Part shown: piece after piece, positions 1 through 30,124 of the stretch
Layout of the letters: each line of letters begins with the position of its first letter
Numbering within the stretch: position 1 is the stretch's first letter
From: a virus
Reading direction: 5' to 3' (one strand)
Virus record (IMG/VR): IMGVR_UViG_3300002053_000046
Coordinates: 1 to 30,124 of that record
Length of the DNA: 30,124 nucleotides
Position numbers and translations under genes: made by a program
Notes under the pieces: generated by a model
Told to the model about the DNA's origin: nothing
Seen by the model: only the letters and a program-made list of their open reading frames with translations
Databases searched by the model: none

Positions 1-2
1 CT

Positions 3-569
3 AAGTTTCTTAAAGTAGAGCAAGGAATTCCTAAGTATTTTAGTGAAGATTATTTTCTTGATAATATTATTCCATTGATAGACGAATTATTTACTAATGA
101 AATACAAGTAAAATGTATATTTTATTTAATGTTTTATACAGGATTAAGAGTTAATGAATTATTAAATCTAAAAAAATCTGATATTAATTTAAAAGAACAA
201 AAGATAAATATTCAAAAAAGAAAATCAAAAAATCCTATTATAATATATTATCCTAAAGAAATAAACAAATTAATAGAATTGCAGTTTGATAATTATCCAG
301 AACATGATAAGATTTTTAAATTAACGGCGAGTGGTTTGAATTATTATTGCGAAAAATTAAATGTTAATTTAGAACAAAAAATTAATCCTCATTTATTTAG
401 ACATTCCTTTGCTATTATGTTTTTAAAGAAAGGTGGAGATATTTCTGTATTAAAAGAATTATTAGGACATAAATGTTTACAATCTACTTTGATTTACGCA
501 AAGATGACAAATGAAGATATTGAGAAAGAATATCATAAATTTATCAAAATCAAAAGGAGTCCAAAATGA
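3..569 (+). CDS. Tyrosine recombinase/integrase, 5'-truncated by the window edge
   Basis: Site-specific DNA strand exchange by the tyrosine recombinase (XerC/D, phage integrase) family. The frame is open to the first base of the window, so the N-terminal core-binding domain lies outside. An internal TTG at 75 is unlikely to be the true start, because the residues before it (IPKYFSED) look like the usual linker into the catalytic domain. Catalytic signatures are visible in order: TGLRVNEL (first Arg), HLFRHSFA (His-x-x-Arg), LLGHK (His/Trp position) and LIYAKM (the nucleophilic Tyr). The C-terminus is intact and ends in ATGA overlap with the next gene. It may serve integration, dimer resolution or inversion; the window does not show which. 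Confidence 0.85.
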   Translation, partial: KFLKVEQGIPKYFSEDYFLDNIIPLIDELFTNEIQVKCIFYLMFYTGLRVNELLNLKKSDINLKEQKINIQKRKSKNPIIIYYPKEINKLIELQFDNYPEHDKIFKLTASGLNYYCEKLNVNLEQKINPHLFRHSFAIMFLKKGGDISVLKELLGHKCLQSTLIYAKMTNEDIEKEYHKFIKIKRSPK

Positions 570-901
570 GATGTCCTAAATGTGGAAGATTTATGATAAA
601 ATTAGACGGTAATATAAACAAATCTTACTATTATTTATGTCGGCATTGTGATTATACAAGTGAATTATTTTACTTTGATAATGAACCTTTGAGTGATAAT
701 TATCCTTTATTTGACTCTTATAACATTAAAAATTGGACTTATAAAAAATATTTTGCTATTCCTAAATTAAAAGCGGAACATAAAAAAATCTTTAAAGAAA
801 TGGAAAAGAAATTAGGAAAAATTACTGATAATGATAAGAATAATTTATTAATTTGGTTTTGGGAAATAGAAAAAGGAAAGGAGAAAGAAGATGAAAGTTA
901 A
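566..901 (+). CDS. Zinc-ribbon protein, function unknown
   Basis: A 111-residue protein starting with a CPKCG knuckle (residues 3-7) and a second CRHC knuckle about 20 residues on. Together they form a classic four-Cys zinc ribbon, followed by a charged, probably helical C-terminal half. The start is set by an AAAGGAG Shine-Dalgarno at about 552-558, and the ATG overlaps the recombinase stop. Such ribbons usually bind nucleic acid or protein; I recognise no specific family. The neighbouring recombinase suggests co-transcription but does not define a role. Confidence 0.7.
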   Translation: MRCPKCGRFMIKLDGNINKSYYYLCRHCDYTSELFYFDNEPLSDNYPLFDSYNIKNWTYKKYFAIPKLKAEHKKIFKEMEKKLGKITDNDKNNLLIWFWEIEKGKEKEDES

Positions 902-1028
902 AATAGAATTTATTGTAGAAACAGATGATTATGGTAAAGAGGAATTTAAAAAAGAAATAATAAATCTTATAAAAGATATTGACGAAGATACTCAATTATT
1001 AAGTTTTGATATGTATAAAATAAGATAA
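891..1028 (+). CDS. Small hypothetical protein (45 aa)
   Basis: ATG at 891 is preceded by an AAAGGAG Shine-Dalgarno at about 877-883, and the gene overlaps the upstream zinc-ribbon gene by 11 bases. The product is acidic and lysine-rich, with an alternating hydrophobic N-terminus (KVKIEFIVE) that looks like a beta strand, then a predicted helix. I recognise no family. Support comes from the good ribosome binding site, the lack of any other gene in this gap, and the tight spacing to the next gene. Confidence 0.6.
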   Translation: MKVKIEFIVETDDYGKEEFKKEIINLIKDIDEDTQLLSFDMYKIR

Positions 1029-1039
1029 GGAGAATTAAG

Positions 1040-1246
1040 ATGAAAAACATACAAACGGGAAGTGGAATAATTAGAGTGCAAATATCTGAATTTGAAGGTA
1101 AGAAATATCTTGATATTCGTAAATTTTATCTTGATAAAGAAACAGAAGAATATAAACCTACAAGAAAAGGAATATCTCTTAATCCTGAAATTGCAGAAGA
1201 GGTATTAAATACAGCTAAAGAAGAATTGGACAATTTATTTAAATAG
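1040..1246 (+). CDS. PC4-like ssDNA-binding transcriptional coactivator family protein
   Basis: 68 residues. The core YLDIRKFYLDK followed by PTRKGISL matches the PC4/Sub1 signature (a beta-sheet DNA-binding surface with the conserved Pro-Thr-x-Lys-Gly-Ile-x-Leu turn). Bacterial and phage PC4-like proteins are small dimers that bind ssDNA or melted DNA and can act in transcription, replication or recombination. The whole protein is one PC4 domain without extensions. A Shine-Dalgarno AAGGAG lies about 8 bases upstream of the ATG. It is the last gene before the structured 300-base gap, so it may act on that region, but this is inference. Confidence 0.7.
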   Translation: MKNIQTGSGIIRVQISEFEGKKYLDIRKFYLDKETEEYKPTRKGISLNPEIAEEVLNTAKEELDNLFK

Positions 1247-1316
1247 TAATATTTTTATTAACTTATTTAAGTATTTCTATAAAGACTATATAAAAGTAAT
1301 ATGTGTTCTATCTTCT

Positions 1317-1440
1317 TACTACTGTATTTTTCTTTCAGAAAAATACGAGTAACTTAACTATAAATCAAAGATTTATAGGAAAAAGTTTCTACAAAAAAAA
1401 CTTTTGCTTTTAGTTTTTTGATTAAAAGAAAAAGTAGTAT
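1317..1440 (+). ncRNA. Multibranch hairpin element (candidate structured RNA or folded DNA site)
   Basis: This sits in a gap of about 300 bases with no gene (1247-1548). An outer stem pairs TACTACT (1317-1323) with AGTAGTA (1434-1440). Inside lie four consecutive hairpins: P1 1324-1332/1338-1346 (9 bp, perfect), P2 1358-1366/1370-1378 (9 bp, perfect, 3-nt loop), P3 1382-1389/1399-1406 (8 bp) and P4 1408-1413/1424-1429 (6 bp). A competing long pairing is possible: TTTTTCT (1327-1333) with AGAAAAA (1428-1434) stacked next to the outer stem. It could be a phage ncRNA, a leader or 3' UTR element, or a folded single-strand DNA site for the nearby recombinase or for replication. The strand is not established. 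Stems are AT-rich, and no known RNA family was recognised. Confidence 0.45.
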
Positions 1441-1492
1441 CCAATATAACGGTTCAACAATTAGATTAATTTAAAATATTGTCATGTTTTAC

Positions 1493-1522
1493 TTGACAGG
1501 TAGTAGTTATATATGCTATAAT
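1493..1522 (+). promoter_or_regulatory. Sigma-70-type promoter with extended -10
   Basis: Perfect TTGACA (-35, 1493-1498), an 18-base spacer ending in TGC, and perfect TATAAT (-10, 1517-1522), giving an extended TGnTATAAT. Initiation near 1529 would give a leader of about 20 bases carrying AGAGAGG before ATG 1549. Two other promoters in the window (7714, 17430) have the same architecture. Confidence 0.85.
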
Positions 1523-1548
1523 AAGCATGAAAGTAAGAGAGGTTTATT

Positions 1549-1749
1549 ATGAGTAGGGAAAAAGGACGGTCAATAACAACTTATAGACATAAAGTAGAAA
1601 AATTGAAACGACTTTATAATAATCTATATAAAGCGAGCAAGAAAGCCAAAGAAAAAGGCAAAGCTCGCCGTTTTTATTTTCATGAGAAATATTCGAGTTT
1701 TGATAAATATAGAGATACTATCAAAATAAAAGAAGCGAGCAAGAAATGA
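1549..1749 (+). CDS. Small basic hypothetical protein (66 aa)
   Basis: The first gene after the strong promoter at 1493-1522, so probably well and early expressed. The start ATG 1549 has AGAGAGG 7 bases upstream. The product is highly basic (many Lys/Arg, few acidic residues) and probably helical, consistent with nucleic acid or ribosome binding, but no family is recognised. A 14-base direct repeat (starting 1631 and 1733) encodes ASKK twice in the same frame, including the C-terminus. The stop overlaps the next ATG at 1746. A small, promoter-led basic protein is typical of phage host-takeover genes; that role is inference only. Confidence 0.65.
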   Translation: MSREKGRSITTYRHKVEKLKRLYNNLYKASKKAKEKGKARRFYFHEKYSSFDKYRDTIKIKEASKK

Positions 1750-2420
1750 GTCAATTTAATGCTAAAGTAGGAAAGAAATATAAATTGATAGAAGTTAAAG
1801 AAAAAGAGAGTTGGTCTTGGGTTAAATTTTTTAGTGGGTTTTTTAATATCTTTTCTTCGGTTGATTGGGGAAAAGATTTAAACTCTATTTTTAATCTTCG
1901 CAAATTAATAATATATGTCATCGTAATCGGTGGGATTTTTGCTTATGGGTATTGGAAGGGCACTCAAGGAAAACCTGTTCAAATGGATATAGGTTGGGAA
2001 GAAGAAACTGTAATCGAAGTTCCTAAGAGTGATTTGAAATTATATAAACCAAAGAATAGCAATTCTCTTTATTGGTTAGACTCAAAGACAGGAAAGAAAT
2101 ATCCCGTAACCGTTGCAGATATACCTTCACTTGAAAAGAAGTTGAAGCCCTATGGAATAGATATTCATCCTATAGGTGTAATTGGCGCCGGGGCGAGTAT
2201 TAATGATGTAGCTTTTGAAGCAGGCGCCGGTATATCAATATTTAGATATTGGATGATGAGATTAGAAACTTTTGTAACAAATAAAGGAATATATGTAGGA
2301 ACAAGTTATAAGTTAGACAATTTACATTTAGAAAATACATCAATAGGCATAGCATTTGGAAAAGGTTGGAGTGATAATGATGATAACAGAGCGTTGTTGT
2401 ATGTGAGCTTTAAATTTTAG
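1746..2420 (+). CDS. Membrane-anchored protein with a beta-rich C-terminal domain
   Basis: 224 residues. An N-terminal cytoplasmic segment of about 50 residues precedes one clear transmembrane helix (about residues 53-70, LIIYVIVIGGIFAYGY). A linker follows, then a C-terminal region of alternating short strands with glycine repeats (GAGASI, GAGISI), ending in an aromatic strand (LLYVSFKF). The terminal Phe and amphipathic strands resemble small beta-barrel or beta-sandwich proteins, but only about 80 residues are involved. GGCGCC occurs twice here (near 2184 and 2223), unusual in so AT-rich a genome. It follows the basic gene at 1549 by overlap. I cannot assign a function; spanin-like or phage envelope-associated roles are guesses. 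Confidence 0.65.
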   Translation: MSQFNAKVGKKYKLIEVKEKESWSWVKFFSGFFNIFSSVDWGKDLNSIFNLRKLIIYVIVIGGIFAYGYWKGTQGKPVQMDIGWEEETVIEVPKSDLKLYKPKNSNSLYWLDSKTGKKYPVTVADIPSLEKKLKPYGIDIHPIGVIGAGASINDVAFEAGAGISIFRYWMMRLETFVTNKGIYVGTSYKLDNLHLENTSIGIAFGKGWSDNDDNRALLYVSFKF

Positions 2421-2430
2421 GTAAATTAAC

Positions 2431-2577
2431 ATGAATATACTATCTACAATTATAATTTCAACGATAGTGATTGGTTGTTGTAGCGTTATCGCTTATTGTG
2501 ATGTTACTATTATAAAAGAGATTAGAAGATTTAGAGAAGTTATGCAAGATATTTTAGAAGAAATGGAGAGAAAATAA
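2431..2577 (+). CDS. Small single-pass membrane protein (48 aa)
   Basis: ATG 2431 opens a 48-codon frame. An N-terminal hydrophobic helix (residues about 3-24, rich in Ile/Val/Cys) is followed by a charged amphipathic tail with IRRFREVM. It lies between the membrane protein at 1746 and the sliding clamp gene, with 9 bases to the clamp ATG. No strong Shine-Dalgarno is visible (TAAATTAAC). The topology is similar to other tiny membrane proteins in this window. No family assigned. Confidence 0.5.
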   Translation: MNILSTIIISTIVIGCCSVIAYCDVTIIKEIRRFREVMQDILEEMERK

Positions 2578-2586
2578 GGAGATAAA

Positions 2587-3333
2587 ATGAAGATAAATAT
2601 TAAACAGTTTGCAAGATTTCTTGAATTAATAAATGTAAGTGGTTCAGTTGAAATTAAAGAGTGTATTATGATTGGGGATAAAAAGAATTTGAGAGTAACA
2701 GCAAGAACTCCTTCAAATACCTTTGCTCTTACAGCAAAATTAAAAGGAGATTTCTCTGAATTAGAAACTGTAGGAATAGATGACCTCGCTCTCTTGAGAA
2801 AAGTAATATCTCTAAATGATGAAGAAGTTGATATTACAAGAAAAGAGAATACTATTATTTTTAAGAATAAAACAACAAAAGCAAAATTATTATTGAGAAA
2901 TCCTAAATATATTTTAACTGCTTTAGAAGAAGATATTTATATGAAAAAGGCGAAAGCTTTTAAAGGAAATGAATTTACATTACGCAGAGAAGATATTGAT
3001 AAGATAGCCAAATACTACGAAGTATTTAAAGGAGAAATATTTATCTCTGGTAGTGATAATGTTATCACTTTTATTTTTGGAGAAGCAGGGATTTCTGAAA
3101 TCGCCCCTATGCCACAAAATACAGCGGAAGTTAAAATTGCTATAAAAGAAAAAGTAAAATCTTTCAATTTATTAGTCGCAGGATTTTTAATTGAAGCTCT
3201 TATACAAATAAAAGAAGATGTTACTGTATCAGCAAACACAGATATGCCTATGATTATAAATGCTAAAACAGATTATTCTGAAGTAGAATATCTTGTTGCT
3301 CCATTAAAGAGATTAACGACTAAAGATGAATAA
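2587..3333 (+). CDS. DNA polymerase sliding clamp (PCNA/gp45-like)
   Basis: 248 residues, the usual size of trimeric PCNA/T4 gp45-type clamps (about 230-260), rather than the about 370 of bacterial beta clamp. The pattern is two repeated beta-alpha domains joined by a linker near residue 120, with a C-terminal VEYLVAPL resembling the terminal strand of PCNA-fold clamps. The role is to encircle DNA and tether the polymerase (here the family B enzyme at 27729) after loading by the RFC-like protein at 5281. The start is supported by ATAAGGAG before the ATG. The next gene begins inside its 3' end and carries a clamp-binding-like motif. Confidence 0.8.
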   Translation: MKINIKQFARFLELINVSGSVEIKECIMIGDKKNLRVTARTPSNTFALTAKLKGDFSELETVGIDDLALLRKVISLNDEEVDITRKENTIIFKNKTTKAKLLLRNPKYILTALEEDIYMKKAKAFKGNEFTLRREDIDKIAKYYEVFKGEIFISGSDNVITFIFGEAGISEIAPMPQNTAEVKIAIKEKVKSFNLLVAGFLIEALIQIKEDVTVSANTDMPMIINAKTDYSEVEYLVAPLKRLTTKDE

Positions 3334-3598
3334 AAAACAAGACCAAACATCTTTATTTGAAGAATTAGAAAATAACGATTGGAGAGAGGAGTGGAAAGAG
3401 ATGCCAGAATATATTCAAGAAGATTTAAATCCTAAAAGAAAGCTTATAGTTAATTTTGAGACAGACGAAGACTTTGAAAAATTTGTAAAGAAATTAGAAT
3501 TGACAGATATGATGACAGATAAAACAAAATCTATCTGGTATCCTATTCAAGAAAAAGAACCTCCGAAAAATTTTGGTTATATCTTTGATGAAGAATAA
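3326..3598 (+). CDS. Conserved phage-type protein with QTSLF clamp-binding-like motif
   Basis: 90 residues, overlapping the clamp gene by 8 bases. Residues 7-11 read QTSLF, matching the QxxLF class of sliding-clamp binding peptides, inside a flexible acidic N-terminus. The middle reads WKEMPEYIQED, then a ferredoxin-like or ParB-associated pattern with a predicted strand (LIVNFETDEDFEKFV), and TKSIWYP. This combination recurs in phage proteins of unknown role that are often annotated near ParB or methyltransferase domains. Direct adjacency to the clamp supports physical interaction, but that is inference. Enzymatic activity is not evident. Confidence 0.65.
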   Translation: MNKKQDQTSLFEELENNDWREEWKEMPEYIQEDLNPKRKLIVNFETDEDFEKFVKKLELTDMMTDKTKSIWYPIQEKEPPKNFGYIFDEE

Positions 3599-3995
3599 GA
3601 AAATTTTAATAGTAGGAGAAAGATTTGCAAAAGATATTAAAACCGCTATTCCGTTCAAGAATGGTCAAAGTGCCAGAAGAGTTAGAAATTGGTTTAATAA
3701 GAATACTTATGAAGATATGATAAAAGTTGCAGATATAATCAACGCAATACCGAAATATTCTGATTATGATACTATGATGAATTATATTAAAATAAGAGAT
3801 TATTCGATTATATTTTTATTGGGTCGAATAGCTCAAAGAGTTTTATTTAGCAATTTAAAGAAAGATATAACTACTATAACTCATAATGATAGAATTTTTG
3901 TATTGTTACCGCATCCATCCGGTCGAAATTTTTCTTGTAATCATAAAGATAAAAAGATAAAAAAATTCGTAGAGAGAATACTAAATGAATCCTAA
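3588..3995 (+). CDS. Uracil-DNA glycosylase superfamily-like protein
   Basis: From ATG 3588 the protein has 135 residues. It opens with KILIVGERF (the first strand and Gly-Glu motif of family 4/5-like UDGs), continues with PFKNGQSARR (the PF..G region) and ends with LLPHPSGRN (H109-P-S), equivalent to the His-Pro-Ser motif 2 that contacts the flipped base. It has no Cys ligands for an iron-sulfur cluster and is short (usual about 180-220). It may excise uracil or another modified base, or it may be a binding-only homologue. It overlaps the glycosyltransferase gene by 11 bases. The start has no clear Shine-Dalgarno and overlaps the upstream stop, so translation is probably coupled. Confidence 0.6.
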   Translation: MKNKKILIVGERFAKDIKTAIPFKNGQSARRVRNWFNKNTYEDMIKVADIINAIPKYSDYDTMMNYIKIRDYSIIFLLGRIAQRVLFSNLKKDITTITHNDRIFVLLPHPSGRNFSCNHKDKKIKKFVERILNES

Positions 3996-4875
3996 ATATC
4001 CAATTTATATAGTCTCGAAGAGTCGCTGGGAAAGTCGATTAACAGCAAAAGCTCTTGAGAATATCAATGTCCACTATTATATCGTAGTAGAAAAACAAGA
4101 ATATGATAAATATAAATCTGTTACAGATGATAAAAAAGGAACAGTATTAATATTACCTCAAAAATATCTCGATGAATATGATACTTGCGATAATTTAGGA
4201 AATACTAAAAGCAAGGGTCCAGGCGCCGCTCGAAACTTTTGTTGGGAACACGCTATCGAATTAAAAGCAAAGAGACATTGGGTTATGGATGATAATATAG
4301 GAGCTTTTTGTCGATTAAATAAAAATAGAAAGATTAGAGTTTATACAAGTGCTATGTTAAGAGCCGCGGAAGATTTTGTAGATAGATATACAAATGTGCC
4401 TCTTGCTGGATTAAATTATAGATTTTTTGCGCCAGAGAGAGATGAACAGCCACCTTACAGATTAAATACTCGAATATACTCATGTCTATTAATAGAAAAT
4501 TCTGCACCTTATCGATGGCGAGGGCGATATAATGAAGATACAGATTTATCTTTAAGAGTATTGATAGACGGAAATTGCACTATTTTGTTTCAAGCTTTTT
4601 TATGTGATAAGTTAGGAACTCAAAAGTTAAAAGGCGGAAATACTGAAGCTTTTTATGCGAAAGAAGGAACTTATAACAAATCTAAAATGCAAGTTGATTT
4701 ACATCCAGAATTATCTTGCATGACAAAAAGATTTGGAAGATGGCATCATTATGTAGATTATAGATGTTTTAAGAATAACAAATTGATTCGAAGAAAAGAT
4801 TTAAAATTAGAAGATAAAATAAACAATTATGGAATGAAATTAATTAATTTCAATACAAAAGAAGTTATAGAATGA
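3985..4875 (+). CDS. TET-associated-type (TAGT/GREB1-like) glycosyltransferase
   Basis: 296 residues with a GT-A-like layout. It has an N-terminal YPIYIVSKSRW strand, a nucleotide-sugar binding area, GPGAARNF (about 78-85), then WVMDDNIGAF with the DxD-like acidic pair at D102-D103, and later NEDTDLSLR near residue 185. This arrangement matches the TAGT family described in phages and kinetoplastids, where it is linked to TET/JBP enzymes and glucosylates hydroxymethylated bases. The substrate here is not provable: no TET/JBP or hydroxymethylase gene is visible in the window. It is embedded between a UDG-like and a deoxyribosyltransferase-like gene with overlaps on both sides. Confidence 0.7.
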   Translation: MNPKYPIYIVSKSRWESRLTAKALENINVHYYIVVEKQEYDKYKSVTDDKKGTVLILPQKYLDEYDTCDNLGNTKSKGPGAARNFCWEHAIELKAKRHWVMDDNIGAFCRLNKNRKIRVYTSAMLRAAEDFVDRYTNVPLAGLNYRFFAPERDEQPPYRLNTRIYSCLLIENSAPYRWRGRYNEDTDLSLRVLIDGNCTILFQAFLCDKLGTQKLKGGNTEAFYAKEGTYNKSKMQVDLHPELSCMTKRFGRWHHYVDYRCFKNNKLIRRKDLKLEDKINNYGMKLINFNTKEVIE

Positions 4876-5294
4876 AGTTATATTTTGCTCATAATTTTAA
4901 TAATAGAAATGAATTTAGAGAAATAGAACTTCAACTTGAAAAAGAGTTGAACATAGAATTATTTAATCCTTTTTATGATGATTTGACAAGAATAGAAGAA
5001 ATGAATTTATTAGATAAAGGAGAAAAATTTAAAGAAGATAAAACTTATTCAGAAAAAGTTGTAAGAAGAGATTTAAAGAATTTAGCTTCTTGCGATGGTT
5101 TATTAACGATTATAAAATCTCCAAGTATAGGAACGACTTTAGAAATAGCAAATGCTCGATTGATGTGCAAAAAATATATAATAGTTATAAGCGAAAAATA
5201 TTCTGAACATCTATGGTTAAAAGAATATACGACTCATAGATTTAAAACAATAGAAGAATTTAAAAACTTTGTGAAAAAAAATGAGCGAACTTAA
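4872..5294 (+). CDS. Nucleoside 2-deoxyribosyltransferase-like protein
   Basis: 140 residues with the Rossmann-like pattern of the nucleoside 2-deoxyribosyltransferase superfamily. An N-terminal LYFAHNF strand replaces the usual YLAGP. CDGLLTIIKSPSIGTTLEIANAR carries the catalytic-type Glu in G-T-x-x-E-I. KYIIVIS forms the last strand. These enzymes exchange or hydrolyse nucleobases on deoxyribonucleosides or deoxynucleotides. It is joined by ATGA overlap to the glycosyltransferase and by a 14-base overlap to the clamp loader. A second, longer relative lies at 8792. It might salvage nucleotides or remove a competing nucleotide from the pool. The glycine motif is weak, so substrate and activity are open. 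Confidence 0.6.
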   Translation: MKLYFAHNFNNRNEFREIELQLEKELNIELFNPFYDDLTRIEEMNLLDKGEKFKEDKTYSEKVVRRDLKNLASCDGLLTIIKSPSIGTTLEIANARLMCKKYIIVISEKYSEHLWLKEYTTHRFKTIEEFKNFVKKNERT

Positions 5295-6183
5295 AGAACT
5301 TATATGGATAGAAAAATATCGACCTTCAAAAATAGAAGACCTTATTCTTCGTAATAAAAGTCAGATACTTAAATTCTTAGATAATAATGCAACTATACCT
5401 AATTTTCTTTTAGTCAGTAAGAAACCCGGCACAGGAAAGACTACTTTAGCAAAAATAATAATTACTATGACAAATGCAGACTCAATTAAAATTAACGCTT
5501 CAGATGATAGAGGAATTGATATTATAAGAGAACGAGTAAAGAAGTTTGCAGGTGCTTTATCAAGTAATAATAAACGACGTTGTGTATTTCTTGATGAATT
5601 TGAGGGCACCACCAGACAAGCTCAAGATAGCTTAAAGTCTATTATAGAAACTTACGCAGATAATACTTTCTTTATATTTACAGCGAACGACGCTTCTAAA
5701 ATAATCGAACCTATAAAGAGCAGATGTGTTACTATTGATTTTGAATTACCAAATAAAGACGATATTTTAAATAGATTGAGTTATATTTGTAAGCAAGAAG
5801 AAATGAAGATAGAAGAAGATGATTTACGCAGATTAATCGATTATAATTATCCTGATATAAGAAGCTGTATTAATACTTTACAGATGTGGAAGACTTCGGG
5901 TAAGATTGAATTTCCAGAAGATAGATTTATGAAATTTTGGGAAGCTGTCAAAAATAAAGATGTTACTTATATATATGGAGAGACATATAGCGGAACTTTT
6001 AATATATTAGAATATAATAAGTGGATGTGGGAAAAATTATTCGAGAATTATGATAAGTATGGATTGGATAAGACTTCTAAAATGGCAGAGCAATTAGCAG
6101 AGATTGAGAAAAGTCATTCGCTTTCAGCTAATTTAGAGATTGTATTTATTTCAGCTTGTTTAAATATAATGAGACTATTATGA
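5281..6183 (+). CDS. Clamp loader ATPase (RFC small subunit/gp44-like)
   Basis: 300 residues with the AAA+ clamp-loader order. WIEKYRPS at the N-terminus is a hallmark of RFC subunits. Walker A KKPGTGKTT is at about 47-55 and Walker B VFLDEFE at about 102-108 (acidic Phe-Glu in place of the usual Ala/Cys-Asp). FTANDASKI gives sensor 1 and IKSRC the arginine-finger Ser-Arg-Cys. A collar domain follows to residue 300. It loads the clamp encoded at 2587. It ends in ATGA overlap with a 44-aa gene and is followed by a gp62-like candidate, as in T4 genes 44-62. Confidence 0.88.
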   Translation: MSELKELIWIEKYRPSKIEDLILRNKSQILKFLDNNATIPNFLLVSKKPGTGKTTLAKIIITMTNADSIKINASDDRGIDIIRERVKKFAGALSSNNKRRCVFLDEFEGTTRQAQDSLKSIIETYADNTFFIFTANDASKIIEPIKSRCVTIDFELPNKDDILNRLSYICKQEEMKIEEDDLRRLIDYNYPDIRSCINTLQMWKTSGKIEFPEDRFMKFWEAVKNKDVTYIYGETYSGTFNILEYNKWMWEKLFENYDKYGLDKTSKMAEQLAEIEKSHSLSANLEIVFISACLNIMRLL

Positions 6184-6314
6184 ATATAGAATCGATTTAT
6201 ACGAAAAGTTTGTTGAGCAAATACGGACTTGATTTATTAGCTCTTTCATATTGTGAAGATGTTAATCCAAGAGAGCTTTCACTATGTTTAAATGAACAAG
6301 GATTTTTAAAATGA
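6180..6314 (+). CDS. Small hypothetical protein (44 aa)
   Basis: ATG 6180 overlaps the clamp-loader stop and its own TGA overlaps ATG 6311, so the gene is precisely coupled on both sides. The product is a predicted helical peptide containing SKYGLDLLALSYCED and a short acidic stretch. No family is recognised. It could be a separate small protein or an N-terminal element of a loader accessory factor. The exact ATGA joins are the main evidence that it is real. Confidence 0.55.
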   Translation: MNIESIYTKSLLSKYGLDLLALSYCEDVNPRELSLCLNEQGFLK

Positions 6315-6697
6315 TTAAATTTTTCGACATATTAAATATGCTCTATACCAAAAAGAAAGTCCAAATCGAAACAGATACTTCCTTAAATATAACCCTTTCA
6401 AAATGGCTTTCTTACGATAAAGATAATCTCGTTTTTTTGAAAAGATTACTTAAATATCAATTTTATCTTGACCCTAAGCATTATTTTTATATGCTCTTTT
6501 TTAACATTCCTAAGAAAAGTAAAGCTCCCTTTTTAAAGAAGATAGATAAACATGAAGAAAAAGAAGATACTCTTCTAAATAAAGTTAAATATATATTAAA
6601 TTGGTCAGATAGTGATATAAGAAAAAATAGAATTATTTTAAATGAGACAATATTAAAGAATGTTTCTTATTGGAAAAAGGAGGTTGGAGTAAAATGA
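6311..6697 (+). CDS. Putative clamp-loader small subunit (gp62-like)
   Basis: 128 residues, no ATPase motifs. The pattern LNITLSKW, a run ending in LDPKHYFYMLFFNIPKKSKAP, then a lysine-rich segment and IRKNRIIL resembles the phage clamp-loader small-subunit family (T4 gp62 and relatives). Those proteins share an N..LS motif, a middle Asp-x-x-x-x-Tyr segment and a basic PKK/RKKR patch before a C-terminal helix. Position right after the RFC-like gene matches the T4 44-62 order. Overall similarity is low, so this is pattern-based inference. An unrelated small phage protein remains possible. Confidence 0.45.
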   Translation: MIKFFDILNMLYTKKKVQIETDTSLNITLSKWLSYDKDNLVFLKRLLKYQFYLDPKHYFYMLFFNIPKKSKAPFLKKIDKHEEKEDTLLNKVKYILNWSDSDIRKNRIILNETILKNVSYWKKEVGVK

Positions 6698-6888
6698 TAA
6701 ATATTACTCAATATCATTGGATTTGGTATTTATTAGGATTTATGATTGCACCAAGATTGACATTTATGATTTGGTTAAGTTTGTATTTTAGCAATATATT
6801 GCCTTTGCCGCTTTTTATAATCGGTTGGACATATACAATAGTTAACGGAATTAAAATAAAAATAGGAAAAACCAATGCCCAAATTTGA
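6694..6888 (+). CDS. Small two-pass membrane protein (64 aa)
   Basis: The preferred start is ATG 6694, which overlaps the upstream TGA and follows AAGGAGG and GGAG sequences. The longer reading from 6670 would place the Shine-Dalgarno inside the gene. Two hydrophobic segments (about residues 7-25 and 30-50, with IWYLLGFMIAP and LPLPLFIIGW) suggest a membrane hairpin with a short basic tail. No family is recognised. Confidence 0.55.
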   Translation: MINITQYHWIWYLLGFMIAPRLTFMIWLSLYFSNILPLPLFIIGWTYTIVNGIKIKIGKTNAQI

Positions 6889-7036
6889 CCAATGTTATCG
6901 CTGTAAATTACTTCTTCCTATTTATTTATTAACTACTATAGTAGCGAGAGGAAATTCTTCAGGAAGAATTATGCGAGTAAAAGTCTGTAATGCTTGTAGA
7001 AGTGCTATTATTAAAGAACAACAAAGGGGGCAATAA
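6875..7036 (+). CDS. Small zinc-ribbon protein (53 aa)
   Basis: ATG 6875 overlaps the membrane-protein gene by 14 bases and the stop overlaps ATG 7036. The sequence has CYRC at residues 7-10 and CNAC about 28 residues later, with a beta-rich middle and a basic C-terminal helix: a minimal four-Cys zinc ribbon. Such proteins in phages often bind nucleic acid or host polymerase; nothing here decides. Spacing and Cys pairs support a real gene. Confidence 0.6.
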   Translation: MPKFDQCYRCKLLLPIYLLTTIVARGNSSGRIMRVKVCNACRSAIIKEQQRGQ

Positions 7037-7362
7037 TGGGCTGGGAGCAGGAATATAGATTTCCTACTTTATTTGATTTATTTAGAGAAATTACCGAGAC
7101 TAATATGTCTGACCATGAAATATTAAATCATTCTCTTCCAGAAGTAGCGAGTTTTTATGGAATAGAAAGAAATCTTTTAATAGAAAAAGTAGAAGAAATA
7201 ATTGTAGATAAAGATGAATGGCAATCTATAATAGGAAAAAGAGTAACTCTCTCTAATGGAGATATATGGGAAACCGTTAAAGTAAATAGTTATACTCAAG
7301 ACGGAAATTATGGTTGTGATATATATGCTTGGAAGAAAATTGATAATAAAAATGAACAATAA
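7036..7362 (+). CDS. Hypothetical protein (108 aa)
   Basis: The start ATG has AAAGGGGG just upstream (about 7024-7030). The N-terminal 50 residues are predicted helical (SDHEILNHSLPEVASFYGI), with an HTH-like look. The C-terminal part is beta-rich (RVTLSNGDIWETVKV), like a small barrel. I recognise no family and no catalytic motif. It sits in a run of short genes with overlapping ends. Confidence 0.6.
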   Translation: MGWEQEYRFPTLFDLFREITETNMSDHEILNHSLPEVASFYGIERNLLIEKVEEIIVDKDEWQSIIGKRVTLSNGDIWETVKVNSYTQDGNYGCDIYAWKKIDNKNEQ

Positions 7363-7570
7363 TCCTATAAATTTAAACGAACTTTTAGAGTTAAGAGAAA
7401 TTTATCTTGAATTAAAAGAATTGGCAGCAAAAGTGCAAGATTTTGAAGATAGACATAAATTTGCCGATAAAATGAAAAAAAGTTTAGATAAAGCTATTTC
7501 TGAATTAGTAGATTCTGCTCATATTTTGTATAGAGACATATATCAAATTAAAAAAGAGAACTATTTATGA
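7352..7570 (+). CDS. Small helical/coiled-coil protein (72 aa)
   Basis: ATG 7352 (an internal choice over 7310) leaves a normal 11-base overlap with the gene before. The product is almost wholly helical with heptad-like leucines (ELLELREIYLELKEL) and mixed charge. It is likely an oligomeric coiled coil. No strong Shine-Dalgarno is seen, so translation is probably coupled. Function unknown. Confidence 0.55.
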   Translation: MNNNPINLNELLELREIYLELKELAAKVQDFEDRHKFADKMKKSLDKAISELVDSAHILYRDIYQIKKENYL

Positions 7571-7776
7571 GAGGAGTCAAAGGTAAATCAGGAACAGGAA
7601 AAAAATCGGCTCACCATTGTAAAAATCTTTCAAAAGCTTTAAAAAAATACTATCAAACTAATAAACATATTATTTTAAAAAAGAAAATAAATTATAATTG
7701 TTCGTTAAAAAGCTTGACAAGTAAAATGAAAATATGTTATAATAAAATTACAAAAGGAGAAACGCATGGGAAATAA
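7567..7776 (+). CDS. Small basic protein (69 aa); 3' part overlaps a promoter
   Basis: The ATG overlaps the upstream TGA. The product is strongly basic, beginning RGVKGKSGTGKKSAHHC, then a predicted helix. This resembles the short DNA-binding modules found beside phage nucleases, without a clear match. Its last 20 or so codons coincide with the promoter at 7714-7743 and the next gene's Shine-Dalgarno. The C-terminal reading may therefore be a by-product of a promoter placed over the gene end. Treat as plausible but uncertain. Confidence 0.4.
   Translation: MRGVKGKSGTGKKSAHHCKNLSKALKKYYQTNKHIILKKKINYNCSLKSLTSKMKICYNKITKGETHGK
7714..7743 (+). promoter_or_regulatory. Sigma-70-type promoter with extended -10
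   Basis: TTGACA (7714-7719), an 18-base spacer ending TGT, and TATAAT (7738-7743), followed by AA as in the other two promoters. The predicted start near 7750 leaves a leader of about 16 bases holding AAAAGGAG before ATG 7766. It lies inside the reading frame of the preceding small gene. Confidence 0.85.
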
Positions 7777-8020
7777 TTTAGAAGCATTGTCAGAGAAAGA
7801 AATTAAAATATATAAATTCATTAAAGATAATACCGGATTTGTTACTGTTAAATTAGTTGAAGAACAGTTAGGGTCTGAATATCTTGGAGCGATAGGTAAA
7901 TTAATCAGAGAAGGAATTATAGAAAAGACTAAAAAGAGATTAGAAAATGTTACTAACCCTTATGGTAGAAAGATGATTAAAGGTTTTATTATAAAAGAAG
8001 GAGAAACAAATAATGTTTAA
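7766..8020 (+). CDS. Winged-helix (wHTH) protein, possible regulator
   Basis: 84 residues led by a dedicated promoter and an ideal Shine-Dalgarno (AAAAGGAG, 7752-7759). The pattern SEKEIKIYKFIKDN, TVKLVEEQLG, GAIGKLIREGIIEKT and KGFIIKE fits helix 1, helix 2, recognition helix and the beta wing of a winged-helix DNA-binding domain. That fills the whole protein. This suggests a small transcription regulator, perhaps early-expressed because of its own promoter. Targets unknown; the class is inferred from pattern. Confidence 0.6.
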   Translation: MGNNLEALSEKEIKIYKFIKDNTGFVTVKLVEEQLGSEYLGAIGKLIREGIIEKTKKRLENVTNPYGRKMIKGFIIKEGETNNV

Positions 8021-8243
8021 ATATGGAGATATAGTAAAAGTTAAAGAAGGATTTTATAAAGATGCAAAAGGAATATTAGTTGATATTGTTCATCAAAAAG
8101 GAAATCCTAAATATTATGAAGCAGAATTATGTTTATTTAAACCTCCAATGATAAGAATTGAAAAAAATGTAATTTTTGAAGAAAGCGAATTAGAAAAAAT
8201 AGAAAAAGATAATTTAGAAGAAAACAATGATAAAAGTAAATAA
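8013..8243 (+). CDS. KOW/SH3-like small protein (76 aa)
   Basis: The N-terminal KYGDIVKVKEGFYKDAKGILVD matches the KOW/SH3-barrel pattern (a Gly-Asp-x-Val start, a central Gly before a strand), as in NusG- or ribosomal-type beta barrels. An acidic helical tail rich in Glu follows. It overlaps the winged-helix gene by 8 bases and probably shares the promoter at 7714. KOW domains often touch RNA or RNA polymerase; whether this one does is unknown. Confidence 0.55.
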   Translation: MFKYGDIVKVKEGFYKDAKGILVDIVHQKGNPKYYEAELCLFKPPMIRIEKNVIFEESELEKIEKDNLEENNDKSK

Positions 8244-8424
8244 AGTTATAGAAAATCAAGATGGAAGTGCGACTCTCCATATTGAATATAATCCTCAAGT
8301 TTTATATCCATTAATAAGAACACATTACAAAAAAGTAAGATGCACACAAAAAATGATAAAAAAATTTCTTTTAAAAGCTATAACAAATTATATAAATACC
8401 AAATGCAAAAAAGGAGCGATATAA
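8227..8424 (+). CDS. Small hypothetical protein (65 aa)
   Basis: It overlaps the previous gene by 17 bases and shares one base with the next (TAATG). It is beta-rich at the N-terminus (VIENQDGSATLHIEY) then helical, with two Cys. The middle resembles short phage proteins of unknown role. No family is assigned. Confidence 0.55.
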   Translation: MIKVNKVIENQDGSATLHIEYNPQVLYPLIRTHYKKVRCTQKMIKKFLLKAITNYINTKCKKGAI

Positions 8425-8792
8425 TGCCTTATATTAAGAAAGATAACGGTCGTAGAGAAGCATTACAAAGACAAGAAACTGCTTTAAATGCGGGAGAATT
8501 AAATTATCAGATATTTCACTATATAAAACATAATTATATTACGAGTGATAAAAGAATTATATTTGATAAAGTTATAACGTATGTCAGAAATTTTTTAGGC
8601 ACAAATCCAAATTATCAACGATATAATGATATAACAGGATGTCTTTTGCGTTGTGGCTTAGAGCTTCAAAGACGCTATAAAGAAATTCCTGAAGAGATTT
8701 TATTTATTTTAATAGATATATTAGAGACTTTTAACGATGAAATAAATAAATATGAAGATACTAAAATCGAAACTAATGGAGATGTAGGATAA
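8424..8792 (+). CDS. Conserved phage protein (DUF6899-like)
   Basis: The true start is ATG 8424, with AAGGAG at about 8411-8416. The longer frame from 8340 overlaps the previous gene without its own site. The sequence begins MPYIKK, has AGELNYQI, a helix, NDITGCLL and an E.QRRY stretch, and ends KIETNGDV. The start, the GELNY core and the ENGDV-like end match a family common in uncultured phages that has no known function. The order of these motifs supports the assignment. It sits before a deoxyribosyltransferase-like gene. Confidence 0.7.
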   Translation: MPYIKKDNGRREALQRQETALNAGELNYQIFHYIKHNYITSDKRIIFDKVITYVRNFLGTNPNYQRYNDITGCLLRCGLELQRRYKEIPEEILFILIDILETFNDEINKYEDTKIETNGDVG

Positions 8793-9418
8793 TGCACGAA
8801 AATAGATATAAATTTACAACTTATCTCGCTGGACCCATCGAGCATGTCTCAAAAGAAAATATGAAAACTTGGAGACAAGAAATTACAGAAAAATTAAATA
8901 GTGAAGACTTATTAATTTATGACCCAGTTGTTCAAGAAAGCATAAAAGTTGGTAAACCTTCTGGTCAACAAATAGAATATGTCAAAGGATTAAAAAAATG
9001 TGGTAAATATGATTTATTCTTTGATGAAATGTGGAAGATATGGTATGGGCATATATCACAAAATACAGATATAATTCAGCTTCTTACAAATTTAAGAATG
9101 AGAAAACATATAGACGGAAATTATTTTCAAAATATAAAATATTGGGGAGATTCTGAAGCAGTTGTAAGAAGTGATTTTATTATTGTTAGATTATCTAAAG
9201 ACGAAAAAACAGTCGGAACGATTTATGAAATAGTTTTTGCTTATTTATTTAGAATTCCTATTTATTTAATTTTACCAGATTGTTCTAAAACCGATGCAAA
9301 TAGTTCTTTAATTTTTGGAATCCAGATTTCAGGAGGAGAAATATTTTATTCTATTAATGATTGTGTAAAATATATTACAGAAAAATATAAAATTAAAATA
9401 AAAGAAAATAAGGAATAA
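8792..9418 (+). CDS. Nucleoside 2-deoxyribosyltransferase-like protein (second copy type)
   Basis: 208 residues with YLAGPIEH near residue 11 (the canonical YLAGP opening strand of the family), an insertion around residues 60-110, and GTIYEIVFAYLFRIPIYLI near residue 145, carrying the catalytic-type Glu. This is closer to the family pattern than the protein at 4872. The insertion (LFFDEMWKIWYGH and beyond) is unusual. It probably acts on deoxynucleosides or nucleotide pools. It is followed by a zinc-ribbon gene and then a dATP/dGTP diphosphohydrolase-like gene, suggesting a nucleotide-pool role. Confidence 0.65.
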   Translation: MHENRYKFTTYLAGPIEHVSKENMKTWRQEITEKLNSEDLLIYDPVVQESIKVGKPSGQQIEYVKGLKKCGKYDLFFDEMWKIWYGHISQNTDIIQLLTNLRMRKHIDGNYFQNIKYWGDSEAVVRSDFIIVRLSKDEKTVGTIYEIVFAYLFRIPIYLILPDCSKTDANSSLIFGIQISGGEIFYSINDCVKYITEKYKIKIKENKE

Positions 9419-9420
9419 AA

Positions 9421-9714
9421 ATGTATCTATTTTATTGCGATATTTGTCAAGTTCCAATTAAAGAAGATGAAGATAGATATATTTTAGCGATTAATAAAAC
9501 AAAAGGACGAGATTTAGAAAATGACAAAGAATTTGTAACGATAGATGATTTTATACGACGTTTACAAGAAAATAAAAAATATATTAAAACTTATGAAATA
9601 TGCAAGAAATGCAAAAAAGTATTAGAACATTTTTTAAATTTAAGAATAAAAGAGATTAGAAAAATTCAAAGAGAATTAGAACAATTAGAAGAGAAAGAAA
9701 ATGACAAAAGATAA
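9421..9714 (+). CDS. Zinc-knuckle plus coiled-coil protein (97 aa)
   Basis: An N-terminal CDIC knuckle (residues about 6-9) and a CKKC knuckle near residue 62 could chelate zinc, with a long spacer between. The C-terminal 30 residues form a charged coiled coil (EIRKIQRELEQLEEKE). It ends in a 14-base overlap with the diphosphohydrolase-like gene. No function assigned. Confidence 0.6.
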   Translation: MYLFYCDICQVPIKEDEDRYILAINKTKGRDLENDKEFVTIDDFIRRLQENKKYIKTYEICKKCKKVLEHFLNLRIKEIRKIQRELEQLEEKENDKR

Positions 9715-10063
9715 AATTAGAAAATTTGCAACGGGTGCGACAAGAGATACAGATAAAGGAAAAAATGATTATGAAGGATTTTTAAGTCCTTTGGTAATTG
9801 AAAGATTTGGTCAATATATGAATAAACATCGAAAACAATCCGATGGAAGTTTAAGAGATTCTGATAATTGGCAAAAAGGAATTCCCCGTGATGCATATAT
9901 AAAATCAGCTTGGCGTCATTTTCTTGATTGGTGGAAAGAGCATAGAGGATTAACAAGTAGAGAAGGATTAGAAGATGCTTTAATGGCGTTGATGTTTAAT
10001 GTTATGGGATACGCACATGAATTATTGAAAGAAAAAGATAAAAATAATGGACAGAAAAGATAA
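9701..10063 (+). CDS. dATP/dGTP diphosphohydrolase N-terminal-type protein
   Basis: 120 residues matching the phage dATP/dGTP diphosphohydrolase (formerly DUF5664) pattern. It begins RKFATGATRDTDKGKNDYEG, continues SPLVIERFGQYM, DSDNWQKGIP and SAWRHFLDWW, and closes with EDALMALMFNVMGY. In some siphoviruses (cyanophage S-2L, PhiVC8) relatives act in the 2-aminoadenine pathway by lowering dATP/dGTP. Here there is no PurZ-like gene in the window, so a full Z-genome pathway is not supported. It overlaps both neighbours. The assignment to the family is firm; the cellular role is inferred. Confidence 0.75.
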   Translation: MTKDKIRKFATGATRDTDKGKNDYEGFLSPLVIERFGQYMNKHRKQSDGSLRDSDNWQKGIPRDAYIKSAWRHFLDWWKEHRGLTSREGLEDALMALMFNVMGYAHELLKEKDKNNGQKR

Positions 10064-10229
10064 AAAAGTCATAGGATGGTGTCTTTATTGTAAAACCGAG
10101 ATTTATGAAGAAGATGATTTTGTAGTTAGAGACGAAAATAAATATCACATAGATTGTTATAATTTGATAGAAACAGATAGTTTCGGGAAAGATATTGTAG
10201 ATTTTACCGATACAGATTATGACGAATAA
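10047..10229 (+). CDS. Small zinc-binding protein (60 aa)
   Basis: CLYCKTEIYEEDDF followed by YHIDCY gives a Cys-x-x-Cys ... His-x-x-Cys set, typical of a LIM-like or treble-clef half. An acidic tail with many Asp follows. It overlaps the preceding gene by 17 bases. Probably a small zinc protein; no family name can be given. Confidence 0.6.
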   Translation: MDRKDKKVIGWCLYCKTEIYEEDDFVVRDENKYHIDCYNLIETDSFGKDIVDFTDTDYDE

Positions 10230-10303
10230 TCGGAAATATTGACCAACTCACAGACGATTTAAGAGAATCTGATTTAAAAGTATTAAACTTCAAAGAGAAT
10301 TAA
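10219..10303 (+). pseudogene. Possible decayed small gene
   Basis: The gap between the zinc protein and bS21 contains a short coding-like stretch without its own start (10223-10303), ending in NIDQLTDDLRESDLKVLNF. An ATG at 10219 opens only a 7-codon frame one base out of register with it. A one-base change in this region could join the two. It is only about 25 residues, so chance is possible. Confidence 0.2.
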
Positions 10304-10316
10304 CGCAAAAAGAAAA

Positions 10317-10508
10317 ATGAAAATTAAGGGATTACATATTACATTATCAGAGAAAGACAACGCTTCTTCTGAAGCTTTTGAAAAAGTATTGCGGAAATTT
10401 AAAAAAGCTATTAGAAATGCAGGAATATTAAAAGAATTAAGAGATAGAATGGCATTTATGAAACCAAGCGAAAAAAAGCGTAAAAAGAGATTAGCGAAAA
10501 GAAAATGA
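10317..10508 (+). CDS. Ribosomal protein bS21-like
   Basis: 63 residues. FEKVLRKFKKAIRNAGIL plus a following LRDRMAFMKPSEKKRKKR matches bacterial bS21: a helix with Phe-x-x-x-x-R-x-F-K, then R-x-x-x-x-x-x-K-P-S-x-x-x-K-R and a basic tail. bS21 binds the 30S platform near the anti-Shine-Dalgarno and affects initiation. Phage-encoded homologues are known in several phage groups. The window has a clear Shine-Dalgarno for most genes, but this gene has only a weak AAAGA. It overlaps the 5' nuclease gene by 4 bases (ATGA). It may swap into host ribosomes to favour phage mRNA; this is inference from the phage bS21 literature. Confidence 0.75.
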   Translation: MKIKGLHITLSEKDNASSEAFEKVLRKFKKAIRNAGILKELRDRMAFMKPSEKKRKKRLAKRK

Positions 10509-11356
10509 AAAAGAAAATAATAGTAATTGATTATTTAGTTTTTGTTCATTCTGCCATATTTGCTTGGAGAAATAATAAAGGCATCCCGATGACTTATACA
10601 CTTTTAAATATGATTATATCTTGTCTTCGTAGAATAGGAATAGAGCCATTCGATACTATTTATATTGCGACTGATTATTTAAAGAGTTGGAGAAAAGAAT
10701 ATGTAGAAGAATATAAAGCAAATAGAAAAGCATTTCGAGATAGTTTTGAAGATATAGATTGGAGTAAAATGTTTAATGATGCAGATAAGATGTTAAATAT
10801 ATTAGATAAAGCTACAGATTGGATAATAGTAAAAAATGAATATAGCGAACACTTAGAAGCAGATGATATAGCGAGTTATATTGTGCGACATAATCAAGAT
10901 AAAGAAATTATATTAGTGACAATAGATAGCGACTGGGAACAAATGTGGCATTTTGATAATGTTAAATTATTTAGTCCTAAGACTAAACCAAAAAGATATA
11001 AAATAAAACCCGAAAATTTTAATGTTTATACATTAATCTCGTCTAAAGTCACAAAAGAAACAAGCGACAATTTAATTAGTCCTATTTTAAGCGAGAAAGA
11101 TTATGATACTCGTATGATGTTAATTAATTTATTAGAGTTACCCGATTTTATAGAAAAGCAATTAGATGTCGTGTTTCAGAATTTAGATAAAAAAGAAGAT
11201 TACGATTTGAATTTAATTCCATTTAAAAGTTTACGAGAAAAAATAGGAGATTTATATAATGATAAGAAAGATATAATCGATTATGAATGGTGTATAAGAT
11301 TAGAAGAAAAAAGAAAAAATCGTAAAAAGAAAATAACGAAAGGAGTAAGAAAATGA
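10505..11356 (+). CDS. 5'-3' exonuclease / flap endonuclease-like
   Basis: 283 residues with the 5' nuclease (FEN/PIN-like) motif order. The N-terminal IIVIDYL places an Asp at residue 9, EYKANRKAF matches the helical-arch YKANR motif (residues 70-74), HLEADDIA (E118, D120, D121) holds the central metal ligands, and VTIDSDW (D141, D143) holds the next pair. The C-terminal H3TH region is less clear. The role is removal of RNA primers and flaps, as T4 RNase H or the polymerase I exonuclease domain does. The basic C-terminal tail (KRKNRKKK) may bind DNA. ATGA overlap joins it to the following gene. Confidence 0.8.
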   Translation: MKKKIIVIDYLVFVHSAIFAWRNNKGIPMTYTLLNMIISCLRRIGIEPFDTIYIATDYLKSWRKEYVEEYKANRKAFRDSFEDIDWSKMFNDADKMLNILDKATDWIIVKNEYSEHLEADDIASYIVRHNQDKEIILVTIDSDWEQMWHFDNVKLFSPKTKPKRYKIKPENFNVYTLISSKVTKETSDNLISPILSEKDYDTRMMLINLLELPDFIEKQLDVVFQNLDKKEDYDLNLIPFKSLREKIGDLYNDKKDIIDYEWCIRLEEKRKNRKKKITKGVRK

Positions 11357-11853
11357 AGTTTAAGATAGCAATAAAGAAAGGCAAAAAACACTTGCTAAAA
11401 ATACAGATGGACGATGGCAAAGAAAAGTGGATGGAAACGACGGAAACAGTTTTTAAATATGCAAAGAATCAATTTGAAGAAGATGACGAGATAGGTATTA
11501 CTTATATAAAGAAAAATGGTCAATATTATGTTTCAAGAGTTAATAAAGATGGAGAAGTTGAAGAAAAAGAAGAAGAAAAAGACGAAGAGAAAGTTGATGA
11601 CGACGGTGTTAAGAGATGTGAGGATTGTGGGAAAGAACTAAAGAATCCAAAATATGATAAATGTTACGAGTGTAATAAAAAGAATCCTTCAAAGCCGCAA
11701 AAGAATATGGAAACTCAAGATTCAATAAAAACTCAATCAGCTTATAAAATAGCGGCAATCGCTTTACAAGTATTTACAGGACAGATTGAAGATTTAGATA
11801 CATTAAAATCTCAATTAGATGAGATAGCTAATCATTTACTTAGAAAGTTTTAA
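11353..11853 (+). CDS. Putative ssDNA-binding protein with zinc ribbon
   Basis: 166 residues in three parts. The first (residues 1-65) is a beta-rich region with IQMDDGKEKWMETT and YIKKNGQYYVSRV, resembling an OB-fold. An acidic run follows (many Glu/Asp), then a zinc ribbon (CEDCGKEL, CYECNKKNP). The C-terminal helical part contains TQSAYKIAAIALQ. This architecture recurs in phage proteins thought to bind ssDNA. Its position after the 5' nuclease fits a replication role. SSB function is inferred; no enzymatic motif is present. Confidence 0.5.
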   Translation: MKFKIAIKKGKKHLLKIQMDDGKEKWMETTETVFKYAKNQFEEDDEIGITYIKKNGQYYVSRVNKDGEVEEKEEEKDEEKVDDDGVKRCEDCGKELKNPKYDKCYECNKKNPSKPQKNMETQDSIKTQSAYKIAAIALQVFTGQIEDLDTLKSQLDEIANHLLRKF

Positions 11854-11919
11854 TTAAAAAGATTAAAATAGTTACTGATAAACAATGAGAGCTGACCAAA
11901 TAACCCAAAGGTGATGAGG

Positions 11920-12105
11920 ATGAAGGATAAACCTAAGAATGAGAAAATAATTATAAAAAACCATAGCCATTGTAGTGAATGTGGTTGTTTAGTAGAAGAT
12001 ATAACCAAATCTGTATGTAACATCTGTGCGCCACGGGAATACGGTATTTGTGAGTATTGTGACCACGAATACAAACATTGCATATGTGAAGAAGATGCCG
12101 AATAA
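11920..12105 (+). CDS. Small multi-zinc-knuckle protein (61 aa)
   Basis: The best start is ATG 11920, with AAAGGTG 7 bases upstream; the GTG at 11911 would lie inside the Shine-Dalgarno. Cys pairs CSEC, CNIC, CEYC and CIC form two possible zinc sites. It lies in the higher-G+C islet and overlaps the Lar-like gene by 11 bases. Base composition differs from neighbours (40% G+C in one line here versus 15% in a line of the protease gene), suggesting recent acquisition. Function unknown. Confidence 0.6.
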   Translation: MKDKPKNEKIIIKNHSHCSECGCLVEDITKSVCNICAPREYGICEYCDHEYKHCICEEDAE

Positions 12106-12484
12106 AAGACGATTTAAATTATTACCTTGTCCTTTTTGTGGTAATAAGACACCAACTTTAAATAGATGGCAAATAAATGGGTCATACTTTGTTATGTGCG
12201 GAAAATGCCCTGTAAAAATGGAAGATTTAATCGAAGACAAGCACGGTATAAGTAAACCGGTGAAGATGCAACAAGCCATTAAAGCATGGAACAGTAGAGA
12301 CTATCGGTGGACTCTCATGGGAAAGAGTAAAGACAAGATAAAGTATATAGTAATTAAGCTTCTTAGCGTAGATAACGTAAATGAGGAAGTTACCGTAGAA
12401 GATGATACTGGGTTCTCTTATCGGTTTGACTTTGTTGATGTCAGAATTTTGTGCAAGGCACTACCGAGGAGGAGAAGAAGATGA
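12095..12484 (+). CDS. Lar-like (restriction alleviation family) zinc protein
   Basis: The preferred start is ATG 12095, giving 129 residues; the upstream 23 codons lie over another gene. The N-terminal LLPCPFCGN, a second CGKCP pair and AIKAWNSRDYRW match the Lar/restriction alleviation pattern. That pattern is a zinc ribbon whose usual C-terminal is an AIxxWNxR motif. The extra C-terminal 45 residues are a beta-rich extension (YIVIKLLSVDNVNEE) absent from typical Lar proteins of 60-90 residues. Lar modulates type I restriction in Rac prophage; whether this protein counters restriction is not shown. It lies in the higher-G+C islet. Confidence 0.6.
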   Translation: MPNKRRFKLLPCPFCGNKTPTLNRWQINGSYFVMCGKCPVKMEDLIEDKHGISKPVKMQQAIKAWNSRDYRWTLMGKSKDKIKYIVIKLLSVDNVNEEVTVEDDTGFSYRFDFVDVRILCKALPRRRRR

Positions 12485-13242
12485 AAAATATCATAAAATT
12501 TTGTCAACAATATAAAAAATTAGCTATAGGATTAATTATATTAGCTATAATAGGAGTAACTGTAGATTATTTTATAACTTATGTATATCCTCTATATAAA
12601 ACTCAAAAAGATATTCCTTTTGAATGGGACAAAACTAATTATGTTAATAGTAAACTAAGAGAAGAATTAAAACAGTCAGTAGTAGGAATTTTTGATGGAA
12701 CTTATGCAACTGGAGTTATTATTGGTTCAAATAATTCATTTGTTTTAATATTAACCAATGCTCACGTTGTTTTAGGATTACATGAAGATTCTAAAATTCA
12801 TTTTGTGACAGATGAATACAATATAGCAGTAAAAAATATTGAAATTTTAAATATAGATTTATTTAATGATTTAGCTTTATTAGGAATAAAAGTTCCTAAT
12901 GTAGTAAAATTTAAAAGTATGGAAATAGCTAAAGAAAATGCAAAAATAGGAGATAAAGTTTATGCTTTAGGTAATCCTTTAGGATTAGAACATATTTATA
13001 CAGAAGGAAAAGTTATTTATGTTAATAACATAAAAAAACTTTATATATCTAATCCCTCTGCTCCTGGTTCAAGTGGAACACCCATTGTAAATGAAAAAGG
13101 AGAATTAGTAGGTTTAATACATGCTTTAGGTTATACAAATTTAAGAGACACAAAATGTTTTTATACTTATATAACGATTTGTATAGGAAGAGAATCTATA
13201 TTAGATTTTATAGCAAATACAATAAAAAAATTAAAAAAATGA
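12481..13242 (+). CDS. Membrane-anchored trypsin-like (HtrA/S1C-type) serine protease
   Basis: From ATG 12481 (GAGGAG just upstream) the protein has 253 residues. One N-terminal transmembrane helix (about 13-35) leads into a chymotrypsin-fold protease whose triad is visible: His95 in LTNAHVV, Asp130 in LFNDLALLGI and Ser198 in PGSSGTPI. YALGNPLGLE and GLIHALG match the DegP/HtrA core. No PDZ domain follows. The catalytic domain should face outside the cytoplasm. The role could be envelope quality control, superinfection exclusion or activation of a phage factor; none is proven. The next gene overlaps by 4 bases. Confidence 0.85.
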   Translation: MKNIIKFCQQYKKLAIGLIILAIIGVTVDYFITYVYPLYKTQKDIPFEWDKTNYVNSKLREELKQSVVGIFDGTYATGVIIGSNNSFVLILTNAHVVLGLHEDSKIHFVTDEYNIAVKNIEILNIDLFNDLALLGIKVPNVVKFKSMEIAKENAKIGDKVYALGNPLGLEHIYTEGKVIYVNNIKKLYISNPSAPGSSGTPIVNEKGELVGLIHALGYTNLRDTKCFYTYITICIGRESILDFIANTIKKLKK

Positions 13243-13379
13243 CTTTTAGGCCAGAAAATTCTTTAAATAGATTTTATAAACAATTGAAGTTGAATAAAGA
13301 AATACATGAAATTATAACATTTTTTAGAAAATGGAGAAAAGAAGCTCATAAGGAATTAAACAAAAGGATACAAAGATGA
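13239..13379 (+). CDS. Small basic hypothetical protein (46 aa)
   Basis: ATG 13239 overlaps the protease stop (ATGA), which argues for this start over a 28-codon-longer frame inside the protease gene. It is basic and probably helical (FRKWRKEAHKELNKR). The stop overlaps ATG 13376. No family recognised. Confidence 0.45.
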   Translation: MTFRPENSLNRFYKQLKLNKEIHEIITFFRKWRKEAHKELNKRIQR

Positions 13380-13618
13380 AAATACAAGCTATTACTTGTC
13401 CTTATTGTAAAGATACTATTTTTTCTAGAGCAAGATATGATATGAGATGGTGTAGTTGTAAAAAAATATTTATAGACGGAGGATTTGATTATTTAAGATA
13501 TGGAGGAAAAGAAATAAATAAAATTAAAATAAAAGAAATTAAGTTAAATGTTACAAAAAAAGATTTATATAATGACTGGAATAAAAGTATAGATAAATTT
13601 GGGAGAATAAAAAAATGA
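13376..13618 (+). CDS. Phage zinc-ribbon protein (80 aa)
   Basis: ITCPYCKDTIFSRARYDMRW followed by CSCKKIFIDGGFDYLRYGG gives a CxxC ... CSC zinc ribbon with an SRARYD segment and a conserved IDGG turn. This layout recurs in many small phage proteins of unknown function. It overlaps both neighbours by 4 bases. It likely binds nucleic acid or protein, but no activity is evident. Confidence 0.65.
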   Translation: MKIQAITCPYCKDTIFSRARYDMRWCSCKKIFIDGGFDYLRYGGKEINKIKIKEIKLNVTKKDLYNDWNKSIDKFGRIKK

Positions 13619-13848
13619 GCAACAAGAGCAGAGGAAATTATAGACCAGGATTATGTATGAAATTTGATTGTATTTGGAGAGATATAAAATGTTATATTTG
13701 TATAAGACATTCTGAATACGAAAATAAGAAAAAAGAAATTACAATTAAAAATTTATCAAATTGTTGTCAAGCTTTAGTTGAAGTAGCTGGAAAGACTACT
13801 CATTATTATATATGCACTAAATGTAGGAAAGTGTGTGATATAACATGA
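13615..13848 (+). CDS. Cysteine-rich zinc-binding protein (77 aa)
   Basis: Eight Cys residues: an N-terminal group (C14, C19, C26, C29) and a C-terminal group (NCCQALVE then CTKCRKVCD). Two small zinc sites are likely. The second half resembles the zinc-ribbon half of small phage or archaeal proteins (SNCCQALVE). It overlaps the deformylase gene by 4 bases. Function unknown. Confidence 0.6.
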   Translation: MSNKSRGNYRPGLCMKFDCIWRDIKCYICIRHSEYENKKKEITIKNLSNCCQALVEVAGKTTHYYICTKCRKVCDIT

Positions 13849-14288
13849 AAAATAAAATAATAACCGATTTAAAATATCTTAAACAGAAAAGTCAAGAAGC
13901 TACTCCTAAAGAAGCTCAAGATATTATTAAAGAATTAGAAGAGAATCTTGATTTGAAGAAAGGAATAGGATTATCTGCTATTCAAATAGGAATACTCAAA
14001 AGAGTCGGAATAATTCGTATTCCTCAGTTAAAGAAATCTATCGATTTAATTAATGCTGAAATTTTAGAAAAAGACGGAAAATTTAGATTCGAACAAGAAG
14101 GTTGTTTAAGTATTCCAGGATTAAAAGTAGATACTGTTAGATATGAAGAAATCTTGCTATATAATAATGATAAAAAATTCATAGTAAATTTAAGTATTGA
14201 CGGGATTTTATGTATAGCAATACAACATGAAATAGCACATTTTAATGGAAGAACTATTTTAGATGATAAATGGAAAAAAAGAAGATGA
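13845..14288 (+). CDS. Peptide deformylase
   Basis: 147 residues with all three deformylase motifs: GIGLSAIQIG (residues 40-49; usual GxGLAAxQ), EGCLSIP (C87) and QHEIAHFNG (H128, E129, H132). The motif 3 Asp found in most bacterial enzymes (HEIDH) is Ala here, but the metal ligands Cys-His-His and catalytic Glu remain. It removes formyl from new N-termini. Phage deformylases are known, for example in marine cyanophages. The neighbours include a GNAT acetyltransferase and peptidases, which suggests N-terminal processing. The size is near the phage minimum. Confidence 0.85.
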   Translation: MKNKIITDLKYLKQKSQEATPKEAQDIIKELEENLDLKKGIGLSAIQIGILKRVGIIRIPQLKKSIDLINAEILEKDGKFRFEQEGCLSIPGLKVDTVRYEEILLYNNDKKFIVNLSIDGILCIAIQHEIAHFNGRTILDDKWKKRR

Positions 14289-14295
14289 GAAATAG

Positions 14296-14718
14296 ATGAG
14301 AAAAATAAATTTAAAAGATTTAGAACGAGAAATACAACAAAGAAGCAAATACAAAGAAAAAATTGTTATAATTTCGGGCACTAAAAACTGGAAAAATTAT
14401 CTTTTTAATATTGAAAAATTTCAGATTTATGAAGTTGATGGAGAATGGGTTAGAAATAATTTATGTTGTTATTTTGGTATAGGAGGTCATGGAAGAGTGC
14501 ATGAATTTATACCTAATAATGAAATATGGATAGCAAAAAACCATGCAGATATTGAAGAAATGTCTCGAACTATTTTACACGAAATAAACGAATACAAAAA
14601 AATGAAAAAATTACCTTATTTTCAAGCTCATCAAAATTCATTGGTAGAAGAATATAAAAATTCTAAAAAATTAAATTTAATAATTAAAAAATTTTTAGAA
14701 ACAAAGAATGTAATTTGA
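14296..14718 (+). CDS. Putative HExxE-type zinc hydrolase
   Basis: 140 residues. DGEWVRNNLCCYFGIGGHGRV and EFIPNNEIWI precede ILHEINEYKKM and YFQAHQNSLVEEY. The HExxE followed at about 15 residues by an Ala-His and then Glu recurs in phage and archaeal proteins that look like minimal metallopeptidases. Metal binding is inferred from this spacing. It starts 7 bases after the deformylase stop. Alternatively, it could be a non-enzymatic metal protein. Confidence 0.5.
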   Translation: MRKINLKDLEREIQQRSKYKEKIVIISGTKNWKNYLFNIEKFQIYEVDGEWVRNNLCCYFGIGGHGRVHEFIPNNEIWIAKNHADIEEMSRTILHEINEYKKMKKLPYFQAHQNSLVEEYKNSKKLNLIIKKFLETKNVI

Positions 14719-14720
14719 TT

Positions 14721-15467
14721 ATGAGTAAATTTACAAAAAAAGATATAAAATTAAAATATATAGATATTTTAGATTCTGAAGGTATAAAACTTTTTAATAA
14801 AGCTATGAAAATATTTTCTTCTATTTTTATTGAAGATATTTATTATATTAAAACAATGCGAAAAATTTTGAGAAGAAAAATTCATCCTCATAATACTATT
14901 TTTAGAATTTTAGTAGCTATTAATAAAAAGAATAATCAATTAATAGGAGTTTGTATATATAGACATTGGATAGATATTAATAGAAGCACATTAGAATATT
15001 TAATGGCACGGCTTAATTTAAGAAGTTGCGGAATTGGGTCTATTTTATATAAAAGATTACAAAAAGATTTGCGTATTTTAGGTTCAAAAGGATTATATTT
15101 TTCATGTGCGGGAGATACTAATTTAGAAAAATATGATATAGACGAAAAATGGAAAGACATTAATATGAAAAGAGTTAAATTCTATGAAAAACATGGAGCA
15201 AGACCTTTGAAATATATAAATTATAGCAGTCCTTTATATTGGCATAAACAGCAAGAAACTTATTGTTATCCTAATCTATGTTACGACCCCTTAAAAAAAG
15301 TTAGTAAACAAAAACGTATAAGAGTGTCAAGTTGTTTAGTAAAAGAAATTGTAAGAAGAGTAATGAAAACTTATTATGGAGTTCCTTCTTCTAATATAAA
15401 TGTTAGAAGAATTTTAAAAAGTATCAAAACTCAAAAATTAGAATGGAGAAAAGCTCGTTATGTTTAA
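14721..15467 (+). CDS. GNAT-family N-acetyltransferase
   Basis: From ATG 14721 the protein has 248 residues (a TTG start two codons earlier is possible). The GNAT core is visible: LIGVCIYRHWI (beta 4-like strand), a following acidic strand, RLNLRSCGIGSILYKRL (the R/Q-x-x-G-x-G/A acetyl-CoA loop) and RVKFYEKHGARPL near the C-terminal strand. The last 70 residues are a basic extension. It acetylates a protein or small molecule; with the deformylase next door, N-terminal acetylation is a possibility but is not shown. It overlaps the M50 gene by 8 bases. Confidence 0.65.
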   Translation: MSKFTKKDIKLKYIDILDSEGIKLFNKAMKIFSSIFIEDIYYIKTMRKILRRKIHPHNTIFRILVAINKKNNQLIGVCIYRHWIDINRSTLEYLMARLNLRSCGIGSILYKRLQKDLRILGSKGLYFSCAGDTNLEKYDIDEKWKDINMKRVKFYEKHGARPLKYINYSSPLYWHKQQETYCYPNLCYDPLKKVSKQKRIRVSSCLVKEIVRRVMKTYYGVPSSNINVRRILKSIKTQKLEWRKARYV

Positions 15468-16143
15468 ACTGATAATTTCTGGAATTAATTATTGGCTATG
15501 GTGTTGGTTATCTATAACAATTGCTATTTTAGTGCATGAATTTGGACATTTAATTACAGCTATAATATGTAAAGTCAAAGTTGAAACATTCAGTTTAGGA
15601 TTTGGTAAACCTATTTGGAAAAAGAAAAAATACGGCATAAATTGGCAAATTACTCCTTTTTTAATAGGAGGATTTACTGCTCTTTACGGAGAAAACGAAA
15701 AGAAGAAAAGAACAGGATTTTTGGCTCAAAGATATTTAAAAAAATTATTAATTTTATTAGCAGGAGTTATTATGAATTTAGTTATAGCATTATTATGTTA
15801 TTTAATAGCTTATAAATCAATAGTTATTGGATTACTTATAGACTTTTCTTTAATTAAATTTTTAATTACAAAAAACGATTTACTACTTTTTAATTTAATG
15901 CAACAATATGAATTAAATCCTTTTATTGTTCAATTAAGCGTAATAAATTTGCTATGTTTTATTTCAAATCTTATTCCTTTTCCTTGTTTAGACGGAGGAC
16001 AAATATGGTTAGTTTTAATAGAGAGATTTTTTAAAAAGAAAAAATCTTTTGAAAAATTTATGTTTTGGCTAAATAAAATTGGGTTTTGGATTTTAATGGT
16101 AATACAAATTTTTATAATATATTATATATGGATTAAAAAATGA
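15460..16143 (+). CDS. Site-2 protease-like (M50) intramembrane metallopeptidase
   Basis: 227 residues with four to five hydrophobic segments. The HEFGH motif (H26-E27-F28-G29-H30) lies in the first helix, and NLIPFPCLDGGQ (LDG motif) lies near residue 180, as in S2P/SpoIVFB/RseP. It has FSLGFGKP and GGFTALYG around the first membrane re-entrant loop, and no PDZ domain. It is predicted to cut membrane proteins inside the bilayer. Together with the membrane-anchored trypsin-like protease at 12481 it resembles a site-1/site-2 pair, a suggestion rather than evidence. ATGA overlap with the following gene. Confidence 0.85.
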   Translation: MFKLIISGINYWLWCWLSITIAILVHEFGHLITAIICKVKVETFSLGFGKPIWKKKKYGINWQITPFLIGGFTALYGENEKKKRTGFLAQRYLKKLLILLAGVIMNLVIALLCYLIAYKSIVIGLLIDFSLIKFLITKNDLLLFNLMQQYELNPFIVQLSVINLLCFISNLIPFPCLDGGQIWLVLIERFFKKKKSFEKFMFWLNKIGFWILMVIQIFIIYYIWIKK

Positions 16144-16304
16144 GTAGAAAAAATATTAAATCCAAAAAACGAATTAAATGTGCATATATAAAATGCACAA
16201 AAGAAGCTTTTAAGAAATCTTTAGGATATTATTATAAAGGCAAATATTTTTGTTCCAAAGGTCATGCAAGAAAAAGTAAAAAAACAACAAATATTGAAAA
16301 ATAA
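16140..16304 (+). CDS. Small basic zinc-finger-like protein (54 aa)
   Basis: ATG 16140 overlaps the M50 stop. The 54 residues contain CAYIKC and later FCSKGH, a Cys-x4-Cys ... Cys-x3-His set, in a highly lysine-rich chain. A small zinc finger that binds nucleic acid is likely. No family assigned. Confidence 0.55.
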   Translation: MSRKNIKSKKRIKCAYIKCTKEAFKKSLGYYYKGKYFCSKGHARKSKKTTNIEK

Positions 16305-16310
16305 AAAACA

Positions 16311-16427
16311 ATGTTAAATTTCTTTTGCTATATAATTTCTCGTTGGTGGAGAATAGGAATATTTATAGTTATATTTTACATGGTTATATGTGCTTTATAT
16401 ACTTTATATTATTGTCTAACATTTTGA
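16311..16427 (+). CDS. Tiny membrane peptide (38 aa)
   Basis: ATG 16311 opens a frame ending at TGA 16427. The sequence is mostly hydrophobic (FCYIIS, IGIFIVIFYMVICALYTLYY) with an RWWR patch, giving one transmembrane helix. No Shine-Dalgarno is evident, so expression is uncertain. It fills the gap between a zinc-finger gene and the gene at 16462. Confidence 0.35.
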   Translation: MLNFFCYIISRWWRIGIFIVIFYMVICALYTLYYCLTF

Positions 16428-16461
16428 AAATAAAAAAATTAAATAGAATAGGATTTATTCG

Positions 16462-16773
16462 ATGTCTCAAAAAAGAAAACGTCAAATCTGTCGTTTTCAT
16501 GTGATTGGACAATATTATCATTCTGCTTCAGAGTTGTATAATTTTTGCATTAAAGCAGATATAGACGGATTAGGAACATTCTTAGGACTTATTTATTATA
16601 ATTATTGTCCTATGTGTGGAGAAAAGATAACAGAAAAAATAAAAGTTTATCAGATGAGTATAGATAAAGAAATTTATGAAAAATTAGAACAAGATACGAA
16701 TAAATGTCGTATTCCTAAACTTAGGAGAATAAAATGGCGAAAGATAAGAAGACAAAGAGACTCAAGAGTATAA
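16462..16773 (+). CDS. Cys/His-rich hypothetical protein (103 aa)
   Basis: The N-terminal ICRFHVIG and YCPMCGEKI could form a zinc site. The C-terminal end is very basic (KLRRIKWRKIRRQR) and overlaps the next gene by 40 bases. The chain is compact and probably binds nucleic acid. No family is recognised. The overlap with 16734 is long, but both reading frames look codon-plausible. Confidence 0.55.
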   Translation: MSQKRKRQICRFHVIGQYYHSASELYNFCIKADIDGLGTFLGLIYYNYCPMCGEKITEKIKVYQMSIDKEIYEKLEQDTNKCRIPKLRRIKWRKIRRQRDSRV

Positions 16774-17288
16774 ATTCTTTATTTAGAGATATTGAAAGAC
16801 AAAGAAAAAAATATCCTATTTATTATTTCTTTTATGATTTATTTCGGAGAATTGTTAATTTTTGCAAAGCTACTCCTAAAGAGATTAAATGGTTCATTCA
16901 AAGAGGTAAAAGAGGATATGCCGATTGTGATGTATGGGGATTGCACGATTATTTGTCAGAAATAATATATAAAAGTGTGTATCATTTGAAAGAAAATATT
17001 CATGGAATGCCTAATAATTTAACTGAAGGACAATGGATAGATATTCTTAACGAAATAAGTTACGGATTTGAATTAGCAGATAGAATGTCTAAAGAAGAAT
17101 TAATTTTAGTTAGAGATAAAAAGAAAAGAAAGAAAGTTCAAAAATTTTTAGATAAAATAAATACAAAATTAGATAAAATAAATATAAAATATAAACGGCC
17201 TGCCAGATGTATGACTTATAAAGAAATAATAGCTTACGATAGAGGTTGGAAGTTATTTAAAGAATATTTCTTTAATCTCTGGGATTAA
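16734..17288 (+). CDS. Conserved phage hypothetical protein (184 aa)
   Basis: It has a helical N-terminal basic half followed by RGYADCDVWGLHDYLSEIIY, then LKENIHGMPNNLTEGQWIDIL and SYGFELA. The D-x-W...L..Y motif followed by a P..LTEGQW turn resembles a helical family widespread in phages with unknown function. The basic N-terminus may bind DNA. A good AGGAG precedes the ATG. Confidence 0.6.
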   Translation: MAKDKKTKRLKSINSLFRDIERQRKKYPIYYFFYDLFRRIVNFCKATPKEIKWFIQRGKRGYADCDVWGLHDYLSEIIYKSVYHLKENIHGMPNNLTEGQWIDILNEISYGFELADRMSKEELILVRDKKKRKKVQKFLDKINTKLDKINIKYKRPARCMTYKEIIAYDRGWKLFKEYFFNLWD

Positions 17289-17289
17289 G

Positions 17290-17412
17290 ATGAAATATTT
17301 AATTTTATTTTTAATTATATTTGCTATTGCAATAGAAGTTAAATTAATTATTGATATAATAAAAGAAGTAAAAAGACGAAGCTTGGGACATTGTTTTGAT
17401 TATAAGAAATAA
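17290..17412 (+). CDS. Tiny membrane peptide (40 aa)
   Basis: ATG 17290 lies 2 bases after the previous stop (TAAG-ATG). One hydrophobic helix (residues 3-24: YLILFLIIFAIAIEVKLIIDI) precedes a basic tail (KEVKRRS). Together with the peptides at 2431, 16311 and 26068 it belongs to a set of tiny single-pass proteins. No family assigned. Confidence 0.4.
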   Translation: MKYLILFLIIFAIAIEVKLIIDIIKEVKRRSLGHCFDYKK

Positions 17413-17429
17413 TTAAAAATATGAATTAC

Positions 17430-17459
17430 TTGACATCTATCAATAAATTGTGATATAAT
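17430..17459 (+). promoter_or_regulatory. Sigma-70-type promoter with extended -10
   Basis: TTGACA (17430-17435), an 18-base spacer ending TGA, and TATAAT (17454-17459), again followed by AA. A Shine-Dalgarno AAAGGAG (17466-17472) sits just downstream, before ATG 17478. The leader is only about 12 bases, so this promoter clearly serves the ClpP-like gene. Confidence 0.85.
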
Positions 17460-17477
17460 AAAGACAAAGGAGAAAAT

Positions 17478-18077
17478 ATGAGTAAATATAAAATTAATAT
17501 TTTTAATGTCATAGAAAAATTTCACGCAGATAATTTATATATTCCTACTCGCACAATTTATTTTGGCAAAAATGATATATATGAAGATAATCCCGCTAAT
17601 GAAATTAATTATGCTACTGCAGGACAATTAATTAAAAATTTACATATTTTAGATGGAATTAATCAAGAAAATATTACTCTTTTATTAAATACACCAGGTG
17701 GTAATTGGGAAGATGGAATGGCTATTTATGATATAATAAAAAAGATTAAATCTAAAGTTATAATTATTGGCATGGGGAAAATTTATTCTATGGGAAGTGT
17801 TGTATTACAAGCAGGATATAAAAGATGGCTTATGCCTAATACTTATGTTATGATACATGATGGATATGACGGTTTTATAGGAGATACAAAATCTTACGAA
17901 GCATGGGCTAAAATAGCAAAAGATATAAGAAATACAATGTATAAAATTTATTATCGAGGTATGAAAAAGAAAAATTTTAAAATAACTATTAAAGATATAG
18001 AAAATATGTGTTCTCATGATAAAATTTTTACAGCGTCAGAAGCAGTAGAGATAGGATTAGCTGATAAAGTCTTATAA
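17478..18077 (+). CDS. ClpP-like serine protease
   Basis: 199 residues, the size of ClpP (about 190-207). The Ser-His-Asp set is visible: Ser104 in KIYSMGSVV (usual ASMGA), His127 in YVMIHDG (usual MIHQ) and Asp181 in SHDKIFTASEAVEIGLADKV (usual D..F...EA...GL.D). LNTPGGNWEDGMAIYD matches the ClpP oxyanion region. ClpP normally needs a Clp ATPase; no ClpX/A gene is visible nearby, so it may use the host's or act alone as in prohead/SppA-like proteases. The strong promoter upstream suggests high expression. Confidence 0.85.
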   Translation: MSKYKINIFNVIEKFHADNLYIPTRTIYFGKNDIYEDNPANEINYATAGQLIKNLHILDGINQENITLLLNTPGGNWEDGMAIYDIIKKIKSKVIIIGMGKIYSMGSVVLQAGYKRWLMPNTYVMIHDGYDGFIGDTKSYEAWAKIAKDIRNTMYKIYYRGMKKKNFKITIKDIENMCSHDKIFTASEAVEIGLADKVL

Positions 18078-18095
18078 AAACAAAGGAGAAGAAAA

Positions 18096-18446
18096 ATGAA
18101 GCTTACAATTTTAGATAGAATATTAATAATGCAAATTCTACCCGCAGAGAGCGATTTTGTTACACTCAAACTAGTAAAAGAGTTAAAAGACAATCTTAGT
18201 TTCAATGATAAAGAAATTAAGAAATATAATATAAAAACAATAAATAATGAACAAGGACGAGGGCAAATTACATGGGATTCAAAAGCTTTGAATAAGACAG
18301 AAGATATTAAGATTGTTCGTGCAGAAAGAGAAATAATAATTGAACAGTTAGAAAAGTTAGATAAAGAGAAGAAAGCTAATATACATCATGTAGAACTTTA
18401 CGATAAGATTAAGAAATTTCATGATGAGATAGAAAAGGAAGGTTAA
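18096..18446 (+). CDS. Conserved phage hypothetical protein (116 aa)
   Basis: It starts with a good AAAGGAG upstream. The N-terminal LTILDRILIMQILPAESDFVTLKLVKEL, then LSFNDKEIKKYNI and a later EQLEKLDKEKKANI, match a phage family seen in many metagenomic genomes but not functionally described. It is predicted helical with a charged C-terminal half. It probably shares the ClpP promoter. Confidence 0.6.
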   Translation: MKLTILDRILIMQILPAESDFVTLKLVKELKDNLSFNDKEIKKYNIKTINNEQGRGQITWDSKALNKTEDIKIVRAEREIIIEQLEKLDKEKKANIHHVELYDKIKKFHDEIEKEG

Positions 18447-18450
18447 TTTA

Positions 18451-18918
18451 ATGTTATCTCAAATTGCTGTTTATTTATTAAAGATGAGTTTATCTATATT
18501 TTTGGGTTCTATTATAGGACTTGAAAGAGATAAACAAAATAAACCAGCCGGATTTAGAGATGCTATTTTAGTAATTTTAGGAGCAACATTATTAACTTTA
18601 GTTACTTTTGAAGTTCAAAAGATTACTTCTAATTTCGACTTCGCTCGTATTTTAGGTTATACTGTAGCATCGGTGGGATTTTTGGGTTCTGGATTAATAA
18701 TGAGACATAATAATAAATTAGAAGGAATTACAACAGCATCTTTACTCTTTTCATTATTGGCTATAGGATTTTTTATTGGATTAGGAAGTTATATTTTAGC
18801 CGTTTTATCCACTATTGCTATCTATTTTATATTAGTCTTAAAAAAATTTAAGATTAAGATTGAAAGGAAGGTTCAAAAATGTCGCAAAAGAAAGTCGAAA
18901 TTATTAAAAAAGAAATAG
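18451..18918 (+). CDS. MgtC/SapB-type membrane protein
   Basis: 155 residues with four hydrophobic helices and the MgtC signature: GSIIGLERDKQNKPAGFRD, then LVILGATLLTLVT and a later AAI-like helix with SVGFLGSGLIMR. The N-terminal MgtC domain is about 120 residues, and the extra 30 residues here are a basic tail. Salmonella MgtC limits F1Fo ATP synthase and aids growth at low Mg2+; what a phage copy does is unknown. Its basic C-terminal 30 residues may serve as a cytoplasmic anchor. It overlaps the DnaJ-type gene by 40 bases. Confidence 0.8.
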   Translation: MLSQIAVYLLKMSLSIFLGSIIGLERDKQNKPAGFRDAILVILGATLLTLVTFEVQKITSNFDFARILGYTVASVGFLGSGLIMRHNNKLEGITTASLLFSLLAIGFFIGLGSYILAVLSTIAIYFILVLKKFKIKIERKVQKCRKRKSKLLKKK

Positions 18919-19073
18919 ACCTCGAATGTTATGTGTGTAATGGCAAAGGGAACATCGAAGATAAAAATTTCTCCTATACTTGTCCAACTTGCAAAGGGAC
19001 AGGTATATTTAAAGACTATATTTGGTATCATATAATAAATGGAATTTGTTATGATGGAGATACTTTAAAATAA
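18879..19073 (+). CDS. DnaJ-type zinc-finger protein (64 aa)
   Basis: Two CxxCxGxG-like repeats, CYVCNGKGN and CPTCKGTGI, are the hallmark of the DnaJ central zinc domain, reduced here to one zinc site. There is no J domain. Such stand-alone units occur in phages and plasmids and may bind unfolded proteins or primer-type substrates. The ATG has AAGGAAGG upstream within the MgtC gene. The role is unknown. Confidence 0.65.
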   Translation: MSQKKVEIIKKEIDLECYVCNGKGNIEDKNFSYTCPTCKGTGIFKDYIWYHIINGICYDGDTLK

Positions 19074-19082
19074 GAGGATATT

Positions 19083-21005
19083 ATGCAAGAACAAATAATC
19101 GAATCCAGACTTTTCGACTATCTCAAGTTGAAAAATATAAAATTAAAGAAAAGAGGGCCCGCAATATCAATGGATTGTATTTTTTGCGGTGAAGAAAAAT
19201 CGGCTCAAAAAATCCCTAGTCCTGTTGTTCATAAATTTTGTTGTAAAGCATGTAAGAAAAAATATACTATATTTGAGATAGCTTCAAAATTAGAAGAAAA
19301 CTTTCCCGAAGATAAACAAGAACAAATTCAATATCTAAAAGAACTCTTGAATGTTGATATAGTAACTTTTATCGACGAAAAGAAAATAGAAGAGATATTA
19401 AAATTTTATAAAGAAAATAATTTCGATTTAGTGCCCATTGCTAAGAATCAAAAAATCCCAGTTGAAACTTCTTGGACAACAAAAGAACATAAAGATATAG
19501 ATGAATGGAAAAGATGGATAATAGACGGATTAAATATAGGAGTTAAAACAGGAAAAATAAGCGGTATAACCATTCTCGATATAGACCAAAAACCGATACC
19601 AGAAGAAATAAAGAAAATTATAGGCGAAACATTAATACAAGAAAGCACTAATGGATTTCATCTTTTTTATAAATATGAAGAAGAATTACCAAAAACTCGC
19701 ATAGAGGAATTAAAAGTTGATTTAGAGAATGACGGCGGGCAAGTGGTAATATATCCTAGCAAAATCAATGGTATAGAGAGAAAACTTTCAATAGCTCCTA
19801 TCGTCAAAATGCCCAAAGAATTAAAAGAATTTATAAAATCTAAAGTAACTATTCCTAGAAAGACAGAGAGTGAAGAAATTAAAGAAGCTATAGCAGAAGA
19901 AGCGTTTAATTTGAATATATTAAAAGAAGGACAAAGAAATTCTTCATTAGTAAAATTGGGAGGAGTTTTGCGAAAAGAATTAAATATAAAACAAACAGAA
20001 TTTGTATTAGATATTCTTAATCGACATGCATGTGAAAGACCTCTACCACGCAAAGAAATTTATGCTATGGTTAGAAAACTCGAACATTATGCTTATTTCG
20101 ATGAAAGAGAATTGGCTCATCAAATAGTAGATTATTTAAAAAGTGTAGAAGAAGCAAGTAGAACAGAAATAGCTATGGCAGTTGTAGGAACGAATAGAGG
20201 CGAAGATAAAAAGAGAGTAGATAAAGCTTTGTCTTATTTAGTTAAAGAAGAAATTGTAGTTAAGAAAGGAAATCATTATTCAGTCAGAAATAGTTTAGAC
20301 TGGACAGAAGAATTATTAGACGTGGGCATACCAATTAATTTTCATGTTCCTTATTTTTATGATTGGGCTAATTTACATTATGAAGATTTAATTATAATAG
20401 GTTCTCAAAATAAATATGGCAAAACTACACTTTCTATGAATTTTGTAAAACAGTTAGTAGAACAAGGGATAAAACCAGATTATATCTATAATGAAACAGG
20501 TGGAAGATTTGCTAAAACAGCATTAAAAATGGGTATGAAAGCGGGGGATTTCGCAAGTGCTTTCGCTGTTAGTCCAATGGATGTTATTTTAAGAAAAGAT
20601 AAAGTTACTATATTTGATTGGGTAAAGCCGGATGATTTTGCAAGAACAGATAATGTATTTTCGAGTTTAGTAGAAAAAGTTAAAAAATCTCGTGGATTTT
20701 TGATTTGTTTTGTTCAATTAAGAAATGATGATTCTTTTTTTGCTAAAGACCAAATAGGACAATTCCCTGCTTTATTAACTCGTTATGTATATGAAGATGA
20801 ATCTGGAGAAAATACTAAATTCATCATTGATGCCGCAAGAGACCCAAAAACAAAAGGAAAGAAATGGGAAATTCCTTGTAGATATGATTGGGAAAGCAAA
20901 GAAGTGCAAAGAATTCAAGATTTACAACAATCAGAAAATCTCAATTTAGATAACGAAATCGCCCAAATAGATAATAAAATAAATTCAAATAAAGAAGAAT
21001 TTTAA
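19083..21005 (+). CDS. Primase-helicase (zinc finger, prim-pol, RecA-like ATPase)
   Basis: 640 residues in four parts. A zinc knuckle module (CIFCG ... CCKAC, about 32-57) comes first. A prim-pol-like domain follows with LDIDQ (D166, D168) and STNGFHLFYK (S188-H193), then GGQVVIYPS. Next is a PriCT-like helical region (GQRNSSLVKLGGVLR) and a winged-helix stretch. Last is a RecA-fold ATPase with Walker A GSQNKYGKTT (G440-T449). It would unwind and prime DNA at the phage fork with the clamp and polymerase. No Walker B is obvious, which makes helicase activity less certain than nucleotide binding. Confidence 0.75.
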   Translation: MQEQIIESRLFDYLKLKNIKLKKRGPAISMDCIFCGEEKSAQKIPSPVVHKFCCKACKKKYTIFEIASKLEENFPEDKQEQIQYLKELLNVDIVTFIDEKKIEEILKFYKENNFDLVPIAKNQKIPVETSWTTKEHKDIDEWKRWIIDGLNIGVKTGKISGITILDIDQKPIPEEIKKIIGETLIQESTNGFHLFYKYEEELPKTRIEELKVDLENDGGQVVIYPSKINGIERKLSIAPIVKMPKELKEFIKSKVTIPRKTESEEIKEAIAEEAFNLNILKEGQRNSSLVKLGGVLRKELNIKQTEFVLDILNRHACERPLPRKEIYAMVRKLEHYAYFDERELAHQIVDYLKSVEEASRTEIAMAVVGTNRGEDKKRVDKALSYLVKEEIVVKKGNHYSVRNSLDWTEELLDVGIPINFHVPYFYDWANLHYEDLIIIGSQNKYGKTTLSMNFVKQLVEQGIKPDYIYNETGGRFAKTALKMGMKAGDFASAFAVSPMDVILRKDKVTIFDWVKPDDFARTDNVFSSLVEKVKKSRGFLICFVQLRNDDSFFAKDQIGQFPALLTRYVYEDESGENTKFIIDAARDPKTKGKKWEIPCRYDWESKEVQRIQDLQQSENLNLDNEIAQIDNKINSNKEEF

Positions 21006-21577
21006 TGACCAAATTAAATCTTAAAAGAATAGAAGAATTTTTTAAAATTAAATTAACACAAAATTTAGTTAGTCTTGGAGTAGATGTTAGTATGTATTCA
21101 ACAGGAATAGCTTTACTTCGCACTACAGACAAATATTTAATTATAGAAAAGTTAGATGTAATTGTAGTTCCTAAATCTAAAAACTTTTTACAAAGTGCGG
21201 ATTCATTTTTAGAACAAGTAGATTCTATTAAAAGAGATATAATATCAAAGCATAATATAGATAGAGTTATTATTGAAGATTGTTTTTTTGGAAATAATAT
21301 TTTAACATTAAAATCTCTCGCCAGATTCGGAATATTAGTTTATGAAAGATTTAGAGGATGTTCAAATGAATGTCATTTTGAATTACCTACTTCAGCTAGA
21401 AGAATGATTAATTTTAAAAAGACAAATAAGAAAGCAAAAGGTCATGCATTAAAAAAAGAAATTATTCATTATATTAACACAGGACTACAATTAAAATTAA
21501 AAATAAACGACGCCGATAAAGCGGATGCGTTAGCTTTGGCTCTGACAGGACTTATATATGAACAAAATTCTGACTAA
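21005..21577 (+). CDS. RuvC-like Holliday junction resolvase
   Basis: 190 residues with the RNase H/RuvC pattern: Asp27 in SLGVDVSMYSTGIA, Glu91 in RVIIEDCFFG and Asp171/Asp174 in NDADKADALALALTG. These four acids match the RuvC catalytic set. It would cut recombination junctions formed by the RecA-like protein at 22445. A one-base overlap joins it to the primase-helicase stop. Confidence 0.8.
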   Translation: MTKLNLKRIEEFFKIKLTQNLVSLGVDVSMYSTGIALLRTTDKYLIIEKLDVIVVPKSKNFLQSADSFLEQVDSIKRDIISKHNIDRVIIEDCFFGNNILTLKSLARFGILVYERFRGCSNECHFELPTSARRMINFKKTNKKAKGHALKKEIIHYINTGLQLKLKINDADKADALALALTGLIYEQNSD

Positions 21578-22214
21578 AATTAGATTTGGCATTGAAATAG
21601 AGGCAGAATTTCCAACGAAAGAAGATAGTTGGAAATTAATAAATCGTAATAAAATGATACAAGGTTGGGAATTAGACCATGATGGGTCTTTGACAAATGG
21701 AGCCGAATATAGACCAAAAGATAAAAATAAACTTTATTTTAATAAAGAATCTCTAACACAACTTAAAGAAGTAATAGCATTAATAAAAGTGCATAAAGGT
21801 CATGTTAGACCGACTTGTGGTTTGCATATTCATGTTGATATGAAGAATTTTAATGATAATGAAATAGAAAAAATAGTCAAATCTTTTATTAGAAAACAAT
21901 CTCAAATAATTAAGAAATTCAAAGTCTGTAAATCGAGACTCGAAGATACAGCTCAGAGAATACCTAAAGACGCTTTAAAATATGTTACAGCAAAAGAAAT
22001 ATGGAAAATTAGAAAACATCAATCTACAAGTCAAAATGATTATCTAAAAGAGAGATATTATTTGTTAAATGTTCAATCTTTGAATAAACACGGAACTTTA
22101 GAGTTTCGTCTATTCAATGGCACAGTAGTTCCTGAAAAAATAAAAAGATATATTAAATGGACTTTAAAATTTTGCATAGAAAACTCACAAAAGAAAGTTA
22201 AAAAATATGAATAA
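21558..22214 (+). CDS. Amidoligase-type (GS/ATP-grasp-like COOH-NH2 ligase) protein
   Basis: 218 residues with the putative amidoligase signature: FGIEIEAEF near the N-terminus, ELDHDGSL, a following E in AEYRP, CGLHIHVD, and near the C-terminus GTLEFRLFNGT. These are the nucleotide- and metal-binding parts described for the amidoligase family of glutamine-synthetase-like ligases, which form amide bonds on peptides or other molecules. Phages carry such genes, sometimes linked to cell-wall or DNA-modification roles. The target here is unknown. It overlaps the resolvase gene by 20 bases. Confidence 0.75.
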   Translation: MNKILTKIRFGIEIEAEFPTKEDSWKLINRNKMIQGWELDHDGSLTNGAEYRPKDKNKLYFNKESLTQLKEVIALIKVHKGHVRPTCGLHIHVDMKNFNDNEIEKIVKSFIRKQSQIIKKFKVCKSRLEDTAQRIPKDALKYVTAKEIWKIRKHQSTSQNDYLKERYYLLNVQSLNKHGTLEFRLFNGTVVPEKIKRYIKWTLKFCIENSQKKVKKYE

Positions 22215-22434
22215 AATTATTGAGATATTTAAAATTATTCAAAGAATTATAATGGTATTATTAACAATTGTTTTAATTTATGTAATGAGTAATATTGCTT
22301 ATGAAATTAGATATATGAGAAAAGAATTAAATAAAGCTAACATTTTAATTGAACAAATGAAAGATAATATAACAGAAGTAACTAAGTCAATAGAATCTTT
22401 AAGAAAAACTTTAAAAGATAGCATTTGGTTTTAA
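22207..22434 (+). CDS. Single-pass membrane protein with coiled coil (75 aa)
   Basis: The N-terminal transmembrane helix (about 14-32: IIMVLLTIVLIYVMS) is followed by a heptad-rich helix (KANILIEQMKDNITEVTKSIESLRKTL). This is a small tail-anchored or signal-anchored coiled coil. It overlaps the amidoligase gene by 8 bases. Its form recalls Rz-like or holin-linked proteins, but no family is recognised. Confidence 0.6.
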   Translation: MNKIIEIFKIIQRIIMVLLTIVLIYVMSNIAYEIRYMRKELNKANILIEQMKDNITEVTKSIESLRKTLKDSIWF

Positions 22435-22444
22435 GGAGAAAATA

Positions 22445-23401
22445 ATGACCAAAAAGAATGAAAGATTGGATAAATTACTTAAAGAAATGGAAAATAAATA
22501 CTCTATTCACAAAGCTTCTGAAATAGAAGTTGAACCTAAAATTAGAACAGGATTATATGCTCTTGATTATGTGCTTGACGGAGGAATATCGCAATATAAC
22601 GGAGGGCACATTTTAGAATTCTACGGCGGCGAATCTTCGGGAAAAACTACTTTTGCTCTTCATGTTATTAAGAAATATCAAGAGTTAGATAAAGTTTGTG
22701 CTTATATTAATGCAGAATCTTCTTATGACCCTACTTGGGCAAAAATATGCGGAGTAGATAACAATAATCTCTTAGTCATACATCCAGAGAGCTTGGAACA
22801 AGCTGGAGAAGCCCTCCTTGAGCTTATTTCTAAAGTTGACTTGATTATCATAGATAGTATATCGGCTCTTGTTCCTGAAGAAGAAATTGACAAAACACTA
22901 TCTGATAAGAATATGGCTTCCCAAGCAAAAGTGAACGCCCCTCTTTGTCGCAAGATTAATAAGATACGAAATACTCATAAAACTACTATTATATTTATTA
23001 ATCAACTTAGAGAGAAAGTCGGGGTTATGTATGGTAATCCCGAACATACTCCTGGTGGAAGAGCGTTAAAACATCTCTATGATTCTCGTATTCAATTTAA
23101 ATCTGGAAAGCCGATAGATGAAACAAAGGAACGTATAGGCATGGAGATTAATCTTTTCGGTAAAAAGAATAAAAAAGGCCAAGCATTTCGAAGAGCGATT
23201 GTAGATTTTTATACTGATGGAAGAATAGATAATAAAAAGAGTTTATTTTTTGCGGCTATTAAATATAATATAATAAATTTGAGCGGCAAAACATATACTT
23301 TCGAAGATAAGAAAATTGTAGGTAAAGAAAAGTTAATCGAGTCTTTAACAGAGAAAGATTGGTTAAAGATTGAAAAAGAGATATGGAAGGTGCAAAAATG
23401 A
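22445..23401 (+). CDS. RecA-like recombinase
   Basis: 318 residues, close to bacterial RecA. GGESSGKTT (Walker A, about 61-69), LIIIDSISALVPEEEI (Walker B/motif 3) and FINQLREKVG, then NPEHTPGGRALK (loop L2) match RecA. The catalytic-type Glu follows Walker A in AYINAESSYDP. It would form filaments on ssDNA for strand exchange and replication restart. The N-terminal domain is short (about 30 residues). AGGAG precedes the ATG. Confidence 0.9.
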   Translation: MTKKNERLDKLLKEMENKYSIHKASEIEVEPKIRTGLYALDYVLDGGISQYNGGHILEFYGGESSGKTTFALHVIKKYQELDKVCAYINAESSYDPTWAKICGVDNNNLLVIHPESLEQAGEALLELISKVDLIIIDSISALVPEEEIDKTLSDKNMASQAKVNAPLCRKINKIRNTHKTTIIFINQLREKVGVMYGNPEHTPGGRALKHLYDSRIQFKSGKPIDETKERIGMEINLFGKKNKKGQAFRRAIVDFYTDGRIDNKKSLFFAAIKYNIINLSGKTYTFEDKKIVGKEKLIESLTEKDWLKIEKEIWKVQK

Positions 23402-24306
23402 AGAAAGATTTAAATATTATAATTAAAAATTGTAAACAGTTAATAGATATGCCTTATAATAAATTAAACTTAGACAATTACGAAGAAAAAATTGCAGAAA
23501 CATATAGAATTCCTTTAACATTTTTTGGAGCGAACAAAGACTATCCTACAAAACTTATGTCTGGTCAACATAAAAAAGCAGGTATAATAGGAACTTATTA
23601 TACCCCAGAGTTATATTCTCAATATAAAAGAAATATATATTTAGTAGGTAAAGGTATTTTATTTGATGCTGGTGGTTATGATTTAAAGAAAGAGATGTTA
23701 GATATGAAATCTGATATGGCAGGTATGGCTATAGCTTTTGCAGTTCAATCTTATTTAGAAAAGAATGTTATAGCTTATTGTCCAGTAGCAACTAATTTTA
23801 TTCATAATAATCAAATAATTCCTGGTGATTATATTAAAATAGGAAAAAAGACGATAGAAATTACTAATACTGATGCAGAAGGTAGATTAATTTTAGCAGA
23901 AGCTCTTTCTACATTAAATCAAAAACCAAATGATATTATCATAACGATAGCTACTTTAACTGGAGCTTGTGCTTATGCAATAGGAGAAAAAGCTACAGCA
24001 TTTATGACTCCAACTAAAGAATTTACTAAAAAATACAAAGAAGCGAGCGAAAAATCTGGAGAATTAGCTTGGAGACTTCCTTTGTGGGATTACTTACAAA
24101 AAGAATTTAATAAAAAGAGAATAGCAAATTCGACAAAGCATAAATGCGGAACAATAATGGGAGGAATGTTTATAAAACAATTTATTAAATATCCTAATAA
24201 CTGGATTCATTTAGATATTGCTTCGAGTGCTTTTAATGAAAAGAATAGAAAAGCTACAGGAGTTCCAATTAAGAGTTTAGTAAGATTTATTAAGGAGATT
24301 ATGTAA
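23398..24306 (+). CDS. Leucyl aminopeptidase (M17) catalytic domain
   Basis: From ATG 23398 the protein has 302 residues, only the catalytic half of the usual 480-500. Metal and catalytic residues are kept: LVGKGILFDAGG (K85, D90), KSDMAG (D106) and NTDAEGR (D159, E161, R163). The N-terminal regulatory domain is replaced by a short segment of about 75 residues. It removes N-terminal amino acids and is rare in phages. GGAAGGTG precedes the ATG inside the RecA gene end. It is one more peptidase in the window beside the deformylase, S2P, HtrA and ClpP genes. Confidence 0.85.
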   Translation: MKKDLNIIIKNCKQLIDMPYNKLNLDNYEEKIAETYRIPLTFFGANKDYPTKLMSGQHKKAGIIGTYYTPELYSQYKRNIYLVGKGILFDAGGYDLKKEMLDMKSDMAGMAIAFAVQSYLEKNVIAYCPVATNFIHNNQIIPGDYIKIGKKTIEITNTDAEGRLILAEALSTLNQKPNDIIITIATLTGACAYAIGEKATAFMTPTKEFTKKYKEASEKSGELAWRLPLWDYLQKEFNKKRIANSTKHKCGTIMGGMFIKQFIKYPNNWIHLDIASSAFNEKNRKATGVPIKSLVRFIKEIM

Positions 24307-24989
24307 TGCGATTTAAGAAGAAAAAGAATGAATGTATCGATTGCGGTATAGAAATATCTTCTAACGCAAAAAGATGTCAAAAATGCAACGGCAGGGAACA
24401 TAGTAAACGACAACAAGGAAATAAAAATTCAAATTTTAAACATGGTTATACTCATAATAATAAATGTTTAAATTGTGGGAAAAGAATAACCATTAATTCT
24501 AAAAGATGCTGTCAATGTGCTGGAAAATTAAGAAGAAAATCTAAAATTCGAAATCATTGTATAGATTGCGGAAAAATTATTAGTCAGAAAGCTAAAAGAT
24601 GTTGGAAATGTGCAAATTCCGGTGTTAATGCTCCTTTATATGGAAGAAAAAGACCTCGGCAAAGTAAATTAATGACAGGGTCAAATAATCCTAATTATAA
24701 AAACGGTCAAGGAGCGTTTCCTTATCCCATAGAATTTAATAAACCATATAAAGAAAAAATAAGAGAAAGAGAGGGAAGAAGATGTATTGTTTGTGGTATG
24801 ACAGAAAAAGAAAATAAACAATCTCTGGAAGTTCATCATATAGACTATAATAAAATGAATTCCTCAGAAATGAATTTAATAAGTCTTTGTAAATCTTGTC
24901 ATTTAAAAACTAAAATACAACGCAAATATTGGATTAATTATTTTAATAAAATAATAGAGAAAATTTATGAAAATGTGGTTTACATCTGA
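24306..24989 (+). CDS. HNH endonuclease with three zinc-ribbon repeats
   Basis: 227 residues. The N-terminal half holds three similar zinc ribbons (CIDCG..CQKC, CLNCG..CCQC and CIDCG..CWKC). A NUMOD3-like GSNNPNYKNG follows. The C-terminal HNH has CIVCG, VHHIDYNKMN and LCKSCH. This layout matches free-standing homing-type endonucleases, in which the zinc ribbons and NUMOD module recognise DNA. It sits between the aminopeptidase and the metallophosphoesterase, a common kind of site for a mobile gene. The next gene overlaps by 23 bases. Confidence 0.75.
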   Translation: MRFKKKKNECIDCGIEISSNAKRCQKCNGREHSKRQQGNKNSNFKHGYTHNNKCLNCGKRITINSKRCCQCAGKLRRKSKIRNHCIDCGKIISQKAKRCWKCANSGVNAPLYGRKRPRQSKLMTGSNNPNYKNGQGAFPYPIEFNKPYKEKIREREGRRCIVCGMTEKENKQSLEVHHIDYNKMNSSEMNLISLCKSCHLKTKIQRKYWINYFNKIIEKIYENVVYI

Positions 24990-25593
24990 TTATCACTTGG
25001 GTCACGCAAATATTTTAAAATATTGCGGTCGCACTCTTTTTATGACTAAAGAAGATAAAGAGAAATATAATTATTATATTACTGTTTCTGAAGAAGAACA
25101 AAAAAAATTTAGAGTAAGTGATGAATCTTTAAATAATATGAATGAAGAAATTATAAAAAGACATAATCAAAGAGTTAAGAAAGACGATACTGTGATTTTC
25201 TTAGGGGATTTCTGCTTTAAGAATTCTAAAAATCGAGGAGAAGGAATTAATATTAAAGCAAAGACATGGGAAGGAAGATTAAATGGTAACATTATTTTTA
25301 TTCGTGGGAATCATGACAGAAATAATTCAGTAAAAACTCGAATACATAGTTTAGTATTGAATATGGATAACCACTATATAAATTGTGTTCATGACCCTTT
25401 AAGAGCAGATGCAAATTACGAAACTAATTTAGTTGGGCATGTGCATAACAATTGGCAAATTAAGAGAATCCGAAGCGGAGAAAGTTTTACAGATGCAATA
25501 AATGTGGGTGTGGATGTTTGGAATTTTTATCCTGTAACATTCGATGAGATTAAATCGAGATATATGACATGGCTAAAACAAAACAACTTATAA
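24967..25593 (+). CDS. Metallophosphoesterase
   Basis: 208 residues with the calcineurin-type motif order: DYHLGH (D8, H10), LGDFCF, RGNHDRN, a following CVHDP and GHVHNNWQ. It is a two-metal phosphoesterase. Phage members act on nucleotides, RNA 2',3'-cyclic ends or protein phosphates. The neighbouring P-loop kinase and RlaP-type nucleotidyltransferase suggest RNA or DNA end processing, an inference from context. The ATG at 24967 starts within the HNH gene's 3' end. Confidence 0.85.
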   Translation: MKMWFTSDYHLGHANILKYCGRTLFMTKEDKEKYNYYITVSEEEQKKFRVSDESLNNMNEEIIKRHNQRVKKDDTVIFLGDFCFKNSKNRGEGINIKAKTWEGRLNGNIIFIRGNHDRNNSVKTRIHSLVLNMDNHYINCVHDPLRADANYETNLVGHVHNNWQIKRIRSGESFTDAINVGVDVWNFYPVTFDEIKSRYMTWLKQNNL

Positions 25594-26078
25594 TTCTAGT
25601 AGGTAATATTGGGTCAGGAAAATCAACCCTTGCTCGTAAATATATTGAAAAAAGATACGTTGCTATTGCAAGAGATTATATTCGTTATGCAATTGGAGAA
25701 GGTAAATATATTTTTAATCCTAATTATGAATCTATTATTTGGGAAATCGAGCAATATATGTTTACAAGATTTATGGATTTGGGAGTTAATATTGTAGTAG
25801 ATGAAGTAGGAGTTTCTCGTAGAATGAGAAAAGCTTATATTCCTTATGCACAAATAAAAAAGTATAAAATTATCGCTTTAGTTCTGCCGAGATATACTCA
25901 AGAAGAAGCTGTAAATAATCGAATGAAAGACCCTCATGGACAAAACAACAGATTGCTTTGGGAAAGTGTGTGGGATAAATTTAATGCAATCTATACTGAA
26001 CCGACTAAAGCTGAAGGATTTAACGAGATAAAATTTTTAACCAAGAGATATATGAATAGGATAGCAAATGAAAACTAA
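25569..26078 (+). CDS. P-loop kinase, polynucleotide-kinase-like
   Basis: 169 residues. Walker A VGNIGSGKST (about 11-20), ARDYIRYAIG and a following VNIVVDEVGV fit the T4 polynucleotide kinase or AAA_33 kinase fold, where the Asp-Glu helps phosphoryl transfer; a lid basic region comes later (NRMKDPHGQNNRLLW). It may phosphorylate 5'-OH ends or another small substrate. It overlaps the metallophosphoesterase by 25 bases and so may act with it. No phosphatase domain is fused. Confidence 0.7.
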   Translation: MAKTKQLIILVGNIGSGKSTLARKYIEKRYVAIARDYIRYAIGEGKYIFNPNYESIIWEIEQYMFTRFMDLGVNIVVDEVGVSRRMRKAYIPYAQIKKYKIIALVLPRYTQEEAVNNRMKDPHGQNNRLLWESVWDKFNAIYTEPTKAEGFNEIKFLTKRYMNRIANEN

Positions 26079-26220
26079 TTATATGATGATAGGATTAATT
26101 ATTTGGACATTAGCGACAGGAGTTAATTATATTTGTTTAAAGAATCCTCTTTTAGGAATGGTATTTATTTGTTATGGAATTGCTAATATATTTTTATTTA
26201 TTATAGGAAATACAAGATGA
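26068..26220 (+). CDS. Small two-pass membrane protein (50 aa)
   Basis: ATG 26068 opens within the kinase gene's end and TGA 26220 overlaps ATG 26217. Two hydrophobic segments (MMIGLIIWTLATGVNYIC and MVFICYGIANIFLFII) flank a short polar loop (LKNP). It is not homologous to any family I know. Confidence 0.5.
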   Translation: MKTNYMMIGLIIWTLATGVNYICLKNPLLGMVFICYGIANIFLFIIGNTR

Positions 26221-26882
26221 AAGAAGATAAAAAAGTAATATTAAAAGTTCTCGTAGGGAGTAGGGCTCATGGTCTCGCAGATGAAAACTCTGATTATGAC
26301 TATCGAGCAGTATATGTTTTACCTACTTCTAAAATATTATCTTTAGGATTTAAGTATCATGGTAATGATTGGATAGAAGGAAAAGAAGATAATACCGCTT
26401 ATGAAATAGGACATTTTTTAAAATTAGCTACCCAATGCAATCCGACAATATTAGAAGTTTTTAGGGCACCTGTTATAGAAGCTACAGAAGATGGTAAGAA
26501 ATTAAGAGAATTATTTCCTTATGTATGGAATACTAACGACGCTTTTAATGCTTTTATAGGATACGGATTAAATCAGCGTAAGAAATTTTTAGACCGTAAA
26601 GATAATCGACAAGATAAATATGCTGTTGCTTATATAAGAGTGTTAAATCAATTAATAAATTTATTGATACTTGAGAGATTAATTATCGAAATTCATCCAC
26701 AAGATGTAAAAGATTTACTAAAAAGATTTAAAAATGGAAATTATAGTTATGGAGAAGTAATTGATAAAGCGGAATATTATATCGAATTAGCAAAACAAGC
26801 AAGGGATAATAACACTTATCACGAAGCAAATATAGATAAGGTAAATGAATTTCTTTTAAACATAAGAAGGAGGTATTGGTAA
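26217..26882 (+). CDS. RlaP/YcgL-type nucleotidyltransferase
   Basis: 221 residues. VLVGSRAHGLADENSDYDYRAVYV holds the Pol-beta-like signature (G14-S15, D26, D28) of the predicted nucleotidyltransferase family linked with RNA repair and ligase systems (RlaP). A helical domain follows (YGLNQRKKFLDRKDNRQDKYAVAYIRVLNQ). It would add nucleotides or AMP to an RNA end or similar substrate. It adjoins a polynucleotide-kinase-like protein and a phosphoesterase. No RNA ligase is visible in the window. Confidence 0.75.
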   Translation: MKEDKKVILKVLVGSRAHGLADENSDYDYRAVYVLPTSKILSLGFKYHGNDWIEGKEDNTAYEIGHFLKLATQCNPTILEVFRAPVIEATEDGKKLRELFPYVWNTNDAFNAFIGYGLNQRKKFLDRKDNRQDKYAVAYIRVLNQLINLLILERLIIEIHPQDVKDLLKRFKNGNYSYGEVIDKAEYYIELAKQARDNNTYHEANIDKVNEFLLNIRRRYW

Positions 26883-27328
26883 TGAGAATTGAAGAGATAA
26901 AAGTATTATTTCAATCAGAAGATACTTTAGATGAAGTAATAGTTAAACTTCAAGAAGACATTGAATTAGTAGATGAATGGTCAGTTAATCGTAAAAATGG
27001 AGTAGTAGATAATGCCGAAGAGATAAAGAGAGGACTTAACGAATTATCAGGAGCTTACTCTAATTTAAGAACTGTTCTTGCACTCGCCGAATCTGAAAAG
27101 AAGAATAGAGAAGTTAGATTTTATAATACTCGTAAGATAGAAATAGAAAATGCGGGAGAAAAATTTACATCTGCGGCTGTAGATAAAGAAGCATCTGCTC
27201 ATGTAGCAGAATATCGAAGGGTGAGAAATATTATACAAGCTTATACAGAATCGGCAGAGAAGCATATAGTTACTTTGCAGAGTAATCTTAAAGATGAACA
27301 GCGAGATTATAAAAATACTCAGGAGTAA
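26882..27328 (+). CDS. Coiled-coil phage protein, possible UvsY-like recombination mediator
   Basis: The best start is ATG 26882, with a perfect AAGGAGGT 7 bases upstream; the TTG start two codons earlier is weaker. It has 148 residues, mostly helical. The stretch GAYSNLRTVLALAESEKKNREVRFYNTRKIE, then AAVDKEASAHVAEYRRVRN and a later LQSNLKDEQRDY, resembles the UvsY-type family by size and helical pattern and by keeping company with RecA. That link is tentative; a structural or chaperone role is also possible. Confidence 0.5.
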   Translation: MRIEEIKVLFQSEDTLDEVIVKLQEDIELVDEWSVNRKNGVVDNAEEIKRGLNELSGAYSNLRTVLALAESEKKNREVRFYNTRKIEIENAGEKFTSAAVDKEASAHVAEYRRVRNIIQAYTESAEKHIVTLQSNLKDEQRDYKNTQE

Positions 27329-27330
27329 AA

Positions 27331-27732
27331 ATGGATTATTCTAATATATTTAAAGTCTGGGGTCGAAGAGAGCGAATTCTTCTAACAGATACTTCTGAGA
27401 TAGATTTGCTTTATATTAAAAGAGATTGTTTTTGTTCTCTACATTGTCATAGAAGAAAAATAAATCGTTTCAATGTAATTTCAGGAGAAGTAAGAATTGA
27501 ATCTGAGTATGGTTCAGTTACATTAAAAGCGGGACAATCATTTGAAGTTAGACCCATATTAAAGCACAGATTCTTTGCTGTGGAAGATAGCGTTATGATA
27601 GAATCTGCCTATGTTGAAAATGGAGTTATAGATGCAGATGATATTGAAAGAGAAAGTCAAGGTGGCAGAATGATAGATGAAAAAGAGATGACTTTAGATG
27701 AGATGAAAGAGAAAGGATTACTTGATTTATGA
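27331..27732 (+). CDS. Cupin-domain protein (sugar-phosphate isomerase-like)
   Basis: 133 residues, the cupin pattern: KVWGRRERILLTDT, LHCHRRKINRFNVISGEVRIE (first motif with metal His), then KAGQSFEVRPILKHRFFAVE (second motif with His). The W-G-R/E region resembles mannose-6-phosphate isomerase type II cupins. Other cupins bind metal without catalysis. A helical acidic extension of about 40 residues follows. It overlaps the polymerase ATG by 4 bases, which could be coincidental. Function uncertain. Confidence 0.65.
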   Translation: MDYSNIFKVWGRRERILLTDTSEIDLLYIKRDCFCSLHCHRRKINRFNVISGEVRIESEYGSVTLKAGQSFEVRPILKHRFFAVEDSVMIESAYVENGVIDADDIERESQGGRMIDEKEMTLDEMKEKGLLDL

Positions 27733-30124
27733 GTCGTTTAGTTAATATTTACAATAATTATCGCACTATTTATCTTTTTCAAAGAGATGAAGAAGGTCAA
27801 CAATTTATAGATACCGTTGCTGATTTTTATCCTTATTTTTACGAATCTTCTGATGAACAATTGAATAATAAAAAAAGTGTTACTGGAATTCCCGTTAAAA
27901 AAATCATAGTCTCTAATCCCTTAGAAGTGCCTAAAAGAAGAAGCGACCAAGCTTGGGAAGCCGATGTTTTATTCGTTAAAAGATTTATGCTTGATAAAAT
28001 AAAGAAGTTAGAGAAATGCCCTATAAAATGGGCCATGCTTGATATAGAGGTCTTAGCGAAAGAGTTGCCCGACGTAACTCAAGCTAAAGACCCTATATCT
28101 TGCATTACGATTTATAATAATTTTACGAAATTGTATAATACTTTTTATTTAGGAGATTATGAAACTGAATATCAGATGATGGAAGATTTTATTACTTATT
28201 TACAAAAAGAAAAATTTGATTTATTGATTGGTTGGAATATGACAAATTTTGACTATCCTTATTTAGCAAATCGCCATCCCGACTTCGCTCAACAAATTAG
28301 TCCTATAAACGAAACTCGCTATGGTCAGAATTGTCAATATCCTGCAGGGATAAGTATTGTGGATTATTATTCTTGGTTTAAAAAGATAACAGCAGGAAGA
28401 GAAAAATCCTATAAATTAGATAATATCGCTCAAAAATATTTAAAAGACGAACCAAAAGGAGAAGTTGATTTTAGCAAATTATCGATTGAATTAAAAGAAA
28501 AAAATAAATTAGACGTAAATCAGCTTGTAAGATTAGAAGAGAAAAGACAACTTATTCCTTATTATGATGAAATTCGTAGATTAAGCAAAGTTGAATGGGA
28601 AGATATGATTTGGAATTCTCGAATTATAGACCAATTACTATTACAAGAAGCGTCGAGACAGAACCTAGTGCTTCCTATGAAACCCAGCGAAGAAAGAGGA
28701 ACTTTAAATGAAAAAGAAGAATTCGAGGGAGCATATAGAGAAGTTTTTAAAACGGGGGTGTTTAAAAATGTAGGCAAATATGACCTTGCTTCCGCATATC
28801 CTTATGCTATTATGGATTTTTGTTTAGACCCGGCTAATATCAAATTACAACAAGAAAAAAATTGCATTAAAATCGAGGAAATTTATTTTAAACAAAATGA
28901 AGAAGCTATATTGCCAATTGTTGTCAAAAAGTTGACAACTTTAAAAAATCAAATTAAAGAAAAGTTGATAACTTTGAAATCAGAATCTTCTGAATATAAA
29001 AATATCAAACAAATGTATGATGCTGTTAAAGCTATAGTAAATAGTGCATACGGAGTTATGGGAAATCGTTTCTTTAGACTTTATGATAAAAGAGTGGCAT
29101 CTGCTACTACTTTTATAGTGAGGTCACTTTTATATTATGTTAGAGATAAACTTAAAGAACTTGATTATGAAGTTATTTATATAGATACGGATTCAGTTTT
29201 TGTTCAAAGCAAAGAAAATATTACAGATTTATTAAACAAACTTATTCAAGAATGGGCAAAAGAAATATTTGGAAAAGAAAATGTTAATATTGAATTTGGC
29301 TATGAGGGTTTATTTGAAAAATTATTTATTCTTACTCTTTGTAGATATGACGGAGATTTAAGAAAACCTGACGGAGATTTAGAAAGAGAAATTAAAGGCA
29401 TAGAAGCTAAAAGAAAAGATTCTACAATTTTTCAAAAGACATTTCAAAAAGAATTATTAAAACAACTTAAAGAAGAAAAATCAAAAGAAGACATTATTTC
29501 TTGGATTCAACAGCAATTTGAAGTAATTAAAACAGCCCCATTAGAAGAGATAGGATTTCCCTGCAAACTTGCTCAAGCTAAAGAAAATTATAAGAACATT
29601 CCAATTTTTGTGCGAGCATTGGAAAATACTGAAAATTTCGATAGATTAATAGGAGAAGATTTTTATTATATTTATGTTTTACCTACAGGATATGAAAGAA
29701 GAAAAGAACGCATAGAATTTTTAGATGGTAAGAAATTAACGCTTTCTTCTCTTAAAAAAGAATGGCAAAAACATTTCGGAGAAAATATCCCAACAACTAA
29801 TATAAATAAACAAATAGATAAAAAAGAAGAATTACTTAATTTTTTAGAAGCAAATGGAAGATTAATTGTAAAAGAAGGTATAATTGAAGGCAAGCCCAAG
29901 GATGTTATGGCTTTTGATAGACAAAATAAAAAACATATAACTAATTTAGATTGGGATAGAATTATCGACCGCAATATTATGATGAAATTAGATTCTATAT
30001 TTGAAGCTATGAAATGGGATATTAAAGAGATTAATTATAAACCTTTGAATATCAAATGTTCACTAAAACGTGAACATTCAAGAAATATAAATATTGAACC
30101 TATAAATAAAAATCAAACTCAACT
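27729..30124 (+). CDS. Family B DNA polymerase, 3' end outside the window
   Basis: The frame is open for at least 798 residues with no stop. Exonuclease motifs I (MLDIE, D105-E107) and II (NMTNFD, N170-D175) are present. Exo III is less clear because the usual Y-x3-D appears as VRLEEK-like residues. Polymerase motif A YDLASAYPY (D352), B KAIVNSAYG (K434-G442) and C YIDTDSVF (D486, D488) are complete. The residues after motif C (about 310 so far) suggest that the end is near. It replicates phage DNA with the clamp at 2587. The start ATG overlaps the cupin stop. Confidence 0.92.
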   Translation, partial: MSRLVNIYNNYRTIYLFQRDEEGQQFIDTVADFYPYFYESSDEQLNNKKSVTGIPVKKIIVSNPLEVPKRRSDQAWEADVLFVKRFMLDKIKKLEKCPIKWAMLDIEVLAKELPDVTQAKDPISCITIYNNFTKLYNTFYLGDYETEYQMMEDFITYLQKEKFDLLIGWNMTNFDYPYLANRHPDFAQQISPINETRYGQNCQYPAGISIVDYYSWFKKITAGREKSYKLDNIAQKYLKDEPKGEVDFSKLSIELKEKNKLDVNQLVRLEEKRQLIPYYDEIRRLSKVEWEDMIWNSRIIDQLLLQEASRQNLVLPMKPSEERGTLNEKEEFEGAYREVFKTGVFKNVGKYDLASAYPYAIMDFCLDPANIKLQQEKNCIKIEEIYFKQNEEAILPIVVKKLTTLKNQIKEKLITLKSESSEYKNIKQMYDAVKAIVNSAYGVMGNRFFRLYDKRVASATTFIVRSLLYYVRDKLKELDYEVIYIDTDSVFVQSKENITDLLNKLIQEWAKEIFGKENVNIEFGYEGLFEKLFILTLCRYDGDLRKPDGDLEREIKGIEAKRKDSTIFQKTFQKELLKQLKEEKSKEDIISWIQQQFEVIKTAPLEEIGFPCKLAQAKENYKNIPIFVRALENTENFDRLIGEDFYYIYVLPTGYERRKERIEFLDGKKLTLSSLKKEWQKHFGENIPTTNINKQIDKKEELLNFLEANGRLIVKEGIIEGKPKDVMAFDRQNKKHITNLDWDRIIDRNIMMKLDSIFEAMKWDIKEINYKPLNIKCSLKREHSRNINIEPINKNQTQ

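Follow-up and report, generated by a model that had tools for sequence, protein, structure and literature searches.

Genomic Context of the Element

The window analysed here is the whole record of an uncultivated virus (30,124 bases), in which essentially every gene lies on the + strand. In the 5' to 3' direction, a tyrosine recombinase, a zinc-ribbon protein and a PC4-like protein are followed by a 302-nt gap, a promoter, a 66-aa ORF and a 224-aa protein. The genes and signals at this locus are as follows.

to 569, + strand, tyrosine recombinase (Pfam Phage_integrase, 6e-24)
566-901, + strand, zinc-ribbon protein (weak match)
1040-1246, + strand, PC4-like protein gene, directly upstream of the gap (Pfam PC4, 5e-15)
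1493-1522, + strand, sigma-70 promoter TTGACA-18-TATAAT, 12/12 consensus; a downstream neighbour, not part of the element
1549-1749, + strand, small basic ORF of 66 aa, the conserved first gene after the promoter; a neighbour
1633-1675, + strand, intrinsic terminator GCGAGC..GCTCGC then CGTTTTT, inside the basic ORF; a neighbour, possibly linked
1746-2420, + strand, 224-aa protein of no clear family, after the basic ORF

The gap (1247-1548) is the longest stretch of the window without an ORF on the + strand, and the runners-up measure 87 and 65 nt. An initial annotation of the sequence had described a gene-free stretch of about 300 bases with a PC4 gene, a tyrosine recombinase and a strong promoter as neighbours, and all of this was borne out; no other long gene-free stretch exists in the window. 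Taken as a whole, the annotation was mostly right: its fold and context held, but its outer stem was misplaced by one base and the competing stem that it proposed failed.

Folding of the Element

Folded as + strand RNA, 1317-1440 reached -32.5 kcal/mol, compared with -15.4 ± 2.95 kcal/mol for shuffled sequences (z -5.8; 0 of 200 shuffles as good). With seven flanking bases on each side, z was -5.5. The fold of the - strand was also significant (z -3.0 to -4.5), as was that obtained with DNA parameters (z -5.1). The window was also cut into 484 overlapping tiles (mean z -0.13, sd 1.1), of which the one at 1303 had the second lowest score (z -5.27). The lowest-scoring tile lies inside the polymerase gene, where 28035-28105 (z -6.6), the most stable fold of the window, forms a long hairpin near the start of a 3'-open ORF resembling a family-B DNA polymerase. 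The parts of the element are listed below.

1272-1298, + strand, P0 hairpin TATTTCTATA [AAGACTA] TATAAAAGTA, imperfect in the window (folding)
1317-1323, + strand, outer stem 5' strand TACTACT (folding; the same TACTACT in the relative G003)
1324-1346, + strand, P1 hairpin GTATTTTTCT [TTC] AGAAAAATAC, 10 perfect bp (1324-1333/1337-1346; folding)
1358-1378, + strand, P2 hairpin CTATAAATC [AAA] GATTTATAG, 9 perfect bp (1358-1366/1370-1378; folding)
1381-1405, + strand, P3 hairpin AAAAGTTTCT [ACAAA] AAAAACTTTT, less secure (folding)
1402-1407, + strand, TTTTGC motif; TTGC or TGC precedes the last hairpin in relatives (by eye; for G001-G003, also the covariance model)
1407-1428, + strand, last hairpin (P4/P5 position) CTTTTAGTT [TTTT] GATTAAAAG, 9 bp including two G.U (folding)
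1433-1439, + strand, outer stem 3' strand AGTAGTA (folding)
1437-1447, + strand, conserved 3' block GTATCCAATAT, once only in the window (comparison with relatives)

The annotation had counted four hairpins, two of them with perfect 9-bp stems. P1, with 10 perfect pairs, P2, with nine, and the last hairpin are the secure parts of the fold. P3 is not secure: its arms are partly taken in the minimum-free-energy structure by a stem under P2, with which P3 competes.

The outer stem (1317-1323/1433-1439) has a pairing probability of 0.85 and is real, but its 3' strand does not lie at 1434-1440, where it had been placed. A long-range stem between TTTTTCT and AGAAAAA had been proposed as a mutually exclusive fold stacking beside the outer stem. 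The forced fold reaches -26.4 against -32.7 kcal/mol (6.3 worse), the pairing probability is 0.0003, and the competing stem was rejected on these two grounds; the idea of mutually exclusive folds is left unsupported. AGAAAAA lies at 1427-1433 and not at 1428-1434. As A1433 is needed by both stems, the competing stem cannot stack beside a complete outer stem. Neither of its strands was conserved in the relatives.

Relatives and Distribution

Direct searches with the PC4, clamp or P2 sequence alone gave no close relatives. Relatives were reached through the phage RecA, then PC4, then the 224-aa protein, and the junction was placed by whole-record synteny. The element was found at the corresponding junction in six uncultivated phage genomes besides the window (G001, G002, G003, G006, G009 and G013; G009 has a near copy, 3300017991_000401), and folding was in excess in all seven members. 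The synteny is fixed. In these seven genomes, the element separates the integrase/PC4-side genes from the next early unit, which has a promoter of its own. G004 and G005 have the recombinase, the promoter and the basic ORF. The flanking ORFs are only about 136 and 86 nt apart there, and the array of hairpins is absent. Thirteen more distant loci had no gap of comparable length at the corresponding place, as judged by gap length.

Local alignment against shuffles gave z values of 26 for G001-G002, about 6 for G003 with G001 and with G002, 3.3 for the window with G003, 2.8 for G009-G003 and 2.7 for G006-G003; G013 was not significant. For the homology of the window to G003, 2 of 200 shuffles were as good, and for G003 against G001 and against G002, 0 of 200. 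The annotation had proposed a covariance-model search for compensatory changes in relatives. A model of the G001-G003 core run over 45 records recovered confidently only its three training members, but compensatory changes were present in the stems, as described below. The window, G006, G009 and G013 scored below the confident level of this model, so their membership rests on synteny and on pairwise similarity to G003. Given these alignment scores, G013 is counted as a member by its position, as are G009 and G006 to a smaller extent.

The 224-aa protein had no match in isolated phages. The primase had only distant matches in Enterococcus phages, and no relatives were found in bacterial genomes when sought via the primase. 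Blastn to phage records gave weak A+T-rich matches only, and a further search for basic-ORF loci gave none that were new. No close cultured relative of the lineage hosting the element was found in the searches made here.

Other features of these records were observed. The clamp (2587-3333), the clamp loader (5281-6183) and the ORF at 6311-6697 of the window match G012 with 32-50% identity, and the clamp and loader have no match in G001-G006, G009 or G013, though the flanking genes are kept there; by this comparison, 2587-6697 looks like a swapped replication block. The records of G005 (L210/L215) and G013 (L184/L188) each have sequence common to both ends, which suggests that these genomes, of about 101.6 and 89.5 kb, are complete and either circular or permuted. 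In G001 (L201), the recombinase ORF continues to 426 aa from its listed start, and the CVSEDTEILTENGWKKYNELEIE that follows the catalytic HTFRH looks like the start of an intein.

Conservation of the Stems

G003 is the nearest relative of the window. Its P2 is TACGTTATC AAA GATAACGTA, compared with CTATAAATC AAA GATTTATAG in the window. The loop and the three closing pairs are identical (ATC AAA GAT), and the six outer pairs of the nine have changed on both sides and are all still paired. Six double changes were reached by 7 of 500 shuffles, and slid controls gave 0-2 such pairs. In G001-G003, a common 3' core consists of TTGCA, about 14 nt later a 4-bp hairpin with a 3-nt loop, and GTATCCA; the arms of the hairpin are AGGC/GCCT, AGCC/GGCT and GGGC/GCCC. 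In the alignment of these three, P3 and P5 have double-sided changes in 5 of 11 pairs, and 88% of cells are paired, against 27-64% when slid. The MAFFT alignment of four cores is not a structural one.

Short stretches of sequence are also kept. GTATCCAATAT is identical in G003; the window and the examined part of G003 each have a single copy, which lies inside the element. The 3' block GTATCCA is present in G001, G002 and G006; G009 and G013 do not have the exact block. The P0 loop AAGAC is common to the window, G001 and G002, as compared by eye. Pairing between a 5' ATAC (TAC for the window) and the GTA(T) block is possible in six members, and it extends with different letters to 7 bp in the window, 11 in G006 and 12 in G013; the 7-bp stem of the window is not kept in G003, which has ATAC/GTAT only. 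Since the ends of the compared stretches were chosen by the analyst for the outer-stem fold, conservation of the outer stem across members is suggestive, not proven.

What is conserved is a series of short hairpins, P0-P3 and the last one, most of them perfect, flanked on the 5' side by a strand of ATAC type and on the 3' side by a GTATCC block. The hairpins are kept in related phages while nearly all of their letters change, which indicates that the element is real and structured. The annotation had supposed a functional structured element, and the excess stability in the window and six relatives, with double-sided changes in P2, P3 and P5, agrees with it. We are almost certain that the structure is a selected one.

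The Downstream Unit

The intrinsic terminator inside the basic ORF was present in all six genomes having both the element and the ORF, and in one (L219) of the six loci having the ORF and no element. Its arms are unrelated in G006 (AATCCACAG/CTGTGGATT) and G013 (AATACTCGTT/AACGAGTATT), at the corresponding place. G009 has the element and no basic ORF. As the element-bearing genomes are related and the 12 loci compared are related by descent, the co-occurrence of terminator and element is a hint, not proof, of a possible linkage. Basic genes with an internal terminator lie at 1549-1749 of the window and in L201, L204, L032, L033 and L122. Transcription from the promoter would stop about 150-230 nt on, and expression of the whole basic gene should therefore need read-through. 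Pairing between the leader and the U-tract was seen in the basic-ORF transcript of the window and rejected, as it is not conserved.

RNA or Single-Stranded DNA

In the symmetric stems, departures from Watson-Crick pairing were about equally divided, with 11 G.T and 8 A.C. Whole-element z-scores favoured the sense strand in 7/7 members, barely in G003, and the order reversed in G002 and G013 with other boundaries. Taken by themselves, the P0 stems of G001 and G002, with five G.T and no A.C, lean towards RNA. No promoter of at least 10/12 was found within the element on either strand, so any RNA over the element would come from upstream, PC4-side read-through. The element probably acts as RNA.

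The annotation had offered three guesses, an ncRNA, a recombination site or a replication origin, and RNA, whether an ncRNA or a structured segment of an mRNA, is the most probable of them. In G004 and G005 the recombinase is present without the element at the junction, which makes a recombination site less likely; an attP of the nearby recombinase would be expected to accompany the integrase gene. The case for an origin is weakened by the distance, about 9-18 kb, to the points where gene strand and GC skew switch, although such a switch is a weak marker here, where skew follows gene strand. Long, strongly structured gaps lie at or near gene-strand and GC-skew switches in G001 (57250-58185) and G002 (14484-15942), and these are candidate origins or divergent control regions.

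Comparison with Known Systems

Rfam 15 covariance models gave 0 matches at the gathering threshold in the window and the loci of the six relatives, and the best sub-threshold hits in both were microRNA-like and at chance level. A tRNA or tmRNA (a 7-bp outer stem followed by TCCA) was considered and rejected; ARAGORN found 0 genes. Phage structured RNAs and structured intercistronic elements are a known kind, and the present family seems not to have been described before, as far as the sources searched show. The EAR element of Bacillales eps operons is a multi-helix RNA between operon genes that is linked to terminator read-through, and it is expected among the Rfam families. Our element is likewise multi-helix and lies between genes, but differs in those genes, in having no Rfam match and in having no established pseudoknot.

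The putRNA of phage HK022, which lets polymerase ignore terminators of the phage's early operons, is about 70 nt long, has two stem-loops and works in cis on terminators at distances of kilobases; putR is located about 270 nt from its start site (PMC9378689). Like the present element, putL and putR are hairpins of phage early-region RNA upstream of intrinsic terminators, and put needs no dedicated protein (PMC9378689). They differ in having two stem-loops and their own early promoter upstream, whereas here there are 4-5 hairpins with no promoter found inside, and two stem-loops downstream of an early promoter were not seen; a promoter further upstream is possible. A downstream intrinsic terminator is shared, through the six genomes described above. 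This likeness is one of layout, and antitermination activity here is putative. GOLLD and other phage-associated ncRNA candidates (PMC2864571) are also structured RNA candidates from comparative and metagenomic data only; the present element is short (about 120-200 nt), intercistronic and without an Rfam match.

Proposed Mechanism and Alternatives

We tentatively prefer, as one possible explanation, a cis-acting RNA of the upstream transcript, with antitermination as its favoured and unproven form. The element would function as an RNA that arises solely when transcription of the upstream genes reads through, and would act in cis on its own transcript or on the polymerase making it. In the preferred version, which is processive antitermination of the put/EAR type, a polymerase having transcribed the element would read past the terminator that follows about 200 nt later, within the small basic gene, and one from the intervening promoter would normally stop there. 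Excess folding in 7/7 members, covariation, homology to G003, synteny, the lack of an internal promoter and the terminators were counted in favour. The near equality of G.T and A.C, the dependence of the strand order of z-scores on the boundaries in G002 and G013, the common descent of the 12 loci behind the terminator link, the terminator in L219 without the element and the absence of the window's 7-bp outer stem from G003 were counted against.

A stand-alone ncRNA acting in trans, cut from or ending the upstream transcript, is a somewhat doubtful alternative. Its partners would be of the host or the phage, reached through the unpaired TTGC and GTATCCA motifs, and the hairpins would form a scaffold whose sequence can change freely. 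The discrete conserved ends and the fold kept despite sequence drift suit it, and phi29-type packaging RNA is likewise reported to have a variable sequence on a conserved fold (PMC12670572). The phi29-like phages are small, have tails and prime their replication with a protein (PMC11476376). The records here, in contrast, reach 70-100 kb with another architecture and no Rfam match. Neither an own promoter nor a terminator at the 3' end of the element was found, and very little sequence is conserved, the exact 3' block being missing from two members.

A DNA element is unlikely; its single-stranded hairpins or cruciforms would serve as a site of replication or recombination, and the PC4-like protein might bind there. 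The stems are nearly all Watson-Crick without an excess of G.U, the fold is significant with DNA parameters too, and PC4-like and recombinase genes are nearby. However, G001 and G002 have the best-conserved cores and no PC4 match, two genomes have the recombinase with an element-free junction, the strand and skew switches are distant, and some strand-switch gaps are about equally structured. It is a little less likely still that the element is a passive structure of an mRNA 3' end or spacer, such as exonuclease protection or an RNase processing site, for which any hairpins suffice. Hairpins varying freely in number and sequence, at the end of a gene block just ahead of a strong promoter, would fit, but the GTATCC block, the TTGCA and 11-nt hairpin core of G001-G003 and the kept P2 loop are left unexplained. 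Accidental good folding of an AT-rich intergenic stretch is scarcely credible: very A+T-rich sequence has many weak inverted repeats, of which the competing stem is a case, but a z of about -5.8 is repeated in relatives with compensatory changes, and this covariation already contradicts chance.

Returning to the cis-acting reading, its boldest form would be a new class of phage RNA, with hardly any sequence constraint outside short unpaired motifs, that acts as a switch of early transcription: polymerase having made this RNA would pass a terminator within a conserved coding sequence, and polymerase from the strong local promoter would not. We regard this as quite improbable. Because the terminator lies inside the next gene, antitermination is directly testable by a reporter. 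With no match in Rfam 15, the element is a candidate structure from a phage lineage for which the searches made here gave no close cultured relative. As a DNA site, it would give a clue to the replication or integration of these genomes. As an antiterminator, it would provide a further case of a phage controlling host RNA polymerase by RNA only.
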